Origin: an uncultured Chlorobiaceae bacterium
GTDB taxonomy: Bacteria > Bacteroidota > Chlorobiia > Chlorobiales > Chlorobiaceae
Length of the DNA: 64,000 nt
NCBI GenBank assembly: GCA_903895195.1
Contig: CAITSZ010000027.1
Span: 62,001-126,000 of the forward strand
Direction of reading: 5' to 3'
The notes beneath the pieces were generated by a model. It saw only the letters and a list, made by a program, of their open reading frames with translations, did not search any database and was not told the origin of the DNA. This document shows, one piece after another, positions 1 through 64,000 of the stretch. Each line of letters starts with the position of its first letter. Within the stretch, counting starts at the first letter, position 1. Made by a program: the position numbers and the translations under genes.

Positions 1-453
1 GCTATAGAGAAAATAATAGCCAATTCGGTAAAAGAGTACCTCTATGAACCCGATCCTGCTATTATCAAGGCCAAATTATCAACGGTGCTTGCCCGGAATG
101 CCCGTATTGAGTTTGTGAACAGTTCGGTGGACTATTTGACCTCCAATAGTTTGTTTGAAGATTTTCCCGGCAGGACGTTTCACCTGATAGAGTGCGTTTT
201 GTACAAACCGAAAACCTTCAGGGCTTTTCTTGATCGTCATGATATTCGGGGGGCGAGTATCCAGCGGCGTGACTTTCCTCTTTCAGCCGACGAAATGAGA
301 AAAAAATACAGGCTTCTTGAGAGCGACAAGGCATTTCTTTTTTTTACCAGAGACAATGCAGGTCGTCCGGTCGCTATCTACGCTCTCAGGCGCTTTTCTG
401 CATGCGGAGAAGTTCCTGCTGTGCAAGACCAAAGCGCAGGCCCTGAATGCTGA
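1..453 (+). CDS. C-terminal part of a THUMP-like-domain SAM-dependent methyltransferase (5' truncated by window)
   Basis: The frame is open from base 1 to the TGA at 451-453, so the start lies outside the window and about 150 residues are seen. The visible part ends with RRDFPLSADEMRKKYRL followed by a short beta-rich tail (LFFTRDNAGRPVAIYALRRF). That pattern is typical of the THUMP-like C-terminal domain found behind a class I methyltransferase core in many bacteria; the core itself is not in the window, so the substrate cannot be named. The gene converges on ppx, and the two 3' ends overlap by 68 bases (386-453), each coding in a different frame on opposite strands. The family call is from recalled motif similarity. 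Confidence 0.6.
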   Translation, partial: AIEKIIANSVKEYLYEPDPAIIKAKLSTVLARNARIEFVNSSVDYLTSNSLFEDFPGRTFHLIECVLYKPKTFRAFLDRHDIRGASIQRRDFPLSADEMRKKYRLLESDKAFLFFTRDNAGRPVAIYALRRFSACGEVPAVQDQSAGPEC

Positions 454-1321
454 CATAAATTTTTTCAATTCCGAGCAGACGCATGAATTGGTGCAGGATG
501 AGGGTTCCCATGGTGATGACGTCGGCCCGCCCTTCCGGGATACCACGGCTGATGATATTTTCAAGATTCATCTCTTTCAGTTGCTCGAGAAATGCGTGAA
601 CGTCGGTGTACCGGAGCGGAAAGTTGTGAACTTTTTCGGCATCGAAATGCTTCAGCCCCTGGGTGACCTGCGCGATTGTGGTCAGGGTTCCAGCAACGCC
701 ATAGACATGCTCTCTTGAGGTGAAAAAAGGCAGAATGCTTGCGGTCAGGATGTTGTTGATGTGGGTTTTTGCTGCGTCAAACTCCTGTAGAGGAGGGGGC
801 AGAGTTGAGAAAAACCGCTCTGTCAGTCTTACTGATCCGATATCCATACTGACACTTTCAGTGACGGCATGTACGGACCCCATCGATATCTCGGTGCTGC
901 CGCCTCCAATATCGATTACTGTGAAAAGTTCGGGAATGCTGCTCATTCCGGCAACCGCACCGGAAAAAGTGAGTTCCGCCTCCTGCTGACCGGAAATGCA
1001 TTGGATGGTGATGCCGGTTGTACGGGCGACCTCGCTGATTACCGCGAGATGATTTGTTGCATCTCTCAGGGCGCTTGTTCCTGCGGCGATAATTGTTTCC
1101 GCTTCATGTGCATCGCTTAGGCGGCGGTAATCGGAGAGGCTGTCGATGAGGCGCTGCAGTGCTTCATCATCAATAACCTTGCCGGCATCAACATTTTTTC
1201 CAAGCCTTACAATGGTCTGCTTGTGGTAGACCGGGATGATAGTTCCGCTTTCCGGATCAAGGTCGGCAATGAGCAGGAGGGCTGTGTTTGTGCCGATATC
1301 AATGCATGCAACTCTTTTCAT
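386..1321 (-). CDS. ppx: Ppx/GppA family exopolyphosphatase
   Basis: A protein of about 311 residues of the ASKHA fold. It carries the phosphate-1 motif near the N-terminus (CIDIGTNTALLLIAD), the GTSALRDATN stretch, and the phosphate-2/adenosine motif VIDIGGGSTEIS. Members hydrolyse terminal phosphate from polyphosphate or pppGpp in the cytoplasm. At ~310 residues it is the short form that lacks the C-terminal HD-like domain of E. coli Ppx. I chose the ATG at 1321 rather than the upstream in-frame start at 1348 because MKRVACIDIG is the usual family N-terminus and because it gives a 4-base ATGA overlap with the stop of prmA, indicating translational coupling. Whether polyphosphate or pppGpp is the main substrate cannot be read from the sequence. 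Confidence 0.9.
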   Translation of the reverse strand: MKRVACIDIGTNTALLLIADLDPESGTIIPVYHKQTIVRLGKNVDAGKVIDDEALQRLIDSLSDYRRLSDAHEAETIIAAGTSALRDATNHLAVISEVARTTGITIQCISGQQEAELTFSGAVAGMSSIPELFTVIDIGGGSTEISMGSVHAVTESVSMDIGSVRLTERFFSTLPPPLQEFDAAKTHINNILTASILPFFTSREHVYGVAGTLTTIAQVTQGLKHFDAEKVHNFPLRYTDVHAFLEQLKEMNLENIISRGIPEGRADVITMGTLILHQFMRLLGIEKIYVSIQGLRFGLAQQELLRMQKSA

Positions 1322-2184
1322 AGCGGCTTGATAAGGCTTGAGAGCCATTCATCCTCATAGATGGTTTGTTCAATCCCGTAGCTCAGGCGTTTCAGGAGCT
1401 TTTTCAGCCAGGGTTCATCATAGACCAGGATGCCGGAAAGCAGCACAGTTGCCTGCGGGGTGTATTTCCTGATGACCGGGAGAATCCTGTCGATAACGTT
1501 TTTATTGATGTTGGCAAGAATAAGATCGTAGCCTTTTTGCAGATGTACAATAAGCTCTTCTTCTGCATCGAGGAGTTCGATGGTAATATCCTGAGCACTG
1601 TTTTCCATAATGTTTTCAACCGCATTTTCAACCGACCATGCGTTATTGTCAAAAGCGAAGATGGGAAGGTTGTTGCCGAGTTTTCGGGCTGCAATGGCAA
1701 GAACACCGGTACCGGTGCCGATATCGATTATTTTTTTGTCTTTCAGGTCAAGGGCTTCCATTTGTTTAAGCATCAGGCGCGTTGTTGCGTGATAGCCTGT
1801 ACCGAAAGACATTTTTGGGTTGATTTCAATGACGATCTGACCTGGTTTAGCAGTGATCTCTTTGTTTTTCTGGACAATCAGCAGGCGATCGGATATCTCT
1901 ATGGGCTGGAGATGCGCTTCCCACTCGGCATTCCAGTTTCTGTCGGCAATGAAGGTTGCCTTATAAGGGGGGATGGCACCAAGCCTTTCCAGCAAAAGGG
2001 TTCGTATGGATTGCTCTCTCTCTTCTGTCCATTCCGTTTCAGGCAGATAAGCCAGAAGAGTGTTGTCCTCTTCCTGAAAATATTCTATTCCTTCTCCTAT
2101 AAGCAGGGCAATGTAGAGCTCATGGAGTGAGGCACTCGCTTCAAAGGCCAGTTCGATATAATGGTGTGTTCCGGGTATGGGCAT
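1318..2184 (-). CDS. prmA: Ribosomal protein L11 methyltransferase
   Basis: A 288-residue protein with the PrmA layout: an N-terminal substrate-recognition domain of about 110 residues and a C-terminal Rossmann methyltransferase. The conserved linker KMSFGTGYHATTRLML, SAM motif I IDIGTGTGVLAIAARKLG, and the NINKNV stretch in the place of the NPP-like motif are all present. It transfers methyl groups from SAM to ribosomal protein L11 in the cytoplasm. It is the upstream gene of a two-gene unit with ppx (ATGA overlap). Length and motifs are normal for the family. Confidence 0.92.
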   Translation of the reverse strand: MPIPGTHHYIELAFEASASLHELYIALLIGEGIEYFQEEDNTLLAYLPETEWTEEREQSIRTLLLERLGAIPPYKATFIADRNWNAEWEAHLQPIEISDRLLIVQKNKEITAKPGQIVIEINPKMSFGTGYHATTRLMLKQMEALDLKDKKIIDIGTGTGVLAIAARKLGNNLPIFAFDNNAWSVENAVENIMENSAQDITIELLDAEEELIVHLQKGYDLILANINKNVIDRILPVIRKYTPQATVLLSGILVYDEPWLKKLLKRLSYGIEQTIYEDEWLSSLIKPL

Positions 2185-2285
2185 AACAACTGTTCGGCAG
2201 ATTAAATGGAGATAAGCAGGCAGAGAATATAAACATTTCCAGCGCTAAAGCAGGTTAACAGGTCGCAACATGACAGAGAAGCAGT

Positions 2286-2903
2286 TCAATCGGTTGTGAC
2301 CAATCGCGCTGAGCAGGCGTAACGGCTGAAGAAATAGTGCTCGTCAATATTGTTAACCTTGACGCCTCCCGTCGATGCATGAGCGAAGCTCTTTCCACCG
2401 ATAAAAATGCCTACATGGTCGATTCTGTTTCCATCAATGCTGAAAAAAACGAGGTCGCCAGGCCGCAGCTGTTTTTTTTTCACCATAGCGCCGAGCACGG
2501 CAAGTTCTCCTGAAGTACGTGGCAGGAGCATCCGGAAGGCATCTTTATAAAGATACTGCACGAACCCGGAGCAGTCGAAACCGTCAGGAGTGGTTCCGCC
2601 AGGGCGGTATCTTGTGCCAAGGCGGCCTTCGATGGATGAAACGAGGTGTTTAATCGAGCGCTCCGAAACCTTTAAAGGAAGAGGTCTGGTGACTGGTGAT
2701 CCACCGCCTTCCGGCATACAGGAGATATACGATTTTCTGTTTTTTAAACTATATTTGCTCTCCTGATCGTATCCTGACCCTCTCTGGAAACTCTGGCAAC
2801 CTGTAATGAGGAGCAGGATCCAGACGGCAGCCGTGAGGAGCGGCAGGGTTCTGCTGGAGTTAAACCATACGGGGAGCGATATAATACGAGCTCTTTGTTT
2901 CAC
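2286..2903 (-). CDS. NlpC/P60 family cell-wall endopeptidase, lipoprotein
   Basis: A 205-residue protein with an N-terminal hydrophobic segment ending in a lipobox (LLLITGC, Cys36), so probably an envelope lipoprotein, and a C-terminal NlpC/P60 papain-like domain (about residues 90-205). The catalytic Cys is in DCSGF (Cys111), the His in DHVGIF (His163), and a further His occurs in FAHAS (His175). Enzymes of this family cleave peptide cross-links or stem peptides of peptidoglycan. It stands alone between prmA and the divergent aspartate kinase, about 100 bases from each. The fold call is firm; the exact bond cleaved is not predictable here. Confidence 0.88.
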   Translation of the reverse strand: MKQRARIISLPVWFNSSRTLPLLTAAVWILLLITGCQSFQRGSGYDQESKYSLKNRKSYISCMPEGGGSPVTRPLPLKVSERSIKHLVSSIEGRLGTRYRPGGTTPDGFDCSGFVQYLYKDAFRMLLPRTSGELAVLGAMVKKKQLRPGDLVFFSIDGNRIDHVGIFIGGKSFAHASTGGVKVNNIDEHYFFSRYACSARLVTTD

Positions 2904-3018
2904 AAGAGGCTGCGATAATCCGGTTAGATACTTTGAGGCTGATACTCTCTTTTCTGGAGTATTAATATAGAGGAAAACTTAAGAGTTCCGGTAATAGTTA
3001 ACACATTCTGGTTACGAT

Positions 3019-4434
3019 ATGGCGGTGATGAAATTCGGAGGGACCTCGGTAGGGACAGCCAAAGCTATGCAGCAGGCTATTTCTATTGTGGCAAGGGAAA
3101 AGGATAACGCGGTGCCGCTTGTGGTGCTTAGCGCATGCAGTGGCATTACCAATAAGCTGGTTCGCATTGCCGATGCAGCTGGGCGCAGCAATCTTGATGA
3201 GGCATCGGCTCTTGCCGCGGAAGTGCGCAGGCATCATGTCGATCTGGTTCAGGAGCTGATCAAAAGTGACGTATTGAAAAAGGAGGTTTCTGCCAAAATC
3301 GAGCTTCTTGCCGGACGCCTTGAAATGCTGATTAAAGGTGTTGATATTGTTGGAGAGTTGACCGAGCGTTCACGGGATATGTTCTGCTCGTTCGGCGAGC
3401 TCCTGTCTACAACCGTGTTTGCGGCAGCGATGAAGGATCAGGGGTATCAGGTCGAATGGATTGATGTTCGAACGGTCATGATTACCGATGATAATTTCGG
3501 GTTTGCCCGTCCGCTCAACGACCAGTGTGAAGAGAATGTGAAGAGGATTATCAGCCCGCTGATTCAAGAGGGAACTGTTGTCGTTACCCAGGGGTATATC
3601 GGAGCAACCAGAGACGGAAGGACAACGACCCTGGGAAGAGGCGGATCAGACTTTTCTGCCGCTCTGCTCGGTGCCTGGCTTAACGAAAATGCCATCCAGA
3701 TATGGACTGATGTTGATGGTGTAATGACCTGCGACCCACGCCTGGTTCCCGAAGCGAGAAGTATCAGAGTAATGACTTTTTCGGAGGCAGCTGAACTTGC
3801 CTATCTCGGTGCAAAGGTACTGCATCCCGATACCATTGCTCCTGCGGTGCAGAAGAATATTCCTGTCTATGTTTTGAATTCAGTGCATCCTGACGCTAAA
3901 GGCACTATTATTACCAATGATCCCGGGAGGCTTTCGGGAATGAGTTATGAGGGCCTTGTCAAGTCAATAGCCGTCAAGAAGGGACAGTGCCTTATCAATG
4001 TCCGCTCAAATCGTATGTTTGGCCGGCATGGATTTATGCTTGAATTGTTCGATATTTTTGCCCGTTACAGTGTCTCCGTCGAAATGATCTCTACCAGTGA
4101 GGTTTCGGTGTCGCTGACTGTGGACGAACAAAGTTTCAGTGATGAGCTGATGCAGGGTCTGAAGAACTTTGGCGAGGTTGAAATAGAGCATGGTGTGGCG
4201 ACCATAAGTGTTGTGGGTGATAATCTTCGCATGTCGAAAGGTGTTGCCGGCAGAATTTTCAGCGCATTGAAGGATGTTAATCTCAGGATGATCTCTCAGG
4301 GTGCTTCAGAAATCAATGTCGGGTTTGTTGTTGAAGAACCGGAGGTTGTTACGGCGGTCAATAATCTGCACAGGGAGTTTTTCTCCGGCCCGCAGAACAA
4401 GGGTATTTTTGAAATACCGGCAGGTAGCCGGTAA
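3019..4434 (+). CDS. lysC: Aspartate kinase with C-terminal ACT domains
   Basis: A 471-residue protein that phosphorylates aspartate, the first step to lysine, threonine and methionine. The N-terminal kinase signature MKFGGTSVG, the [18 protein letters not shown] stretch and the WTDVDGV segment are present, followed by two ACT regulatory modules from about residue 310 to the end, the usual seat of feedback inhibition by lysine or threonine. It is a monofunctional kinase; no homoserine dehydrogenase domain is attached. The start at 3019 gives MAVMKFGG; the ATG at 3028 is equally possible. No good Shine-Dalgarno sequence precedes either. purM follows after 46 bases. Confidence 0.93.
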
Positions 4435-4480
4435 ATAGAAATAACGGTTTTAACTATAAACAGCAAGAGGTACCGCGCAC

Positions 4481-5470
4481 ATGGATTATAAAAAAGCGGG
4501 AGTTGATATCGGGGCGGGTGAAGAGTTTGTCCGTATGATCAAACCCCAGGTTCGCAAGACTTTTACGCCGGGAGTCATAACTGATATCGGAGCTTTCGGC
4601 GGTTTTTTTCAACCTGACTTTTTACAGTATAAAAAGCCGGTGCTTGTCAGCAGCATTGACGGTGTGGGGACAAAGCTCAAGATTGCAATTGAGCTCGGTA
4701 TCTATGATACCGTAGGTTCATGCCTTGTCAATCACTGCACGAATGATATTCTTGTCTGCGGTGCAAAACCGCTTTTCTTTCTCGATTACTATGCCTGCGG
4801 GAAACTGTCGCCAGCCAATGCTGCAGCTGTAGTTACCGGTATGGTGAATGCCTGTCGCGAAAACGGATGCGCACTTATCGGTGGCGAAACCGCAGAGATG
4901 CCCGGACTCTACCATGAGAAAGATTTTGATCTTGCAGGTTCTATTGTCGGGGTTGTCGATCATGAAAAAATCATCAACGGCTCATCAATCAAGCCGGATG
5001 ACGTGCTCATCGGACTTCCTTCGACAGGTCTTCATACTAACGGATATTCGCTTGCAAGGAAAGTATTTGAGGGGAGAATGCACCAGACTTTTTCAGGACT
5101 TGAGGGGTCTGTCGGCGAGGAACTCCTGAAAGTTCACCGTTCTTATCTTTCCCTGATTGAGCCGTTTTTCGGATCGCCTGATATCAGAGGCCTGTCACAC
5201 ATTACCGGGGGAGGCCTGATGGGCAATACCATGCGTATCATCCCCGAAGGATTGAAGCTTGATGTTGACTGGAGCGCATGGCCGGAGCCGGTGATTTTCG
5301 ATATTATCCGCCGTGAAGGTCATGTGCCTGAGGAGGATATGCGCAGGACGTTCAACCTCGGCATCGGCCTTGTTATGATCGTTGAAAAAAATGCCGTTCA
5401 GAGAGTACTGTCGGATTTGAAATCACAGCAGGAAAATGCTTACATTATAGGGCGGGTAAGCGAGGTTTGA
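4481..5470 (+). CDS. purM: Phosphoribosylformylglycinamidine cyclo-ligase (AIR synthetase)
   Basis: A 329-residue PurM. It closes the imidazole ring of formylglycinamidine ribonucleotide with ATP in purine biosynthesis. Characteristic pieces are [10 protein letters not shown], the [16 protein letters not shown] segment, [11 protein letters not shown] and the [16 protein letters not shown] stretch. Length is typical (about 330-350). AAGAGG lies about 11 bases before the ATG. It sits in a same-strand series with aspartate kinase, plsY and gpsA, but the gaps of ~46-48 bases do not prove an operon. Confidence 0.95.
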
Positions 5471-5518
5471 TACTCATTTCTCTTTTTTGTTGAAATAAAG
5501 TAATAATCAGAAAGGTTT

Positions 5519-6226
5519 ATGCTGACTTTACTGGCCATTTTAGTGGTGAGTTACATCATCGGCTCTATTCCTACCAGCCTCGTGGCGGGGAAAATGCTTA
5601 AAGGCATTGACATCCGTAATTTCGGCAGCGGAAATGCCGGTGGAACCAATGCGTTCAGGGTGCTTGGCTGGAAGCCCGGGCTTATTGTCACGCTTATTGA
5701 TATTTTCAAGGGTGTTGTTGCCGCTGTAGCTGTCGTTGCTTTTTTCAAAAATCACCCGATCGGCGCGTTTCCTGATATGAATGAGGTCGCTGTGCGGCTA
5801 CTGGCGGGAATGAGTGCGGTTATCGGACATGTCTTTACTCTTTTTGCCGGTTTCAAGGGCGGAAAGGGAGTCAGTACCGCTGCCGGGATGCTGATCGGAA
5901 TCGCTCCAGTCAGTATGCTGATGGTTGTCGGTATTTTTCTTCTGACGGTCTATATGTCGCGCCATGTTTCTGTGGCGTCAATGCTTGCCGCAATTGCCTT
6001 CCCTCTGATTATTGCTATCCGCAAATATATTTTCGAACTTGGCAGCGGACTTGATTATTATGTCGGACTTTTCGGTTCGCCATTATCCTTTCATGACAGT
6101 CTCGACTATCACCTCATGATTTTCGGGCTTATCGTGGCCTTAGCCATTCTTTTTACGCACAGGGCCAATATCAGAAGACTTCTTTCCGGAACGGAAAGCC
6201 GTGTGACGTTTGGAAAGCATTCTTGA
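5519..6226 (+). CDS. plsY: Glycerol-3-phosphate acyltransferase PlsY
   Basis: A 235-residue polytopic membrane protein with about five to six hydrophobic helices. The three PlsY motifs are visible: GSIPTS near the N-terminus, the glycine-rich [19 protein letters not shown], and [21 protein letters not shown]. PlsY uses acyl-phosphate to acylate glycerol-3-phosphate, the first step of phospholipid synthesis. The next gene, gpsA, makes that substrate and begins 14 bases after this stop, so the pair is functionally and probably transcriptionally linked. GAAAGG precedes the start. Confidence 0.95.
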
Positions 6227-6240
6227 TTTTCTGAAAGTTG

Positions 6241-7242
6241 ATGAATATTGCTGTACTTGGTGCAGGAAGCTGGGGAACCACGCTTGCTGTTCTTCTTGCC
6301 AAAAAGGGTCATCAGGTGCGCTTATGGGCACACCGTCCTGACTTTGCCGCGCTTCTGAAGAGAGACCGCGAAAACACCCGTTATCTGAAGGGCACCCGAT
6401 TTCCTGAAAATCTGCAGGTTGCAGCAGATTTGCGCCCTCTTGTTGTCTGGTCTCAGATGATTGTCACTGCGGTGCCTTCGCAGGCCTTGCGAGAGACAGC
6501 TCTCGGGTTCAGTGATCTTTCTCTCGATGGGAAAATTCTGGTCAATGTTGCCAAGGGTATCGAGATCGGCACGGGAAAACGCATGTCGGAGGTGCTGCTT
6601 GAAGTGCTTCCCGGTATACAGGTATCCCAGATTGCGGCCCTGTATGGCCCAAGTCATGCTGAAGAGGTCTCTAAAGAGCAGCCTACAACGGTTGTCGCCT
6701 CCTCGCCATTGCTCGAGACTGCCGAAAAAGTTCAGGATGCGTTTCATACCAATATGTTTCGCGTTTATGTCAATACCGATATTATTGGTGTTGAAATAGC
6801 CGGTTCGGTCAAGAACATCATTGCCATTGCCGCGGGGATCTCTGATGGCATAGGATTTGGTGACAATGCCAAGGCGGCCATTATCACCCGGGGAATGGCA
6901 GAAATATCAAGGCTCTGTTTAAAGCTTGGCGGTGATCCTCTGACTATTTCGGGCCTTTCAGGTATCGGCGACCTGGTCGTTACCTGTTTAAGCCGTCACA
7001 GCAGGAATCGTTATGTTGGTGAAGAGATCGGCAGGGGTCGTCCACTTGACGATGTCATCAGCCAGATGAACATGATTGCTGAAGGTGTTCATACTTCCAA
7101 AGCTGTTTTTGAGTTGAGCAGGAGAGTCGGAGTGGAAATGCCGATTACAAAGGCGGTCTATGAGATGCTGTTTAAAGGAAAACCGGTACAGCAGGCGATT
7201 TTAGACCTTATGACACGGGATCCGAAACAGGAGCGGGACTAA
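6241..7242 (+). CDS. gpsA: Glycerol-3-phosphate dehydrogenase (NAD(P)+)
   Basis: A 333-residue cytoplasmic enzyme that reduces dihydroxyacetone phosphate to sn-glycerol-3-phosphate, the acceptor used by the PlsY encoded just upstream. The dinucleotide-binding loop [10 protein letters not shown] is at the N-terminus; the catalytic lysine region [16 protein letters not shown] and the [11 protein letters not shown] stretch are present. The ATG at 6241 is chosen over a TTG three bases upstream. Length is normal. It is the last gene of the plus-strand run and converges with the phosphohistidine phosphatase gene 4 bases away. Confidence 0.95.
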
Positions 7243-7246
7243 CCGT

Positions 7247-7738
7247 TTACCGGTGTTTTTTGGGAAATTCGTACCAGACGAAGTTTCCTGTATCAGGTGC
7301 AGCCTCTTTCCATGATGTAATTCCCATATCAAGGCGGACCACTCCGCATGTTTCGAGACTGTCGACGTTATGGCCCGCCAGCAGGTTTGAAAAATCCGTC
7401 ATTGTTGGGTTGTGGCCAAAGATCATTGCTGTATTACAGCTGTCGTTGATCTGTTGAACGATCTTCAGAAGCCGCCCTGCTCCCCCCTCATATATTTCAA
7501 TCTGCTGCTGAATCAGCTCTTTCGGGTAGCCAAGGATTTCGCAAAAAAGCTCTGCTGTGCAGAGAGCCCTGTTTGCCGGACTTGCAATAACCAGTTCAGG
7601 TATCACTTTCTTTTCTTTCAGTAGTGCAGCCATGTATGGCGCAGCCTTCAGACCCCGTTCATTAAGGGTCCTCTGGAAATCACTACAGGCATTTCCCCAG
7701 TCTGATTTAGCGTGACGGACAAGATAGAGGGTTTTCAT
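7247..7738 (-). CDS. SixA-like histidine phosphatase
   Basis: A 163-residue protein of the histidine phosphatase (phosphoglycerate mutase-like) superfamily. The catalytic RHG-type motif appears as LVRHAKSDW at the N-terminus, and the second catalytic His lies in IFGHNPTMTDF. The RHAKSDW version is typical of SixA-like proteins, some of which dephosphorylate phosphohistidine in phosphorelay domains, but no phosphorelay gene is adjacent and the substrate is unknown. Its ATG overlaps the stop of the upstream GH3 gene (4-base overlap at 7735-7738), so the two are co-translated. Confidence 0.85.
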   Translation of the reverse strand: MKTLYLVRHAKSDWGNACSDFQRTLNERGLKAAPYMAALLKEKKVIPELVIASPANRALCTAELFCEILGYPKELIQQQIEIYEGGAGRLLKIVQQINDSCNTAMIFGHNPTMTDFSNLLAGHNVDSLETCGVVRLDMGITSWKEAAPDTGNFVWYEFPKKHR

Positions 7739-8898
7739 CGGCTCTCTGAAAGATAAAGGTTTTTGAGTTTCATGATTCTCTTGTATGACTGGTCAATGCG
7801 TTCTGGCGTAATGATTTTTTGTTGAATCAGGGAGTTGATTATATCCGTTGCTTTTGAAGCAATTGCCGGGTCATAGGAGGTATTGTTTCCAAAGAGCAGG
7901 ATATCGACACCGGCCTCTATGGTAAGACGGATTGCAGTTTCGAGACCGTAATGGTCAGCTATAGCCTTCATCTGCATGTCATCGCTGACGACGACACCCT
8001 TAAACCCGAGTTTATGGCGCAGCAGATCAGTGAGGGTTGATTTTGAAAGCGTTGCCGGGTAGAGAGGGTCGAGTTTCGCATTGAAGACATGCGCGGTCAT
8101 TACTGCGTCATTATAGCCCGAGGCAATAAGGATGCGGTACGGCTCAAGCTCTTGCTCCGACCAGCTTGTCGTTATGTCGGTAAAATCAAGGTGCGTATCG
8201 GTCGTCGAACTGCCATGTCCGGGGAAATGTTTCAGAGTGGCAATAATGCCTTCGTTATGGTAGGCCCCGACAATCAGGGTGATGTTGCTGATAACCGTTG
8301 CCGGATCGGATGAAAAACTTCTCCCGATTTTACCGATAACCGGATTGTCGGGATTGGTATTGAGGTCGGCGACCGGCGCAAGATTCATGGTTATATGCAT
8401 TGCCTTCAGCGTTCGGGCGGTCTGTCGGGCAGCAGCAGATGTGGTGTCGGGATTATTAAGTCTGCCGAGATAGTCGGCCGAAACAGTTGGAGGAAATCCT
8501 CTGGCTGATTTAAGGCGGTTAACCTTTCCACCCTCCTGATCTATTGCTATAAAAAGGGGGATTTTCGAAAGTTTCTGCAACTCTGTTGTCAGACTTGAAA
8601 GCTGCTGCGGAGTGCTGATGTTTCTTGAAGAGGAGCGGGAAGGGACGTCATAGTCAAACAGTACTACTCCTCCAATCCGGTGTCGGGTGATATCGGCAGC
8701 AATTTCCGGTGCGCTCTCAACGCTCATTCCTCTGAAGCCGATCATCAGCATCTGGCCGGTTTTTATGGCAAGGCTGTCCGGCTGCACGGCTGCAAAAGCA
8801 GGGAGGGAAAAAATGAAGAAGAGCATCCATGCCACCACAGCCAGCGCTTGGTTTGTCATTTTCGAGCCGTGGGCTGCCATGGGGTCAGAATTGTTCAT
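7735..8898 (-). CDS. nagZ: Glycoside hydrolase family 3 protein, probable beta-N-acetylhexosaminidase (NagZ-like)
   Basis: A GH3 enzyme of about 387 residues. The conserved KHFPGHGSSTTDTHLDF segment holds the His/Asp loop typical of NagZ-type members, and VVSDDMQMKAI contains the nucleophile Asp. NagZ releases N-acetylglucosamine from muropeptides during cell-wall recycling. Unlike the cytoplasmic E. coli enzyme, this one has an N-terminal hydrophobic stretch ending in LPAFA that looks like a signal peptide, so it may act in the periplasm. The start is uncertain: ATGs at 8937, 8898, 8880 and 8859 are all in frame. The 8937 codon lies in the loop of the inverted repeat at 8903-8950, so I favour 8898 or 8880. 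Confidence 0.85.
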   Translation of the reverse strand: MNNSDPMAAHGSKMTNQALAVVAWMLFFIFSLPAFAAVQPDSLAIKTGQMLMIGFRGMSVESAPEIAADITRHRIGGVVLFDYDVPSRSSSRNISTPQQLSSLTTELQKLSKIPLFIAIDQEGGKVNRLKSARGFPPTVSADYLGRLNNPDTTSAAARQTARTLKAMHITMNLAPVADLNTNPDNPVIGKIGRSFSSDPATVISNITLIVGAYHNEGIIATLKHFPGHGSSTTDTHLDFTDITTSWSEQELEPYRILIASGYNDAVMTAHVFNAKLDPLYPATLSKSTLTDLLRHKLGFKGVVVSDDMQMKAIADHYGLETAIRLTIEAGVDILLFGNNTSYDPAIASKATDIINSLIQQKIITPERIDQSYKRIMKLKNLYLSESR

Positions 8899-8902
8899 AT
8901 GT

Positions 8903-8950
8903 TTCAATACAGGATCTGCCGATAAGGGGGTTTGCATATCCTGTATTGAA
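8903..8950. repeat. 13-bp perfect inverted repeat between clpB and nagZ
   Basis: TTCAATACAGGAT at 8903-8915 is repeated in inverted orientation at 8938-8950 with a 22-base spacer. It lies directly after the clpB stop (8972) and before the likely nagZ start on the minus strand. It could form a stem in the clpB-nagZ transcript or act as a protein-binding site; no T-run follows, so it is not a classical terminator. Confidence 0.8.
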
Positions 8951-8971
8951 TATACATTATTAAGAAAGGCT

Positions 8972-10294
8972 TTATGCGGCAATCTTGACAGCAGTGATTT
9001 CGCCACCAGCCATATCGATCGCAACTGACTCCCCTTCCTTTACCTCTCCGGAAAGAATGAGCTCAGAAAGCTTGTTTGTTATTTTACGCTGCATTACCCG
9101 TTTAAGGGGGCGGGCTCCAAAGGCAGGATCAAAACCGGCATCAGAGAGCCATGCAATGGCAGCCTCAGAAATTGTAAGGCTGATGCGCTGGCGCATTGCA
9201 GCAGCCTTGATGTGTTCGAACTGGATCAGTACAATTTTTTTAAGGTCTTGCCTTGTCAGCGGAGTGAAAAGGATGACTTCGTCAATTCTGTTGAGAAACT
9301 CAGGTCGAACCTGCTGCTTCAAAAGTTGAAAAAGTTTTTCCTGAAGACCGGAAAGCAGGTTCTCCCTGTTCATCCCATCCATTTTTTCCATTTCAGATTG
9401 AATGAGCTGAGCGCCGATGTTGCTGGTCATGATGATGATGGTATTCTTGAAGTTCACCGTACGGCCTTTGCTGTCGGTCAGGCGGCCGTCATCAAGTATC
9501 TGCAAAAGAATATTGAAGACATCGGGGTGGGCTTTTTCAATTTCATCGAGCAATACGACAGAAAAAGGTTTACGCCGTACTGCTTCGGTAAGCTGTCCAC
9601 CCTCTTCATAGCCGACATAGCCGGGAGGTGCACCTACCAGCCGGCTGACATTGTGCGCTTCCATGTATTCGCTCATGTCGATGCGGATCATGGCCTCTTC
9701 GTCATCAAAAAGGTAGTCCGCCAGCGTGCGGGCCAGCTCGGTTTTCCCAACGCCGGTCGGGCCAAGAAAAATAAACGATCCTATCGGCCGTTTTTCATCG
9801 CCCATGCCTGCCCGTGATCGCTTGACAGCTTCACTAACGGCGGTTACAGCCTCTTCCTGCCCTATCACGCGCTTATGCAGTTCATCCTCAATAAGCAGAA
9901 GTTTCTGACGTTCTGACTGAAGCATCTTGCTGAGAGGTATGCCGGTCCATTTAGAGACGATATCAGCAATGTCCTCTGCATCGATCTCTTCTTTCATGAT
10001 TAAATCGCCTGAAGCTTTTTTCTCCTCAATTTTCAGGCGGTTTTCTTCAAGTTCGCGTTCAATTGCTACAGTTTTTCCGTAACGGATTTCAGCTACTTTT
10101 CCATAATCACCCTGTCGTTCAAACTCTTCAGCCTGCACCCGAAGTTCTTCAATCTGTGATTTGAGAGTGCGTGAAGATTGAATCAGCTGTTTTTCGCTAT
10201 CCCATTTTGCTTTGATTACAGTCTGTTCTTCGACAAGATTTGCAAGCTGTTTTTCTATCTCATCCAACCGATGTTTCGTGTCAGCGGTGCTCAT
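8972..10294 (-). CDS. clpB: C-terminal half of ClpB disaggregase as a separate protein (partial coiled-coil domain plus second AAA+ module)
   Basis: A 440-residue protein that corresponds only to the C-terminal half of ClpB, usually about 860 residues. Residues 1-100 match the later part of the coiled-coil middle domain; then follow Walker A GPTGVGKT (178-185), pore loop GYVGYEEGG (225-233), Walker B VVLLDE (246-251), sensor MTSNIGA and the D2-small domain with GARPLKR. The N-terminal domain and first AAA+ ring are absent, and the upstream DNA belongs to the divergent kdsA promoter region, so they are not next door. The reading frame is intact with no sign of decay. I recall that ClpB of Chlorobaculum tepidum is also annotated as two short proteins, so this is probably a lineage split rather than a pseudogene. 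Confidence 0.88.
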
Positions 10295-10414
10295 ACGTAT
10301 TTTGGGTTTGATTCGGAGTGTGAATAAGAAATATTGTTGTAAATTTAACGCTTATGAACTTAAAAGTCATCATCGAGAAATACTTTACCCCAGAAAAAAG
10401 TAACGGAAAAAAAC

Positions 10415-11245
10415 GTGCAAAAGTTCTCAATCGCTTCACTCTCAGTTCCTGACGACAACAGCCCGCTTTTTATTGCCGGACCCTGTGTGATTGAAAGCAG
10501 GGCTATGGCTATAGAGACGGCGGAAGAGCTTCAGCGCATAAGCCGCAGTGAAGGAATCCGATTTATTTTCAAGGGCTCCTACCGCAAAGCCAACCGTACT
10601 TCAGCATCTTCATTTACCGGTATAGGGGACATAGAGGCTCTTGAGGTACTTTCGGAGATTCATGAGACCTATGGTATGCCGGTTATTACCGATGTACATG
10701 AAACAAAGGATGTAACTCTTGCTGCCCGTTATGTTGATGTACTGCAGATACCGGCATTTCTCTGTCGTCAGACGGAGCTTCTCGTTGCTGCCGGGGAGAG
10801 CGGTCTTGCCGTCAACATCAAGAAAGGTCAGTTTATGGCTCCTGAAGATATGGCGCTTGCAGCTGACAAGGTTGCTGCGACAGGTAACAAGCGGATTATG
10901 CTGACAGAAAGGGGCTCAAGCTTCGGCTACCACAATCTTGTTGTTGATTTCAGAGGGTTTGCTAAAATGGCAGAATCAGGATATCCTGTTCTTTATGATG
11001 CAACGCACAGTCTTCAGCTTCCGGGCGCGGGCAATGGCGTTTCCGGAGGTGAGCGACAGTATGTAATGCCTCTGGCCAGGGCGGCGGTTGCGGCAGGCGT
11101 GAATGGTTTGTTTTTTGAGATCCATCCTGATCCATCTAAAGCCCTCTCCGATGCGGCCACTCAGGTAGCTCTCGCTGATTTCGGGTTAATTGTCAAACAA
11201 CTGCTCCACCTTTACCGGTGTGTGCAGACTCTTCATTCATTATAA
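10415..11245 (+). CDS. kdsA: 3-deoxy-8-phosphooctulonate (KDO-8-P) synthase
   Basis: A 276-residue enzyme condensing arabinose-5-phosphate with phosphoenolpyruvate to KDO-8-phosphate for lipopolysaccharide core. [33 protein letters not shown] and [10 protein letters not shown] are all characteristic. The start is a GTG at 10415. The 120 bases upstream are shared with divergent clpB. The next gene starts within 40 bases and resembles KdsC, the phosphatase of the following pathway step. Confidence 0.94.
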
Positions 11246-11281
11246 ACAAGTACTCTATTGGCCGGTTTTCAATATTTTGGA

Positions 11282-11833
11282 ATGGAGCCTTCGCAGGCAG
11301 ATCCCTCTTCACGCATAGAACAGGCGCTTAAAGAAGTCAGGGCGCTTATTTTTCCGGTTGATGGCGTGCTCAATGGCGGCAGGATTACCTTTGACGGCAC
11401 AGGGACGGAAATGTGTTCGATCTCTGTCAGGGACGCCGTGGCCATAAGGGAGGCATGTAAACAGGGGTTGCGTATCGCCGTGGTCTCCCATAGGGATGCT
11501 GAAGCCTACCGACCCCTGCTTGAAGAGCTTGGTGTTCAGGATCTCTACCTCGGTGCGGGTAATCTCGTTGAAGCCTATGACGCGTTCCGGAATCTTCATG
11601 ACTTTTCAGACAACGATTGCGCTTATATCGGCGACGATATCGGCGATATTGCGATACTTGAAAAAGCAGGCCTGCCCGTTACTCCTATTGACGGAGCTGA
11701 TTATCTCAGAAACCGTGTCGCTTATATTGCGGGGTATGAAGGAGGCAAGGGGTGCGTGAGGGAAGTTGTCGAGATGATTCTTACGCATCAGGATAAATGG
11801 CCATACATAGAGCGTCCAGACCCTGAGGAATAA
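11282..11833 (+). CDS. KdsC-like HAD-superfamily protein lacking the catalytic nucleophile
   Basis: A 183-residue protein of the KdsC/YrbI HAD family, placed directly after kdsA. KdsC normally removes phosphate from KDO-8-phosphate. Motif I should read DxDG, but here it is FPVDGVL: the nucleophile position is Pro25 while the second Asp (27) is kept. Motif II (VVSHR) and the metal-binding IGDDIGD are present; the usual motif III lysine is not obvious in YLGAGNLVEAYD. It therefore looks like a family member that cannot form the phospho-aspartate intermediate, perhaps a regulatory or structural relative. The ATG at 11282 is preferred over the TTG at 11258. Confidence 0.8.
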   Translation: MEPSQADPSSRIEQALKEVRALIFPVDGVLNGGRITFDGTGTEMCSISVRDAVAIREACKQGLRIAVVSHRDAEAYRPLLEELGVQDLYLGAGNLVEAYDAFRNLHDFSDNDCAYIGDDIGDIAILEKAGLPVTPIDGADYLRNRVAYIAGYEGGKGCVREVVEMILTHQDKWPYIERPDPEE

Positions 11834-11855
11834 GTACGGGGAGCTAAAATTGATT

Positions 11856-13337
11856 TTAATACTCTTCCGGAATAAACGCCGGAAGAAGGAGAGGGTTCAG
11901 GAGCTCCGCTGTTTCTGCAAGTGAAAGCATACCGACAATATTAGTGCCGTGGTTCGGTTCAACATGTACATCCCCCCTGTACTCAGTATCATTCTCAAGC
12001 GCTTTTTCAAGTGCCTCTATTTTGCCGCGAAGACTGTAGGCTGCTGATTGTGGTGTTGAGCAGGATACAGGAGGATTCTCCTGGCCGTGCAGAAAATAGC
12101 CTTCTGGAAGTTGTTCGCTTTGCGGATAATCATGCCAGTGGGTGATGGAAGCTCCATACCGGGAAAGGTGTAAGGGGAAGCCGGCTTCAGGCCGAATTCT
12201 CATCAGTATACTTGCCGTCAAGGCATTACCCAGTGCATGTGCCAGAATTGTCAAGGTATCGAAGGATGGTTTGGCACTATTGTCGGATAAGCATCCTTCA
12301 GGGGTTTTAAGGTATATTCTCCCTCGATTCTTGCCCTGAATAAGCCCGATTTCAACAAGATCTTTTTTCGGGTCAAGACTGTTTTTTTTGCACCCTGATC
12401 TTGTCGTGATGACACTGATGTCCGGCACGTGAACGAGAAAAGTTTTCTCCTGCACTCTAACCTCTACCACTCTCTGTATCTGCTTATGGTCATCCGTAAT
12501 CGGGTTATTACTGCCGGAACAGAGTGCTGGCTCTACCGAAACCGGAAGCTGGCGTGCAAAGAATCCATAGCTCATGCCACTTCGCTGGTCGAGATATCGG
12601 GCAACAATGCGTTTGTAAAAATCGCTGCGGTAGTGAAGCCCGGCTGTTGATGTATGCGTTAAAAGAGAGGAATTATTGCTCCACAGGGCGCTGCACCGCA
12701 GGAAATCATTGGCAACAGCTTCAAATTCCGGGGTTCCGGTCTGAAGTTTACCATGTTCTATATCCAGGTCTTCAGCTCTTGGCGGGACCACCTGTGCCGT
12801 AAGTTTAGGCACCAGTGTGGAAAAGACTTGCTCTCTTGAAGGATAGGGCGTGTTGAACGTTACGACACCGCCATTCATTGTGCAGATTGTCCATGAATGG
12901 TCTGTAACAAATATAAGAATATGGACCATGTCGCGGGCGAGCCTGCCGACAATGGCGTCAAGGCGCTGCTGAGGCAGGGCGTTGGTGGTTATGGGCGCGG
13001 GCTCATCGTAAATTCCGACAATGATATTGTTATAGAGCGTTGCGACCCGGTTGATGGCAAGCAGGTTATCAGGAAAATAACCCGGAGCGAAAATAACTGT
13101 TCCCTGAGTAAATCGTCCGTCGTTTCCGGATGCCTCTTTTTCTGAAAGAACGGTTATGTCGAGTGATTGCATGGCATTGATGAGGGCATTGCAAAACCGC
13201 TCAAGTCGAATCGATAAAACGGGGGCGGGGTAGAGTGCCGGTTTGAGCCTTTTGCACATTTCATCGATGCTCAGAGGAGTATCAAGAGGAATGCCAAGCA
13301 GTTTGTGGAGCGAGTCCGTAGAGAGAGGGTTACTCAT
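11856..13337 (-). CDS. Protein of unknown function (493 residues)
   Basis: I do not recognise this protein. It is 493 residues long with no signal peptide, membrane segment, Walker motif or CxxC pair. It appears globular and mixed alpha/beta; residues ~350-430 contain several His (HALGNAL, ITHWHDYP), and the C-terminus has a short acidic helix before HVEPNHGTNIVG. It begins 45 bases after the nadK stop and is the last gene of the ruvX-pyrE-tyrA-nadK series on the minus strand, so it is probably co-transcribed with biosynthetic genes. Codon use looks like its neighbours. Plausibly a lineage-specific cytoplasmic protein. Confidence 0.75.
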   Translation of the reverse strand: MSNPLSTDSLHKLLGIPLDTPLSIDEMCKRLKPALYPAPVLSIRLERFCNALINAMQSLDITVLSEKEASGNDGRFTQGTVIFAPGYFPDNLLAINRVATLYNNIIVGIYDEPAPITTNALPQQRLDAIVGRLARDMVHILIFVTDHSWTICTMNGGVVTFNTPYPSREQVFSTLVPKLTAQVVPPRAEDLDIEHGKLQTGTPEFEAVANDFLRCSALWSNNSSLLTHTSTAGLHYRSDFYKRIVARYLDQRSGMSYGFFARQLPVSVEPALCSGSNNPITDDHKQIQRVVEVRVQEKTFLVHVPDISVITTRSGCKKNSLDPKKDLVEIGLIQGKNRGRIYLKTPEGCLSDNSAKPSFDTLTILAHALGNALTASILMRIRPEAGFPLHLSRYGASITHWHDYPQSEQLPEGYFLHGQENPPVSCSTPQSAAYSLRGKIEALEKALENDTEYRGDVHVEPNHGTNIVGMLSLAETAELLNPLLLPAFIPEEY

Positions 13338-13382
13338 GAAAATGTGCAGCCTGATTCGTTGGGAAAAAATAATCGGCTGGTT

Positions 13383-14240
13383 TTAACTGCCGAAATTATG
13401 CTCGCGGCCCCATAGCAGTTTTGTTCGCAGGATTTCGCAGTAATTGCGGCTCTCATTTGCGACAAGGTTGATGAGTTCGGCAGATTTTTTTACAGTGACG
13501 ATCTCATTGGGGGCAAGAAATTTTCTGAAATGTCCGTCACAGTTGAGGGGAAACTCTCCATCAGGAGCATCGACAGAGATTTCGATAACCTTGTCATCGC
13601 TGATAACGATCGGCCGGACGGTCAGCATGTGCGGGCATATCGGGGTGATGACGAAAACACTTGATTTCGGAGCTATGATCGGGCCGCCCGCAGACATGGA
13701 GTAGGCGGTGGAGCCTGTCGACGTGGCAATAATGATGCCATCAGCCCTGTATGAACTAAGCAGTTCTCCATCCAGTTTTATGACAAATGTCGGAATACGT
13801 GGATAGGTGCCTTTTTCAATGACCACATCATTCAGGGCTTTGAACAGCAGCATCTCGTTGTTAACAGGGAGTGAAGCTTCAAGCTGCAGTCGATTATGAA
13901 TCGAATAGGTGCCGTCAAGCACTTTTTCGATTGCCCCGAACATTTCAGCCTGGGTAAACTCCGTTAAAAAACCGAGGTAGCCGACATTGACTCCTATAAT
14001 CGGCTTTGTTATGGCGAAGTGAGACGTAAAAAGGAGCGTTCCATCTCCGCCAAGTGATACAAAAGCGTCACAGTGCTTGCTGAGTTCCTCAATAGGGAGA
14101 GAGTTTTCTGTATGCAGTTTTTCGGCTGATTGTGTTTCAAAGATATACTCTACTCCACGCTCCTTAAACCACACGGCAAGCTTCCGGGCAAGATCCAGCG
14201 CTGTTTCCCTTGAAATATTGACAATAATTGCAAATTTCAT
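13383..14240 (-). CDS. nadK: NAD kinase
   Basis: A 285-residue cytoplasmic enzyme that makes NADP from NAD and ATP or polyphosphate. The GGDGTLL motif, the [11 protein letters not shown] segment and the [15 protein letters not shown] motif are all present in order. The ATG overlaps the tyrA stop by 4 bases (14237-14240), indicating translational coupling. Length is typical for bacterial PpnK. Confidence 0.95.
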
Positions 14241-15106
14241 TGCTGGTCCATCTCTTTGAGGGTTTGATAAAGGCGGTTAGCTTCACTGAAGCGCGATTCA
14301 AGCCGTTCAAGATTACATTGCCTTACCTCTTGTGAGAGTAGGGCAAGCTCTCTGGAAAAATGCTCGAGTTCATCTGCAATGTTATCACTGTTTGTTGCAA
14401 TGATATCTCTCCAGATCTGCCATGAACTTCCTGCAAGTCTGGTAATGGTGGCGAAACCCGGTCCCGATTTATTGATGGAGTCTCCACAGTAAGCCATCAG
14501 CAGTGTTGAGAGCAACTGGGGCAGATGACTGACTTTTGCTATGATGCGGTCATGTTCATCAGGGGTCATACAAAGTGTTGAGCAGCCTGCGGAGTGAAGG
14601 AGTTCGATGAGAAATCTTCCCTTGCTGCCGGAGAGCAGGTTGTTGTCGTCGCAGAGGATAATGCGCCGTCCCTGAAGCAGTTCCTCATGGCTTTCACGAT
14701 AACCTTGCTGCTCCTTGCCCGCCATAGGGTGCATTCCAATAAAAGGGATTTCGAGCTCAAAGGCTTTTCGGGCGATAAGGGATTTTGTGCTTGATACATC
14801 GCTGACAAGCGTTGTTGGCGGGGCAAGCAGCTTTATCTCCTCGAGCAGCGCAATATTGACCTCAACCGGGGCAGAAAGAATAATAATGTCAGCGCTGTAA
14901 AGCTCTTTTTTGTCGTCAATAAACAGTCCAAGACCAAGCTCTGTGACGCGCTGCCGGTCACTTTCGGTAAAGTTAGGATCAAACCCCTGCAACAGAATAT
15001 TGCTTTTTATGGCAAGCGGCGAGCATTTGATTGCTCTCAACAGGGACATTCCGATCAAACCGAGACCAATAAACGAAATGCTGCGAATTGCTGAATGCTC
15101 AGTCAT
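14237..15106 (-). CDS. tyrA: Prephenate dehydrogenase
   Basis: A 289-residue protein that oxidises prephenate (or arogenate) in tyrosine synthesis. It has the N-terminal dinucleotide-binding loop [13 protein letters not shown], the [10 protein letters not shown] stretch with the serine-lysine region, and the active-site [11 protein letters not shown] containing the catalytic His. The C-terminal helical dimerisation region is present. No chorismate mutase or ACT domain is fused. The ATG at 15106 is chosen over a TTG at 15115. pyrE ends 6 bases before this ATG. Confidence 0.9.
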
Positions 15107-15111
15107 GAAGT

Positions 15112-15693
15112 TCAACTTTGCTTGTTTGCCCGGCTTCCGGGGGCATCAATAGTCAAACCCTTTTTGCAGAGAGGGCACTCTTCGGGAGTGTAGCTTATCA
15201 CTTCCATTGAAAGTACGGAAAAATGGTCATCAGCAAGCCGGACGCGACCGTTGCTGCGGTCAACAACCGAACCAACACCGACAAGCGTAGCTCCGGAGCG
15301 TTTGATGAGTTCTATAACTTCGGCAACGGAGCCGCCGGTGGTTATGACATCCTCTATGACAAGCACCTTTTCGCCGGGTTCGAGACTGAATCCCCTGCGG
15401 ATCGTCATGACTCCGTCCTTGCGTTCAGCAAAAATTGTTTTTACTCCAAGCTGGCGTCCCACTTCCGTTCCAACAACAATTCCTCCTATAGCAGGAGAGA
15501 TGACGGTTTCAACATTCTTATCGGCAAAATGCAGGGCAATTTTGTTACATACCGCTGTGAGGTGTTCCGGATACTGCAGCACTTTTGCGCACTGGAAATA
15601 GGTGTTGCTGTGACGTCCGGACGTCAGCTTGAAATGACCATCGAGCAGAGCGCCGGTTGTTTTAAAAACGTCAAGCATTGCGGATGTACTCAT
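15112..15693 (-). CDS. pyrE: Orotate phosphoribosyltransferase
   Basis: A 193-residue enzyme joining orotate to PRPP in pyrimidine synthesis. The PRPP-binding motif appears as [13 protein letters not shown], and [15 protein letters not shown] and FAERKDGVM are typical of the family. The frame stays open upstream to a TTG at 15831, but that extension (46 residues, basic and non-conserved in look) is rejected in favour of [10 protein letters not shown] at 15693. The C-terminal tail has a CPLCKKG segment, a two-cysteine feature beyond the core fold. About 135 bases separate it from ruvX. Confidence 0.93.
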
Positions 15694-15827
15694 GAAAAAT
15701 ATGGGCTGAAAATGTTGAGCGAGGACTTTACAATCAGTGAACCTAAAGATAAAGAAGCAGTTCTGAAAAGCTAAAGGAAAAAGTCGTGAATGCGGCAGCC
15801 TTCCGAATGAGCGCTTCTCTTCCTTTT

Positions 15828-16256
15828 TCAATGACGGGTTTCAAGGTAATCGCTCAGGATGACGCATGCTGCGGCACTGTCGAGCCGCCCTTTTTGCTGT
15901 CGAACTTTTCTGGAGGTGCCGGCCGCAACGAGAATTCGTTTAGCATCCCTCGATGAGTGGTGTTCATCGACGGGTTCAACCGTTATCAGAGGGAACGCAT
16001 CACAAAGCTCCTCAATAAAGCGGTCAAGCACGCCGGTCATTGCATTTTTTGCCCCTGAATCACTGAGAGGGTAGCCGATAATGATTTTTTCGACATCATT
16101 GCTCCCAAGCATTGCCTTGAGAGTATTGAACAATCCTGCCCGGTCAAAGGTGCCTACAGGCTGGGCAAAAAGTCCGAGAGGATCGCTCTGAGCCAGGCCT
16201 ATGCGTTTGGTCCCGTAGTCGATGGCAAGGACTCTTTTTTTTAGAGTTAAGCTTAT
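15828..16256 (-). CDS. ruvX: RuvX/YqgF Holliday-junction resolvase-like protein, apparent AUA start
   Basis: The YqgF-family N-terminus [19 protein letters not shown] and the rest of the fold through [11 protein letters not shown] are read in one frame, giving about 142 residues, the usual length. The frame has no ATG, GTG or TTG between the upstream stop (16275-16277) and the essential [10 protein letters not shown] motif. The first TTG (16133) would delete that motif. An AAGGAG Shine-Dalgarno sequence sits 6 bases before an ATA codon at 16254-16256, which I take as the start. The protein acts on Holliday junctions or in pre-16S rRNA end processing. It opens the minus-strand series ending in the unknown 493-residue gene. 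Confidence 0.85.
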
Positions 16257-16264
16257 GGCTCTCT

Positions 16265-16273
16265 CCTTGGTGG
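16265..16273 (-). promoter_or_regulatory. Shine-Dalgarno site that places the ruvX start
   Basis: On the minus strand the bases read CAAGGAGAG, a strong ribosome-binding sequence, with the only suitably placed codon being ATA at 16256. This decides the start of ruvX in the absence of any canonical start codon. Confidence 0.65.
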
Positions 16274-16457
16274 ATTAAATGGTCGTGAATATTAGTGATG
16301 CGGTCAGCTCAATGCGTTATTCCAGTAAATTAAAGCCGATTTATGACAAATTCAATTTTTTGAGATGGCCATGAGCCATGAAAAACCTTTTCTCTGCTTT
16401 GGTTGTTCTCTTTGGAACGGTGTATTATATAATCATGATGATTGAACGGAGCAGATT

Positions 16458-17078
16458 ATGGGCGCATGGTCGGTATTACTGATGACAAGTCTGATGCTTG
16501 CAGGCTGTTCGGTGCTAGGAAAACGTACGGCAAATGAACCGCTATTTAAGGTACTCAAAGAGGATGGAGATATTGAAATCAGGCAATATGGGGAGATGAT
16601 CGTTGCCGAAACAGTTGTGGAAGGGTCATACGGACAAACAAGCGGGGCAGCGTTCAGCCGCCTTGCCGGATATATTTTCGGCAAGAACCGGGCAAAGCAG
16701 AAAATTGCCATGACTGCTCCGGTGCTGCAGGAAGCGGTCAGTGAAAAAATATCGATGACAGCCCCTGTTATGCAGGAAAAAAAGGGCAATGCCTGGGTAA
16801 TGTCGTTTGTGATGCCGGAAGGGTCTACGCTTGAAGCGCTTCCAGTACCGCTTGACCCGGCAGTGAAACAGCGGGTCATTCCGGGAAAGAAGGTAGGTGT
16901 GATCCGTTATTCAGGCCTTCATTCTGAAAATAACCTGCGGAATTATGCTGAGAAACTGACCGTTTGGATTGAGAAGCAAGGGAGCAGGGTGCTCTCCGGG
17001 CCACGTGCAGCAAGCTACGACCCTCCCTGGACCATTCCTTTTTTGCGCCGCAACGAGGTGCATATCGATATTGAGTAA
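16458..17078 (+). CDS. SOUL/HBP-family haem-binding lipoprotein
   Basis: A 206-residue protein with a short hydrophobic leader and a lipobox (LMLAGC, Cys17), followed by a SOUL domain covering most of the chain. The internal near-repeat [10 protein letters not shown] and [10 protein letters not shown], then [17 protein letters not shown], is the family signature. SOUL proteins bind haem or related tetrapyrroles; here the lipoprotein signal places it in the envelope. GGAG precedes the ATG by about 7 bases. It stands alone upstream of a small membrane protein. The exact ligand is unknown; a link to (bacterio)chlorophyll or haem handling is only inference. Confidence 0.88.
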
Positions 17079-17178
17079 GAAAGGTGCCGCCGGAGAGATA
17101 AAGCGTTGTTGAACTGGTTTTTTCATGGCCTTATTATTACATTTTGAAAAGGTTGGCTCACTTAATCAAACTCAGTGT

Positions 17179-17406
17179 ATGAAGTCGCATTATTATTTTA
17201 TCGGGGCATCGCTTTCGATACTGCTTTCCATCTATATCTTTATTTTCGGTACAGGCGTTAACCATGAGCTGGTAGCTATTTTTATAGGTTTATGGGCACC
17301 GACAATAGTCTGTGTGGGTATTTTTAATACCCTGCTTGGCATTCTTGACGAGATGTGCTGCGCTCACAAGCGGATAGAAGAAGGGCAAGGCGGTCATGAT
17401 CGATAG
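17179..17406 (+). CDS. Small membrane protein of unknown function
   Basis: A protein of about 75 residues (93 if the upstream ATG at 17125 is used) with two predicted membrane helices (IGASLSILLSIYIFIFG and LVAIFIGLWAPTIVCVGIF) and a short charged C-terminal tail with two adjacent cysteines. No family is recognised. It lies just upstream of crcB on the same strand, so it may be part of the same transcript. Neither possible start has a clear ribosome-binding site. Confidence 0.5.
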   Translation: MKSHYYFIGASLSILLSIYIFIFGTGVNHELVAIFIGLWAPTIVCVGIFNTLLGILDEMCCAHKRIEEGQGGHDR

Positions 17407-17448
17407 CTTTTTGATGAGAAGAGAAGTCTCTATCGGGAGGTTCAGCTC

Positions 17449-17832
17449 ATGAAACATGCAGGAGCTCTGCTTCTTGTTGGTACGGGGGGTTTTTTGGGCT
17501 CCATGGCCCGATATATGGTTACTCTTCTTTTCTCGCCGCTTGTTCCGGGATTTCCTTTTGCAACATTTGCAGTCAATATTGCAGGCAGTTTTCTTATTGG
17601 CCTTCTGAGCGAGCTGGCGGTATCGACGACACTTGTATCCCCTGAAGCAAGACTTTTTCTTGTGACTGGTATTTGCGGGGGATTCACCACATTTTCCGCT
17701 TATATGTTTGAGTCTACCGCACTCATTAAAGACGGACAGCTCTTCTATACAAGCTTCTATCTTGCCGGCAGTATCGTGGGGGGACTGATTGCTCTCTATT
17801 CAGGAACACTTTTTGCAAAACTCTGGACATAA
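17449..17832 (+). CDS. crcB: Fluoride channel CrcB/FluC
   Basis: A 127-residue protein with four membrane helices. GGFLGSMARY near the N-terminus, the FATFAVNIAGSFLIGLL segment with the channel Asn, and GICGGFTTFSAYMFE with the Thr/Ser/Phe track are family hallmarks. These dimeric channels export fluoride. GGGAGG lies 8-13 bases before the ATG. I looked for a fluoride (crcB) riboswitch in the upstream 45 bases and saw none. It is followed 8 bases later by a DUF190 gene, a common partner. Confidence 0.94.
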   Translation: MKHAGALLLVGTGGFLGSMARYMVTLLFSPLVPGFPFATFAVNIAGSFLIGLLSELAVSTTLVSPEARLFLVTGICGGFTTFSAYMFESTALIKDGQLFYTSFYLAGSIVGGLIALYSGTLFAKLWT

Positions 17833-17840
17833 GGGGAATT

Positions 17841-18176
17841 ATGGAACTGAAAAATTTAGAATCGCTGCGGATTTTTGTCGGTGAGCATGTACGCTTCGGT
17901 CATCGCCCTCTTTATGAGGAGATCGTCCGTGAAGCCCGGCAGCTGGGTATGGCAGGTGCGACAGTAATGAAGGGGGTGCTTTCCTACGGGCATGACCTGC
18001 ATATCAATACCGCTAAAATTGTGGAGTTCGGCCTGAACCTTCCCATGATTGTCGAGCTTGTGGACACTACGGAGAATATTGACAGCTTTCTGCCGATGCT
18101 TCAGCAGATGGTGAGGGATTCGGCGGAACGGGTGATGATCACGCGGGAGCAGGTACGATCAGCTATTATTGAATGA
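17841..18176 (+). CDS. DUF190 family protein, CrcB partner
   Basis: A 111-residue protein with the DUF190 pattern LRIFVGEHVRFGHRPLYEEIV and the GATVMKGVLSYGHD segment; the fold resembles PII-like ferredoxin-fold regulators. Genes of this family frequently sit beside crcB, as here with an 8-base gap, so a regulatory role linked to fluoride export is inferred. A terminator at 18232-18261 follows. Confidence 0.88.
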   Translation: MELKNLESLRIFVGEHVRFGHRPLYEEIVREARQLGMAGATVMKGVLSYGHDLHINTAKIVEFGLNLPMIVELVDTTENIDSFLPMLQQMVRDSAERVMITREQVRSAIIE

Positions 18177-18189
18177 TACAGAATTGCGC

Positions 18190-18219
18190 ATGGAGGGCGA
18201 CCACAAGGGTCGCCCCTAC
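18190..18219. repeat. Dispersed GGGCGACC-type palindromic element
   Basis: GGGCGACC (18195-18202) and GGTCGCCC (18208-18215) flank ACAAG, followed by CTACC. I recognise this GC-rich hairpin as similar to small extragenic repeats found in many bacterial genomes, including green sulfur bacteria. Only one copy was noticed in this window. Confidence 0.55.
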
Positions 18220-18231
18220 CAGAGATGAAAC

Positions 18232-18261
18232 AAAAAGGGAAGCCATCAGGCTTCCCTTTTT
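18232..18261. terminator. Bidirectional intrinsic terminator between DUF190 gene and hemL
   Basis: A 13-bp stem AAAAAGGGAAGCC / GGCTTCCCTTTTT with loop ATCA. The A-run on one side and T-run on the other let it serve both converging genes. Confidence 0.88.
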
Positions 18262-18281
18262 GTTATGGTGCATTTCCATAT

Positions 18282-19586
18282 CTATTTGCCGGAGGCCACA
18301 AGGGCGTTATAGTTTGCCTTGATGGTTTTTTCGAGATCAGCATCGGTGTGTGCGAAACTGGTGAACATTGCTTCAAACTGGGATGGAGCAAGATAGATTC
18401 CCTGATCGAGCATTGAATGGAAGTATTTTCCGTGCTTTTTAACATCAGCAGTGATGGCACTGTCGAAGTTGACAACCGGTGTTTCTGTAAAGAAGAGGCA
18501 GGACATTGAGCCAACACGGTTTTGAACGTAGTTCAAACCAAGTTTTTTCAGGTTGTCGCTGAAGCCCGCTTCAAGAATTGCGGATTTTCTTTCGAGTTCC
18601 GGATAGGGATTCTCTTCAATAAGGATTTTAAGGGTTTCAAGACCTGCTGTCAGCGCAAGAGGATTGCCAGAAAGGGTTCCTGCCTGGTAAACATCGCCAA
18701 GCGGAGCAACTCTCTCCATAATTTTGCGTTTACCTCCGAAGGCTCCGACAGGAAGACCGCCGCCGATAATCTTACCCATGGTGGTAAGGTCAGGTGTGAC
18801 GCCATAAAGACTCTGTGCACCACCGAGAGCGACGCGGAATCCACACATGACTTCATCAAAAATAAGGACAATGCCTTCCTTGTCGCATAGTTCGCGGAGC
18901 GCGGCAAGGAATCCTGGCTGTGGAGGTATAACACCGGTATTGCCTGCGACCGGTTCGATGATGATGGCTGCAACCTTATCCTTGTTTTCATTAACAAGGA
19001 GTTTTACGGATTCGATATCGTTGTACTTTGCATTGAGCGTATCCATTGCGGTGCCTTTGGTGACACCGGGGCTGTCTGGAGCGCCAAGTGTCAATGCGCC
19101 TGAACCTGCCTTGATAAGGAAGCTGTCGCCGTGGCCGTGGTAGCAACCTTCAAATTTAATTATTTTATCGCGACCGGTGTAACCTCTCGCGACTCTTACA
19201 GCCGACATGGTCGCTTCAGTTCCGCTGTTGACCATGCGGACCATTTCCAGAGAAGGAACGATTTTACAGAGAAGTTCGGCAATCTCAATTTCCATTTCGA
19301 TCGGGGTGCCGAAGCTGGTGCCGATATTTTTCAGGGTATATTCAAGAGCCGCTGTGATTCTCGGATGCATGCTGCCGAGAATGAACGGTCCCCATGAGCC
19401 GACATAGTCAAGATAGGAGTTGCCATCAACATCGGTCATGTATGCGCCTGACCCTTTAGCCATGTAAATTGGATTTCCGCCAACGGATTTAAATGCCCGT
19501 ACTGGAGAGTTTACACCACCGGGAATAAACTTCTTTGCTTTTTCAAAGAGTTCTGCTGATCTGGTTAGTTGAGGCATGTCGGACAA
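18282..19586 (-). CDS. hemL: Glutamate-1-semialdehyde 2,1-aminomutase
   Basis: A 434-residue PLP enzyme that makes 5-aminolevulinate in the C5 pathway, the entry to haem and (bacterio)chlorophyll. GGVNSPVRAF near the N-terminus, the PLP phosphate loop NSGTEATMSAVRVARG and the PLP-lysine region MGKIIGGGLPVGAFGG are all present. Length is normal. It follows recO on the minus strand after about 100 bases. The start at 19586 gives MSDMPQ; a second ATG at 19577 is possible. Confidence 0.96.
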   Translation of the reverse strand: MSDMPQLTRSAELFEKAKKFIPGGVNSPVRAFKSVGGNPIYMAKGSGAYMTDVDGNSYLDYVGSWGPFILGSMHPRITAALEYTLKNIGTSFGTPIEMEIEIAELLCKIVPSLEMVRMVNSGTEATMSAVRVARGYTGRDKIIKFEGCYHGHGDSFLIKAGSGALTLGAPDSPGVTKGTAMDTLNAKYNDIESVKLLVNENKDKVAAIIIEPVAGNTGVIPPQPGFLAALRELCDKEGIVLIFDEVMCGFRVALGGAQSLYGVTPDLTTMGKIIGGGLPVGAFGGKRKIMERVAPLGDVYQAGTLSGNPLALTAGLETLKILIEENPYPELERKSAILEAGFSDNLKKLGLNYVQNRVGSMSCLFFTETPVVNFDSAITADVKKHGKYFHSMLDQGIYLAPSQFEAMFTSFAHTDADLEKTIKANYNALVASGK

Positions 19587-19689
19587 TTCTGTTTAGGATT
19601 GAACAAGACGGTATAAGAAGTAATAAAATGATTGGTTAAGATAGAAATACTCCTGCAGATATAAAACCCCAAAAAACCTGCTGCCGGGT

Positions 19690-20475
19690 CTATTTCAGGA
19701 GGATTTGCGATACTATTGCGAGGTTTTTGCCCAATCGTGCATGTTCCAGATGCAGAGCACAATATTCCTGAAGGAGATTCCAGAGCTGTTCAATGTCATC
19801 TGGATCAGCTTTGATAGGGTCCCCGGAGGGAAGGCGTTTTGATGCGAGAGCGCTTAACAGCATGGCGAGACGTAAAGGGATAAGCTGCTTTTTTGCAAGG
19901 CTCTCTCCTGCAGCTCCAGGAAGTGCTAGCCCTCCGGGGTTCATGACAAAATAAAGTTCGGTAAGTTTCATGGACTCAACTGCAGGCATGAGTTCTTTTC
20001 CACTGAAGACACAGAAGCGAAGGGAGGGCTGAAAGCCAAGCAGTGAAATAAATCGCAAAAGGAACCATGCATAGAGCTGCTGGTAATTGATGCCGTCATG
20101 GTAAAGCTCTTCGAGAGTTCCTGAGAGGAGGGTAAAGAGTGCAAGATTTTTTTCATCACGCTCCGTCGTATGCTTCACAAGATCAATGATCCTGTAGAGG
20201 ATAGCGAATCGATCAAGGTCAGGAGCGGGAACCATTGGGCTCAAAATAAGGTTACCATCACTGACGAGTTGAATGTCCCGGCTATTTTTTTTGTAGAGCA
20301 CAAGATCGACTACATTCCCCGCGCTGAACAATCCGGAGAGTTTGTTTTTTGGATTACGGGCCCCTTTGATGATAACTGAGATTTTGCCGAATTCGCGAGT
20401 GTAGACCGAGCAGATCTTTGACTGGTCGCGGTATTTGATTTCCCGCAATATGACAGCCCGGGTTTTGACGATCAC
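19690..20475 (-). CDS. recO: DNA repair protein RecO
   Basis: A 261-residue protein with the RecO layout: an N-terminal OB fold (TRAVILREIKYRDQSKICSVYTREFGK, reported here only in part) and a C-terminal helical domain. RecO loads RecA on single-stranded DNA with RecR. Cysteines that often bind zinc in RecO of other bacteria are not evident in the usual CxxC form. It precedes hemL on the same strand. Confidence 0.85.
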   Translation of the reverse strand: MIVKTRAVILREIKYRDQSKICSVYTREFGKISVIIKGARNPKNKLSGLFSAGNVVDLVLYKKNSRDIQLVSDGNLILSPMVPAPDLDRFAILYRIIDLVKHTTERDEKNLALFTLLSGTLEELYHDGINYQQLYAWFLLRFISLLGFQPSLRFCVFSGKELMPAVESMKLTELYFVMNPGGLALPGAAGESLAKKQLIPLRLAMLLSALASKRLPSGDPIKADPDDIEQLWNLLQEYCALHLEHARLGKNLAIVSQILLK

Positions 20476-20612
20476 TGCTTCATCTTTTTTATTTTAGGAA
20501 ATATAATTATATACGGTAACGCTTCACGCATAAGGCTTATGGACTTTGTAAACAATGTACTGACGATGAACAATAACAGTCAGAAAGAGATTAATCAAGG
20601 AGAAAAATAGAT

Positions 20613-20879
20613 ATGCCGACCTATCAGTATCGTTGTAAAAACTGCGGTAATGAACTTGAAATTGTCCAGAAGATGACGGATGATTCGCTGACAATCTGCC
20701 CGCAGTGTGAAAAGGAGACCTTTGAGCGAGTTATCAGTGCTGAGGGAGGATTCGTGCTGAAGGGATCCGGTTTTTATAAAACAGACTATAACCCGAGCAA
20801 AAAAGAGTCAAGTCCCGCTGCTCCTTCGCCTTGCTCTACTGGCGCATGCTCAAGTGGCGCGTGCCCTATGGCAAAGTAA
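20613..20879 (+). CDS. FmdB-type zinc-ribbon protein
   Basis: An 88-residue protein beginning [11 protein letters not shown] with zinc ligands in two CxxC pairs (Cys8/Cys11 and Cys29/Cys32), then the typical GSGFYKTDY segment and a Cys-rich tail ([12 protein letters not shown]). Members are proposed regulators, but function is not established. AAGGAG lies 11-16 bases before the ATG. It converges on the OstA-like gene across the terminator at 20917-20945. Confidence 0.88.
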
Positions 20880-20916
20880 AGCTCCGCTGATTTTTTGCCA
20901 TTATAAGGCACACTTG

Positions 20917-20945
20917 AAAGGCCTTCCGAATCAGGGAAGGCTTTT
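20917..20945. terminator. Intrinsic terminator after the zinc-ribbon gene
   Basis: GCCTTCC (20921-20927) pairs with GGAAGGC (20935-20941), preceded by AAAG and followed by TTTT. It overlaps the last codons of the converging minus-strand OstA-like gene. Confidence 0.75.
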
Positions 20946-21863
20946 CTGCTGTATGAAAGGATTTTCCTTTTCTCTCCAGGAAAATGTTGAAAGATCAATC
21001 TTTTTGTCACCGCGGAAGCTCTCCGGGTACTGTTTTCCTTCTACATTTCCTGTAACCTTCACACGTTTAAGAGTCCCTGCGTTGAAAAACATCCGGATCA
21101 TATCGCCACTTGAATAGTTGATACCTGAAGGTTTTTGCTCATTGTTATAGAGGTGATACAGGCTTTCCGCCTGAGTGGTAAGGGTAATGCCGGTTATTTT
21201 TGAGTTGTCGTTGAGCAGGACTACCATTTTTTTGGCACTGAACTGATCATAGGCAACCGGTGAAACGCAGAGAGTGTCCTGAGCGGCAAAAAAAGCATTG
21301 CCATGGATCTGTATTTCATCAATGCTCTTGCGCTTTGCGCCCGTCGGGCTTTCCTTCAGATGCAGAAGAATACTATCCCCACTGATCTGTTGACGGTTAT
21401 GCCATGCGAGTGCTTCATCGTTAAGCCATATCTGACTGGTTATTTTATTGACAAGAGCTTTTTTCGATTTTGCGACAAGCGAGTTGTCAAGCATCCTGCC
21501 CCGCACGTTACCGCTTAATTCTCCGACTTGTCTATCCGAGTAGTAGACTCCATTTTCGCCGTAAATTTCAACGGTATTATCGGTCATGAAAACATTGCCA
21601 GTGAGCACGATTTTGTTCTCCTGCTCATAACTTGTTGCACGGTCACATTTTAGTGTTAAGTTGTCCTGGAGAAAAACCACATTGCCGATGACAGAGCGGT
21701 ATGATCCTGCTTCACTTTCGCCTCCTTCGATGACATCTGCATGCTGGAGAATAATTTTCTTTTTTTCCGCGCGCAGTGTATTATGGGGCAGAGCCGGGAG
21801 CATGATAATCTGAAGTGTCAGAATAGCGGCGGTCAATAGTCTAATTGAAATAGCTCTTGGCAT
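20931..21863 (-). CDS. OstA/LptA-like outer-membrane LPS-transport family protein
   Basis: A 310-residue protein with an N-terminal signal-like hydrophobic segment and OstA/LptA beta-jellyroll repeats over most of its length (GNVVFLQDNLTLKCDRATSY, LTGNVFMTDNTVEIYGENG, and a later GVYYSDRQVGELSGNV). LptA proteins form the periplasmic bridge that carries LPS to the outer membrane. It is longer than E. coli LptA (~185) and resembles the OstA-like proteins of Bacteroidota/Chlorobiota. It diverges from the WecB-like gene with 76 bases between the start codons. Confidence 0.8.
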   Translation of the reverse strand: MPRAISIRLLTAAILTLQIIMLPALPHNTLRAEKKKIILQHADVIEGGESEAGSYRSVIGNVVFLQDNLTLKCDRATSYEQENKIVLTGNVFMTDNTVEIYGENGVYYSDRQVGELSGNVRGRMLDNSLVAKSKKALVNKITSQIWLNDEALAWHNRQQISGDSILLHLKESPTGAKRKSIDEIQIHGNAFFAAQDTLCVSPVAYDQFSAKKMVVLLNDNSKITGITLTTQAESLYHLYNNEQKPSGINYSSGDMIRMFFNAGTLKRVKVTGNVEGKQYPESFRGDKKIDLSTFSWREKENPFIQQKSLP

Positions 21864-21939
21864 TGCGGATAATAGATTGATGTCAGCCCCCGAAAGTGTT
21901 TATTGATAAGTTCTAATGTAACAAAGCTTTGTTTTTACT

Positions 21940-23028
21940 GTGAAAAAATTACTCCTCGTTGGTGGCGGCAGGCCAGGAAATTTATTGCTTGCTCCCTTAT
22001 ATGACGCATTGAAACATAATGAGGCCTATAAGCCTGTCGCGCTTTTTGTTGCCCCTGAAGGGGTCGATCCGATCAGCGGTGATCTTGCAGCATGCTTCGG
22101 TTTTGATGAAGCAGGGAGTTTCATTGCCATTTCCCTCCCGAAAGGATCTGCGGTTGAGCATCTCGCAACGGTTATGACCGGAATTGAAAAAGTTATTGCC
22201 AGCGAAAAACCTGATCTCGTTATGGTGTGCGGCAGCGATAATGCCGCCCTTGGAGCTGCACTGACAGCCGCAAAGCTCGGTGTCCGGGTTGCGGTGGTCG
22301 ATGCAGGACTTCGTAGCTATGACCGTTCTGACGGCGAGGAGATCAATCGAATTGCCATTGATGCAATGGCTGAGTATCACTTTGTGAGCGAACACAGTGG
22401 AGAGTACAACCTGATCAATGAAGGGGTAGCCGATGATAAGGTTTTTTTTCCCGGTAACCTTTCAATCGACAGCCTTGTCAAATTGATGGAGCAGGCAAAT
22501 CAAATGCCCGTATCCAGAGCCCATGGATTTCGTCCGAAGTCCTATGCACTGGTAATTTTGAACCCTGCAGGTCACTTTTCACGGAAAGAACCGCTTGAAA
22601 TGATGCTCCGGCTTCTGACGGAGATTTCCCTCAAGACTACTGTTCTTATTCCACAGTTTAATGGTATGGACCCCGCATTCACCGATATTGAGAACCTGAA
22701 AATTATCGATTCGCTTTCGCATGCAGGCCTGCTGATGCTGCTCAGAGATTCTGTGATGCTTCTGACCGATACCGAAGAGCTGCAGTCGGAAGCGACAGTC
22801 ATGAATGTGCCATGTCTCACAATGATGGAGTCGGCATCGCGTCCAGTAACCATAGAAATCGGCACTAATGTTCTTGTCGGCCTCGATGAGGAAGATATCA
22901 TCAGCCGCGTTAACGATATTCTCCAGCCCGGAAAACACAAGCACGAATCATCCCGCTCAAAAATTCCTGAAAAATGGGACGGCGCCGCTGCGGCCCGCAT
23001 TGTCACCATACTCGACCGGATAGTATAG
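21940..23028 (+). CDS. UDP-N-acetylglucosamine 2-epimerase-like protein (WecB family, divergent)
   Basis: A 362-residue GT-B-fold protein with the overall WecB layout and a GTG start. The N-terminal loop reads GGGRPGN where WecB has GTRPE. The usual HVEAGLR is VVDAGLRSYDRSDGEEINR, keeping the EE-NR part but with Asp in place of the conserved Glu. A possible His equivalent lies in AGHFSRKE. The family interconverts UDP-GlcNAc and UDP-ManNAc for polysaccharide synthesis; the changed residues leave the reaction open. It is a single gene with no glycan neighbours. Confidence 0.72.
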   Translation: MKKLLLVGGGRPGNLLLAPLYDALKHNEAYKPVALFVAPEGVDPISGDLAACFGFDEAGSFIAISLPKGSAVEHLATVMTGIEKVIASEKPDLVMVCGSDNAALGAALTAAKLGVRVAVVDAGLRSYDRSDGEEINRIAIDAMAEYHFVSEHSGEYNLINEGVADDKVFFPGNLSIDSLVKLMEQANQMPVSRAHGFRPKSYALVILNPAGHFSRKEPLEMMLRLLTEISLKTTVLIPQFNGMDPAFTDIENLKIIDSLSHAGLLMLLRDSVMLLTDTEELQSEATVMNVPCLTMMESASRPVTIEIGTNVLVGLDEEDIISRVNDILQPGKHKHESSRSKIPEKWDGAAAARIVTILDRIV

Positions 23029-23088
23029 CCTGATTAAAGCTGCATAGTGTCGGACATTCTGTCACTCTGTGCTGCAATATATATTGGG

Positions 23089-23135
23089 TGTCATTTCGAC
23101 CGAGAGGGAGAAATCTATCGACGCAAGTCGAGAGT
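23089..23135. repeat. Dispersed GTCATTTCGACC-type extragenic repeat
   Basis: TGTCATTTCGACCGAGAGGG followed by AGAAATCTATCGACGCAAGTCGAGA. ATTTC/GAAAT and TCGAC-GCAA-GTCGA form two small stems. The sequence resembles an extragenic repeat I know from Bacteroidota and Chlorobiota genomes. It fills most of the gap between two converging genes. Confidence 0.5.
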
Positions 23136-23143
23136 GCTGTGGT

Positions 23144-23992
23144 TTATTGCGGTCTAAAAGAGAGGTCATAAACAACTTCATTTCCCTGATTGCGGATCAC
23201 CATTCGATTGCTTTCAAGTTCTACTCTGCCGCAGGTAAAGGATGGGTGCTCAAGACGTTGCACAAATGCCGGCAACACCACAAAGTGGATTTTACCCTTC
23301 ATAGCGCAGGCGCCATAATGATAATGCCCGCTGAGGCAAACCTTTACGGCGGTGGATGATGCGAGTATATCGACGATCTCCTGATGATTCCAGAGTAGGC
23401 CGTATTTTGAGTCGGTTGTTTCGGGAAGCAGCGGAAAGTGGCAGATCACGATTACCGTTTCTCCAGCTGTTTCAGCAGTTTCAAGCTCATTTCTCAGCCA
23501 TCCCTTTTGCCGCAAGCCCACTGCGCCGCAGTAGTCGTGTTTTTCAGGCCGGGCGAGGAAGTATTCAAGGGTTCGGCAGTCTTCCTGCGTTTCAGGCTTG
23601 TTATGTATTGATACATCCATACCGTCAAGGACGATAAATCGGAATTTTTTTACGGAAAATGAATAGAAGGGAGATGGTATTCCAAGGGAATCGAGCAGTT
23701 CCTGTTGTGGAAGGGCAAGGCAGTGGTTGCCGATGACATGGTGAATGGTACCGGGAAACTCTTTAAGTATAGAGCTGGCCTGTCGGAGTTCTTCCTTGTG
23801 ATACTTCTCACTCCCTTTGATCAGGTCGCCGAGCTGGAACAGAAAATCAACGTTGTTCTTTTTGCAGTTTTTGAGCCAGGTTCGAAGCTCTGCGGCAGTT
23901 GAGATTGCTGCCGCAGGTTCAATTGCTGATGAGAAGTGAATGTCGGTTATTATGCCGAACTTGAGGGTTAAGGTGTTGTGAGAGCCGGACAT
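23144..23992 (-). CDS. Calcineurin-like metallophosphoesterase
   Basis: A 282-residue protein with the complete two-metal site: DIH (in FGIITDIHFS), GDLI, GNH, the CHFPLLPE histidine and GHYH. It is therefore expected to be an active phosphoesterase; the substrate cannot be read. No signal peptide is evident. The ATG shares one base with the stop of prfB (TGATG), so it is translationally coupled to the release factor gene. Confidence 0.88.
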   Translation of the reverse strand: MSGSHNTLTLKFGIITDIHFSSAIEPAAAISTAAELRTWLKNCKKNNVDFLFQLGDLIKGSEKYHKEELRQASSILKEFPGTIHHVIGNHCLALPQQELLDSLGIPSPFYSFSVKKFRFIVLDGMDVSIHNKPETQEDCRTLEYFLARPEKHDYCGAVGLRQKGWLRNELETAETAGETVIVICHFPLLPETTDSKYGLLWNHQEIVDILASSTAVKVCLSGHYHYGACAMKGKIHFVVLPAFVQRLEHPSFTCGRVELESNRMVIRNQGNEVVYDLSFRPQ

Positions 23993-25087
23993 CAGTCGCC
24001 GAATTCAGAGAGATATTTTTCCATGAATTCGTCCAGGTCTCCGTCCAGAACGGTTTCCACATCAAACCGTTCGTAATTTGTTCGGTGGTCCTTGATTCGA
24101 CGGTCATCGAGCACATAGCTGCGGATCTGGCTTCCCCATTCGATTTTTTTCTTTTTTCCTTCTATCTCCCGCTTTTTCGCCTCCTCATCATCTCTCTGGC
24201 GCTGGTAGAGCTGGGCCATCAGCATTTTCATGGCGCGCTCCCTGTTCTGGAATTGTGAGCGCTCTTCCTGACAGCCGACCACAATCCCTGTAGGGAGATG
24301 CTTTATTCGGACGGCAGTTTCCACTTTGTTGACATTCTGACCGCCTTTGCCTCCGCTGCGGAACGTTGAGAGTTCAAGATCTTCCTTGCGGACGTCGATT
24401 TCAACATCGGGAGGGGCTTCCGGGTAGGTGAATACACTGGCAAAGGAGGTGTGACGCCTGGCGTTTGAATCGAAGGGCGACACCCTTACAAGCCGGTGAA
24501 CGCCGTTTTCGGCTTTCAGATAGCCGTAGGCATAAGGTCCCTCTATTTCAAGAGTTGCTGTTTTTATGCCGGCACCATCACCTTCCTGGTAGTCGTCGGT
24601 ATAGATTTTAAACCCTTTTCGCTCAGCCCAGCGCATGTACATTCTATAGAGCATTTCTGCCCAGTCCTGCGCCTCGGTGCCTCCTGCTCCTGCATGAATG
24701 GTAATGAGGGCGTTGCCGGCATCATCTTTGCCTGAAAGCATGTTTTTAAACTCAATGGCGGAGATGTCGTGCTCGATTGAGGCGATTGTGGCGTTGAGCT
24801 CTTCGGTGAAGGATTCGTCTTCGAGTTCTGTGGCAATGTCGAGTTCATCCTGACAGATGGTTGCTTTCGATGCAATTTTTTCGAAGCCATCAGTCCATGA
24901 CTTATGTTCGTTCAGCTCTTTTAAAACTTTGTGAGCCTCTTTCTGGTCGTTCCAGAAAGTCGGATCTGTTGAAATTTTTTCGAGGTCATATATTTTTTCT
25001 TTGCGCTGATCAACGTCAAAGATACCCCCGTAACTGTCCGAGGCGACGATGAATCTCCTGCAGTCTTTCTTTTTGTGGTTCAAACAT
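23992..25087 (-). CDS. prfB: Peptide chain release factor 2 with programmed +1 frameshift
   Basis: RF2 of about 365 residues made from two frames. The zero frame starts at the ATG at 25087 and encodes 23 residues (ending RGYL) up to an in-frame TGA at 25016-25018; the +1 frame continues as [14 protein letters not shown] to the stop at 23992. The recoding signal CGGGGG-TAT-CTT-TGA-C matches the known prfB site (Shine-Dalgarno-like element, slippery CUU, weak stop). The GGQ motif occurs in [13 protein letters not shown]2 releases chains at UGA and UAA; the site autoregulates RF2 level. Confidence 0.95.
25015..25027 (-). promoter_or_regulatory. prfB +1 recoding site
   Basis: On the minus strand: GGGGGTATCTTTGAC. 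The TGA is codon 24 of the zero frame. The G-run is an internal ribosome-binding-like element three bases before the slippery CTT. When RF2 is scarce, ribosomes slip to the +1 frame and make RF2. Confidence 0.93.
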
Positions 25088-25359
25088 GATTTTCTCTAAG
25101 GATTGTTGACAATAAAACGGCAATGCAACTTCAAAGAACAATTTTTTTCAGCAGAAATCAAAAGAGGGTTCAAGGTTTATGATTTAATTGGGGCCTTTGA
25201 AATTAGAAGAGTATCTGAGTGAAAAAGTAATGGAGTTTTCATATTTTCCATTCTGTTAAAAAAAAACAGGGAGCCCTACCGGAACTGTTTACGCATCATT
25301 TTGTGCTAACAGAACTATGACCGGGATTACCCCGGGCACCAATCAGAGAGATCCTGAAC

Positions 25360-27372
25360 ATGAATCCTTCATTCAAACGGGCTATTCCCCAGTATAGTGA
25401 TCAAAAGTTTGATGGTCGTCAACGTGTTGTTATAGAAAAAGTTTCCCCTGAACTCCATGGAGGCAAGTACCCTGCAAAAGCAGTTGAGGGCGGGCGCCTT
25501 TCTGTTGAGGCTGATATTTTTGTTGACGGTGCCGATACGGTTTCTGCTGAGCTCTGTTTCCGGCCTTCCGGTCTCGATGAGTGGCAGCGTTCGCCAATGG
25601 TTTCGCAAGGCAACGACCAATGGCTAGGTTCGTTTACTGTTGGTCTCCCTGGCCGCTATGAGTATACGATTGAGGCATGGGTTGACCATTTTCAGACATG
25701 GAAAAAGGGACTGACCAAAAAGATCGAGGCGGGTCAGGATGTTTCACTCGATCTGCAGATCGGGGCGATTTTTGTAAAAGAAGGAGTGTCGAGAGCGGGA
25801 AAAACTGATGCCGCAAAGCTCAGTGAATTTGCAGCTCTGCTCTGTTCGAAGGACAAGGATAAAGCAGCTGCTGCTGCACTTGAAGGAACTCTTGAAGAGC
25901 TTATGACCAGCAATCCCGATAAGTCGTGTGCTACTGTCTATGAAAAAACGCTAGGGTTGACGGTAGAACAGAAAAAGGCCGGATGCAGTGCCTGGTATGA
26001 ATTTTTTCCCCGCTCATGGAGTACTAAGCCCGGTAAGCACGGGACGTTCAAAGACTGTAACAGGTTGCTGCCTCTTATTGCAGGGATGGGATTCGATGTC
26101 GTCTATCTTCCTCCGATTCATCCGATTGGTTACGCCAAGCGCAAAGGAAAGAATAATGCCCTTGTGGCCGCGACGGATGATCCGGGAAGCTGCTGGGCAA
26201 TCGGCAACAAGGATGGAGGGCATAAGGCGGTTCACCCTGAACTGGGTACCATCAAGGATTTTACAGCATTTGTTGCAACGGCTGAGGAGCTGGGAATTTC
26301 TGTGGCTCTTGATATCGCGTTTCAGTGTTCGCCGGATCATCCCTATGTCAAAGAGCATCCGCAGTGGTTCAAGTGGCGTCCGGACGGCACTGTCCAGTTT
26401 GCGGAAAATCCGCCGAAACGATATGAGGATATTCTTCCTATTGATTTTGAGTCGGCCGACTGGCAGAATCTCTGGATTGAGCTGAAAAGTATTTTTCTGT
26501 TCTGGATTGACAAAGGGGTGAAAATTTTTCGCGTTGACAATCCTCATACCAAGGCTTTTCCTTTCTGGGAGTGGGCTATTGCCTCGATCAGGGAGGAGCA
26601 TCCGGATACGGTTTTTCTTGCCGAGGCGTTCACCCGGCCCAAATTAATGGCTCGACTTGCTGTTGTTGGGTACAGTCAGTCATACAGCTACTTCACATGG
26701 CGCAATAACAAGCATGAGTTGCAGGAGTATCTCCTTGAGCTGACATCTTCGCCCCTCAAACATTTTATGCGGCCTAACTTCTGGCCTAATACTCCTGATA
26801 TTCTTCATGAGGAGTTCCAGACGGGTGATCGCAACCGCTTTATTATCCGTATGGTGCTTGCCTCTACTCTTTCATCGAACTACGGCATGTATGGCCCTGC
26901 TTACGAGCTGTGCGAGTATCTCCCTGTTCCGGGAACCAAGGAGGATTATCTCAATTCCGAAAAGTATGAAATCAAGCAGTGGGATCTTGACCGGCCGGGC
27001 AATATCCGGGCAGAGATAACGCGCATCAACAGGATAAGAAAAGAGAACAGTGCTTTTCAGCAGACCAATGACATTACTTTTGTCCGCATTGAAGCTTCAC
27101 CGGGTCAGGAAAACGAGCAATTGATGGGCTATCTCAAGCGGTCCGATGACGGAAGTAATAGTATTCTTACTGTTGTCAGCCTCGATTCTTCGAATACCCA
27201 GGGGGGCTGGCTGCGCTTCCCTCTCGAACTCTTCAACATGCCGCACGATTCCCAGTTCAAGGTTGAGGATCTGCTGAGCGGTAACCACTATGACTGGAAT
27301 GGCGAATGGAACTATGTAGCAGTAAATCCATGGGTCATGCCAGCACATATATTCAGGGTGACTTTTTCCTGA
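25360..27372 (+). CDS. glgE: Alpha-1,4-glucan:maltose-1-phosphate maltosyltransferase
   Basis: A 670-residue GH13 enzyme with the GlgE-specific N-terminal domain (about residues 1-200) and TIM-barrel core. GVKIFRVDNPHTK carries the nucleophile Asp and VFLAEAFTRPK the acid Glu; YFTWRNNKHELQEYL and the C-terminal beta domain complete it. GlgE transfers maltose from maltose-1-phosphate to growing alpha-1,4-glucan. The next gene supplies its donor by converting trehalose to maltose and phosphorylating it, so together they make a trehalose-to-glycogen route. The 270 bases upstream contain no gene and no clear promoter. Confidence 0.94.
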   Translation: MNPSFKRAIPQYSDQKFDGRQRVVIEKVSPELHGGKYPAKAVEGGRLSVEADIFVDGADTVSAELCFRPSGLDEWQRSPMVSQGNDQWLGSFTVGLPGRYEYTIEAWVDHFQTWKKGLTKKIEAGQDVSLDLQIGAIFVKEGVSRAGKTDAAKLSEFAALLCSKDKDKAAAAALEGTLEELMTSNPDKSCATVYEKTLGLTVEQKKAGCSAWYEFFPRSWSTKPGKHGTFKDCNRLLPLIAGMGFDVVYLPPIHPIGYAKRKGKNNALVAATDDPGSCWAIGNKDGGHKAVHPELGTIKDFTAFVATAEELGISVALDIAFQCSPDHPYVKEHPQWFKWRPDGTVQFAENPPKRYEDILPIDFESADWQNLWIELKSIFLFWIDKGVKIFRVDNPHTKAFPFWEWAIASIREEHPDTVFLAEAFTRPKLMARLAVVGYSQSYSYFTWRNNKHELQEYLLELTSSPLKHFMRPNFWPNTPDILHEEFQTGDRNRFIIRMVLASTLSSNYGMYGPAYELCEYLPVPGTKEDYLNSEKYEIKQWDLDRPGNIRAEITRINRIRKENSAFQQTNDITFVRIEASPGQENEQLMGYLKRSDDGSNSILTVVSLDSSNTQGGWLRFPLELFNMPHDSQFKVEDLLSGNHYDWNGEWNYVAVNPWVMPAHIFRVTFS

Positions 27373-27434
27373 CCGAGTTTTTTTATCGAATCTTTTTAAT
27401 CACTATTCACGATATCCCTAACTGACCATATATC

Positions 27435-30400
27435 ATGTATCAACCCGAAAAACTCTGGTACAAGGACGCAATTATTTACGAAGCTCATGTCAAGACGTTT
27501 TTTGACAGCAACAATGACGGTATTGGAGATTTTCAAGGTTTGCGCCAGAAGCTGGGTTATCTGGAAAGCCTCGGCATTACCGCTATCTGGCTGCTTCCAT
27601 TTTATCCTTCACCCCTCCGTGACGATGGCTACGATATAGCTGACTATATGACCGTTAATCCCGATTACGGGACGCTCGAAGATTTTAAAGAGTTTCTTGA
27701 TGAAGCTCACAGCCGCGGATTGAAAGTTATTACCGAGCTTGTGGTTAACCATACGTCTGATCAGCACGCATGGTTTCAGCGTGCGAGAAAAGCCCCGGCA
27801 GGATCGCCTGAGCGGAATTTCTATGTCTGGAACGACGATCCGAACAAATACACTGAAACCCGTATCATTTTTCAGGACTTCGAAGCATCAAACTGGACGT
27901 GGGATCCAGTTGCTGGTCAGTATTTCTGGCATCGGTTTTTCCATCACCAGCCCGATCTTAATTTTGAAAATCCTGAAGTTCATCAGGCGCTTTTCGATGT
28001 ACTGGATTTCTGGCTTGGCATGGGAGTTGACGGGCTCAGGCTTGATGCAGTTCCTTATCTCTATGAGGCTGAAGGCACCAATTGCGAAAACCTTCCCCAG
28101 ACATACGACTATCTGAAGAAGCTGCGCTCTCACGTAGACGAGCACTATCCCAATCGCATGCTGCTTGCTGAGGCCAATCAGTGGCCCGAAGATTCCGCGG
28201 CCTATTTCGGCAAAGGTGATCTGTGCCACATGAACTTCCATTTTCCCTTGATGCCGAGGATGTACATGGCGCTTGCCACTGAGGATCGCTTTCCAATTCT
28301 TGATATTCTCGATCAGACACCTGAAATCCCTGAAGCTTGCCAGTGGGCATCGTTTCTGAGAAATCATGATGAGTTGACACTGGAGATGGTGACGGATGAG
28401 GAGCGCGACTATATGCGCAGGGTCTATGCCAACGATCCAAAGGCACGCATTAACCTCGGTATCAGACGCAGGCTTGCGCCACTGATGACCAATGACCGCC
28501 GAAAGATTGAGCTGATGAATGTCATGCTGCTCTCATTGCCGGGAACACCTGTACTCTACTATGGAGATGAGATCGGTATGGGTGATAACTACTACCTTGG
28601 TGACCGGGATGGTGTACGTACCCCGATGCAGTGGAACTCAGACCGTAACGCCGGCTTTTCGCGCGCTAATCCGCAGCAGCTGCTCCTGCCGGTTATTATC
28701 GATCCGGAATATCATTATGAAGCGATTAACGTTGAGGTGCAGGAAAGCAATGTCAACTCACTTCTCTGGTGGACGCGCCATACTATTGCAACGGCTCGCC
28801 GATACAAGTCACTCAACCGAGGGAGCATCGAGTTCCTGCAGGTGAGCAACCCGAAAGTGCTGATCTTTATCCGCAGGTTTGAGGATGAAACCATGCTTAC
28901 GGTGATCAATCTTTCCAGAAATGCTCAGGCGGTGATGATCGATCTCTCTCGTTTTGAAGGGTTTATTCCTGAAGAGGTGTTCAGCATGAACAGATTTCCG
29001 AAAATCAGGAAAGCTCCTTATATGGTTGCCCTCGGCTCTTATGGTTATTTCTGGTTGAATCTTGTCAAGGACAGTGAGGAAGTTGATGGCCGATCTTATC
29101 TGGATGAGCCGTTTGCTACCGTCAATAGCTGGCCAAACCTATTTTCCAGCAAGAGTCGTCAGCTTCTGGAAACGGAGATTCTGCCTGCTTATTATAACGC
29201 CAGTCGATGGTTTGGCGGCAAGGCCCGCAACATCATGCGCATTACCATTGTTGATACCATTCCTGTTGTAGGTATGGAGCTGGCAAAACTGCTGATGACC
29301 GAGGTGCGCTATTCGAGTGGTGAAAACGATCTTTATCAGCTGCCGGTGTGCTTTGAGCCGCTTTCAGAAGTGAACCGGGCCGACGATAATTTTTACAAAA
29401 AGGTTATTGCAAGAGTTATTGTGGGCGATCAAGAGGGGTATCTGTGCGATGCCACCTTTGATAATCGCTTTCTGAACCAGCTTTTTTACCTGGTGACGGG
29501 TAGAGAGGGGTGGCAGGGAAAGGCGGGTCTGGTGTCTGGCTTGAAAGGAAGGCAAGTTGATGATTTCGGCAAAAAGATCGGCAATGGTGAACCGGAACCT
29601 GCTCTGATGGCTGTTGATCAGACGAATACCTCAATCAGGTTTCTTGACAATCTGCTCCTGAAGCTCTATCGCCGTATAGAAAACGGGGTTTCTCCCGAAG
29701 TTGAAATGTGCAGCGCGCTCAGTGAAAAAACCTCATTTAATAACCTGCCGACCTATCTCGGCTCCCTGAATTATGAGCAGAACCGGTCCCGTACATACTC
29801 TATCGGTATTTTACAGAATTATGTGCCGAATGAAGGGGATGCCTGGCAGCTTTCACTCGGGCAGGTAAAGCGTTACTATGACGAGGTTCTTACTAAAATC
29901 AACACCGGCATTGCATTGCCTCAGCTCCCTCTTCTTAGCGGTGACCCTGTCCAGATTCCGGCTGTGATGCACGAACTTCTTGGCGAAGCCTATCTCGGCA
30001 TGATTGAAAAGCTGGCTGAACGGACTGCTGACATGCATCTTGCTTTAGCCTCTCTCGGTAACGATCCAGCGTTTGCGCCGGAGCCATTTACAACGCTCTA
30101 TCAGCGCTCAATTTATCAGGCGATGTGCGAGCAGGTCAAACGCACCGTTATTCTTATACGTGAAGTCATGCCGACGCTGCCGGTCGAGCAGCAGAAGCTT
30201 TGTGCTCTTTTTCTGCAGAATCAGAAAGCAATTCTGCAGCAGTTCACTCCAATCAGAATGGAGAAAATTGATACGTTGAAAATCAGGATTCACGGGGATT
30301 ATCACCTTGGCCAAGTGCTGTTTACCGGCAAAGACTTTGTGATCATCGATTTTGAGGGAGAACCGGCCCGGCCGATTTCTGAACGCAAAATCAAGCGCTC

Positions 30401-30737
30401 TGTTTTTCGAGATATTTCAGGTATGCTCCGTTCATTCAACTATGCGGCGTTCAATGTTCTTCAGCAAAACCACTCAGTGTTCCGTGCGGAAGAGTGTCTT
30501 GCCCTTGAACCATGGGGAGATCTCTGGAGCTTTTTTGTAGGTCAGCATTTTCTCGATACCTACTTCGAAAAAACCAGAGGCAGCGACATCGTACCTCAAG
30601 AGTCTAAGCAGCGCGAGCATCTTATGCGGGCTTATCTCATGAACAAGGCGGTTTATGAACTGAATTATGAGCTCAACAACCGACCGGAATGGGCAGGAAT
30701 TCCACTCAGGGGAATATTGAAGCTTCTGGAAATGTAA
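27435..30737 (+). CDS. treS: Trehalose synthase fused to maltokinase
   Basis: An 1100-residue two-domain protein. Residues ~1-550 are a GH13 trehalose synthase that interconverts trehalose and maltose: GVDGLRLDAVPYLYEAEGT holds the nucleophile, LLAEANQWPED the acid, and FLRNHDELTLE the transition-state stabiliser. Residues ~570-1100 are a maltokinase of the Pep2/Mak type; HGDYHLGQVLF and VIIDFEGEPARP are its kinase-like catalytic motifs. The fusion feeds maltose-1-phosphate to GlgE, encoded 62 bases upstream. Such TreS-Mak fusions are known in several phyla. The gene ends just before a strong hairpin at 30750-30782. Confidence 0.95.
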   Translation: MYQPEKLWYKDAIIYEAHVKTFFDSNNDGIGDFQGLRQKLGYLESLGITAIWLLPFYPSPLRDDGYDIADYMTVNPDYGTLEDFKEFLDEAHSRGLKVITELVVNHTSDQHAWFQRARKAPAGSPERNFYVWNDDPNKYTETRIIFQDFEASNWTWDPVAGQYFWHRFFHHQPDLNFENPEVHQALFDVLDFWLGMGVDGLRLDAVPYLYEAEGTNCENLPQTYDYLKKLRSHVDEHYPNRMLLAEANQWPEDSAAYFGKGDLCHMNFHFPLMPRMYMALATEDRFPILDILDQTPEIPEACQWASFLRNHDELTLEMVTDEERDYMRRVYANDPKARINLGIRRRLAPLMTNDRRKIELMNVMLLSLPGTPVLYYGDEIGMGDNYYLGDRDGVRTPMQWNSDRNAGFSRANPQQLLLPVIIDPEYHYEAINVEVQESNVNSLLWWTRHTIATARRYKSLNRGSIEFLQVSNPKVLIFIRRFEDETMLTVINLSRNAQAVMIDLSRFEGFIPEEVFSMNRFPKIRKAPYMVALGSYGYFWLNLVKDSEEVDGRSYLDEPFATVNSWPNLFSSKSRQLLETEILPAYYNASRWFGGKARNIMRITIVDTIPVVGMELAKLLMTEVRYSSGENDLYQLPVCFEPLSEVNRADDNFYKKVIARVIVGDQEGYLCDATFDNRFLNQLFYLVTGREGWQGKAGLVSGLKGRQVDDFGKKIGNGEPEPALMAVDQTNTSIRFLDNLLLKLYRRIENGVSPEVEMCSALSEKTSFNNLPTYLGSLNYEQNRSRTYSIGILQNYVPNEGDAWQLSLGQVKRYYDEVLTKINTGIALPQLPLLSGDPVQIPAVMHELLGEAYLGMIEKLAERTADMHLALASLGNDPAFAPEPFTTLYQRSIYQAMCEQVKRTVILIREVMPTLPVEQQKLCALFLQNQKAILQQFTPIRMEKIDTLKIRIHGDYHLGQVLFTGKDFVIIDFEGEPARPISERKIKRSVFRDISGMLRSFNYAAFNVLQQNHSVFRAEECLALEPWGDLWSFFVGQHFLDTYFEKTRGSDIVPQESKQREHLMRAYLMNKAVYELNYELNNRPEWAGIPLRGILKLLEM

Positions 30738-30749
30738 TTCATGCCTGAT

Positions 30750-30782
30750 GGCAGAGCCTGCTGCAGCCCGGCAGGCTCTGCC
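30750..30782. terminator. 12-bp hairpin after treS, probable terminator or attenuator
   Basis: GGCAGAGCCTGC (30750-30761) and GCAGGCTCTGCC (30771-30782) flank a 9-base loop. The tail is TTGTT, a weak T-run. It lies 13 bases after the treS stop and upstream of the likely start of the esterase gene. Confidence 0.6.
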
Positions 30783-30809
30783 TTGTTCAATGCATCCGCC
30801 ATCAAAGAT

Positions 30810-31457
30810 ATGACCAGTATTCAGGAATATGCCATTCAGACTTCGGTGAGTGGCAGATACCTTCTTCAGCTGCCGTCAAACTCAGTTCCGGCTCCTCTAT
30901 TAATAGGTTTTCATGGATACGGCCAGACCGCTGAAGATGAGATTGCCCTTTTAAAGGCCATTCCCGGTTCGGCAAGATGGCTCTGTTGTTCCATTGAGGC
31001 CCTTCATCCGGTGTATACTCCGAGAGGGGAGACTGGAGCAAGCTGGATGACCAGCCGCGCGCGCGAGCAGCGAATTACAGAAAATGTGAACTATGTCGAT
31101 GCGGTAATCAAGCGTATCCGGGAGTCAGCTTCTGTCGGTGACAGGCTCTGTTTTCACGGATTTTCGCAAGGGTGCGGCATGGCCTGTAGAGCTGCCCTGC
31201 TTGGCAGTTATCGGGCCTGCGGCCTTATGCTGCTCGGAGGGGATATACCGCCTGAACTTTCAGTCAATGGAGGTGTCGACAGAGTTCATCTTGCTCGTGG
31301 CAATGAAGACAGGTTCTACAGTCCGGAAAAATATGAGCACGATTGTGCACGCTTCAGAGATGCTGGGCTACCATTTACGGCAACCCTGTTCAGGGGTGAG
31401 CATGGAGCTAATGACGAGTACTATGATTCAGCCGGTGCATTTCTTGCGACGGTATAA
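30810..31457 (+). CDS. Alpha/beta hydrolase, phospholipase/carboxylesterase-like
   Basis: A 215-residue alpha/beta hydrolase. GFHGYGQTAEDE forms the oxyanion region, GFSQGCGM the nucleophile elbow Ser, and FRGEHGANDEYY the catalytic His; an Asp precedes the His in NEDRFY. The pattern matches the carboxylesterase/thioesterase (Abhydrolase_2) group of cytoplasmic enzymes. The frame is open from an ATG at 30741, but the first 23 residues would be encoded by the hairpin at 30750-30782, so the ATG at 30810 is preferred. Substrate unknown. Confidence 0.8.
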   Translation: MTSIQEYAIQTSVSGRYLLQLPSNSVPAPLLIGFHGYGQTAEDEIALLKAIPGSARWLCCSIEALHPVYTPRGETGASWMTSRAREQRITENVNYVDAVIKRIRESASVGDRLCFHGFSQGCGMACRAALLGSYRACGLMLLGGDIPPELSVNGGVDRVHLARGNEDRFYSPEKYEHDCARFRDAGLPFTATLFRGEHGANDEYYDSAGAFLATV

Positions 31458-31476
31458 CTGTTACAGAGTGAAGCAT

Positions 31477-32286
31477 CTATCGTTCTTTGGCCAGTTTCCA
31501 AAGCCCGTCGAGCTCTTCAGCAGTGTAGTCCTGCCAGTTGCGGCCTGAGCCCTGCACGTTTATTTCAATTTTTGTAAACCGTTCTATAAACTTGTTGGTT
31601 GCTTTCCGGAGGGAGTCTTCGGGGTTCGCACCTAAAAAGCGACTGTAGTTGACGATGGTAAAGAGCAGATCGCCAAACTCTTCTTCCTTTTCCTCTTTGC
31701 TTTTTGCGTTTTTCAACTCTTCAATTTCTTCAGCAAGTTTATCAAGGACGCCCTCATCGCTTGGCCAGTCAAAACCGACACCCGAAACTTTTTTCTGAAC
31801 ACGGTAAGCGCGAAGAAGTTCCGACATGGACTTCGGCACTCCATCGAGGATACTCAGGCGTCCTTCCTTGAGCTTCAGGGTTTCCCAGTTATTAAGCACA
31901 TCCTGTTCCGTTTCAGCAATGGTGTCGCTGAAAACATGCGGGTGTCGGCTGATAAGCTTGTGGCAGAGGGCTTCGAAAACATCGGCAAAAGAGAATGATC
32001 CCCGCTCTTCGCTAAGCAGTACCTGAAAACAGAGATGGAGAAAAAGATCTCCAATCTCTTTTTTGAGTTCTGTTTCGTCCATATGGTCAATGGCATGAAC
32101 GAGTTCATAGCTCTCTTCAAGCAGCAGGTGGGCAAGCGACTGAGGAGTCTGTTTTCGGTCCCAGGGGCACTGTTGCCTCAGGACTTTTACAAGGTTCAAT
32201 GTCCGTTCGAATTGTTCCTGAAGAGTTCGTTCTTTTTCTGTGACTATATCTGCTTTTAACTGTTCTGTTGCTGTTATTTCAGGCAT
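31477..32286 (-). CDS. mazG: Nucleoside triphosphate pyrophosphohydrolase MazG
   Basis: A 269-residue protein with two MazG domains. The first holds CPWDRKQTPQSLAHLLLEESYELVHAI and EIGDLFLHLCFQV; the second EEEFGDLLFTIVNYSRFLG. The ExxE...ExxD metal sites are present. MazG hydrolyses NTPs to NMP and pyrophosphate, cleaning the nucleotide pool. Length is like E. coli MazG. It is divergent from mnmE, sharing a 135-base upstream region. Confidence 0.93.
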   Translation of the reverse strand: MPEITATEQLKADIVTEKERTLQEQFERTLNLVKVLRQQCPWDRKQTPQSLAHLLLEESYELVHAIDHMDETELKKEIGDLFLHLCFQVLLSEERGSFSFADVFEALCHKLISRHPHVFSDTIAETEQDVLNNWETLKLKEGRLSILDGVPKSMSELLRAYRVQKKVSGVGFDWPSDEGVLDKLAEEIEELKNAKSKEEKEEEFGDLLFTIVNYSRFLGANPEDSLRKATNKFIERFTKIEINVQGSGRNWQDYTAEELDGLWKLAKER

Positions 32287-32421
32287 TGAATATTTGTTTT
32301 AGGTTCCTCTTTTCACTTTTGATGAAGTTACTATTTCTTGCTTGTATTCCTTATACTTGCTGAATGTATAGTCAACCCCTCTAAGCCTGACGAGAGAGGA
32401 TTCAGTAATAAGCAGCTCATT

Positions 32422-33843
32422 ATGACCACTCCATTTACACAGCCAGAACAGTCAGAACCAATTGCGGCGCTTGCAACTCCACTGGGTGTCGGTGCCCTGG
32501 CGGTTATTCGAATGAGCGGTAAAGGCGTTTTCGATATAGCCCAGCGGGTGTTTCATAAGAAGAATAATCCAAAGTTCCTTTTTTCAGAATCGAAGGGCTT
32601 CAGGGCTCATTTTGGTACTGTTTATGATTCTGAAGGTCTGATTGACGAAGTGGTTGCGTTAACGTTTCGCTCGCCGAATTCGTTTACAATGGAGGATATG
32701 GTTGAGCTAAGCTGCCATGGTGGTCCAGTGGTTGTCAAACATATTCTGCAGGTATTACTCGACGAAGGATGCCGGCTGGCAGAACCGGGAGAGTTTACCC
32801 GGCGCGCTTTTCTCAATGGACGCATTGATCTGCTTCAGGCTGAGGCTATCGGAGAGATGATTCACGCCCGCACGGAATCGGCGTTTCGGACTGCAGTGAA
32901 TCAGATGCAGGGCTCTCTTTCCGAGCGACTTGATTCAATGAGGGAGCAGCTCTTACGTTCCTGTGCCCTTTTGGAGCTTGAACTTGATTTCAGTGAAGAG
33001 GATGTTGAGTTTCTCAGTCGAGGCCAGCTCCGTCAGGAGCTTGCTGTTTTGCAGGAGGAGCTTCGTCGTCTTGTGGACTCCTATCAGCATGGCCGGCTTC
33101 TAAAGGAAGGAGTTGCTACGGTGATTGCAGGCAAGCCGAATGCCGGCAAGTCGACGCTGCTGAATGTTCTTCTTAACGAAGAGCGTTCCATTGTCAGCCA
33201 TATGCCCGGGACGACCCGAGATTATATCGAGGAGTGTTTTCTCTATGAAAAAACAATGTTTCGCCTCACCGATACGGCGGGACTGCGTGACGGGAGTGAG
33301 GAGATTGAGCACGAAGGAATACGACGCAGCTACAAAAAAATTTCCGAGGCCGATCTGATTCTTTACCTCCTTGATATAAGCCGGGAGGAGTATCTCGATG
33401 AAGTTCCACAGATCCTTCAGTTTTTGGAGCGATACAGCAATGCCCGTATGATTGTGGTCGCCAACAAAATCGATCTAACTGGAGAAAGCTCTACACGATT
33501 GCAGCGGCTTCGAGAACTAACGGGTTGCGATGTCTGCGGCATATCGGCGGCAAACGGTATTGGAATAGATGAACTGAAGCAGCTGATGAGCAGCATGGTT
33601 GAGGGGCTTGACAAGCTCCATGAGGCAAGTGTGCTCGTAACCAGCCTGCGTCACTATGAAGCACTCCGTAATGCCTCGGATGCCCTTGAGAATGCCCGTG
33701 AGCTGATTGAAACCGGTTCCGCTACCGAGCTTATAGCATTCGAACTTCGCTCCTCACTTGAGTATGTGGGAGAAATCACCGGCAAGGTGGTTAATGAAGA
33801 GATATTACACGTTGTCTTTGATCGTTTCTGCATCGGAAAGTGA
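32422..33843 (+). CDS. mnmE: tRNA modification GTPase MnmE
   Basis: A 473-residue protein with the MnmE order: N-terminal tetrahydrofolate-binding domain (IAALATPLGVGALAVIRMSG), helical domain, and inserted G domain with GKPNAGKSTLL (G1), GTTRDY (G2), DTAGLRDG (G3) and NKID (G4), ending in the invariant FCIGK. With MnmG it modifies U34 of certain tRNAs. The frame is open from 32338, but the ATG at 32422 (MTTPFTQ) is chosen because the family begins there. Confidence 0.95.
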   Translation: MTTPFTQPEQSEPIAALATPLGVGALAVIRMSGKGVFDIAQRVFHKKNNPKFLFSESKGFRAHFGTVYDSEGLIDEVVALTFRSPNSFTMEDMVELSCHGGPVVVKHILQVLLDEGCRLAEPGEFTRRAFLNGRIDLLQAEAIGEMIHARTESAFRTAVNQMQGSLSERLDSMREQLLRSCALLELELDFSEEDVEFLSRGQLRQELAVLQEELRRLVDSYQHGRLLKEGVATVIAGKPNAGKSTLLNVLLNEERSIVSHMPGTTRDYIEECFLYEKTMFRLTDTAGLRDGSEEIEHEGIRRSYKKISEADLILYLLDISREEYLDEVPQILQFLERYSNARMIVVANKIDLTGESSTRLQRLRELTGCDVCGISAANGIGIDELKQLMSSMVEGLDKLHEASVLVTSLRHYEALRNASDALENARELIETGSATELIAFELRSSLEYVGEITGKVVNEEILHVVFDRFCIGK

Positions 33844-33849
33844 ACCCTA

Positions 33850-34338
33850 TCAGTTTCTTTTTAGGCGTAAGAATATTGCCCACCATATGATGAACAGCTC
33901 AAAGATGAACGCCCAGTGGGTGAAATAATTCAACTTCCACGAATTGTACTCCAGATCCAGCGATACAAAAGAAAATGGTGTGCTCAGAAATGGCGCTAAC
34001 CAAAACACATTGCCTGTTAAGGTATCCAGAATCAGATGAATAAGTCCATTGAGAGCGAAAATGAAGGCGAATGCAGGGCTTTGGCTATTACTCAGACGTA
34101 ACCATACTATGGAGATCAGTATAAGTATCAGCCAGAAAATTGGAAAATGGGTGAGATAGGTGTGGTGCGGGGTTTTATAAACATCAATGGTATAGTAGTA
34201 AAACAAGTCTAAATCAGGGGCGATAGCGCCAAGCATTCCCCATAACATAAATGCCTTATAGAAAGCAGTTCGGGCTCCAAACTTTTTGAATAATAACTTT
34301 GAAGTAATATAGCCTGCAGGTAAATGTCCAAAAATCAT
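33850..34338 (-). CDS. Membrane-bound metal-dependent hydrolase-like protein (YdjM/DUF457 type)
   Basis: A 162-residue protein with about four membrane helices and the motifs of the DUF457/YdjM group: GHLPAGYI at the N-terminus, GAIAPDLDLFYY, and HHTYLTH. These resemble metal-binding residues of a membrane hydrolase family whose reaction is not known. It converges on mnmE with six bases between the stops. A weak hairpin (GGAAGC/GCTTCC near 34370-34391) lies upstream. Confidence 0.75.
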   Translation of the reverse strand: MIFGHLPAGYITSKLLFKKFGARTAFYKAFMLWGMLGAIAPDLDLFYYYTIDVYKTPHHTYLTHFPIFWLILILISIVWLRLSNSQSPAFAFIFALNGLIHLILDTLTGNVFWLAPFLSTPFSFVSLDLEYNSWKLNYFTHWAFIFELFIIWWAIFLRLKRN

Positions 34339-34446
34339 CGGTATTCCTGAAGTGGGACTTTTTGGCGGAAGCCTGTTAGAGCTTCCGGAGGTATTTAGGT
34401 TGTATCTTGCTTCTATCCGGCCTGTTAAACCAGTCCCATGACTTTT

Positions 34447-35244
34447 TCAACTTTGCGTATAGGTGTGGACACTGTTCTGTGCTGATGGGAGGTAGTTAAC
34501 TCCGAACCAGCAGACAAGAAGAACAACAAACGCAAGAGCCAGGTACCATTGCAGTTTACTCCTGTCTATCTTGTAACGGAATGCATGAAGGTAGCCCAGA
34601 TAGGCCAGCCAGGATAGAAACGCCCATGTTTCCTTTGGATCCCATGTCCAATAGTGGCCCCACGCCTCTTTTGCCCAAAGAGCGCCGAATATCAAGCCAA
34701 AGCTTAAAAAAACAAAACCAAGCAGTGCAAGAAAGTGTGAGACTGATTCCCCTGTACTGTTTTCTTTCTTTCTCACTTGGAGATAGACATTGTGCAGAGC
34801 TGTAACCGATGATGCCGCCAGTAAAACATAGCCGACAAGATAGACAACGACATGTGGAATAAACCATGGACTTTGCAGGGCAGGCATAAGAGTTTTGTCG
34901 AAGACCTCTGGATGAAGCATGTTTATGCTGAGAAAAAATGTAGCAAGAGCCATGCAGTAGTATTTCAGCCATCCTATTTTCCAGCGGTACTCAACAAGAA
35001 ATCCAACAAGGGGAATGAGTGCGGCATACCATAGTCTGGTCTCTCCAAGAGTTCTGAGAGGTGGACGGTCGAGAGCTGACCAGTAAAAAGCAATAAACCC
35101 GGTCATGATCAGAGTGCCGGCAATAGAGAGAAGAAATGCAGGGAGCTTAAGTGCCGGAGTTCGATTTGCCAAAAGACTCAGCAAAGAGCCGATTGCCCAA
35201 CACACGATAGCCAGTTCTGCAGCAGTATTAAAATTCATTATCAT
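34447..35244 (-). CDS. ccsA: Cytochrome c biogenesis protein CcsA
   Basis: A 265-residue polytopic membrane protein of the system II haem lyase. The periplasmic tryptophan-rich motif appears as WGHYWTWDPKETWAFLSWL, which binds haem during attachment to CxxCH. With ResB/Ccs1, encoded just upstream with a 4-base overlap (35241-35244), it delivers haem across the membrane and ligates it to apocytochrome c. The neighbouring cluster encodes at least ten c-type haem sites, which makes a dedicated role likely but not proven. Confidence 0.92.
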   Translation of the reverse strand: MIMNFNTAAELAIVCWAIGSLLSLLANRTPALKLPAFLLSIAGTLIMTGFIAFYWSALDRPPLRTLGETRLWYAALIPLVGFLVEYRWKIGWLKYYCMALATFFLSINMLHPEVFDKTLMPALQSPWFIPHVVVYLVGYVLLAASSVTALHNVYLQVRKKENSTGESVSHFLALLGFVFLSFGLIFGALWAKEAWGHYWTWDPKETWAFLSWLAYLGYLHAFRYKIDRSKLQWYLALAFVVLLVCWFGVNYLPSAQNSVHTYTQS

Positions 35245-36479
35245 TTTACAACCTCTGTGCGTTTAATGCCATTCCAGAAAAACAGAATGTTTCCTGCCAT
35301 TATCATAAAAAAACCGAGATAAACAGCCGGCAGCCATGGATCATGAATCATTTCAATCAAGCTTAGTTTAGACCAGCGTCCGGCTTTTTCGTCATAGCCC
35401 ATCTGGTAGAGCTTCCAGCCCATAAAGCTGACAGGATGGTTAACCTCAAGATTTGCAACTTTTTCATGGCCTTTTTCATCCTGAATAGTGACAGCGGAGC
35501 GGAATGATTTAGGCGTACCAGGCATCATGATAAGATAGAATCCGTCCAGTTGAGCGGCATCAGGTTTAAGCATAGGGCTTCCAGTGCTGATCCAGGCATC
35601 TCTCTGTGACGAAGGTGTAATGATTCTGACTTTTGCAAAGGGAATCCCTGTTTTTCGATCTGCGGATTGGGGCACTCCATCTTTCCCTGGAAGTGCATAG
35701 GGCAGATAGTCGAGCACAAGAACCTCAATTCCCTGCCAGGATGCTGTCGTTCCTTTTCGGACCTCTAAAATGGCTTGTGCCTTGTTCATCATCAGCTTAT
35801 CGTTATGCGGGTCATAGAGCAGTAACTGTGGCGGATACTCTTCAAGGGAAAAGTCATGAAGAAAAATAGACAACGGAAGCTGCTGCGGGGTATCGCTTTC
35901 CATGGTATAACCAAGGTTGTTAGCTTTTCCAACATTAATAGGCACAACAAGCCGTTGAAGATCGGAACTGCCGAAAATTGCGCATGAAAGGGCAATCCAG
36001 AAACCGGCATGAAAAAGGATAAACTGGAGATTCTGCAGTTTAAACGGTATCAGCTTCCACGAAAGCGAAATACCGAGGTTGGCAAGGAAGAGGAGAACGG
36101 TCACGGCAAAAGGCCAGCTTGAAAAAATCTGGTTCAACCCAAGCAATGTTGGAAGTGATTCCTTCGCAGCAGATTGCTGAGGTATAATACCGCCGATCAG
36201 CGAAAGAACAGCTATCGCAAGAATAAGGCAAAGTCCAAGGGGGATGCCTCCAAACCATTTAACAGCGGGAGTGTTTCTGAAAGCCAGTCCGGTACTTATA
36301 ACCAGAACAGCTAAAAATAAGAGTGCTATAGCGTTGTACGGCAAGTGCGGCATAGCAATACCTTGGCCTGAAGCCGCAGCTTGAATTACAAAGCCCGCAA
36401 TGACAGAAACAGCAGTAAAAAGAGCAGATTCCCTGAACTCCCAGGGTGCCTGAAACCAGCGACGCCGGACAACAACCAT
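35241..36479 (-). CDS. resB: Cytochrome c biogenesis protein ResB/Ccs1
   Basis: A 412-residue membrane protein with several N-terminal helices, a periplasmic beta-rich region (about residues 190-370) and a C-terminal helix (YLGFFMIMAGNILFFW). The HAGFWIALS segment and MGWKLYQMGYD near the C-terminus are typical of ResB. It pairs with CcsA in system II haem attachment. It diverges from the porin-cytochrome gene across a 963-base gene-free region, so both could share regulation. Confidence 0.88.
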   Translation of the reverse strand: MVVVRRRWFQAPWEFRESALFTAVSVIAGFVIQAAASGQGIAMPHLPYNAIALLFLAVLVISTGLAFRNTPAVKWFGGIPLGLCLILAIAVLSLIGGIIPQQSAAKESLPTLLGLNQIFSSWPFAVTVLLFLANLGISLSWKLIPFKLQNLQFILFHAGFWIALSCAIFGSSDLQRLVVPINVGKANNLGYTMESDTPQQLPLSIFLHDFSLEEYPPQLLLYDPHNDKLMMNKAQAILEVRKGTTASWQGIEVLVLDYLPYALPGKDGVPQSADRKTGIPFAKVRIITPSSQRDAWISTGSPMLKPDAAQLDGFYLIMMPGTPKSFRSAVTIQDEKGHEKVANLEVNHPVSFMGWKLYQMGYDEKAGRWSKLSLIEMIHDPWLPAVYLGFFMIMAGNILFFWNGIKRTEVVK

Positions 36480-37442
36480 AATGAAAACCCGAATTAATCC
36501 TTATTATAATAATACCTTAACAGTGCCGTTAGAGTGCTTGTACGTAGAGGCAAACTTCACTATCAATTTTTAAAAGGGCAAGGAAGCGCTTGAAACTATA
36601 GTAAGCTTATCTGTACCGGTTATTAGTCAACCTGAAGTAGCGGCTATTCGTTGATAGCTGACTGATTATTTTTAGGAGGACGCGGAAATAAAGTACAATG
36701 GTATCAAACAACAATTATAAATGATCTGCAAGTATATTTATTTGCAGGTAGTTAGAATCCCGTTGCGCTGTGTGAAGCGTTCAAATATAACCGGGGAGGA
36801 AGAGTTTCGCAAATAACAGACACTTCGCTGCATGAAAAAAGAGAAGGTTTTGTTCCCAATCACAGGGGCGCGATGTAGTATATACGGGATAAGAGCTTGA
36901 AATATATTTTTTTTTCAGGAAAAGCTTTAGCAATTAATTAACAATCGTTATACTGACATAGAATTTAGCATGATTGTTACTTTTACGGTATGCCAACCCA
37001 ATCTTGTTTCTTGTGGAAAAAAGAGCATGATCAGGTATTTTTTTGAGAGTTATTTTTTTTTAGATATTTTTGTACCATATTCATGGTAGCATTGGTCGAT
37101 ACATACTGATTTGTTGTTGAACGTTGGTGCTTAGTTGTTGATGCGTTGTACACTATTTCTACGTTGCTGTTTTCGATTTTTTTTGGGGCGAATATTTGTG
37201 GATGAAAACTTGTTAATGTCTTTCATTCCCCATTCCCTCACATAATACGTTTTGTCTTTCATACCTGCCAGTCTGGCTATATGTCATCTGGTCGTTGCTC
37301 AATCAAAGATATGACGCGCTAATTACTGGTGCGATATTTGGAGTTGCTGATATGCATTTCCATGGGATTTTGTGTCTCTTGTATTAAAAAGTGGTATTAC
37401 GTAGAATAAATCCAATCACAACAACTCAAAAAAGTTCGATCT
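36480..37442. promoter_or_regulatory. Gene-free 963-base divergent regulatory region
   Basis: No reading frame of convincing length lies here. The DNA is AT-rich with several T-runs. Two small inverted repeats are visible: CTGCAA/TTGCAG (36726-36747) and TACCAT-ATTC-ATGGTA (37073-37088). An AGGAGG at about 36677 is not followed at a workable distance by a long frame. It is the longest gene-free stretch of the window and separates resB/ccsA from the electron-transfer genes. Confidence 0.45.
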
Positions 37443-38696
37443 ATGAGAAAGTCGACATTTGCCAAGATTGCAACACTCAGTATGGTACCGGCTCTGTTCT
37501 GGAGTCAGGATAGTTTTGCTGTGCCTGCGTTTGCAAGAAAGTATCAGACATCATGTTATACCTGCCATTCCGGTTTCCCGAACAGGAATGCGTTTGGTGA
37601 AGCCTTCAAGAATAACGGCTATCGCTGGCCGGGTGGAGAAGATGAGGATCACGCCAAGCAGGAGCAGACAAAAATGGGCGCCAATGGATGGAAGCAGACC
37701 TTCCCTGACTCTCCTTGGCCTTCAGACATCCCTGGCTTTGCTCCATTTGCAGTGTATGTCACAGGGCCTATTGTGAGATATTCTGATGAGGTGAAAACTA
37801 AAGCAGGAGCGGTCACAACAGCGCAACAGCTTACTTGGCAGGGACCTATTAATGCTCGTATTCTCTATGGTGGCACAATCGGTGAAACTGTCGGAATTGT
37901 TGGTGCATTTGAGAATTTAGGGACGAATGTATCTCCTACAAGTAATCTTCGTGCCACATGGGCTTTTGCTCCCGGAGTCAACATCAGTTTTGGAACAAGC
38001 GCATTCAGTGCCTTTGGCGGAGTAGCTTCTCCAATATCTGTCTTTACCAGCGTATTTCCTGCATCCGGAACGGGTCCTGAGTTCAATTACGCGACAGGCA
38101 AGGAAGGCGGATTCAATTTTATTGCTGGACTTGCAAGCGCCGCTTCTTCAACTGGACTACTTGATAACACTAAAAAGCTTGATGATACCAGATATCTTCG
38201 GGCAAAATATAAGTTTTTTGGTGCTGGTCTTCTGAGTGGAGCTAGTGGTACTTACGGTAATGAGTATGTCGGTCTTGATAACAGTTTGGCTATCGGCGCA
38301 AGTCTTGTCAGTGCAAGGGATGCTGTTCTGGCTTCAAATTATGCAGGCGAGACATTGGTTTACGGCGTTGATCTTGCAGGAAACGTCGGCAGCTTTACAG
38401 GCGGTGTCGCTTTCAGTAAGGACCAGGATCTAAAACTCAACAATTACGCGGTAGATGCCGGATATTATCTTTATCCTTGGCTTTTAGCGAGGGTTAGATA
38501 TGCGAATTTGGGCAGGGCTGGCGTCGACCAGGAAATCCCGACACTCACTCCATCATTAACAGCATGGCTCCGTGCAAATATTTTTGTTCAGGCATCATAC
38601 GTCTACAATACCAAAAATATTGCACCTGCAACAGCAAATACAACCGGTGTTAACAATGCGAACTCATTAAGTCTGAATGCTGGTTATGCGTTTTAA
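37443..38696 (+). CDS. Fused monohaem c-type cytochrome and outer-membrane beta-barrel (Cyc2-like architecture)
   Basis: A 417-residue protein. A signal peptide ends at about Ala26 (DSFA), then a short haem region with one CxxCH (CYTCH, 38-42) inside FARKYQTSCYTCHSGFPNRN, and from about residue 100 to the end an alternating-strand, Gly/Ala/Thr-rich chain that looks like an outer-membrane barrel and ends in Phe, the usual barrel-assembly signal. Cytochrome-porin fusions of this form, such as Cyc2, carry electrons from outside the cell, for example from Fe(II). Whether this is true Cyc2 or another haem-porin group cannot be decided by eye. A terminator follows at 38734-38786, so the gene may be transcribed apart from the Rieske genes downstream. 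Confidence 0.82.
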   Translation: MRKSTFAKIATLSMVPALFWSQDSFAVPAFARKYQTSCYTCHSGFPNRNAFGEAFKNNGYRWPGGEDEDHAKQEQTKMGANGWKQTFPDSPWPSDIPGFAPFAVYVTGPIVRYSDEVKTKAGAVTTAQQLTWQGPINARILYGGTIGETVGIVGAFENLGTNVSPTSNLRATWAFAPGVNISFGTSAFSAFGGVASPISVFTSVFPASGTGPEFNYATGKEGGFNFIAGLASAASSTGLLDNTKKLDDTRYLRAKYKFFGAGLLSGASGTYGNEYVGLDNSLAIGASLVSARDAVLASNYAGETLVYGVDLAGNVGSFTGGVAFSKDQDLKLNNYAVDAGYYLYPWLLARVRYANLGRAGVDQEIPTLTPSLTAWLRANIFVQASYVYNTKNIAPATANTTGVNNANSLSLNAGYAF

Positions 38697-38733
38697 TGCT
38701 TAGTTGATTCTGGTTGTAAGTATTGAGTTTAGG

Positions 38734-38786
38734 AAAGGCGGGTTCTTCTCATTTTATGAGTAACCCCGGGAAGAACCTGCCCTTTT
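38734..38786 (+). terminator. Terminator after the cytochrome-porin gene
   Basis: AAAGGCGGGTTCTTC pairs with GAAGAACCTGCCCTTTT across about 21 bases, leaving a T-run. The core GGTTCTTC/GAAGAACC is perfect. Confidence 0.72.
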
Positions 38787-38876
38787 CTGATGGATGAGTA
38801 AATTATAATTAATCGTTTTTTTTGTTGGGGTTACAACAAATGTTGTTCTGATTGCGTGTGGTTGAGGTGTGCTTGC

Positions 38877-38916
38877 AAAAAGGGAGGGGTGTTATTTTTT
38901 CAGGTGCTTCCTTTTT
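38877..38916 (+). terminator. Terminator-like hairpin (possible attenuator) upstream of the Rieske gene
   Basis: AAAAAGGGAG (38877-38886) pairs with CTTCCTTTTT (38907-38916) with one G-T pair and a 20-base loop. It lies about 105 bases before the Rieske ATG, so it could condition read-through into the complex genes. Confidence 0.4.
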
Positions 38917-39021
38917 GTCAGCATGCCTTTCTTATGCCCGGATAAACAATTATTTGGTTTGATTCAGAAGTAAAGGTTTCAGTTCAGAAAAGGTCTTATT
39001 GAAAGCAAAAAAAAAGCTGCT

Positions 39022-39594
39022 ATGCAGGATGATAGAGAGCTCGTTACAGAGCAAAAGGAAGAAATCATAAACCGAGAAAATTCTGAAGGCGGTCAGGCGG
39101 AGTCCAGCGCAAGAAGGAAATTTCTGACCAGGGTAGGCTGGGGAAGTCTTGCAGGGTTTATAGCGCTGAATTCAGCAGCATTTTTAAGATTTCTTTACCC
39201 ACGAGTGCTGTTTGAACCGCCATCGCAATTTAAGGTCGGACTTCCGGCCGACTACCCTCCAGGGGCAGTTAACTCCCAATATCAAAGGGAATACAGTACC
39301 TGGATTATCAGACTGCAGGATGGTCGTTTTTTTGCTATGGAGACCAAATGCACCCATCTTGGTTGTACGCCGAGCTGGATGGAGGCTCAGAAGAAATTTA
39401 AATGCCCCTGCCATGGCAGCGGCTATTACATAACCGGGTTGAATTTTGAAGGTCCCGCACCCCGGCCTATGGATCGCTTTAAAATAAGTATAGCTGAGGA
39501 TGGTCAGTTGCTTGTTGACAAGACGATCAAGTATCCGGGTGTTCCAGGCAAGGAGTCTAATGAGGTTTACCCTGAGAGTTTGTTGAAAGTGTGA
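39022..39594 (+). CDS. Rieske [2Fe-2S] protein of a bc-type complex
   Basis: A 190-residue protein with a twin-arginine-like SARRKFL start to a single membrane helix (about residues 34-58), then a periplasmic Rieske domain. Cluster ligands are Cys110-His112 (CTHLGC) and Cys128-His131 (CPCHGSGY), with Cys115/Cys130 as the disulfide pair. Ser133 and Tyr135, residues that raise the cluster potential, are both present. It would pass electrons from quinol oxidation to a cytochrome c. Next on the strand are a ferredoxin and the two cytochrome b halves, so this is the first gene of the complex operon. Confidence 0.93.
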   Translation: MQDDRELVTEQKEEIINRENSEGGQAESSARRKFLTRVGWGSLAGFIALNSAAFLRFLYPRVLFEPPSQFKVGLPADYPPGAVNSQYQREYSTWIIRLQDGRFFAMETKCTHLGCTPSWMEAQKKFKCPCHGSGYYITGLNFEGPAPRPMDRFKISIAEDGQLLVDKTIKYPGVPGKESNEVYPESLLKV

Positions 39595-39618
39595 TGATTA
39601 TAAGATAACTGAAAACTT

Positions 39619-39957
39619 ATGAGCATGGGTAGTGAGGAAAATATAACCGCGCTTCAGGAAGACGCCCCGTTGAAGAGAGTTTCCGGAGCACGCAAGCGCG
39701 CTGCGGCCAGGGTGATCTCAGAACTTTGTACGGGGTGCAGGATTTGCGTTCAGACCTGTCCTTCAGACTGTATAACAATAGTCGAGTCAGACCTGAATTT
39801 TACTGGGATTGCACAAGTTGATGAGGGCTGTACGGGCTGTAATATATGTGCCATTGATTGTCCATGGACCGGTGTGGAGATGCTGAATCCGGACGGTTCG
39901 CGCAAGAATGAAGCCGAATATGAGAGGCAGTTAAAGAGGCTGCGCGGGTATCAGTAA
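39619..39957 (+). CDS. 2x[4Fe-4S] ferredoxin-type subunit
   Basis: A 112-residue protein with two CxxCxxCxxxCP sites: CTGCRICVQTCP (Cys37, 40, 43, 47) and CTGCNICAIDCP (Cys71, 74, 77, 81), with a basic N-terminal segment and charged C-terminal tail. No signal peptide, so it would be cytoplasmic or peripheral on the inner face. Placed between the Rieske and cytochrome b genes, it may be a subunit that connects the low-potential side of the complex to cytoplasmic ferredoxin pools. Such a subunit is absent from ordinary bc1 or b6f complexes. Confidence 0.92.
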   Translation: MSMGSEENITALQEDAPLKRVSGARKRAAARVISELCTGCRICVQTCPSDCITIVESDLNFTGIAQVDEGCTGCNICAIDCPWTGVEMLNPDGSRKNEAEYERQLKRLRGYQ

Positions 39958-39987
39958 ACTGTTTAGCAAATAAAATATGACTGGACT

Positions 39988-40761
39988 ATGAAAAGCCTAC
40001 CAGAGATAACTGACAAGGTTAAGAAGAATCTGATATGGAAATCCGTATTCAGACGAGATTACCGTAATACTGTAAGAGACCGGGCACAAGCTGTTTTCGG
40101 TAACGTATTTCTTCATCTGCACCCGGTGCAGGTACGTGAAAGCGCGGTCAAACTTCGCTTTACCTGGGGAATGGGAGGTATTACCTTATTTGCCTTTATC
40201 ATTCTCGTAATTACTGGTGTTGTTTTGATGTTCTATTACCATCCGTCAATTGACCAGGCCTATACGGATATCAAGGATCTGGAGTTTCAGGTGCCATTTG
40301 GCGTTATTCTCCGTAATCTCCATCGATGGGGAGCGCACTTCATGGTCATTGTTGTGATGATTCATATGTTCCGTGTCTTTATGACAGGGTCTTATAAAGC
40401 ACCACGACAGTTCAACTGGGGTGTTGGAGTTATTCTGCTTGTCTTGACATTCCTTTTGAGTTTTACCGGTTACCTCACACCTTGGGACCAGCTTGGATTC
40501 TGGGCGATCACCGTTGGAACCAATATGGGTGCAGCGACACCATTGCTTGGATATCAGGGACCATTCAGCGAGTATCTGCATATAACACCATACAACGATG
40601 TGCGTTTTGCGCTTCTTGGAGGTGCGCAAGTCGGCGGTAATGCGCTCTTAAGATCATATATATGGCATTGCGTTGCTATTCCTCTTGTCGCCACCATTTT
40701 GATGATGGTACATTTCTGGCGTGTCAGAAAAGATGGCGGAATTTCAAAACCTCAAAAATAA
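39988..40761 (+). CDS. Cytochrome b, N-terminal (b6-like) half
   Basis: A 257-residue membrane protein with four helices of the cytochrome b6 type. The four haem ligands are His112 (HRWGAH), His126 (IHMFRVF), His227 (WHCVAIP) and His242 ([11 protein letters not shown]); the spacing of 14 and 15 is b6-like. The cysteine that binds haem ci in b6 (in FYCLGGIT) aligns here with Gly61 in TWGMGGIT, so haem ci is not expected in that form. The loop [15 protein letters not shown] is conserved. A ~50-residue basic N-terminal extension precedes the first helix. It is one half of a split cytochrome b; the other half is next. Confidence 0.93.
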
Positions 40762-40781
40762 CAGACCGGGCATAGGCGATT

Positions 40782-41666
40782 ATGAACCCTTTTATTGAAA
40801 TCATTACCCAGCCAGATAATATTGCCATTGTGATCATGGTCATTATGGTCTCCTTTTATATGGTATGGGCTTTTCAGCAGGCCTTTCAAAATGACAGGCT
40901 TTTAGCTGCAGGACTTCCTGTTGACGGTGAAAACGACAGGTTTATCGACACATTCAAACCACTTGTGCGCATTGAGCTTCTTATCGCACTTGTCGTCATG
41001 GTAGGTCTAACGGTTTGGTCTATATTGGTTGATGCTCCGCTTGAAGAGATAGCAAACCCGACCTTAACACCAAACCCGGCAAAGGCCCCATGGTATTTCT
41101 TGGGTCTTCAGGAGCTCCTGGTGTACTTTGATCCATGGCTCGCCGGTGTCGTACTGCCGTCACTGATTGTTGTGGGTCTTCTTGCTATTCCCTATATCGA
41201 TATAAATCCCAAGGGAAATGGCTATTACACGTTTGCAGAGAGAAAGTGGTCTATCATTATTTTTTCCTTTGGATTTTTTGTCCTCTGGCTTCTTTTGATT
41301 GTCATCGGTGTGTTTTTTAGAGGACCGGGTTGGCTCTGGTATTGGCCTTGGCAGGAGTGGGATCATTCCAGAGTTGTTTTCGAGCCTACCAGGGATTTGA
41401 CTGCCCTCATAGGTATTGAATCGCGATCTCTTCCTGGCTTTATTATCGGAGCGATTGTTGTCGGCTCCTATATGGTTGGAGGCATGATTGCTCCCTACCT
41501 GTACTGGAAGAAGAATAATCCTGAATTGCTCACTCAGCTGGGGATGATACGGTATGTGACCATCATATTTTTGTTTATAACGATGATGTCTATACCGATT
41601 AAAATGGTTCTCAGGTTGGTATTTCTGATTAAATATGTATGGATAACCCCCTGGTTTAGCGTTTAG
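40782..41666 (+). CDS. Cytochrome b, C-terminal (subunit IV-like) half
   Basis: A 294-residue membrane protein beginning 20 bases after the b6-like half. It has about six to seven hydrophobic segments, more than the three of plant-type subunit IV. The Qo-site PEWY motif of bc complexes appears here as APWY (residues 102-105, in NPAKAPWYFLGLQELL), so the usual Glu is replaced by Pro. The following LVYFDPWLAG and YIDINPKGNGYYTF segments I recall from menaquinol-oxidising cytochrome b genes in other phyla. It should form the quinol site with the b6-like half and Rieske protein. Confidence 0.85.
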   Translation: MNPFIEIITQPDNIAIVIMVIMVSFYMVWAFQQAFQNDRLLAAGLPVDGENDRFIDTFKPLVRIELLIALVVMVGLTVWSILVDAPLEEIANPTLTPNPAKAPWYFLGLQELLVYFDPWLAGVVLPSLIVVGLLAIPYIDINPKGNGYYTFAERKWSIIIFSFGFFVLWLLLIVIGVFFRGPGWLWYWPWQEWDHSRVVFEPTRDLTALIGIESRSLPGFIIGAIVVGSYMVGGMIAPYLYWKKNNPELLTQLGMIRYVTIIFLFITMMSIPIKMVLRLVFLIKYVWITPWFSV

Positions 41667-41731
41667 TGCTGGTCAATAAGCTCTGGTATACGGAAACAAG
41701 GTCATTCTAAAAGCCCAAAAAACTCTTGAAC

Positions 41732-44347
41732 ATGGCGAATGAGAATAAAAACAGTTCATCCTTAAGTCTCTACATCTTTGTTTTTTTCAGTGTAGTATTG
41801 CTCGTTCTATCTTTATGGGTAGTATGGGATGATGAATTTGGCCTGCGGCCATGGAAAAAATACCAGGCGGATTATAAGACCATGAAGCACGATAAGCTCG
41901 AGCAAGATTATCGTCATGCGGTCGTTGAATTCCAGCGATCTGGTGGTCACAAAAAGCTGGCTGAGCTTGAAGCCAAGCTTGAAAAAGCTGAAGCAGGGTT
42001 TAAAAGCAATGAGACCCAGGAAAAGTTTACAAAGCTTAACAGTCAGCTTGAAGCAGCCCATGAAGCGCTTGCGAAAAGTCAGAAAGAGCTTCGCGATTTA
42101 CGCGGTCAGTTTCTTGAAACTGAGTACTACTTTACAAAAACTCAACAGCCTGACTATAAGTCGAAAATGGATGTGCTTCAGCGCAGCATTGATAGTGTTG
42201 CATTACGTGTAGCGGCGCAACAAAAAATTGAGGACTCCATCAAGGGGTCATTATCGTCGCTTACAGCTGGAACTGCAGCTATACGAGCTCAAATTGCGAC
42301 AATGAAAAATGGTCTGGAAGAGAAAAAAGAGAAGATTGCCAATAATGAAAAAGTCCCTATTGAGATCAAGCAGATTCATATAGCTGATGTTGACAAAGCT
42401 GATCGATGCCAGTCGTGCCATATTGGTATCGATGGAAAAAATCAGGTTTCAGGGAAGCAGCCGTTTACAAGACATCCCGCCAGTTTCGTCTATCTCGATC
42501 ATCATGATCCAGCTAAGTTCGGGTGTACCTTTTGTCATAGAGGACAGGGTCGTGCGACAACGTCAGCCGAAAAGGCTCATGGTAATGTTAAGCATTGGGA
42601 TGAGCCAATGCTTCAGGGTGATATGACCCAGACATCGTGCTTGAACTGCCATGGTGATATCAAGGGGCTTCGTGGTGCAGAAAAGATTATTAAAAGTACC
42701 GAGCTTATCAAGAAGTACGGTTGTTACAGTTGTCACAAAATTCCCGGCTATGAGACTGTTGGTGATGTAGGACCGCTTCTTACACAGGTCGGCACAAAGG
42801 TCAATTATTCTTGGGCTGTAAGCTGGCTGCTTGATCCGAAGAAATACTTTGCTACAGCAAGGATGCCGAAGTTCTATTTTACACAGGATCAGGCTGAGGC
42901 TATTGCTGACTATCTCTTCAGTATGTCAGGGACCACCCGCCATGATGCTGATAATACGAAGAACAAGCCTGACGCGAAACTTATAGAGCAGGGTAAAGCT
43001 TTGTGGGCCCAGTCACGCTGCAATCTCTGCCATATCACAGGCGGCAGGGGAGGAAACAATGTGAAGGTATATGCTCCTGATTTGAGTAAAGTGGGCAGTA
43101 AGGTAAACAAGGAGTGGATGTTCAAATGGATCAAAAATCCAAATACATATTTCCCTGGCACAAAGATGCCAAGGTTCCGCTTTACCGATGAGGAGGTGAA
43201 TGGCCTTGTTGCATACATAACCTCAGAGTATCAGGATGAGGATGCCGAGTATAAATATGCTCAGCCTGTAGAGATCAAGGCAGCCTCAATTGCAAAAGGA
43301 AAGGACCTGATACAGAAATATGGTTGCTATGGATGCCATAAACTTCAGGGAATGGAGGATATGGTTCAGGTTGCTCCATCTCTAAGGAAGCAAGGAGTTA
43401 CCTTCCTTAGAAATAATGAGATGCGTGAAAAAATCGGAATGGAGCTCTCCTCTATTGGAAGTAAACCGGTTGACATGCTTGATTTCGGAAAGCTGAAGAA
43501 ATCTATTCCTAATGACCGTCTGAGCTATATCAAGCAGAAACTTAGAGATCCAAGAGGCTACCGCCTTGGATTACGGATGCCTAATTTCCGTCTGGCCGAG
43601 TCGGAGATAAATGAATTGTCAGCTGTTCTGTATGGTTTTACAGATGCAAGCGTGCCTACACGTTTTCTTGTCCCTTCCCGTCAGGAATTGGACAGAATGG
43701 CCGGTGTTCCTTCGTATAAATTTACAGGCGACTTTGCCAAGGTCATTGCTGATGTGAAATGCACCAACTGTCATGCTATTCGTGGTATCGGAGCTGATTA
43801 TGCTCCTGATATCTCTATTGCAGGCAGCAAACTGCAGGAGTCATGGATTCGCAACTTCCTTGCAAATCCAGATGTTATCCGCCCACTTCTACAGCAGATG
43901 CCTAAATTCGGTCTCTCATCAGGAAAGCCTCAGGCTAAGGTTACCATGCCAAGGTTTAATCTTGGACAGCAGAAGGTTGAGGATACGAATAAGACTGATG
44001 TTGATGTTGTGATTAACTTTTTCCAACAGGAGTTGTTGTCAAGCGATATTCCTAAGGAAATCCCTAAAATCAACACTATTGCCATGCCGGAACAGATTGC
44101 CAAGGGCAAACAACTCTATGATCTAAAGGGTTGCAAGGCTTGTCATCAGATAGGAACGGAAGGTGGCGCCCTTGGACCTAATTTGACGAATGTCGGTAAC
44201 CGCCTGACTCAAGGATTTATTTTCAAGCATCTTGAAAATGCCCGGAAATTCAAGGCAGATATCGTTGAGCCTAATTATGGCTTCACAGAGACGGAAAGAA
44301 TTTACTTAACAAACTTTTTGATGACCCTGAAACTGAACGCTAAGTGA
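41732..44347 (+). CDS. Membrane-anchored octahaem c-type cytochrome with coiled-coil stalk
   Basis: An 871-residue protein with one N-terminal membrane helix (about residues 10-30, no cleavage site evident), a Lys/Glu/Leu-rich coiled-coil region of about 180 residues, and a C-terminal part with eight CxxCH sites at Cys226, 265, 303, 331, 430, 532, 677 and 801. Between them lie repeated cytochrome c-like units ending in phrases such as RMPKFYFTQDQ and KMPRFRFTDEE, where a Met could be the distal ligand. It is well suited to take electrons from the Rieske protein and carry them across the periplasm. The start is the ATG at 41732. The next gene overlaps its stop by one base. Confidence 0.92.
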   Translation: MANENKNSSSLSLYIFVFFSVVLLVLSLWVVWDDEFGLRPWKKYQADYKTMKHDKLEQDYRHAVVEFQRSGGHKKLAELEAKLEKAEAGFKSNETQEKFTKLNSQLEAAHEALAKSQKELRDLRGQFLETEYYFTKTQQPDYKSKMDVLQRSIDSVALRVAAQQKIEDSIKGSLSSLTAGTAAIRAQIATMKNGLEEKKEKIANNEKVPIEIKQIHIADVDKADRCQSCHIGIDGKNQVSGKQPFTRHPASFVYLDHHDPAKFGCTFCHRGQGRATTSAEKAHGNVKHWDEPMLQGDMTQTSCLNCHGDIKGLRGAEKIIKSTELIKKYGCYSCHKIPGYETVGDVGPLLTQVGTKVNYSWAVSWLLDPKKYFATARMPKFYFTQDQAEAIADYLFSMSGTTRHDADNTKNKPDAKLIEQGKALWAQSRCNLCHITGGRGGNNVKVYAPDLSKVGSKVNKEWMFKWIKNPNTYFPGTKMPRFRFTDEEVNGLVAYITSEYQDEDAEYKYAQPVEIKAASIAKGKDLIQKYGCYGCHKLQGMEDMVQVAPSLRKQGVTFLRNNEMREKIGMELSSIGSKPVDMLDFGKLKKSIPNDRLSYIKQKLRDPRGYRLGLRMPNFRLAESEINELSAVLYGFTDASVPTRFLVPSRQELDRMAGVPSYKFTGDFAKVIADVKCTNCHAIRGIGADYAPDISIAGSKLQESWIRNFLANPDVIRPLLQQMPKFGLSSGKPQAKVTMPRFNLGQQKVEDTNKTDVDVVINFFQQELLSSDIPKEIPKINTIAMPEQIAKGKQLYDLKGCKACHQIGTEGGALGPNLTNVGNRLTQGFIFKHLENARKFKADIVEPNYGFTETERIYLTNFLMTLKLNAK

Positions 44348-44793
44348 TGCAAAAAACCTTAAAAATCAGGAAGATCGCTCTGCTCACCGCACTTTCAGTG
44401 CTTGTGATAGCCGGTTGTGGCAAGAAACAAGGCAAAGAAGGGAAAGCTGATCAGAAAAATCCAGCCGTTGCAGTTGATTCTGCAGCGGTTGCTGGAAAGA
44501 AAATTCCATATGCCTTAAAGGAAGGTAAGCGCCTTTTTTCACACTATTGTGCTGTATGTCACGGGGAAACCGGTGATGGAAGCGGACAGTATTATGGTTT
44601 GACTCCTTCGCCAGCTAATTTTACTGACAAGGCGTTTATGAAAACCTTGCCGGACGAAAAACTCTTTAAGGCGATCAACGAAGGATCGGCTTCTGTTGGT
44701 AAGTCAAATATGTGTCCTCCATGGGGTAAATCTTTTCATAGTGAGGAAACAGAGTTTATCGTCGCTTATATCAGAACCCTTACAGGCAGCTGA
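44347..44793 (+). CDS. Monohaem cytochrome c lipoprotein
   Basis: A 148-residue protein with a lipobox (LVIAGC) after a hydrophobic leader, a Lys-rich linker, and one cytochrome c domain with CAVCHGETGDG and a C-terminal Met (SNMCPPWG) as likely distal ligand. Its ATG overlaps the stop of the octahaem gene by one base (TGATG), so the two are translated together. It would be a membrane-tethered electron carrier between the octahaem protein and a periplasmic or outer-membrane partner. Confidence 0.92.
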   Translation: MQKTLKIRKIALLTALSVLVIAGCGKKQGKEGKADQKNPAVAVDSAAVAGKKIPYALKEGKRLFSHYCAVCHGETGDGSGQYYGLTPSPANFTDKAFMKTLPDEKLFKAINEGSASVGKSNMCPPWGKSFHSEETEFIVAYIRTLTGS

Positions 44794-44878
44794 ACGTTAC
44801 CTGAAGTTTCTATGTTATAAATTTCGATTTTAAGTGGATTATTTATTTTACAACCTAAAATGTATGGAGCAGAAAACT

Positions 44879-45475
44879 ATGAACTCTACAAGCAAATTTT
44901 TGAAAACCGCACTCTTGGTGACAGGTTTCGGATTTATGGCCTCTAATGCTTTTTGCGGTGGGACTATAACCGGCACAGTCGATGCAAGCAATCCAAAGTA
45001 CAAAGGAGATGCCGTCGTTTATCTGGTAGGCGTTAAAGGCCCTGTTGTTACTAAGCAGGCTTCCGTTGATCAGAAAAGCCTTGTTTTTGTTCCGCATGTA
45101 ACAGCTGTGCCTGTTGGATCAACAGTTGACTTCAAGAACAATGACAAGGTCAACCATAATATTTTTTCAGCTTCAGCGGCTAAAAAATTCAACCTCGGCA
45201 CATATAATCCGGGCATGTCTAAACCGGTGACATTTGATAAGCCAGGTGCTGTTAACTTACTTTGCAATGTTCACTCTGAAATGTCCGCATGGGTTGTTGT
45301 AACTGAAAATCAGTATGCAGCAGTTTCCGAACATGATGGCAAGTTCACTATCAGCAATGTTCCTGCAGGAACTTACAAGATCACTGCTTGGAGCGAAAAA
45401 CTAAAAGCACAGGAAGGATCTGTGACCGTTGCTGATGGAAAAACAGCGACTGTAGTTGTCAAACTGGCAAAATAA
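44879..45475 (+). CDS. Cupredoxin-like periplasmic protein with carboxypeptidase-regulatory-like domain
   Basis: A 198-residue protein with a signal peptide, an N-terminal cupredoxin-type domain (about residues 25-130) and a C-terminal beta domain (TISNVPAGTYKITAWSEK). The four type 1 copper ligands are visible in order: His in VNHNIFS, then Cys, His and Met in LLCNVHSEM. It resembles the blue-copper-like proteins annotated as methylamine utilisation relatives. Position after the cytochrome lipoprotein suggests a terminal electron carrier of the complex. The ATG at 44879 (GGAG upstream) is preferred over 44834/44864. A strong terminator follows. Confidence 0.85.
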   Translation: MNSTSKFLKTALLVTGFGFMASNAFCGGTITGTVDASNPKYKGDAVVYLVGVKGPVVTKQASVDQKSLVFVPHVTAVPVGSTVDFKNNDKVNHNIFSASAAKKFNLGTYNPGMSKPVTFDKPGAVNLLCNVHSEMSAWVVVTENQYAAVSEHDGKFTISNVPAGTYKITAWSEKLKAQEGSVTVADGKTATVVVKLAK

Positions 45476-45507
45476 GCTCAACACCTCTCACGTTATTATT
45501 CACTATG

Positions 45508-45545
45508 AAAGGGTACCTGTCTCTAACCAGGTACCCTTTTTTTTT
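45508..45545 (+). terminator. Intrinsic terminator ending the bc-type complex operon
   Basis: GGGTACCTG (45511-45519) and CAGGTACCC (45528-45536) with an 8-base loop, then a run of nine T. The AAA before and T-run after extend it. Confidence 0.93.
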
Positions 45546-45941
45546 CTCTGCCAGATCACCCATTGAAAACCGCAGTTTATTCTTTGGGTGAAGAAAAAAA
45601 CGGTTAAAACCCACAAGTAGATATTTTTTTATTACCGCACAAATTTAAGCCTTTTTTAAGAGACTCTTAATGCTGGTTTAAGTTCATGTTCGGTACATTA
45701 GATCTGTAATAATGATTCTCCTCAGTGTAAAGGCGCTTTCTGCAGGCTCCTGATATACCCTGTGTTGTTATTGCTCGCTTGTGTTGAAATATTGACTACC
45801 GTAAAACTTCGCTCTGAAGTATTGAGGTGTAGTCAATTATTTTCCTCATGTGATGAGAAAAAGATGGCAGGGATTACTGCATTTATTTTTAAAAGTGTTT
45901 CGCTCAGGAATATTCGTTTTAACAACTATAACATTACAGCT
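45546..45941. promoter_or_regulatory. Gene-free region upstream of the thioredoxin gene
   Basis: About 400 bases without a convincing gene; the thioredoxin frame is open from 45762 but that extension is not protein-like. It contains the ATTGACTAC/GTAGTCAAT pair at 45790-45841 and a small ACTTC-GAAGT stem between its arms. Confidence 0.5.
45790..45841. promoter_or_regulatory. Inverted ATTGACTAC / GTAGTCAAT motif upstream of the thioredoxin operon
   Basis: ATATTGACTAC (45790-45800) and GTAGTCAATTA (45830-45840) form nine-base inverted arms 29 bases apart. The arm includes TTGACT, which could be a -35 hexamer. The same nine-base motif recurs at 47953-47982 before the repeat-protein gene. Confidence 0.5.
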
Positions 45942-46457
45942 ATGGAAGAGTTAAAAAGCAAAAAAATGAAGGTGTTACTCCTGTCATTCATTGTTTGTTT
46001 CAGCCTGACCGGAAATATATATGCTTTGGAGTCCGGGAGTAAAGCGCCTGATTTTGAATTGGCCGGTTCACAGGGAACAGTAAGGCTTTCAAGTACTGCC
46101 GGTTCTGTGGTCTATGTTGATTTCTGGGCATCATGGTGCGGCCCTTGCCAGCAGTCGTTTCCCTGGATGAATGCCATGCAGGAAAAATACAAGTCAAAAG
46201 GAGTTAAAATTATAGGGGTTAATCTTGATGGTAAAACAGAAGATGCAAAGAAATTTCTTGCACAAAACCCTGCTCTTTTTACTGTAGCGTTTGACTCAAA
46301 AGGTGAGACGCCTAAACTTTACGGTGTAAAGGGTATGCCTACCAGTTTTCTTGTTGGTCGCGATGGTAAAATCATATCTCAGCATTTAGGCTTTAAAGCG
46401 AGCGATAAGGATGTACTTGAAAAGCAAATCCAGAATGCATTGGAGGTAAAAAAATGA
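45942..46457 (+). CDS. TlpA-like thiol-disulfide oxidoreductase
   Basis: A 171-residue protein with a signal peptide and one thioredoxin-fold domain with the active site WASWCGPCQQ and the cis-Pro segment GMPTSFLV. Periplasmic reductants of this kind keep CxxCH cysteines reduced for haem attachment or serve other envelope proteins. It starts at 45942 (MEELKSKK) or at the ATG 45966. It overlaps the DUF4266 gene by 4 bases (46454-46457), so they are coupled. Confidence 0.9.
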   Translation: MEELKSKKMKVLLLSFIVCFSLTGNIYALESGSKAPDFELAGSQGTVRLSSTAGSVVYVDFWASWCGPCQQSFPWMNAMQEKYKSKGVKIIGVNLDGKTEDAKKFLAQNPALFTVAFDSKGETPKLYGVKGMPTSFLVGRDGKIISQHLGFKASDKDVLEKQIQNALEVKK

Positions 46458-46693
46458 AATCTAATTTTATACTCAAATCACTGCAGGCGATTTTATGTCT
46501 GATAGTGCTTGGTTTAACAGGTTGTTCGATAGGGCCTGCAGTTCAGCCTTGGGAGAAAGAGACTCTGGCAAGGCCGGAGATGACTTTTGAAGGTGATCCG
46601 CTTGATTCAAAGTACACTGAGCATATTTATAGCAGCAAAGAGGCTGCCTCAGGCGGCTCAGGTGTCGGTGGTGGTGGGTGCGGATGCAATTAA
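46454..46693 (+). CDS. DUF4266 small lipoprotein with Gly/Cys-rich tail
   Basis: A 79-residue protein with a signal and lipobox (GLTGC), the PWEKETLARPEM segment, and a C-terminal SGGSGVGGGGCGCN. I recognise DUF4266, a short family that travels with thioredoxin, DUF3570 and ApbE genes; its function is unknown. The invariant-looking Gly/Cys tail could be a site of modification or metal binding. It sits between the thioredoxin and DUF3570 genes, with a 4-base overlap upstream and a 27-base gap downstream. Confidence 0.82.
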   Translation: MKSNFILKSLQAILCLIVLGLTGCSIGPAVQPWEKETLARPEMTFEGDPLDSKYTEHIYSSKEAASGGSGVGGGGCGCN

Positions 46694-46720
46694 TGAACTT
46701 ATAAACTTTAGGGCATACCA

Positions 46721-47839
46721 ATGAAATCTATCACATACCCATCAACAAATGTTGTCGGAGCAGCTCTTTTTGCTGCAGCTATTGCATTGCCAGCATCTCA
46801 AACTGCTTTTGCTGAGGCTGTGCCTGAAAGCAGCATTGTCAGCTTTAAATACCTGAACTACCAGGATAGTCAGCCTGGGCAGGAGAGGGTTGGTGTCAAT
46901 GCGTATTCTATCATGGGAATGGTGCCAATTGCCGGGAAGTGGTCCATAAGCACGACGTACACGAATGATTCTGTTTCCGGTGCATCTCCGGATGCCCATT
47001 CTACTGTCGTTTCGGGTGCCTCCAAAATGACTGAAAACAGACAAGCTGTCGATTTAAGCGTTACCCGCTACCTTCCTAAAGGATCGGTGACTCTTGGAAG
47101 CAGTTATTCAACGGAGCACGATTACGTTTCAAAGAGTTATTCTGCGCAGGAGAGTATTACTACTGAGGATAAGAACACGACCTTCACCTTCGGCGGCAGC
47201 TATACTACCGATACTATCAACCCGACCATCGATAAAGCTTCTTTTTACGATAGGAAGACTTATTCAGGGATGATCGGTGTCACGCAGGTCTTGACAAAGG
47301 AGGATATCGTTCAGGTTAACCTGGGGTATGCCAGCGGTAAAGGCGATTATAACGACCATTACAAGTTATTTGATCTTCGGCCTGACAAGCGGGAAAGCAA
47401 AACATTCATGACCAGATGGAACCATCATTTTGACCGAAGAGATGGAACCGCAAGGTTATCCTATCGCTATTACACAGACTCATTCGGTATTAATGCACAT
47501 ACTTTTGGTATGGAGTATGTTCAGCCATTACCTCATGAATGGACGGTAACTCCATTGTTCAGATTTTACTCCCAAACTGCGGCAACCTTTTATCTGCCAA
47601 CATCTGATCCACTGGCAACGTTGCCTTCATATTATTCCCTGGATCAGCGCCTCTCAGCTTTTGGAGCAACATCCATTGGAGTCAAAGTTGAGAAGAAAAT
47701 TGGCAAAGAGTGGCTTGTTGATGCGAGATTCGAGAGTTATGAGCAGCGACCAGAGTGGAGCATATCCGGTGGTGGCGACAAGGGGCTTTTACCTTTCTAT
47801 GCCCGAAGTATTCAGGTGGGCTTGACGCGACACTTTTGA
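46721..47839 (+). CDS. DUF3570 outer-membrane beta-barrel protein
   Basis: A 372-residue protein with a signal peptide (cut near TAFA), amphipathic beta-strands throughout, and a C-terminal Phe (GLTRHF), consistent with an outer-membrane barrel. The SSIVSFKYLNYQDSQPGQERV opening and the WNHHFDRRDGTARLSYRYY core match DUF3570 (given here in pieces). No haem motif is present. It is the last gene of the thioredoxin-DUF4266 operon; a terminator follows at 47847-47871. Confidence 0.85.
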   Translation: MKSITYPSTNVVGAALFAAAIALPASQTAFAEAVPESSIVSFKYLNYQDSQPGQERVGVNAYSIMGMVPIAGKWSISTTYTNDSVSGASPDAHSTVVSGASKMTENRQAVDLSVTRYLPKGSVTLGSSYSTEHDYVSKSYSAQESITTEDKNTTFTFGGSYTTDTINPTIDKASFYDRKTYSGMIGVTQVLTKEDIVQVNLGYASGKGDYNDHYKLFDLRPDKRESKTFMTRWNHHFDRRDGTARLSYRYYTDSFGINAHTFGMEYVQPLPHEWTVTPLFRFYSQTAATFYLPTSDPLATLPSYYSLDQRLSAFGATSIGVKVEKKIGKEWLVDARFESYEQRPEWSISGGGDKGLLPFYARSIQVGLTRHF

Positions 47840-47846
47840 ACAGAGG

Positions 47847-47871
47847 AATGATCTTCTCTGATCATTTTTTT
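47847..47871 (+). terminator. Terminator after the DUF3570 gene
   Basis: AATGATC (47847-47853) and GATCATT (47860-47866) around TTCTCT, followed by five T. A short but clean stem. Confidence 0.7.
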
Positions 47872-47952
47872 AAAGTGTTAGAATTTCTTCTTTGAATAAA
47901 TGTCCGTTTGGTTTTCCCTGAATAAGGAACAAGGGATTGAGCTGGAACACCC

Positions 47953-47982
47953 GTAGTCAATATCGGTTAAGATATTGACTAC
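47953..47982. promoter_or_regulatory. Perfect 12-bp inverted repeat upstream of the repeat-protein gene
   Basis: GTAGTCAATATC (47953-47964), GGTTAA, GATATTGACTAC (47971-47982). The outer nine bases match the motif at 45790-45841. It lies about 70 bases before the start codon at 48055 and its second arm includes TTGACT, a possible -35. Confidence 0.7.
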
Positions 47983-48054
47983 AGAGCTCTATTCGTATGG
48001 GAAGATTTGAAGTGTTTACCGAAAACATAATCTATTTAAATACTGGAGGAAAAT

Positions 48055-49176
48055 ATGCCTAATCCTACAATTACCGGAACTACCGGTAATGATACTATAA
48101 GATTTGCAAGTTATGGTCAGCCAAGTACCACTAATACTTATACATTAAATCTTCTTGCCGGTACCGATACGTTTGATTTTGTTACGGGCAATTCATACGC
48201 ATCAAGATTTGTCAGTACCAATTTTACAATAGGCGCTGCTGACGCTAATGGGATGATCACTGTTACCGGTGCCAGTACTGGAGGGAGAGACTCTTTTGTC
48301 TTTAAACTGACAAGTGTTGAGTCCCTGAAATTTAATGACAAAACAGTAACATTGTCTTACGGTACACCGGTTACTCCCGTCACACCGGCAGATACAACTC
48401 CGCCAACTGTTTCTGCATACAATCCAGTTCAGTTAGCTACTGGTGTGGGGGTTGCCAGCAATATAGTTCTGACGTTCAGTGAAGCGGTACAATTAGGTAC
48501 CGGTTTGATTGAGGTTCACAGTGGTTCTGCTGTGGGTGCGGTTGTGGCGACCAATACAACTGAATCACTGTCCGTTTCTGGCAATACGCTGACCATCAAT
48601 CCGACAGCAAATCTTACGAACAACACTGATTACTATGTAACGCTGGCCTCAGGCTCAATCAAGGATCTAGCTGGCAACAGTTACACAGGTACGACCTCCT
48701 ATCACTTTACGACAGTTGCGTCAGGTGCTGCGACCGATACAACTGCACCAACTGTGATTACTTTCAGTCCAACGTCCGCTGGTACGGGTGTAGCGATCAG
48801 CAGCGACATCGTTCTGACGTTTAGTGAAGCGGTACAATTAGGTACCGGTTTGATTGAAGTTCACAGTGGTTCTGCAACCGGTGCAGTAGTGGCGACCAAT
48901 ACTACTGAAACACTGACGGTTTCGGGCAATACGCTTACCATAAATCCGACTTCAGATCTTGCAAGCGGTACGGATTACTATGTAACGCTGGTTCAAGGCT
49001 CAATACAGGATTTGGCTGGTAATGGCTACTCAGGAACAACGGCATATCACTTTTCTACTGCTTCAGCTGCAATAGTTGTTCCTACTACAGCTCTTCCAGC
49101 TGATGGAAGCAGCTATACATCACCTGCTTTGGCTGGAGTGGGAATACTGGGTATTCTTTCGTGGGTTCTTTTTTAA
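48055..49176 (+). CDS. Secreted or surface-type protein with two Ig-like (SwmB/Big_5-type) repeats
   Basis: A 373-residue protein. Residues ~1-105 start TITGTTGNDTIRFA, which recalls RTX/haemolysin-type calcium-binding proteins; two tandem repeats of 115 residues follow, each with VLTFSEAVQLGTGLIEVHSG; the C-terminus is hydrophobic (LAGVGILGILSWVLF). There is no N-terminal signal peptide, so type I secretion or a C-terminal sorting signal may be used. GGAGG precedes the ATG. It has its own promoter region and precedes apbE. Function unknown; an adhesin or structural role is inferred. Confidence 0.75.
   Translation: MPNPTITGTTGNDTIRFASYGQPSTTNTYTLNLLAGTDTFDFVTGNSYASRFVSTNFTIGAADANGMITVTGASTGGRDSFVFKLTSVESLKFNDKTVTLSYGTPVTPVTPADTTPPTVSAYNPVQLATGVGVASNIVLTFSEAVQLGTGLIEVHSGSAVGAVVATNTTESLSVSGNTLTINPTANLTNNTDYYVTLASGSIKDLAGNSYTGTTSYHFTTVASGAATDTTAPTVITFSPTSAGTGVAISSDIVLTFSEAVQLGTGLIEVHSGSATGAVVATNTTETLTVSGNTLTINPTSDLASGTDYYVTLVQGSIQDLAGNGYSGTTAYHFSTASAAIVVPTTALPADGSSYTSPALAGVGILGILSWVLF
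48466..48875 (+). repeat. Direct DNA repeat (345-base period) inside the Ig-like protein gene
   Basis: Bases 48466-48530 recur at 48811-48875, 65 bases with two mismatches at an offset of 345 (115 codons). The high nucleotide identity suggests recent domain duplication or homogenisation. Confidence 0.85.
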
Positions 49177-49252
49177 TGGAAGGATAAGTGGCTTACCGAT
49201 AAATCGGATGTGATGATTTGCTGCTCTTCATGGTTTTCCTGTGATGGCATCG

Positions 49253-49275
49253 AGGAAAATTACTGTTATTTTCCT
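49253..49275. terminator. Hairpin between the repeat-protein gene and apbE
   Basis: AGGAAAAT and ATTTTCCT flank TACTGTT. No T-run follows, so it is a weak candidate terminator or mRNA structure. Confidence 0.35.
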
Positions 49276-49334
49276 ATTGGCTTTTAAATATCTACCGCTC
49301 TTCAAAAGGGGGCGATGCATAATGAAACACAGGC

Positions 49335-50225
49335 ATGGATAGTTTTCATTTTCGATTTGATGCCATGGGCAGTGGCTGTGAAGTTGTTCTTGTTGCTGAA
49401 TTTAAAAAAGATGCACAGTCAATTGCCGGATGTGCAATTGAAGAGGTTTCGAGAATTGAGCGCAAGTACTCCAGGTACAGGGCAGATAGCATTGTTTCAC
49501 GGATAAATGCTGCAGCTGGTCTTGACTGGGTAGAGTGTGATGAAGAGACTCTCTCTTTATTTCAGTATGCTGATACTTTGTTCGACAGCAGTGGTGGGCT
49601 TTTTGATATTACTGCAGGTGTTTTGCGCCAAGCATGGGATTTTGGTAGTGCGGTTGTTCCCGATAAAGGAGTATTGTCCAGGCAATGCAGCCTCATTAAT
49701 TGGCAAAGTGTTGAGCGTCAGGGTAATTCTGTTAGGTTGCCTCTTGCCTGCATGGAACTCGATTTTGGCGGATTCGGCAAAGAGTATGCTGCAGACAGGG
49801 CAGCGGCTATGATTCATGGTAAAGGTGTAAGGCATGGGTATGTCAACCTTGCAGGCGATATAAGAGTTGTTGGCCCCAAGCTTGACGAAAGTCCCTGGTT
49901 GATCGGGATTCAGGATCCTCGCAATAAAAGCAGAACGATTGCCTCTATCCCTCTCTTCACCGGAGCGTTGGCGACAAGTGGCGACTATGAGCGATTTATT
50001 GAAGTTGACGGTCATCGCTACTGTCATATTATTAATCCTCGATCAGGGTACCCGGTCACTTACTGGCGATCAGTAACGGTTGTGGCCCCTTTAGCTATTA
50101 CAGCAGGCAGTTACTCTACAATAGCAATGCTGAAAGAGGCTGATGGGTTGGCCTTTCTTGAAAACTCAGGAATGGGATACCTTGCTATTGACCAGCTTGG
50201 AGAGATGTATTACAAAAACACGTAA
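49335..50225 (+). CDS. apbE: FAD:protein FMN transferase (ApbE) with altered metal site
   Basis: A 296-residue ApbE-family protein: FDAMGSGCEV at the start, GLFDITAGVLRQAWDFG, LDFGGFGKEYAADRA, INPRSGYPVTYWRSVTVVA in order. ApbE transfers FMN to Ser/Thr of envelope flavoproteins. The C-terminal metal-binding motif normally reads ADA-ST; here it is TAGSYST with Gly258 where the Asp ligand is expected. No signal peptide is evident. No target with the classical [S/T]GA[S/T] motif was seen nearby. It lies between the repeat-protein gene and dsbD. Confidence 0.88.
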   Translation: MDSFHFRFDAMGSGCEVVLVAEFKKDAQSIAGCAIEEVSRIERKYSRYRADSIVSRINAAAGLDWVECDEETLSLFQYADTLFDSSGGLFDITAGVLRQAWDFGSAVVPDKGVLSRQCSLINWQSVERQGNSVRLPLACMELDFGGFGKEYAADRAAAMIHGKGVRHGYVNLAGDIRVVGPKLDESPWLIGIQDPRNKSRTIASIPLFTGALATSGDYERFIEVDGHRYCHIINPRSGYPVTYWRSVTVVAPLAITAGSYSTIAMLKEADGLAFLENSGMGYLAIDQLGEMYYKNT

Positions 50226-50268
50226 CGTGGTTGCTGAAGTACTTGATAACTTATTTTCTCACTGCTCT

Positions 50269-52119
50269 ATGAATCATAATATTTTTAAGCGTTACGCCGC
50301 ATTCATTGTTGTTTTAGTTGCGCTTCTCTTGAGGGTCACAGCTTGTTTTGCGACTGATTTTCTTGATCCTGAACAGGCGTTCAAAGTCAAGGCTGAACTG
50401 AACAGCGCTAAATCAGTTGTTGTGCATTGGGATATAGCCAAGGGCTATAAATTGTATCGCGACAGGGTGAAGGTTGGAGTTGAAAGCGGTAAAGCTCAGC
50501 TTCAGGCTCCTGTATTGCCAAAAAGCATCAAGGTTACTGATCCGACAAGCGGTGAAGCGCTTGAGATATACCATGACACCTTGACTCTAAACGTGCCTCT
50601 TGTGAAGACGGATGGCGTTTTTACGCTGAGTGTTGAGTACCAGGGGTGTGCAGAAGATGGTCTCTGTTATCCGCCTATGACCCGCTTCTTCAAGGTTGAT
50701 CCGAACAAGCCCGGAGTGCTCTCTCTGGCTGGCGAAAATGCGGGAGGCAGTGCTCCTGTTGCTGAGAAACCGACTTCTCAGGCGTCGCCAAAACAGGAGA
50801 ATTCGGCTGATAATGATCTTTCTCTTGCCAAAGCGACTCTTGCAGGTGGAAGTTTATGGAAAATCTCTCTTGCTTTTCTTGCCTTCGGGTTGCTGTTATC
50901 GTTTACACCTTGTGTTCTGCCGATGATTCCTATTCTTTCTTCTATCATTGTGGGAGAGGGTGATGTGAATAGACGCCGCAGTTTTTTAATGGCTGTCGCC
51001 TACTGCCTTGGTATGGCGTTGGTGTATACAAGCCTCGGTGTAGCCGCTGGACTCGCTGGTGAGGGACTTGCCGGTGCACTGCAAAAGCCATGGGTACTTG
51101 CACTGTTTGCTGTGCTGCTTGTAGTTCTTTCCCTGTCGATGTTTGATGTTTATCAGCTGCAAATGCCGGTTGCCATACAAAACAGACTCAACAACACCTC
51201 GCGAAATTTAAAGGGTGGACGTTTTGCAGGAGTCTTTATTATGGGTGCTTTGTCGGCACTTATTGTCGGGCCTTGCGTTGCCGCCCCACTTGCCGGGACA
51301 CTGGTGTATATAAGTCAGACCAAGGATGTTTTTCTCGGAGGCCTTGCACTTTTTTCGATGGCGATGGGAATGAGCGTTCCCCTGCTTCTTGTTGGTTTGT
51401 CAGCCGGAAGTCTTTTGCCAAAGGCCGGTGCGTGGATGATTGGGGTTAAATATGTTTTTGGGCTAATGTTGATTGCCGTTGCCATCTGGATGGTTTCGCC
51501 GGTTCTTCATGCTCAGGTTGTCATGCTTTTCTGGGGCGCTTATGCAATTCTTTGTGCTGTTTTTCTCAATGTGTTCAACGCTTCGAATGAAAAGCTTTCC
51601 ATAGCGCAACGGTTTGGAAAGACGTTTGGTATTGTTTTGTTGATGATCGGATTACTTGAGCTTGTCGGTGCAGCTTCAGGGGGAAATAATGCTCTGGAGC
51701 CACTTGAGCAATTCCATGCAGCATCTAAATCGTCCGATGGAACAGGAGAAAAGGAAAATCTGAATTTTATCCGTATCAGATCGGTAGCGGAACTTGATCG
51801 CGCGCTTCAATCAGCGAAAAAGCCTGTCATGCTTGATTTCTATGCGGATTGGTGCGTAGCATGCAAGGAGATGGATAGGTTTACCTTTCATGACAAGAAG
51901 GTTATGGAGCAGCTTAATGGATTGACGTTATTGCAGGTAGATGTTTCCGGCAATACCGAAGATGATCGTGTGTTAATGAAGCGGTTTGGCCTGTTCGGGC
52001 CTCCAGGAATTATCTTTTTTGATACTGACGGTAAGGAAATTCCTGAAAGCAGAATTGTCGGTATTCTTGATGCAAATGCTTTTGTTGATCATCTTGCCAA
52101 GTATTTCAAGGGACATTAA
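50269..52119 (+). CDS. dsbD: Thiol:disulfide interchange protein DsbD
   Basis: A 616-residue protein with the three DsbD parts: signal peptide and N-terminal periplasmic domain with Cys pair (YQGCAEDGLCYPP), a central eight-helix membrane domain with the Cys in TPCVLPMIP and GPCVAAPLAG, and a C-terminal thioredoxin domain with ADWCVACK. It moves reducing power from cytoplasmic thioredoxin to the periplasm. The TlpA-like protein and cytochrome maturation are likely clients. The ATG at 50269 is chosen over the long frame starting at 50143 that overlaps apbE. It follows apbE by 43 bases. Confidence 0.94.
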   Translation: MNHNIFKRYAAFIVVLVALLLRVTACFATDFLDPEQAFKVKAELNSAKSVVVHWDIAKGYKLYRDRVKVGVESGKAQLQAPVLPKSIKVTDPTSGEALEIYHDTLTLNVPLVKTDGVFTLSVEYQGCAEDGLCYPPMTRFFKVDPNKPGVLSLAGENAGGSAPVAEKPTSQASPKQENSADNDLSLAKATLAGGSLWKISLAFLAFGLLLSFTPCVLPMIPILSSIIVGEGDVNRRRSFLMAVAYCLGMALVYTSLGVAAGLAGEGLAGALQKPWVLALFAVLLVVLSLSMFDVYQLQMPVAIQNRLNNTSRNLKGGRFAGVFIMGALSALIVGPCVAAPLAGTLVYISQTKDVFLGGLALFSMAMGMSVPLLLVGLSAGSLLPKAGAWMIGVKYVFGLMLIAVAIWMVSPVLHAQVVMLFWGAYAILCAVFLNVFNASNEKLSIAQRFGKTFGIVLLMIGLLELVGAASGGNNALEPLEQFHAASKSSDGTGEKENLNFIRIRSVAELDRALQSAKKPVMLDFYADWCVACKEMDRFTFHDKKVMEQLNGLTLLQVDVSGNTEDDRVLMKRFGLFGPPGIIFFDTDGKEIPESRIVGILDANAFVDHLAKYFKGH

Positions 52120-52148
52120 ATGGCGGTCTAAAGACGATAAAGGGTAAC

Positions 52149-52862
52149 ATGTCGTTTTATTCTTGGTTTGCTCCTTATTACGAGCTGGTATTTCCCTTCC
52201 GGGAGGAGGTATATTCTTTTCTCAGAGAACACGCCGGCAGGTACGGTAGCGCAGTGCTTGATGCAGGATGCGGACCTGGCCACTATTGTGGTATGTTTTT
52301 ACGTGACGGATTTCGGGTTACAGGGATTGATCTCGACCGGATGATGATTGATGCGGCATCCGCAGCCTATCCGCAAGGAGTATTCCAATGTATAAATATT
52401 GCGGGGATTGCCTCTCTTCAGAGTTCTTTTAAGCTGGTTTATTCAATTGGAAATGTGTTAGCCCATCTTCCATTTGAAAGTATGGAAGCTTTTCTTGCCG
52501 ATGTATATGCTGCTCTTGAACCGGGGGGGGGCTGGATTGTTCAGGTGGTGAACTGGGACTATCTGTTGACTTTGCAGGATTATACTTTTCCAGTGAAAAC
52601 TCTTGGAGGGGGAGTAGTGACCTTTGATCGGTGTTACTCTCAGATATCACCTGAAAGGGTTGTTTTTGACGTGCAGCTTTCTGTAGAAGGGAAAACAGTG
52701 TTTAACGAGCAATCACATCTCTTCCCGTTTACTTCAGACCTTCTTCTCAGGTTGCATCAGGATGCGGGGTTTTCTCTTGCGGGTGTTTATGGCGGATTCG
52801 ATAGATCAGAATTCAGGAAGGATCAAAATTCCGGACTGATCATGGTATATAAAAAGGGGTAG
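52149..52862 (+). CDS. Class I SAM-dependent methyltransferase
   Basis: A 237-residue protein with SAM motif I as VLDAGCGPGHYCGMFL and an acidic residue after beta-2 (GIDLDRMM), then VYSIGNVLAHLP and the ALEPGGGWIVQVVNWD segment. The fold is clear; the substrate is not. It follows dsbD by 29 bases on the same strand and may be the end of that transcript. It converges on the rlpA-like gene at 52870. Confidence 0.85.
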   Translation: MSFYSWFAPYYELVFPFREEVYSFLREHAGRYGSAVLDAGCGPGHYCGMFLRDGFRVTGIDLDRMMIDAASAAYPQGVFQCINIAGIASLQSSFKLVYSIGNVLAHLPFESMEAFLADVYAALEPGGGWIVQVVNWDYLLTLQDYTFPVKTLGGGVVTFDRCYSQISPERVVFDVQLSVEGKTVFNEQSHLFPFTSDLLLRLHQDAGFSLAGVYGGFDRSEFRKDQNSGLIMVYKKG

Positions 52863-52869
52863 GAGCTCC

Positions 52870-53367
52870 TTAATTGACGGCCTCAATGCGAACCTTTGCT
52901 GTTCCATTGCCAAAAAGTCCAATCTCTTTAGCTGCAGCAGGCGAAACGTCAATAATTCTTCCCTTCAGGTGCGGGCCACGGTCATTGATCCGCACTACGA
53001 CATTTTTCCCATTTTCAAGATTTATAACCTTGACGTTCGTGCCGAATGGAAGTGATCGGTGGGCAGCGGTGAAATGAGTGTGGTTAAATGACTCTCCGCT
53101 GGCTGTTTTTCTTCCATGGAGATTGCTTGAATAGTAGGAGGCTTTTCCTTCAGCAAGAAGAGAACCCTCTCCAGAGAGCATCGGTTGTCCACTTGTGGAC
53201 GCTGCCGGGTTAATGTTGCTGTTTTCGGGCAACCACTGAAGACTTGGGGTGGTTGGTTCGGCAATTTCTTTTATTTCTGTCGCATTGAGAGAACCAATGT
53301 TCATTGCTCCAGAGAAAATAAGGGTAGCGATAAGTATTGCGGGACTGATTTTTTTTGTTTTCGTCAT
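52870..53367 (-). CDS. rlpA: RlpA-family septal ring lytic transglycosylase-like protein (copy 1)
   Basis: A 165-residue protein with an N-terminal hydrophobic signal and a double-psi beta-barrel domain at the C-terminus: [53 protein letters not shown]. RlpA proteins cleave or bind denuded peptidoglycan at the septum. No SPOR domain is attached. A paralogue lies 258 bases upstream on the same strand. Confidence 0.88.
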   Translation of the reverse strand: MTKTKKISPAILIATLIFSGAMNIGSLNATEIKEIAEPTTPSLQWLPENSNINPAASTSGQPMLSGEGSLLAEGKASYYSSNLHGRKTASGESFNHTHFTAAHRSLPFGTNVKVINLENGKNVVVRINDRGPHLKGRIIDVSPAAAKEIGLFGNGTAKVRIEAVN

Positions 53368-53624
53368 AATGCTAAAGGTTATGCACGTTTTGTCAAACGG
53401 TTACCATTACGGCGGTCTCCCGCAGGTCGCTCTATGTATGCTTTAGTTGATGTCTCAATAAATCCTGTTTCCCTGCACTCTTCTTGTGATGCGAAAATAT
53501 TTCGGCTATCAGATAATGCTATCAATAGCTTTGAGCTATAAATATAGCAAAACCTCTGTACAACACATCATGCCCTGAATGGGATGTATTTACAGTTATT
53601 TTGGGCTATAATAATTGATGCGAT

Positions 53625-54095
53625 TCAGCCTGCAGATGATGCAGAGCGGCCTGACCCGATAGCTTCAAGCTTCACCTTTGCGGTTCCAGACTCTATGATT
53701 CCAAGCTCTGTAGCTGCATGAATAGAAAGGTCGATGATCCTGCCTTTGACAAACGGGCCTCGATCATTGATGCGTACAACTATATCTTTACCATTACTCA
53801 TGTTGGTGACTCTTACCCAGGTACCGAACGGCAGCGAAGGGTGTGCTGCGGTCAGTTTATTCATATTAAAGGTTTCGCCGTTTGCAGTTTTATGTCCGTG
53901 AAACTGATCGGAGTAGTAGGAGGCTTTCCCCTCGCCAACAAGAGTTGTGCTTTTGTTTTTATCTGAAAGCCTGCCGATTGCGACTTTACTTGCCACCTGT
54001 GCGGCCTCAGCGGAATTACAGAATGGGTTAAAAGACCCGATTGCGATCAGGATTGCAAAAAATGATAGAGGAAAAAAATGTTTGTCATACCTCAT
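53625..54095 (-). CDS. rlpA: RlpA-family protein (copy 2)
   Basis: A 156-residue protein with a signal peptide and the same RlpA domain: [53 protein letters not shown]. It is clearly a paralogue of the copy at 52870-53367 in domain order and motif positions, while the N-terminal linkers differ. Tandem duplication is inferred. No SPOR domain is present. Confidence 0.88.
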
Positions 54096-54825
54096 AGGCT
54101 CATCGGTTTAAGCTGCTGTCCATTAAACAGTATATATGAAAAGAGCTGGAAAAATGAATAAAAAATTATGCGCCATCCACTCTTGTAATAGGTATTAATA
54201 TAATGAAAATAACATAAAACAAACAATTTTTACTGAAAAGCCTAATTTTAAAGGGTTTATAGCCTGTTTTTCAGTCTAATTATCATAATACTTACCAATA
54301 TTTATTGGTCGCCTGTTGTTCTTTTATCCTGGTTTTTTGGGAGGGATAATTGGTTATTTATGCATACTTATGTATAGATATGCATTTTTGGTCGGCGGTT
54401 ATTCTTTTTTTATGCGTAGTCTGCTTTGTATCCCTCAAATAGTACCAATGATGATCGAGCAGCTTGAATAAGCAAGGTTTAGGCAGGGTTCTGCTGATGA
54501 GTGTTCTGTTAAACGGGATATTTGATTTATTTTATTAACTATTAGCTATATTGCACCGTTGTTTTTTTTGCTCATCGATACAGTATCCTTTAATCGCAAA
54601 GGGTAAATTCACGGACGTTTTGCTCCGTGATTACATTGATGAAAAATGAACACCCCATGCTCTGTTGCTGGGTGGTTGATTGTCAGGGTATTATAGCTGT
54701 TTCAGTATGCATTCATCTTCTCAAAGCTTTACCAGCGCCACTTTTTTTTCAGAAAGGCTGGATTGACTCTAAGTTATTCAGCAATAGCCGTTTATTTTAC
54801 TATTTATTTATTTTCTTAATTGATT
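54096..54825. promoter_or_regulatory. Gene-free region upstream of kup
   Basis: 730 AT-rich bases with no convincing gene; a 71-codon frame at 54627-54842 is rejected because it overlaps the kup start. A hairpin TCACGGA/TCCGTGA is at 54609-54630. I looked for a c-di-AMP riboswitch, known before potassium transporters, and found no matching conserved blocks. Confidence 0.4.
54609..54630. promoter_or_regulatory. Hairpin upstream of kup
   Basis: TCACGGA (54609-54615) and TCCGTGA (54624-54630) with an 8-base loop, about 195 bases before the kup ATG. Function unknown. Confidence 0.4.
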
Positions 54826-56739
54826 ATGTCAACTCATTCTGAAGAGTCTGATGCAGCACTTCATGCAGGGGGATCCGGGCTTAAACGTTTTGCCGGGCTT
54901 TCTCTTGCCGCTCTTGGGGTGGTGTTCGGTGATATAGGTACCAGCCCTCTTTATGCCCTTCGAGAGTGCTTTCACGGTGACTATGCTATTCCCGTATCAC
55001 AGGCCAATGTTCTTGGTGTCCTTTCATTGCTGGTATGGTCTCTTATCGTGATTGTGAGCCTGAAATATCTCACCTTTATCATGAAGGCTGATAACGATGG
55101 TGAAGGAGGAATTCTGGCTCTCACAGCATTGATTATCACGCACAGCAAAAAAAATGGTTTTGAACGATGGTTTCTGGTTGCCATCGGCTTGTTTGGAGCA
55201 GCATTGCTTTATGGCGATGGAATGATTACTCCTGCAATTTCAGTTCTAAGTGCGGTTGAGGGTGTCCAGATTATTGCCCCGGCATTCAAGGATATTGTTA
55301 TACCGGTCACCATTCTCGTTCTTGCCGGTCTTTTTCTGTTTCAGCATCATGGCACTGCAAAAGTTGGCGCCCTTTTCGGTCCGATTATATTCCTTTGGTT
55401 TACAGTTATAGGTATACTTGGTATCGTTGAAATTCTACGATATCCTGAGGTCTTGAGGGCTATACTGCCCTGGTACGGTATTTCATTTCTGCTCAGCAAC
55501 CATATTCAGGGATTTATGGTTCTGGGGGCAGTTTTTCTTTCTGTTACAGGAGCTGAGGCGCTCTATGCCGATATGGGTCATTTCGGAAAAAATCCAATTC
55601 GCCTGACATGGATACTGCTTGTGCTTCCGGCATTGCTGCTGAACTATTTCGGTCAGGGGGCGCTGCTGCTGAATTTTCCTCATGAGTCACATAATCCTTT
55701 TTATGGTCTGGTGCCATCCTGGGGCATGATTCCAATGGTCATCCTTGCCACTTCCGCAACCATTATTGCCTCTCAGGCGCTGATCACCGGTGTTTTTTCA
55801 TTGACCCAGCAGGCTATCCAGCTTGGATATCTTCCGCGTCTGACTGTGACGCATACATCTGCCAGGCATATAGGGCAGATTTATGTTCCTGCAGCTAACT
55901 GGTCGTTAATGATTGCAACGATCGGTCTCGTGGCAGGTTTCGGGTCGTCCAGCCAACTTGCTGCGGCTTACGGTGTTGCTGTTACAGCAACAATGCTGAT
56001 TTCCACAATTTTATTTTATTACGTTGCAAGTGATATCTGGCAATGGAACAAGACGGCACTCAATCTCATGATCGCCTTCTTTGCGATTATTGATCTGTCT
56101 TTTTTCGGTGCAAGCATGACAAAACTCTTTCATGGGGCATGGTTTCCTTTGTTGATCGGTTTTGCTGTGTTTACCGTTATGCTGACCTGGAATGAGGGCC
56201 GCATGCTTCTGCTTAAACAACTGAAGGAGCGAACATTGACTGTTGATGAGTTTATGCAGAGCATCTTATTGCAACAGCCTCAGCGAGTCAATGGTCAGGC
56301 AATCTATCTGACAGCAAATCCGGATACTATTCCTATGGCAATGCTTCATAATCTTCGACATAACAAGGTGTTGCATTCTGAAGTGGCCCTTTTTCATTTC
56401 AGTCTGGAACGGGTGCCCAGGGTTATTGGTAATAATAAAGTCGAGGTAGTCAAATTGAGTGATGGGTTTTTCAAAGTTATTGCGCGATATGGATTCCTTG
56501 AATATCCCAATATCAGCCAGGTTATTGAGATTGCAAATCGTCAGGGGCTTCATTTCAAACCTGAAGCGATCAGTTTTTTCCTGAGCAGGGAAAAAATTGT
56601 TACAGGGCTCAAATCTAAAATGTTGTTATGGCGAAAAAAACTTTTTGCAATAATGGCTCGTAATGCGCTAAGCGCCACGGCATACTACAGTCTGCCTGCG
56701 GGTCAGGTGATTGAGATTGGACTTTTAGTGCAGATATGA
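54826..56739 (+). CDS. kup: Potassium transporter Kup
   Basis: A 637-residue protein with about 12 membrane helices and a C-terminal cytoplasmic region of about 150 residues. FGDIGTSPLYALRECF, KADNDGEGGILALTALI and LLYGDGMITPAISVLSAVEGV are Kup/HAK signatures. It imports potassium with protons. The ATG at 54826 is preferred over a TTG at 54820. A long gene-free region precedes it. Confidence 0.94.
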   Translation: MSTHSEESDAALHAGGSGLKRFAGLSLAALGVVFGDIGTSPLYALRECFHGDYAIPVSQANVLGVLSLLVWSLIVIVSLKYLTFIMKADNDGEGGILALTALIITHSKKNGFERWFLVAIGLFGAALLYGDGMITPAISVLSAVEGVQIIAPAFKDIVIPVTILVLAGLFLFQHHGTAKVGALFGPIIFLWFTVIGILGIVEILRYPEVLRAILPWYGISFLLSNHIQGFMVLGAVFLSVTGAEALYADMGHFGKNPIRLTWILLVLPALLLNYFGQGALLLNFPHESHNPFYGLVPSWGMIPMVILATSATIIASQALITGVFSLTQQAIQLGYLPRLTVTHTSARHIGQIYVPAANWSLMIATIGLVAGFGSSSQLAAAYGVAVTATMLISTILFYYVASDIWQWNKTALNLMIAFFAIIDLSFFGASMTKLFHGAWFPLLIGFAVFTVMLTWNEGRMLLLKQLKERTLTVDEFMQSILLQQPQRVNGQAIYLTANPDTIPMAMLHNLRHNKVLHSEVALFHFSLERVPRVIGNNKVEVVKLSDGFFKVIARYGFLEYPNISQVIEIANRQGLHFKPEAISFFLSREKIVTGLKSKMLLWRKKLFAIMARNALSATAYYSLPAGQVIEIGLLVQI

Positions 56740-56890
56740 ATGTGTTCTATAATTGCTATGCCGGCTTTCTTTTGAACGCAAAGCGACAGGACGGAAAAAC
56801 GTCTATATATGAAACTACGTAGAAAAGTCAATCAATTAGCTTTATATTGAACTCTGTATGTAATTTTTCCTCCAAGCTTCTTTGGTTACA

Positions 56891-57571
56891 ATGGTACTGA
56901 TGAACGAATCACCTCTTCCTACCGCTTTAAATAAGGGATTCAGCCTGCGGCTCAGGGAATACATTCTGAAAAAACATGGTTCTGTAAACTCTTTTTGCAG
57001 AGCAACAGGGATAAAATATCCGGCCCAAATGACCCCCTATCTTAAGGGGAAATGCCAGCCGGGGAAGAAAATGATTGAGCGCCTGCAAAAAGATGGTGCG
57101 GATATTCAATGGTTGCAGAGCGGATATTCGAAAGGCGATTCACTTGCGCCACTCAGTAACGCCATGGCGTTATCGCGGTATCGTGTGGAAATAGATAATC
57201 TTTTCAGGCAAGTTCGTTTGCGCTCAGGCAAAGGTACCGGTATATATAAACCTGAGATTGATGCGTATGCTGTTGTTGATCATGATGAGCGTTTTGTGGA
57301 TTTGACGGGCTCTATTGAAGCTTTCTTAGGGTATGAAAAAAATGCATTGTCAGGAGTTGGATTGGCCAGTTTGATCCATCCTGAAGATTATGCTTCTATG
57401 CAGAGCACTCTGCAGCAGCAAGGGTCGGGAGATGATATTTTTTCATTTCATTCTCGATTTAAAACAGCAACAGATGATTATATCAATGTAGAGTGGTGTT
57501 TGTATATAAAGAGCAAGCCTATGTCAGAATTACATGAATATGCCATGATTCTTAGGCGTGCCGGGACTTGA
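56891..57571 (+). CDS. HTH-PAS domain protein
   Basis: A protein of about 226 residues: an N-terminal XRE-like helix-turn-helix region (about residues 15-65, with VNSFCRATGIKYPAQMTPYL and the LQKDGADIQWLQSG end) and a C-terminal PAS domain (about 115-225, with GYEKNALSGVGLASLIHPEDY). The combination suggests a sensor-regulator; no cofactor-binding residue can be named. Starts at 56891 or 56900 are both possible. It stands alone between kup and the short unknown gene. Confidence 0.75.
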   Translation: MVLMNESPLPTALNKGFSLRLREYILKKHGSVNSFCRATGIKYPAQMTPYLKGKCQPGKKMIERLQKDGADIQWLQSGYSKGDSLAPLSNAMALSRYRVEIDNLFRQVRLRSGKGTGIYKPEIDAYAVVDHDERFVDLTGSIEAFLGYEKNALSGVGLASLIHPEDYASMQSTLQQQGSGDDIFSFHSRFKTATDDYINVEWCLYIKSKPMSELHEYAMILRRAGT

Positions 57572-57902
57572 TGGTAGTTGTTGATGAGATTTGTTTCTGC
57601 TTTTCAATTGATCCCCTACCGGATTACTACTCTGCCTGTTCAGTAAATCCCTCTTTATATCCGTGAAATATGAGGTATTCAATCTCTTAAGGCGTTGCTT
57701 TAGGGTATGAAAATACTGAACAATGTTTTACTTCACTCAGACTGGCAGTATTCCGGATCACTACGGCAACATCGTTTGTTGTTTTACTCTCTATGAGTCG
57801 GCTTACATAGGTTAAAAAGTAGTTTTGTGCATTTATTTTTATTATATATAGATGACAAGTGAAAAATGATTAAATAATAATAAAGTTCGGTTATTCAGCC
57901 GG
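57572..57902. other. Intergenic region with no recognised element
   Basis: About 330 bases. I see no tRNA, gene or strong hairpin; it is moderately AT-rich and ends in the ribosome-binding site of the next gene. Confidence 0.4.
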
Positions 57903-57915
57903 AAAGGAGGTCGAG

Positions 57916-58212
57916 ATGATACAACAGTTCAGAGTCGGCGATAAAATTGTTTACCATAAACCTAAAAGTTCTTTTTGCCCTGGTCCAAGGGCCAAGCAGG
58001 TGTATCCTCTCGAACATGGTGAGGAATATCATTATGTGGTGGACAAGTTTTGGAAAGTTGTTCAGGTCAATGGTGATGGAACGCTCGATGTTGTTACCCG
58101 GACAGGAAAGAAACATAGGCTGGAAGCCAGTGATCCCAATATCACTAAAGCCCATCTGCTCCAGCATTTAATTTATCGCAAGCGATTTCTTGGACTGAAC
58201 GAAGTGATCTGA
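57916..58212 (+). CDS. Short protein of unknown function with strong ribosome-binding site
   Basis: A 98-residue soluble protein, rich in Lys, His and Tyr, starting MIQQFRVGDKIVYHKPK. The VVDKFWKVVQVNGDGTLDVV segment resembles small beta-barrel domains (KOW/SH3-like), which is only an impression. AAAGGAGG sits five bases before the ATG, the best Shine-Dalgarno site in this window, suggesting high expression. No family is recognised and neighbours give no clue. Confidence 0.72.
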   Translation: MIQQFRVGDKIVYHKPKSSFCPGPRAKQVYPLEHGEEYHYVVDKFWKVVQVNGDGTLDVVTRTGKKHRLEASDPNITKAHLLQHLIYRKRFLGLNEVI

Positions 58213-58259
58213 TATCCATATCCCCCTTGATTCCCCTTTTTTCATGTTCAGGATAGATA

Positions 58260-59606
58260 CTACTGCGTTTTGTTTGCAAATATAGCTTCTTTCAGGGCTG
58301 CCCAGCCAGATGTAGCCTTTATTCCTGAAGGAAGGATTGTCAGCGTTGACAGGGTTGCATTCTTGAAATTTGCATCTGTAATGTTGGATCCTTTCAGGTT
58401 AGCTCCTTCCAGATTTGCTCCTTCCAGATCAGCATCAAAAAGCGATGCTCCTTCCAGATTTGCCTCGCTCAGATTTGCCCCGACGAGTATCGCCCCATAA
58501 AGCAAAGAATTTGATAGATTGGCTTTACTGAGGTTTGCTCCCTTGAGAAATGCACGATCAAGGTTTGCTCCGTGAAGGTTTGCGCCTTGCAGTTGGGCTG
58601 ACTTCATGTCAGCTTTATGGAAATTGGCAGAACTTAGATCTGCGCCTGCCATGTTTGCATTATCGAGAGAAGCTCCTTCAAAGCTTGAGCCGGCAAGAAC
58701 CGCTTGCCGAAGATTGATACCTTTCAGATTAGAATTTTCCAGCTTTTCTTCTTTAAGTGTTACGCCTACCTTTGGATTCAAGCCGCGCATTTTGTTCCAC
58801 GATTCAACATCTTCGGCTATCAGCGACTCTTTTATTCTGTTTTCGGTCTGTGGTAACATTGTATATCCAGCAGGCAGAAGCACTGGTGCGGGTTCATTTT
58901 CTACAAGTTCAACAGGAGGCTGAGTGTTATAGATAATGCGGCTTGTTACAGTTTCATTGATAAATTTAGCATTGTGACGGGCACTCCATGACGAGGTTGC
59001 TTTTTCTCCTGATGGAAGGATGGTATCATTTGAAAGTATGGCCCCTGAAAGATTGGCCTGTTCGATGAACAAGGCTCCTTTGAGGTTGGTTCCTTTCAAG
59101 TTTGCATTTTCAAGATTTGCCTCAAAAAGAATGGTATTAGCCATGTCAGCCTTACTGAGATCCGCGCTTTCAAGCATGGCCCATCTCATGTTTGCATTCT
59201 GAAGGTTTGCATGAGTAAATTTTGCCCCTTTCATGAATGCCTTTTTGAGATTTGCCTTAACAAGGTAAGCTCCGGTAAGATCAGTGTCTTTGAGATTTGC
59301 CCTTTGCATGAAGGCCATCATGAGGTTTGAAGCCGTCATGTCGGCCATATTGAGAGTTGATCCGTTGAGTTCGGCCCTGACAAGAACCGTTCGGCTAAGA
59401 TTTGCTCCAGTCAGGTTGGTATCTTCAAGTATTGCTTTATAGAGGTCGATCTGTTTTGTTGGGTTTACGATACGCATCGCATTCCAATCTAACACGCTTT
59501 TTTTAAGCATCGTGAGTGCATCAGGATCGAATGCTGATGCAGGCTGGTTTATCAACAGCGCCAAAAAGGAAAAGAACATTGCTATAAGATGCCGTCGATG
59601 TTTCAT
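58260..59606 (-). CDS. Pentapeptide-repeat protein, exported
   Basis: A 448-residue protein with an N-terminal signal peptide (cut near PASA) and two blocks of A(D/N)LXX pentapeptide repeats (about residues 75-190 and 290-430), separated by a linker that includes a Pro-rich part. Each block is preceded by a similar WN-MR-NP phrase, so the protein looks like a duplicated unit. Such repeats fold as right-handed quadrilateral helices. Function is not predictable. The ATG at 59606 is chosen; an upstream TTG at 59633 is in frame. Confidence 0.85.
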   Translation of the reverse strand: MKHRRHLIAMFFSFLALLINQPASAFDPDALTMLKKSVLDWNAMRIVNPTKQIDLYKAILEDTNLTGANLSRTVLVRAELNGSTLNMADMTASNLMMAFMQRANLKDTDLTGAYLVKANLKKAFMKGAKFTHANLQNANMRWAMLESADLSKADMANTILFEANLENANLKGTNLKGALFIEQANLSGAILSNDTILPSGEKATSSWSARHNAKFINETVTSRIIYNTQPPVELVENEPAPVLLPAGYTMLPQTENRIKESLIAEDVESWNKMRGLNPKVGVTLKEEKLENSNLKGINLRQAVLAGSSFEGASLDNANMAGADLSSANFHKADMKSAQLQGANLHGANLDRAFLKGANLSKANLSNSLLYGAILVGANLSEANLEGASLFDADLEGANLEGANLKGSNITDANFKNATLSTLTILPSGIKATSGWAALKEAIFANKTQ

Positions 59607-59798
59607 AAGGAGTTTTATTGATAATTGATGCAAAAAAAGTTTTACACGAACTCGCTGTCGGAAGCGAAAAATGACTGATGAGAAAAAGTAATTAAATAAC
59701 TGCTGAGAAAATGAAACTTTATTGCAACTGCAGGTGGTTTAACTATTAATAGATTATGAAATAATAAGTTGTCCCAACTCGCCTAAACGATTTTAATT

Positions 59799-60500
59799 AT
59801 GGATGCCAATACTGGATATGTTGGAAAAGTGCTTGTTGTCGGAGCAACGGGCAAAACCGGACAATGGGTCGTTAAGAGACTATCGTATTACGGGATACCT
59901 GCCAGAGTGTTTTCGAGAGAGAGAGGAAAGGCTGAAAGTATGTTTGGGGAACGTGTTGAAATTGCAACTGGAAAGATTCAAAGTGCTTTAGATATTCGAG
60001 AGGCTGTAAAGGGTTGCGATGCTGTGATTTGTGCGCTTGGATCCAGTTCTGTGACTGGCGAGTCATCTCCGGCGGATGTTGATCGGGATGGAGTCATCAG
60101 GCTTGTTGATGAAGCGGCAAATGCCGGGGTGAAATATTTTGGATTGGTAAGCTCAATGGCGGTTACTAAATGGTATCATCCTCTTAATCTTTTTGCCGGG
60201 GTGCTGCTTAAAAAATGGGAAGCTGAAGAGCATTTGAGAATGGTATTCGCTGGTGAAGGTCGATCGTATACCATTGTAAGGCCCGGGGGGTTAAAGGATG
60301 GGGAGCCTTTGCAGCATAAGCTTCATGTAGATACGGGCGACAAAATGTGGAGCGGGTGGATTAACCGATCTGATGTTGCCGAGCTGCTTGTGGTGGCATT
60401 ATGGCTTGAAAAAGCAAAAAATAAAACATTTGAAGTCATCAATGAAGCGGATGAAGAACAAAAGTCCCTTGAACCCTTCTATGACAATCTTCCGGGATAA
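59799..60500 (+). CDS. NAD(P)-binding SDR-type (NmrA-like) protein
   Basis: A 233-residue Rossmann protein of the atypical SDR group. The nucleotide loop is VVGATGKTGQWVVKRL, with the Arg of FSRERGK favouring NADP, then CDAVICALGSSS and GLVSSMAV. The classical YxxxK is not evident. Related proteins are NAD(P)H-binding reductases or assembly factors in phototrophs. The reaction is unknown. It is single, with divergent and converging neighbours. Confidence 0.8.
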   Translation: MDANTGYVGKVLVVGATGKTGQWVVKRLSYYGIPARVFSRERGKAESMFGERVEIATGKIQSALDIREAVKGCDAVICALGSSSVTGESSPADVDRDGVIRLVDEAANAGVKYFGLVSSMAVTKWYHPLNLFAGVLLKKWEAEEHLRMVFAGEGRSYTIVRPGGLKDGEPLQHKLHVDTGDKMWSGWINRSDVAELLVVALWLEKAKNKTFEVINEADEEQKSLEPFYDNLPG

Positions 60501-60561
60501 AGCGCTTAGGGTTGTTGAAAAACCATCACAAGCATCAGAGTATCTTTATTAACAGATAGTT

Positions 60562-60921
60562 TTACAGGTTCTTTATTGCTCGTATCAGCTCCTGGCCGCT
60601 GAAAGGTTTTTTTAGTGTAGTGTTAGCTCCGAGGGCATCAGCCAGAACAAGGAAGTTTTCGGGGCCGACTTGTCCGCCGCCTGAAATAGCTATGATGTTT
60701 ATCGATGGATATTGTTTCTTTACCTCAATAATCGTTTCAAAGCCCTCTTTTTCGGGCATGATAAGATCGGTAATCATTACAGAAATATCCCTCTGTTCCT
60801 TCAGTATCAAAAGGGCGTCTACGCCGTTTTCAGCTTCGTAAACAGTAAAGTTTTCCCTTTTCAGTACCGTACTCAAAAACTTTCTGACAGCTGCATCGTC
60901 TTCAACAACAAGAATTTTCAT
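60562..60921 (-). CDS. Single-domain response regulator
   Basis: A 119-residue CheY-like receiver: acidic pair in VVEDDAAV, phospho-acceptor Asp in MITDLIMPE, and Lys in LKKPFSG. No output domain. A histidine kinase partner is not in the window. It may act by protein contact. It lies between the SDR gene and the symporter, 64 bases downstream of the latter. Confidence 0.9.
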   Translation of the reverse strand: MKILVVEDDAAVRKFLSTVLKRENFTVYEAENGVDALLILKEQRDISVMITDLIMPEKEGFETIIEVKKQYPSINIIAISGGGQVGPENFLVLADALGANTTLKKPFSGQELIRAIKNL

Positions 60922-60985
60922 GATGGAAAGGTTATTTGAGTTTATTCTCTTTGCGTGAAAGATACGAGTTTTCAGCTTAAAAAGT

Positions 60986-62395
60986 TCACTGCAGCTTCTG
61001 AACTCTTTTTTTAAAGAAGGTCATATCGATACCAAGGCTTACCAAAAGGTTTACTATCACCGAGACGGTAATGTACCATGTCCATGCAAGTCCGAAAAAT
61101 TTTAGGACAAATACAATGCCCATACTGGCAACAAGACCAGTGCCAAGACTTGCCGGATGAAACGCCCTCTTGCTTTTGGATAACAGAAAAAGTCCCAGGA
61201 GCCCCCCATAAGTGAACGAAGCGATTTCAAGGCCTACCATGACAATTGCTTTGTTTCCGGCATCAAACATAAGCGCAATTATGATAAGCAGAATTGCCCA
61301 GATGAAGCTGATCAGTTTTGAAAGGCTGAGAGAAGCTTTTCCTCCAAGGATGTCGTTCACCGTTGAAGAGGCCAGGGCATTGATCGCAGAGCTATGTGTG
61401 GACATGGCGGCCGACAGAACTCCAGCAATTAATAATCCCTTCAATCCTGCAGGGAGATAGTGAACAATAAAAAAGGCAAATTCACGGTCTTTTTCCATTG
61501 AGGCGCCATGCATGAACACCGATATCAGTGAGCCTGCAAGAAGAAAAACTGAAAACTGGAAAAAAACAAAAAAGCCACTGCCAATCATGGCTTTTTTTGC
61601 AGATGCAAGATCTTTGCATCCGAGCACACGCTGAACCATCATGTAGTCCACTCCGTGAGAAGAAAGGGAGAGCAGGATGCCGCCGATAAAGGCGCTGAAA
61701 AAGGCAAGAGGGTTGGTGAAAATATGAGTGTCTTTATTGATAATGTTCAATTTCCCCGATTTTTCAAGCAACATGAGTATGTCAGGAAGACTCTTGTCTA
61801 TGCTATGAAAAAGAAAAACTATAGAGAGAATGCCACCCAGAAGGTAAAGAGAGAACTGAAAACTTTCCAGCCAGATCACTGCTTTAATACCACCCGAGAG
61901 CGTGTAGACAAGGGTGACCATCCCGATTATCATGATTGATAACGGAAGGGACCAACCGGTGACAACCTGAACAACAACACCAGCTGCAAGAAACCTGATG
62001 GCATCGCCAAGAGTTCTTGTTACCAGGAATACAATTGCTGCAAGTTTTTGCATGCCCGGTCCGAATCTGATGCCGATGACTTCATAAATAGAGCTGACGC
62101 CGTGTTTGAAATACATAGGCAAAAGCACGAAACTGACAAGTATCCTGCCTATAATGTATCCCATTGCAAGCTGGAGGAAGGTCCAGTCGCCCCTGTAGGC
62201 CAGACCGGGAACGCTGACAAATGTCAGTACCGAGGTTTCTGAAGCGACAATCGAGAGCATCGAAACAATCCATGGCATATTGTGGCCGCCGTGAAAATAG
62301 TCTCTGGAATTTTTGTTGCTTTTTCCGTGCCAAAGACCGAAAAGCGTATTGCCAATGAGAAACAGAATAATGATGGCAAGATCGATGGTCTGCAT
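60986..62395 (-). CDS. Sodium:solute symporter family protein
   Basis: A 469-residue membrane protein with about 13 helices and SSF signatures: HGGHNMPWIVSMLSIVASETS near the start (given in part), SLSSHGVDYMMVQRVLGCKD, and the GVLSAAMSTHSSAINALASS segment that holds sodium ligands. The cargo cannot be named; genes downstream of DUF1343/NamZ-type muramidases sometimes carry cell-wall sugar transporters, and DUF1343 is next upstream here. It is transcribed with or after the DUF1343 gene, with a hairpin at 62438-62466 between. Confidence 0.85.
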   Translation of the reverse strand: MQTIDLAIIILFLIGNTLFGLWHGKSNKNSRDYFHGGHNMPWIVSMLSIVASETSVLTFVSVPGLAYRGDWTFLQLAMGYIIGRILVSFVLLPMYFKHGVSSIYEVIGIRFGPGMQKLAAIVFLVTRTLGDAIRFLAAGVVVQVVTGWSLPLSIMIIGMVTLVYTLSGGIKAVIWLESFQFSLYLLGGILSIVFLFHSIDKSLPDILMLLEKSGKLNIINKDTHIFTNPLAFFSAFIGGILLSLSSHGVDYMMVQRVLGCKDLASAKKAMIGSGFFVFFQFSVFLLAGSLISVFMHGASMEKDREFAFFIVHYLPAGLKGLLIAGVLSAAMSTHSSAINALASSTVNDILGGKASLSLSKLISFIWAILLIIIALMFDAGNKAIVMVGLEIASFTYGGLLGLFLLSKSKRAFHPASLGTGLVASMGIVFVLKFFGLAWTWYITVSVIVNLLVSLGIDMTFFKKRVQKLQ

Positions 62396-62437
62396 TGTCT
62401 GTATTGTTCGGGGAAGTTTAATAAAAAAAGGTATCGG

Positions 62438-62466
62438 GTTGAGCCCTATTGTGTAGTGGGCTCAGC
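62438..62466 (-). terminator. Terminator-like hairpin between DUF1343 gene and symporter gene
   Basis: GTTGAGCCC and GGGCTCAGC form a nine-pair stem (one T-G). On the minus strand a run of seven T follows after about nine bases, so partial termination is possible. Confidence 0.5.
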
Positions 62467-62480
62467 ATGAATTGTATTAT

Positions 62481-63644
62481 TTATTGGTAGAGGTGAAAGC
62501 CGCGCTTGATTTCAGCAAATCCAGTTTCATCACTTTTCCATGAATTAATAATAGTATCGGTAGAGCATCCTCGAAGTATCATGCTACGGATATGACTGCT
62601 TCCGGCAAGAAGATCGAAAGCAGGAAGGGTATCGTTGAATTCATACACTCCCTGTAGAAAGTTCAAATGCTGCGGGTAGATCTCATTGAGTGCAGTTGTT
62701 ATGGCAACTCCGGTTGCAAAGGATCTGAACCTTGAGTGATCGGTAACCTGCAACCAGATGCCTCCGATAACTTTGCCGGAAAACTTATGAAATGCAGGCT
62801 TAAACCATACCGGACGGAACAGAACCCCTTCGAGTCCGAAGCCGTTGCAACGTTCGGCAAGGTCGTAGGGATTTATGAATGGAGCTCCTGACAGTTGAAA
62901 CGGCGTTGTTGTCCCTCGTCCTTCAGAAACGTTCAGCCCTTCGAAAAGACACATTCCTGGATAGACCTCTGCCGTGAAAAATGAAGGCATGTTGGGGGAG
63001 GGAGGAATCCAGGAAAGAGAGGTTTCAGGGAAGAGCATAGATCGATTCCAGCCCTCCATTGCAATAACGCTGAGGTTGATATCGAGTTTATTGATGTCAC
63101 GGTAAAAACAGGCCAGTTCACCAGCAGTCATTCCGTGGCGGACTGGAACGGGAAAGATCCCCACAAATGAACGGAATGAAGGGTCCAGCATTGGTCCTTC
63201 GATTATGGTTCCTCCCAGAGGATTCGGTCGGTCAAGCACAATGATTTCAATATCCCTGCCTGAAACCGCTTCCATAAAAAGTGCCAGGGTATTGACATAA
63301 GTGTAGTAACGTGAGCCAACATCCTGAATGTCAAATATGATAAGATCGAGGTTGTCAAGGTGCGTTTTTTCAGGAAGAAGCGATTCTGCATTGTCACCGT
63401 AAAGGCTTACCACTTCACAGTCCAGTTCCGGTTGGTATGTGACGGAAATTTGATCCTGTTCGGTAGCGAAAAGGCCATGTTCCGGGGAAAAAATTTTTCT
63501 GATATGAAGCCCCCTTTCTTTCAGAACATTCCATGAGTATTTCAGTTCAGGAGTTACAGAGGTCTGGTTGACGATAAGACCTATGTTCCTTTTACGAAAG
63601 CTGTCGGTATTTCTGAGCAGGATGTCCAGCCCTGTGGCTACCAT
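62481..63644 (-). CDS. DUF1343 protein, probable exo-beta-N-acetylmuramidase (NamZ/GH171-like)
   Basis: A 387-residue protein with the DUF1343 pattern: GLIVNQTSVTPEL, IFSPEHGLFATEQD, FDIQDVGSRYYTYVNTL, VLDRPNPLGG, FEGLNVSEGRGTTTPF. The family includes NamZ, which releases terminal N-acetylmuramic acid from peptidoglycan fragments. No signal peptide is visible, so a cytoplasmic recycling role is likely. It lies between a nucleotidyltransferase and a sodium:solute symporter, consistent with uptake and recycling of cell-wall sugars. Confidence 0.9.
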   Translation of the reverse strand: MVATGLDILLRNTDSFRKRNIGLIVNQTSVTPELKYSWNVLKERGLHIRKIFSPEHGLFATEQDQISVTYQPELDCEVVSLYGDNAESLLPEKTHLDNLDLIIFDIQDVGSRYYTYVNTLALFMEAVSGRDIEIIVLDRPNPLGGTIIEGPMLDPSFRSFVGIFPVPVRHGMTAGELACFYRDINKLDINLSVIAMEGWNRSMLFPETSLSWIPPSPNMPSFFTAEVYPGMCLFEGLNVSEGRGTTTPFQLSGAPFINPYDLAERCNGFGLEGVLFRPVWFKPAFHKFSGKVIGGIWLQVTDHSRFRSFATGVAITTALNEIYPQHLNFLQGVYEFNDTLPAFDLLAGSSHIRSMILRGCSTDTIINSWKSDETGFAEIKRGFHLYQ

Positions 63645-63661
63645 GCGTTTTTCCTGTTTTG

Positions 63662-64000
63662 TTAATGAGGCTTCATTACTGTTGTACTGAAGGGATCGAC
63701 AACAGCGTTGATGATGGCGGTTCCCGGGTTGACAGTTACTCCCGGCAGAAGTACTGAATTTGTGATTTTACAATCGGCACCTATACGGCATCCTTTTCCG
63801 ATTACGGAGCAGGATACCTCTGCATCTTTACTGATGAAAGCCTCCGGAGAGAGGTGGTGCGGATGCATGCCGATCGCAAGGTTCATTTTGTCAGACATGC
63901 CGGTAATAAGTGATTCTTTATCCAGATTGGCCTGCCAGTAGCTCTGCATTGAGCCGATATCCCCCCATTGTCCGTCATGCAGGTAATAGCTGAGGCCACC
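63662..64000 (-). CDS. Sugar-1-phosphate nucleotidyltransferase, C-terminal end (5' truncated by window)
   Basis: The frame is open to the window edge at 64000 and about 112 residues are seen. It begins GGLSYYLHDGQWGDIGSMQS, matching the WxDIG segment of GlgC/NDP-sugar pyrophosphorylases, then a left-handed beta-helix (EAFISKDAEVSCSVIGKGCR, SVLLPGVTVNPGTAI). The nucleotide and sugar are not decidable without the N-terminal catalytic domain. It lies 18 bases upstream of the DUF1343 gene, so they are probably co-transcribed. Confidence 0.85.
   Translation of the reverse strand, partial: GGLSYYLHDGQWGDIGSMQSYWQANLDKESLITGMSDKMNLAIGMHPHHLSPEAFISKDAEVSCSVIGKGCRIGADCKITNSVLLPGVTVNPGTAIINAVVDPFSTTVMKPH

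Follow-up and report, generated by a model that had tools for sequence, protein, structure and literature searches.

A KdsC-like protein encoded next to kdsA has lost its nucleophilic aspartate across Chlorobiales and is very likely a conserved pseudoenzyme

The window (the whole 64,000-nucleotide stretch of DNA that was analysed, from an uncultured Chlorobiaceae bacterium) contained kdsA and, directly downstream of it on the same strand, a gene for a KdsC-like protein, termed here pseudo-kdsC, an arrangement already given in a preliminary description of the locus. Residue numbers follow the 183-aa reading of the protein, which begins at an internal ATG at 11282, unless stated otherwise. The features of the locus were as follows.

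10415-11245, + strand: kdsA, Kdo-8-phosphate synthase; its stop lies 12 nt before the pseudo-kdsC start
11258-11833, + strand: pseudo-kdsC; begins with TTG and encodes a 191-aa protein of the KdsC fold that lacks both the nucleophilic Asp and the Lys of motif III
11258-11299, + strand: N-terminal tail MAGFQYFGMEPSQA, residues 1-14 of the 191; conserved, pLDDT below 50 in the model
11354-11356, + strand: first position of motif I, CCG, Pro25 (residue 33 of the 191), replacing the nucleophilic Asp
11360-11362, + strand: second Asp of motif I, D27, retained
11564-11566, + strand: motif III position, CTC, Leu95, replacing Lys
11630-11650, + strand: motif IV, GDDIGDI, kept; includes D118

The ATG at 11282 had earlier been taken as the start of the gene. 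The TTG at 11258, which gives 191 aa, is the most likely start, because the eight codons preceding the ATG (MAGFQYFG) are conserved. Among 83 Chlorobiaceae copies, 79 started with TTG and three with GTG, and the copy L047 (on the same contig as L275) started with a GTG one codon later. The gap between the kdsA stop and the pseudo-kdsC start was measured at 82 Chlorobiaceae loci and came to 11–15 nt at 77; the start was non-ATG at every locus. Of the other five loci, L043 and L049 had gaps of −4 nt and L068 had a gap of 4 nt, and kdsA was read in two frames in L044 (5044-5861, − strand) and L026 (631-1459, + strand). The genomes with a two-frame kdsA were G016, a single-contig assembly, and, near the 3' end of kdsA, G082.

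Upstream of kdsA, the 440-aa gene at 8972-10294 (− strand) corresponded to the C-terminal half of ClpB only (AAA_2 and D2-small domains); its 438-aa counterpart adjoined pseudo-kdsC in L077, where kdsA was missing. The 493-aa protein encoded convergently with pseudo-kdsC (11856-13337, − strand) had no Pfam match at 1e-5, and positions 16458-17078 (+ strand) encoded a protein of the SOUL haem-binding family whose start, as judged by eye, resembles that of a lipoprotein.

In HAD motif chemistry, the first Asp of motif I is the nucleophile and the second is the acid/base. The translation of 11282-11833 contained LIFPVDGVLNGG, with Pro at residue 25, the position of the KdsC nucleophilic Asp in alignments to 4hgn (Kdo-8-phosphate phosphatase of Bacteroides thetaiotaomicron) and 2p9j, which confirmed the PVDG in place of DVDG first noticed at motif I. 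Also borne out were the missing motif III Lys, which is replaced by Leu since GAGNLVEAY aligns with GSAVKIHDY of 4hgn, and the retained metal-binding GDDxxD, present as GDDIGD. The motif II Ser was present as Ser69. The AlphaFold2 model had the KdsC fold with a mean pLDDT of 86.6, and Foldseek searches against the PDB gave TM-scores of 0.82 by query and 0.87 by target for 2r8z (E. coli YrbI), and of 0.79 and 0.90, respectively, for 4hgn. All 50 PDB chains among the matches listed were KdsC/YrbI or uncharacterised relatives, with E. coli YrbI and 4hgn first.

The window protein matched TIGR01670 (KdsC/YrbI) at 118.8–119 bits, above the cut-off of 106.95, and annotation by this model would therefore name it Kdo-8-phosphate phosphatase. 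It scored 117.7 bits against the NCBIfam KdsC equivalog NF007019 (cut-off 208); missing this cut-off says little by itself, because the one Asp-bearing orthologue, L281, fell short as well (138 bits). The cut-offs of NF058599 (KDN-9-phosphate phosphatase; 78.5 bits against 180) and TIGR02726 (phenylphosphate carboxylase delta subunit; 83 bits against 281.95) were not reached. The protein thus resembled active KdsC/YrbI proteins (4hgn, 2r8z) in fold and TIGR01670 score, length, D27, the motif II Ser, the acidic pair of motif IV, the C-terminal GG-G-RE region and the place after kdsA, but differed from them in lacking the motif I nucleophile and the motif III Lys, in carrying an additional conserved tail and in scoring below NF007019.

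The protein was searched for in 98 genomes of the order, and all 95 orthologues found were read (that of G081 from a piece on another contig). The nucleophilic Asp was missing in 94 of them and kept only in G088; the residue at the first position of motif I was Pro in 68 copies, Ser in 17, Asn in four, Thr in three, and Ala, Val and Asp in one each. Every copy retained both D27 and D118 (95/95), and motif II had Ser (80), Ala (14) or Thr (1). All 12 copies from outside Chlorobiaceae kept the motif III Lys, whereas each of the 83 from Chlorobiaceae had Leu (48), Arg (16), Pro (11), Phe (6) or Val (2) at that position. Genus g1 had Pro at motif I in 63/63 copies. The 20 copies of genus g2 (Chlorobaculum where named) had Ser (14), Pro (5) or Ala (1); their motif IV Gly had changed to Ala in 19 and their motif II Ser to Ala in 14. 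R50, D51, G154, G155, G157 and R160 were kept in 80/80 Asp-less rows. This distribution suggests an order of decay in which the nucleophile would have been lost first, then motif III in Chlorobiaceae, with further losses in g2.

A separate collection of named genomes, in which no title contained Prosthecochloris, lacked the Asp at 79 of 80 loci, and the Asp-less isolates included Chlorobium ferrooxidans DSM 13031 and Chlorobaculum thiosulfatiphilum DSM 249. By comparison, the Asp was kept in all 19 phylum outgroup homologues and in all 28 of the paralogues read (see below), so the loss is more than chance. The orthologue comparison called for in the preliminary description thus showed a change common to the order, and a single-strain mutation was ruled out by the same 94 orthologues and 79 named loci. 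A sequencing or assembly error as the source of the change is refuted, since independent isolates and bins, the named loci among them, have the same loss. Neither pseudo-kdsC nor kdsA was found in three genomes, G006 (99% complete) and G056 and G062 (80–81%); because the two genes were missing together, these cases are apparent assembly gaps or joint losses.

In a midpoint-rooted tree of 83 KdsC-family rows, the orthologues formed one clade (100/98), which joined seven homologues from the phylum (100/98). We take these seven to be the KdsC of Bacteroidia, because 4hgn was also the best PDB match by sequence. The paralogue was placed in another clade, together with a G148 homologue that also adjoins a neuB. 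The Asp-bearing copy of G088 is L281, from Chlorobiales bacterium ES-bin-17, a metagenome bin in 420 contigs. An rpoB tree did not resolve the position of G088 and was compatible with the other families forming one clade (p-AU 0.554). An orthologue tree with the motif I residue masked was compatible with a single Asp-less clade (p-AU 0.162), yet the tree itself showed none. A single loss of the Asp is possible, and several losses would be likewise compatible with these trees.

The dN/dS of pseudo-kdsC was 0.024–0.208 in 22 of 23 close orthologue pairs (those computable), while for kdsA 21 pairs drawn from these genomes gave 0.036–0.122. A 45-row alignment covering three of the four families had 28 invariant columns. 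A drifting pseudogene was ruled out by these dN/dS values. The conserved N-terminal end was found in all 94 Asp-less copies: the first eight residues ended in FG in 83/83 Chlorobiaceae copies, and the 11 Asp-less copies of other families all began with a comparable short segment, such as MEFFGIP, MDLMGIP or LEIFGV. The Asp-bearing G088 copy had no tail, with a stop one codon ahead of the domain. Among the 28 paralogues, IFG occurred once (L085), in the open frame just ahead of the probable start, and among the 19 phylum outgroups MTIFGM occurred once (L175), further upstream; we take both matches to be chance. Residues 1-14 of the tail had pLDDT values below 50 and were predicted to be disordered, and since this end is conserved all the same, it suggests a putative docking peptide.

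Only two KdsC-family matches were present in the window's genome, pseudo-kdsC and a paralogue at G000:C3:24824-25285. The search for a second kdsC with intact motifs, which the preliminary description had recommended, was therefore positive, and the gene adjoined neuB. The paralogue was found in 93 of the 98 genomes, a 94th match, in G088, being that genome's own Asp-bearing orthologue. In all 28 paralogue loci read, it had DNDG, TGE, a downstream Lys, the motif III Lys and GDD, and it adjoined neuB. In L092 (5820-7349, − strand), NeuB and the intact paralogue were paired with no NeuA gene adjoining, and the gene next to the pair is presumably htpG; a cytidylyltransferase-family gene was located elsewhere (L114:1060-1764). 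The paralogue of the window's genome was closest to NF058599 (146.5 bits, below the cut-off of 180). TGE and the downstream Lys are the positions changed to Ala in chains 4hgq and 4hgr, and we take them to be specificity residues of KDN-9-phosphate phosphatase. The first duty of the paralogue thus looks like a nonulosonate 9-phosphate, in which case either the paralogue would also take Kdo-8-phosphate or another phosphatase would do so.

A missing Kdo pathway was ruled out for the window's genome, in which KdsA was accompanied by matches to KdsD (328.5 bits), KdsB (192 bits) and a WaaA-type transferase (131.6 bits); with these genes present, Kdo should be made and used. The proposal in the preliminary description that another gene carries out the Kdo-8-phosphate phosphatase step is plausible. 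E. coli kdsC is dispensable. G088, which kept the Asp, had neither the paralogue, nor neuB, nor the tail. Four genomes that were 77–91% complete (G018, G071, G081 and G084) had no paralogue yet were Asp-less. G071 and G081 had no neuB and G084 had a distant one only (38%); in G018 the neuB piece began at the end of a contig, which probably explains why the paralogue is absent from that assembly. The pattern, which amounts to one contrast (G088, a 420-contig bin) and four non-supporting genomes, suggests that the presence of the paralogue allowed the Asp to be lost, and that the paralogue may be a partner too.

Together, the loss of a catalytic residue common to the clade and the purifying selection on the whole protein make it very likely that the gene encodes a conserved pseudoenzyme. 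Of the two readings offered earlier, a pseudoenzyme or an unusual chemistry, the former is favoured because any of P, S, T, N, A or V may stand in for the Asp, none of the 83 Chlorobiaceae copies retains the motif III Lys, and most g2 copies have additionally lost motif II or the motif IV Gly. Being strongly preserved in green sulfur bacteria and their relatives despite the loss of the catalytic residue, this member of a sugar pathway that serves the outer membrane is probably a helper rather than an enzyme. On balance we favour a pseudophosphatase of ancient origin that has been retained in the Kdo pathway as a partner subunit without catalysis of its own. KdsC-type proteins function as tetramers, with each active site capped by an adjacent subunit. 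A KdsC-type phosphatase would have lost its nucleophile within Chlorobiales, so that the aspartyl-phosphate intermediate should not form. The protein would have retained the KdsC fold and would sit in a mixed oligomer of the Kdo pathway, with the flexible, FG-containing N-terminal tail docking on the partner. The intact NeuB-linked paralogue would hydrolyse, and the dead subunit would stabilise it or lend it specificity for Kdo-8-phosphate. A mixed oligomer is not self-evident, since the two KdsC-family proteins are only ~25% identical. The invariant D27 and D118 would be in keeping with a retained binding site for a ligand or metal and count against the preferred reading. As the partner, the paralogue is a tentative choice that stands slightly ahead of KdsA, itself a tentative one, at nearly even odds.

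KdsA could instead be the partner of pseudo-KdsC, which would then be its regulatory or scaffold subunit and would set flux, the dead pocket perhaps serving as a sensor of Kdo-8-phosphate or Kdo; we consider this possible though doubtful. The short gap after kdsA at most Chlorobiaceae loci, with a non-ATG start at all, speaks for it, as does the adjacency of kdsA to six of the 12 copies from other families. The pocket may persist, since D27, D118 and the six residues conserved in the Asp-less rows are kept. Across 21 Chlorobiaceae genomes, with neuB as the sole control besides the two candidates, the partial rate correlation of pseudo-KdsC was 0.60 with KdsA (neuB and paralogue removed) and 0.25 with the paralogue. 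Little weight was given to this difference because the paralogue itself evolves in step with KdsA (correlation of 0.63 given neuB), and neighbouring genes can have like rates for other reasons. The linkage was also broken in family f4: in genus g8 no kdsA separates the clpB half from pseudo-kdsC, and in genus g7 pseudo-kdsC lies among other genes, yet both genera have retained the Asp-less protein with its tail. The kdsA that they use is a deeply divergent one at another place in the genome (branch 1.01, 100/100). This second, deep-branching kdsA type, which does not adjoin kdsC, was found at L147-L152 (G090, G092, G091, G094, G088 and G093), that is, in two f4 genera and G088. Adjacency to kdsA needs no physical contact either, since intact KdsC-family genes adjoin kdsA in six of the 19 phylum outgroup loci. 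The idea that the linkage was simply inherited from an intact pair was dropped, as the six linked outgroup loci and the orthologues fall on opposite sides of the tree, and none of the seven outgroups closest to the orthologues had kdsA within its 6.5–7 kb.

The protein may still be an enzyme that hydrolyses a substrate or catalyses some other reaction by means of D27 and D118 in place of the nucleophilic Asp; these two residues are kept in all copies and motif II is Ser or Thr in 81/95, but the motif II and motif IV substitutions of g2 and the loss of motif III in Chlorobiaceae run the other way, and no single replacement of the Asp is fixed over the order, though Pro is constant in g1, so we regard such chemistry as unlikely. 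Slightly less likely still is a relic on its way to loss, replaced by the paralogue and persisting through its linkage to kdsA. The stepwise decay of the active site, from the other families to Chlorobiaceae and then to g2, would agree with a relic, but the low dN/dS, the conserved tail and the 28 invariant columns do not; moreover, the gene is retained even where kdsA has left, and the three genomes without pseudo-kdsC are also without kdsA.

Several known systems offer relatives or precedents for comparison. PDB 3ewi, which we take to be the C-domain of vertebrate CMP-sialic acid synthetase, was among the PDB sequence matches of the window protein. This C-domain is described as homologous to sugar phosphatases but devoid of phosphatase activity and as a platform on which oligomers assemble, its biological role being called unclear (PMC8636478). 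It belongs to the same phosphatase family and to a related sugar pathway, but it is fused to a cytidylyltransferase, whereas pseudo-KdsC is a separate protein whose gene adjoins that of a synthase. Inactive myotubularins hetero-oligomerise with active ones (PMC3688503). The phenylphosphate carboxylase delta subunit is a related protein that is named as a subunit of another enzyme; pseudo-KdsC is no member of that family by score, and no carboxylase context was seen. KDN-9-phosphate phosphatase (3e81, 4hgq, 4hgr) is of the same family and closest to the paralogue, which shares TGE and the downstream Lys, but it differs from pseudo-KdsC, which scores low against its model and has no nucleophile. 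In the open-licence literature, as covered by titles and abstract openings, no catalytically dead KdsC was found for Chlorobiota. A free-standing, order-wide dead KdsC in bacteria was not found in this literature either and is probably new; an inactive family homologue as an oligomerisation platform and inactive phosphatases pairing with active ones were already known.

The annotation of pseudo-kdsC as a Kdo-8-phosphate phosphatase is very probably wrong, and the step from Kdo-8-phosphate to Kdo is then without an assured enzyme, though other pathway genes are present in the window's genome. A more specific and rather improbable proposal is that the Kdo-8-phosphate phosphatase is itself a mixed oligomer, in which catalysis would fall to the NeuB-linked paralogue, and the dead protein, whose gene mostly adjoins kdsA, would contribute a Kdo-specific cap and docking tail. 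If true, a pathway enzyme would be split into catalytic and specificity subunits, and one phosphatase would serve the nonulosonate and Kdo pathways. Pseudo-KdsC would offer a bacterial pseudophosphatase whose decay can be traced over four families, with one lineage still carrying the Asp, and thereby a test of the transition from enzyme to subunit.

Follow-up and report, generated by a model that had tools for sequence, protein, structure and literature searches.

The window, the whole stretch of 64,000 nucleotides analysed here (positions 62,001 to 126,000 of contig CAITSZ010000027.1), belongs to a freshwater Chlorobiaceae bacterium and encodes an octahaem cytochrome c within the following genes:

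37443–38696, forward strand: Cyc2-type fused cytochrome-porin, 417 aa, with the published Cyc2 motif (AVPAFARKY..CYTCH)
39022–39594, forward strand: Rieske [2Fe-2S] protein with a twin-arginine-like signal and CPCHGSGY (PF00355, E 9.5e-11)
39619–39957, forward strand: 2[4Fe-4S] ferredoxin, 112 aa, two cysteine quartets (PF14697/PF12838)
39988–40761, forward strand: cytochrome b, four-helix b6-like half, PetB/ExtP-like (PF00033, E 2e-40)
40782–41666, forward strand: extended subunit-IV-like protein, 294 aa, 5-6 predicted TM helices (PF00032, E 8.6e-6; hydropathy peaks)
41732–44347, forward strand: octahaem cytochrome c, 871 aa, 8 CxxCH
44347–44793, forward strand: monohaem cytochrome c lipoprotein with an LVIAGC lipobox (PF13442, E 8e-10)
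44834–45475, forward strand: cupredoxin-like periplasmic protein (PF00127, E 3e-6)
46721–47839, 49335–50225, 50143–52119 and 45762–46457: DUF3570 protein, ApbE-family protein, DsbD and TlpA-like thioredoxin, respectively

The upstream porin carries AXPXFAR[Q/K][T/Y] and CXXCH and is longer than 365 aa, in line with the published description of Cyc2 (both motifs and at least 365 aa; PMC8406198). The PXL motif 4 residues after CXXCH is not present in the window porin, which reads FPNRN at this place; FPKLN is found in the porin of a related locus outside Chlorobia (L059). The Rieske protein has the Ser/Tyr pair typical of high-potential Rieske proteins, and the stop codon of the octahaem gene overlaps the start codon of the monohaem cytochrome gene (TGATG). 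Adjoining the operon on the reverse strand (34447–36479) are genes for ResB and a CcsA-like cytochrome c assembly protein, a system II cytochrome c maturation pair beside the multihaem genes.

The octahaem reading frame starts at the ATG at 41732, with an in-frame TTG at 41726, and its product is divided as follows (all on the forward strand):

41759–41824, forward strand: N-terminal membrane helix, uncleaved, residues 10-31 (hydropathy maximum 2.81 at 13-31)
41846–41866, forward strand: conserved RPWKKYQ motif, residues 39-45, directly past the membrane helix
41945–42340, forward strand: probable coiled-coil hairpin, with arm 72-137, turn 138-139 and arm 140-203 (AlphaFold2 helices, arm lengths, insert-free homologues)
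42074–42172, forward strand: probable hairpin tip, residues 115-147, with a YY motif (column conservation)
42407–42661, forward strand: trihaem cytochrome c7-like module, haems 1-3 (PF14522, E 4e-8, best stretch 298-336)
42722–44344, forward strand: five class-I cytochrome c domains, haems 4-8 (family models and sequence)

The eight CxxCH sites, at residues 226, 265, 303, 331, 430, 532, 677 and 801, bear out the haem count of a first-pass annotation of this DNA, since shuffled octahaem sequences contained a mean of 0.008 and a maximum of 1. That annotation had also proposed a non-cleaved anchor. Hydropathy analysis revealed residues 13-31 as the single strong hydrophobic segment, and R39, W41, K42 and Q45 of RPWKKYQ are invariant in a 26-sequence alignment; retention of both the helix and the motif in homologues argues against cleavage. 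H248, H258 and H283, candidate distal ligands of haems 1-3, are likewise invariant. Met-Pro motifs occur in the class-I domains at M378, M479, M616 and M723/M739, and in the haem 8 domain (residues 801-849; 44132–44278) the Met-Pro motif of haems 4-7 is replaced by VEPNY, as read from sequence only. This loss is found in Chlorobia and in the loci L058 and L059, all of which also carry the extra monohaem cytochrome gene; it is not seen in L060-L065.

The domain order, for which no family name had been recognised, is indeed covered as a whole by no Pfam or NCBIfam model, the matches being to single domains or pairs. The c7-like character of haems 1-3 and the class-I character of the later haems indicate a modular octahaem protein rather than one of the HAO type, and no HAO/ONR/OTR-type family is among the Pfam/NCBIfam matches. 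Matches to SoxX, CcoO/CcoP and ExtS span single domains or pairs only, and a high multi-domain SoxX score does not establish SoxX identity. A match of the coiled coil to the conjugation protein TraP (E 6e-4) lies far under the cut-off and was set aside as composition-driven. Among solved structures, the octahaem protein matched cytochrome c domains only, singly or in pairs, and weakly.

The first-pass annotation had treated the octahaem protein without linking it to the surrounding operon; the anchor, a coiled coil and the eight haems are borne out, and both the protein and its setting proved to be conserved. Close relatives were all found in Chlorobiaceae MAGs, including Chlorobium from lakes L227 and L304, plus one Chloroherpetonaceae genome, in the order Cyc2-type porin, Rieske, 2[4Fe-4S] ferredoxin, cytochrome b, subunit IV, octahaem, monohaem cytochrome and cupredoxin. 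The Rieske, ferredoxin, cytochrome b and subunit IV genes lie directly 5′ of the octahaem gene at all 27 Chlorobiaceae/Chloroherpetonaceae loci with sufficient contig (27/27), and where the flank is long enough a Cyc2-type porin nearly always precedes the Rieske gene. Some contigs stop short of the complete operon; L003 has its full flank and no Cyc2-type porin at the locus. Among 86 Chlorobiaceae species genomes examined, 34 contain the octahaem gene and all of these also encode a Cyc2-type porin, compared with 23 of the 52 genomes without the octahaem gene (Fisher 1e-8, genomes being counted without regard to kinship). The genome of the window itself has one octahaem copy, a separate canonical PetC-PetB and a cbb3-type oxidase.

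Outside Chlorobia, where distribution beyond Bacteroidota was only sampled, the order Rieske, cytochrome b, subunit IV and octahaem recurs at nine other Bacteroidota loci, with inserted genes in L058. In L060, L061, L063 and L065 the cluster is followed by a protein in the cupredoxin position and by COX1, with COX3 also in L060, the arrangement expected of a complex III that delivers electrons to an oxidase. Three loci have no coiled coil, namely L059, L067 and, in Verrucomicrobia, L032; a Pyr_redox_2/Fer4_20 oxidoreductase lies beside the complex in L059 and L067 and a similar ORF in L032, so that the small ferredoxin accompanies mainly the form with the coiled coil.

Comparison with known systems revealed that the nearest described kind is represented by the Rieske/b complexes of Kuenenia stuttgartiensis (Kustd1480-1485 and Kuste4569-4574), which combine a b6-like cytochrome b with a subunit IV of five helices, a subunit carrying six or eight haems, and an NAD(P) oxidoreductase (PMC12954380). 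Shared with the window are adjacent genes for a Rieske protein, a four-helix b6-like cytochrome b and a subunit IV with extra TM helices, together with a c subunit that has a single TM helix and six or eight haems; Kustd1485 also has long α-helices, which wrap halfway round the complex in the published models, where the c haems lie 26-28 Å from the membrane cofactors (PMC12954380). In contrast, the window operon contains only the 112-aa 2[4Fe-4S] ferredoxin in place of the NAD(P) oxidoreductase, lacks the HAO-like octahaem of Kuenenia and includes a Cyc2-type porin. Haem cN is modelled in Kuenenia, whereas the b6f-type cysteine for covalent haem cN before GGIT was not found in the window cytochrome b, whose sole cysteine is Cys228. 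H43, R245, R247 and K248 of this cytochrome b are invariant in 29 of 29 sequences. His43 and Arg247 of Kuste4571, and His62, Arg266 and Lys267 of Kustd1481, have been proposed as ligands of a novel interface haem (PMC12954380), and His43, Arg247 and Lys248 of the window match these residues at a constant offset in the published numbering, not by alignment. An extra interface haem is possibly bound at His43.

The canonical Chlorobi PetC-PetB of the same genome shares the Rieske protein, cytochrome b and menaquinol oxidation, but its cytochrome b is fused, no adjoining c subunit gene was seen and PetB has no equivalent of His43. ExtP and ExtQ of the Ext selenite/tellurite reduction operon are the best NCBIfam matches for cytochrome b (ExtP, NF040969, E 3.5e-77, under the model's cut-off) and subunit IV, with a partial ExtS match for the octahaem protein; however, all lie under the curated cut-offs, and the ExtS model, of 262 positions, does not describe an octahaem subunit. 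Cytochromes b6f and bc1 have the same Rieske/cytochrome b core and a c-type output subunit, in their case the single-haem cytochrome f or c1, in whose place the window complex would have a subunit with eight haems and a probable coiled-coil hairpin.

The region between the anchor and the haems had been described as a coiled coil of about 180 residues, forming a stalk that could place the haems far from the inner membrane. Heptad (3.5-residue) periodicity in residues 142-210 and 96-137 exceeded all or nearly all shuffles and was not seen in residues 38-72 relative to shuffles, so that a genuine heptad coiled coil is present but spans approximately residues 72-203. AlphaFold2 modelling of residues 1-239 (mean pLDDT 80.7) predicted not one continuous rod but a series of helices at about 40-69, 72-90, 93-137 and 140-203, with pLDDT of about 80-95 over the helices as a whole and about 84-96 over those of the coiled coil; the haem region of the full-length model is poor (mean pLDDT 57, pTM 0.30). 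The conserved break at 138-139 falls at the midpoint of the coiled coil, and the surrounding residues 115-147 are its most conserved part, with a mean column conservation of 0.82, whereas the arm segments on either side reach 0.58-0.60. The two arms are near-equal and of fixed length: RPW and YY lie 93 aa apart in the window protein and 84-88 aa apart in other families, and YY and KQ 79 and 85-87 aa, respectively. Insert-free multihaem homologues occupy the same operon position in L059, L032, L041 and L067, with the flanking motifs only about 26-32 residues apart. Taken together, the midpoint break, the arm lengths, the conserved tip and the insert-free homologues make an antiparallel hairpin the most likely fold, and we consider this topology probable, with residues 72-137 presumably packed against 140-203 of the same chain. 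Foldseek with the predicted model returned mainly SMC arms, colicin E3/E9, EmrA, the dynein stalk and PI3K iSH2, which we take to be antiparallel intramolecular hairpins; these matches are weak (E >= 0.01, TM-score at most 0.37 by query length). A tree of the haem regions is compatible with a single origin of the hairpin, on a weak branch (55/3).

A parallel two-chain coiled coil that holds the haem domains away from the inner membrane and spans the periplasm to Cyc2 would accommodate the heptad periodicity, the outer-membrane partner encoded in the operon and the dimeric nature of Rieske/b complexes, which would bring two chains near each other. The same region, however, has its break and its most conserved segment in the middle, between arms of matched length, and its structural matches are of the hairpin type; the Rieske head also has to reach the first haem, and among the insert-free homologues L059 has a Cyc2-type porin of its own. 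We thus regard such a stalk as quite improbable and the earlier proposal as not supported. With the antiparallel hairpin, the haems most likely begin beside the membrane without being lifted from it, and the tip probably docks on the Rieske/b complex or on a partner. Equally, the single anchor with a c7-like bis-His module at its base could be taken as the mark of a CymA/NrfH-like quinol dehydrogenase or periplasmic wire that stands alone and lies near the Rieske genes by chance, but the strict position right after subunit IV across families and phyla, and the lack of any NapC/NrfH family match in Pfam and NCBIfam, render this highly unlikely. The conserved place in the operon points instead to the octahaem protein as the likely membrane-anchored c subunit, the counterpart of cytochrome c1/f, of a second b6f-like Rieske/b complex. 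The association is read from gene order, and adjacency of the octahaem to Rieske and cytochrome b genes does not prove a physical complex.

The best reading of the assembly is a putative alternative menaquinol:cytochrome/cupredoxin oxidoreductase whose low-potential branch may interact with ferredoxin. Menaquinol would be oxidised at cytochrome b, the first electron passing from the Rieske cluster to the trihaem module near the membrane, then to the five class-I domains and presumably out to the monohaem lipoprotein and the cupredoxin. The second would follow the b haems, possibly via the interface haem at His43, to quinone or to the co-encoded ferredoxin. In Chlorobiaceae the periplasmic carriers could plausibly connect to the Cyc2-type porin as well; iron or humics outside the cell would thereby be linked to the reaction centre or the cbb3 oxidase or, were the flow reversed, to the quinone pool.

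As to direction, we infer that the COX-linked relatives speak for forward flow and the Cyc2 link for flow in reverse. In mainly reverse operation, Fe(II) or reduced humics would supply electrons that pass by way of Cyc2 and the octahaem protein to menaquinone and via ferredoxin to biosynthesis, the uphill transfer being driven by proton-motive force. The Cyc2-type porin within the operon, its co-occurrence with the octahaem gene across genomes and the porin of L059, which adjoins a related complex carrying an NAD(P) oxidoreductase, all speak for this; the ties of relatives to COX1/COX3 indicate forward flow, and a phototroph whose type I reaction centre already reduces ferredoxin has no obvious need of it, leaving predominantly reverse flow unlikely, if worth considering. 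A Trout Bog Chlorobium possesses three Cyc2 homologues, one of them strongly transcribed (PMC12285243), making extracellular electron uptake plausible. In a bolder and still less likely version, the Cyc2-linked, ferredoxin-bearing Rieske/b complex would give photoelectrotrophic Chlorobium a continuous route from outer to inner membrane. Fe(II) or humics would then deliver electrons to the quinone and ferredoxin pools through the eight haems and a haem b at the dimer interface, and the tip of the hairpin would dock on a partner in the periplasm or outer membrane.

The interest of the locus lies in its operon context rather than in a coiled coil that lifts haems. What is new is that the hairpin/ferredoxin version of the complex, elsewhere followed by cytochrome oxidase genes, is joined in Chlorobiaceae to a Cyc2-type iron oxidase, which together form a possible route between the outer membrane and the quinone pool. 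A search for literature joining Chlorobium, cyc2 and Rieske found only one review; the operon supplies concrete candidates for the steps by which electrons would pass from Cyc2 into the photosynthetic chain of green sulfur bacteria that oxidise iron, so that this path becomes testable. With it, the poorly understood group of Rieske/b complexes with multihaem subunits reaches beyond the anammox bacteria and offers a natural comparison between forms with a hairpin and ferredoxin and forms without a hairpin but with an NAD(P) oxidoreductase.

Several further observations were made on the window's genome and on related loci. The genome has five Cyc2-type porin matches in total (contigs C34, C12 and C37), and the one at C12:28187–29395 has a flavodoxin-like gene with a Rieske domain (L034) nearby. 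The set of DUF3570, ApbE-family, DsbD and TlpA-like thioredoxin genes 3′ of the operon recurs at several related loci, and in the Chloroherpetonaceae genome a multihaem protein with repeated CxxCH units is encoded downstream of the operon (L029, 11123–12301). Finally, L059 (133–8756), from a non-Chlorobia Bacteroidota, combines a Cyc2-type porin, a cupredoxin, an NAD(P) oxidoreductase, Rieske/b genes and a hairpin-free octahaem cytochrome, and is a candidate Fe(II)-to-NAD(P)H unit.
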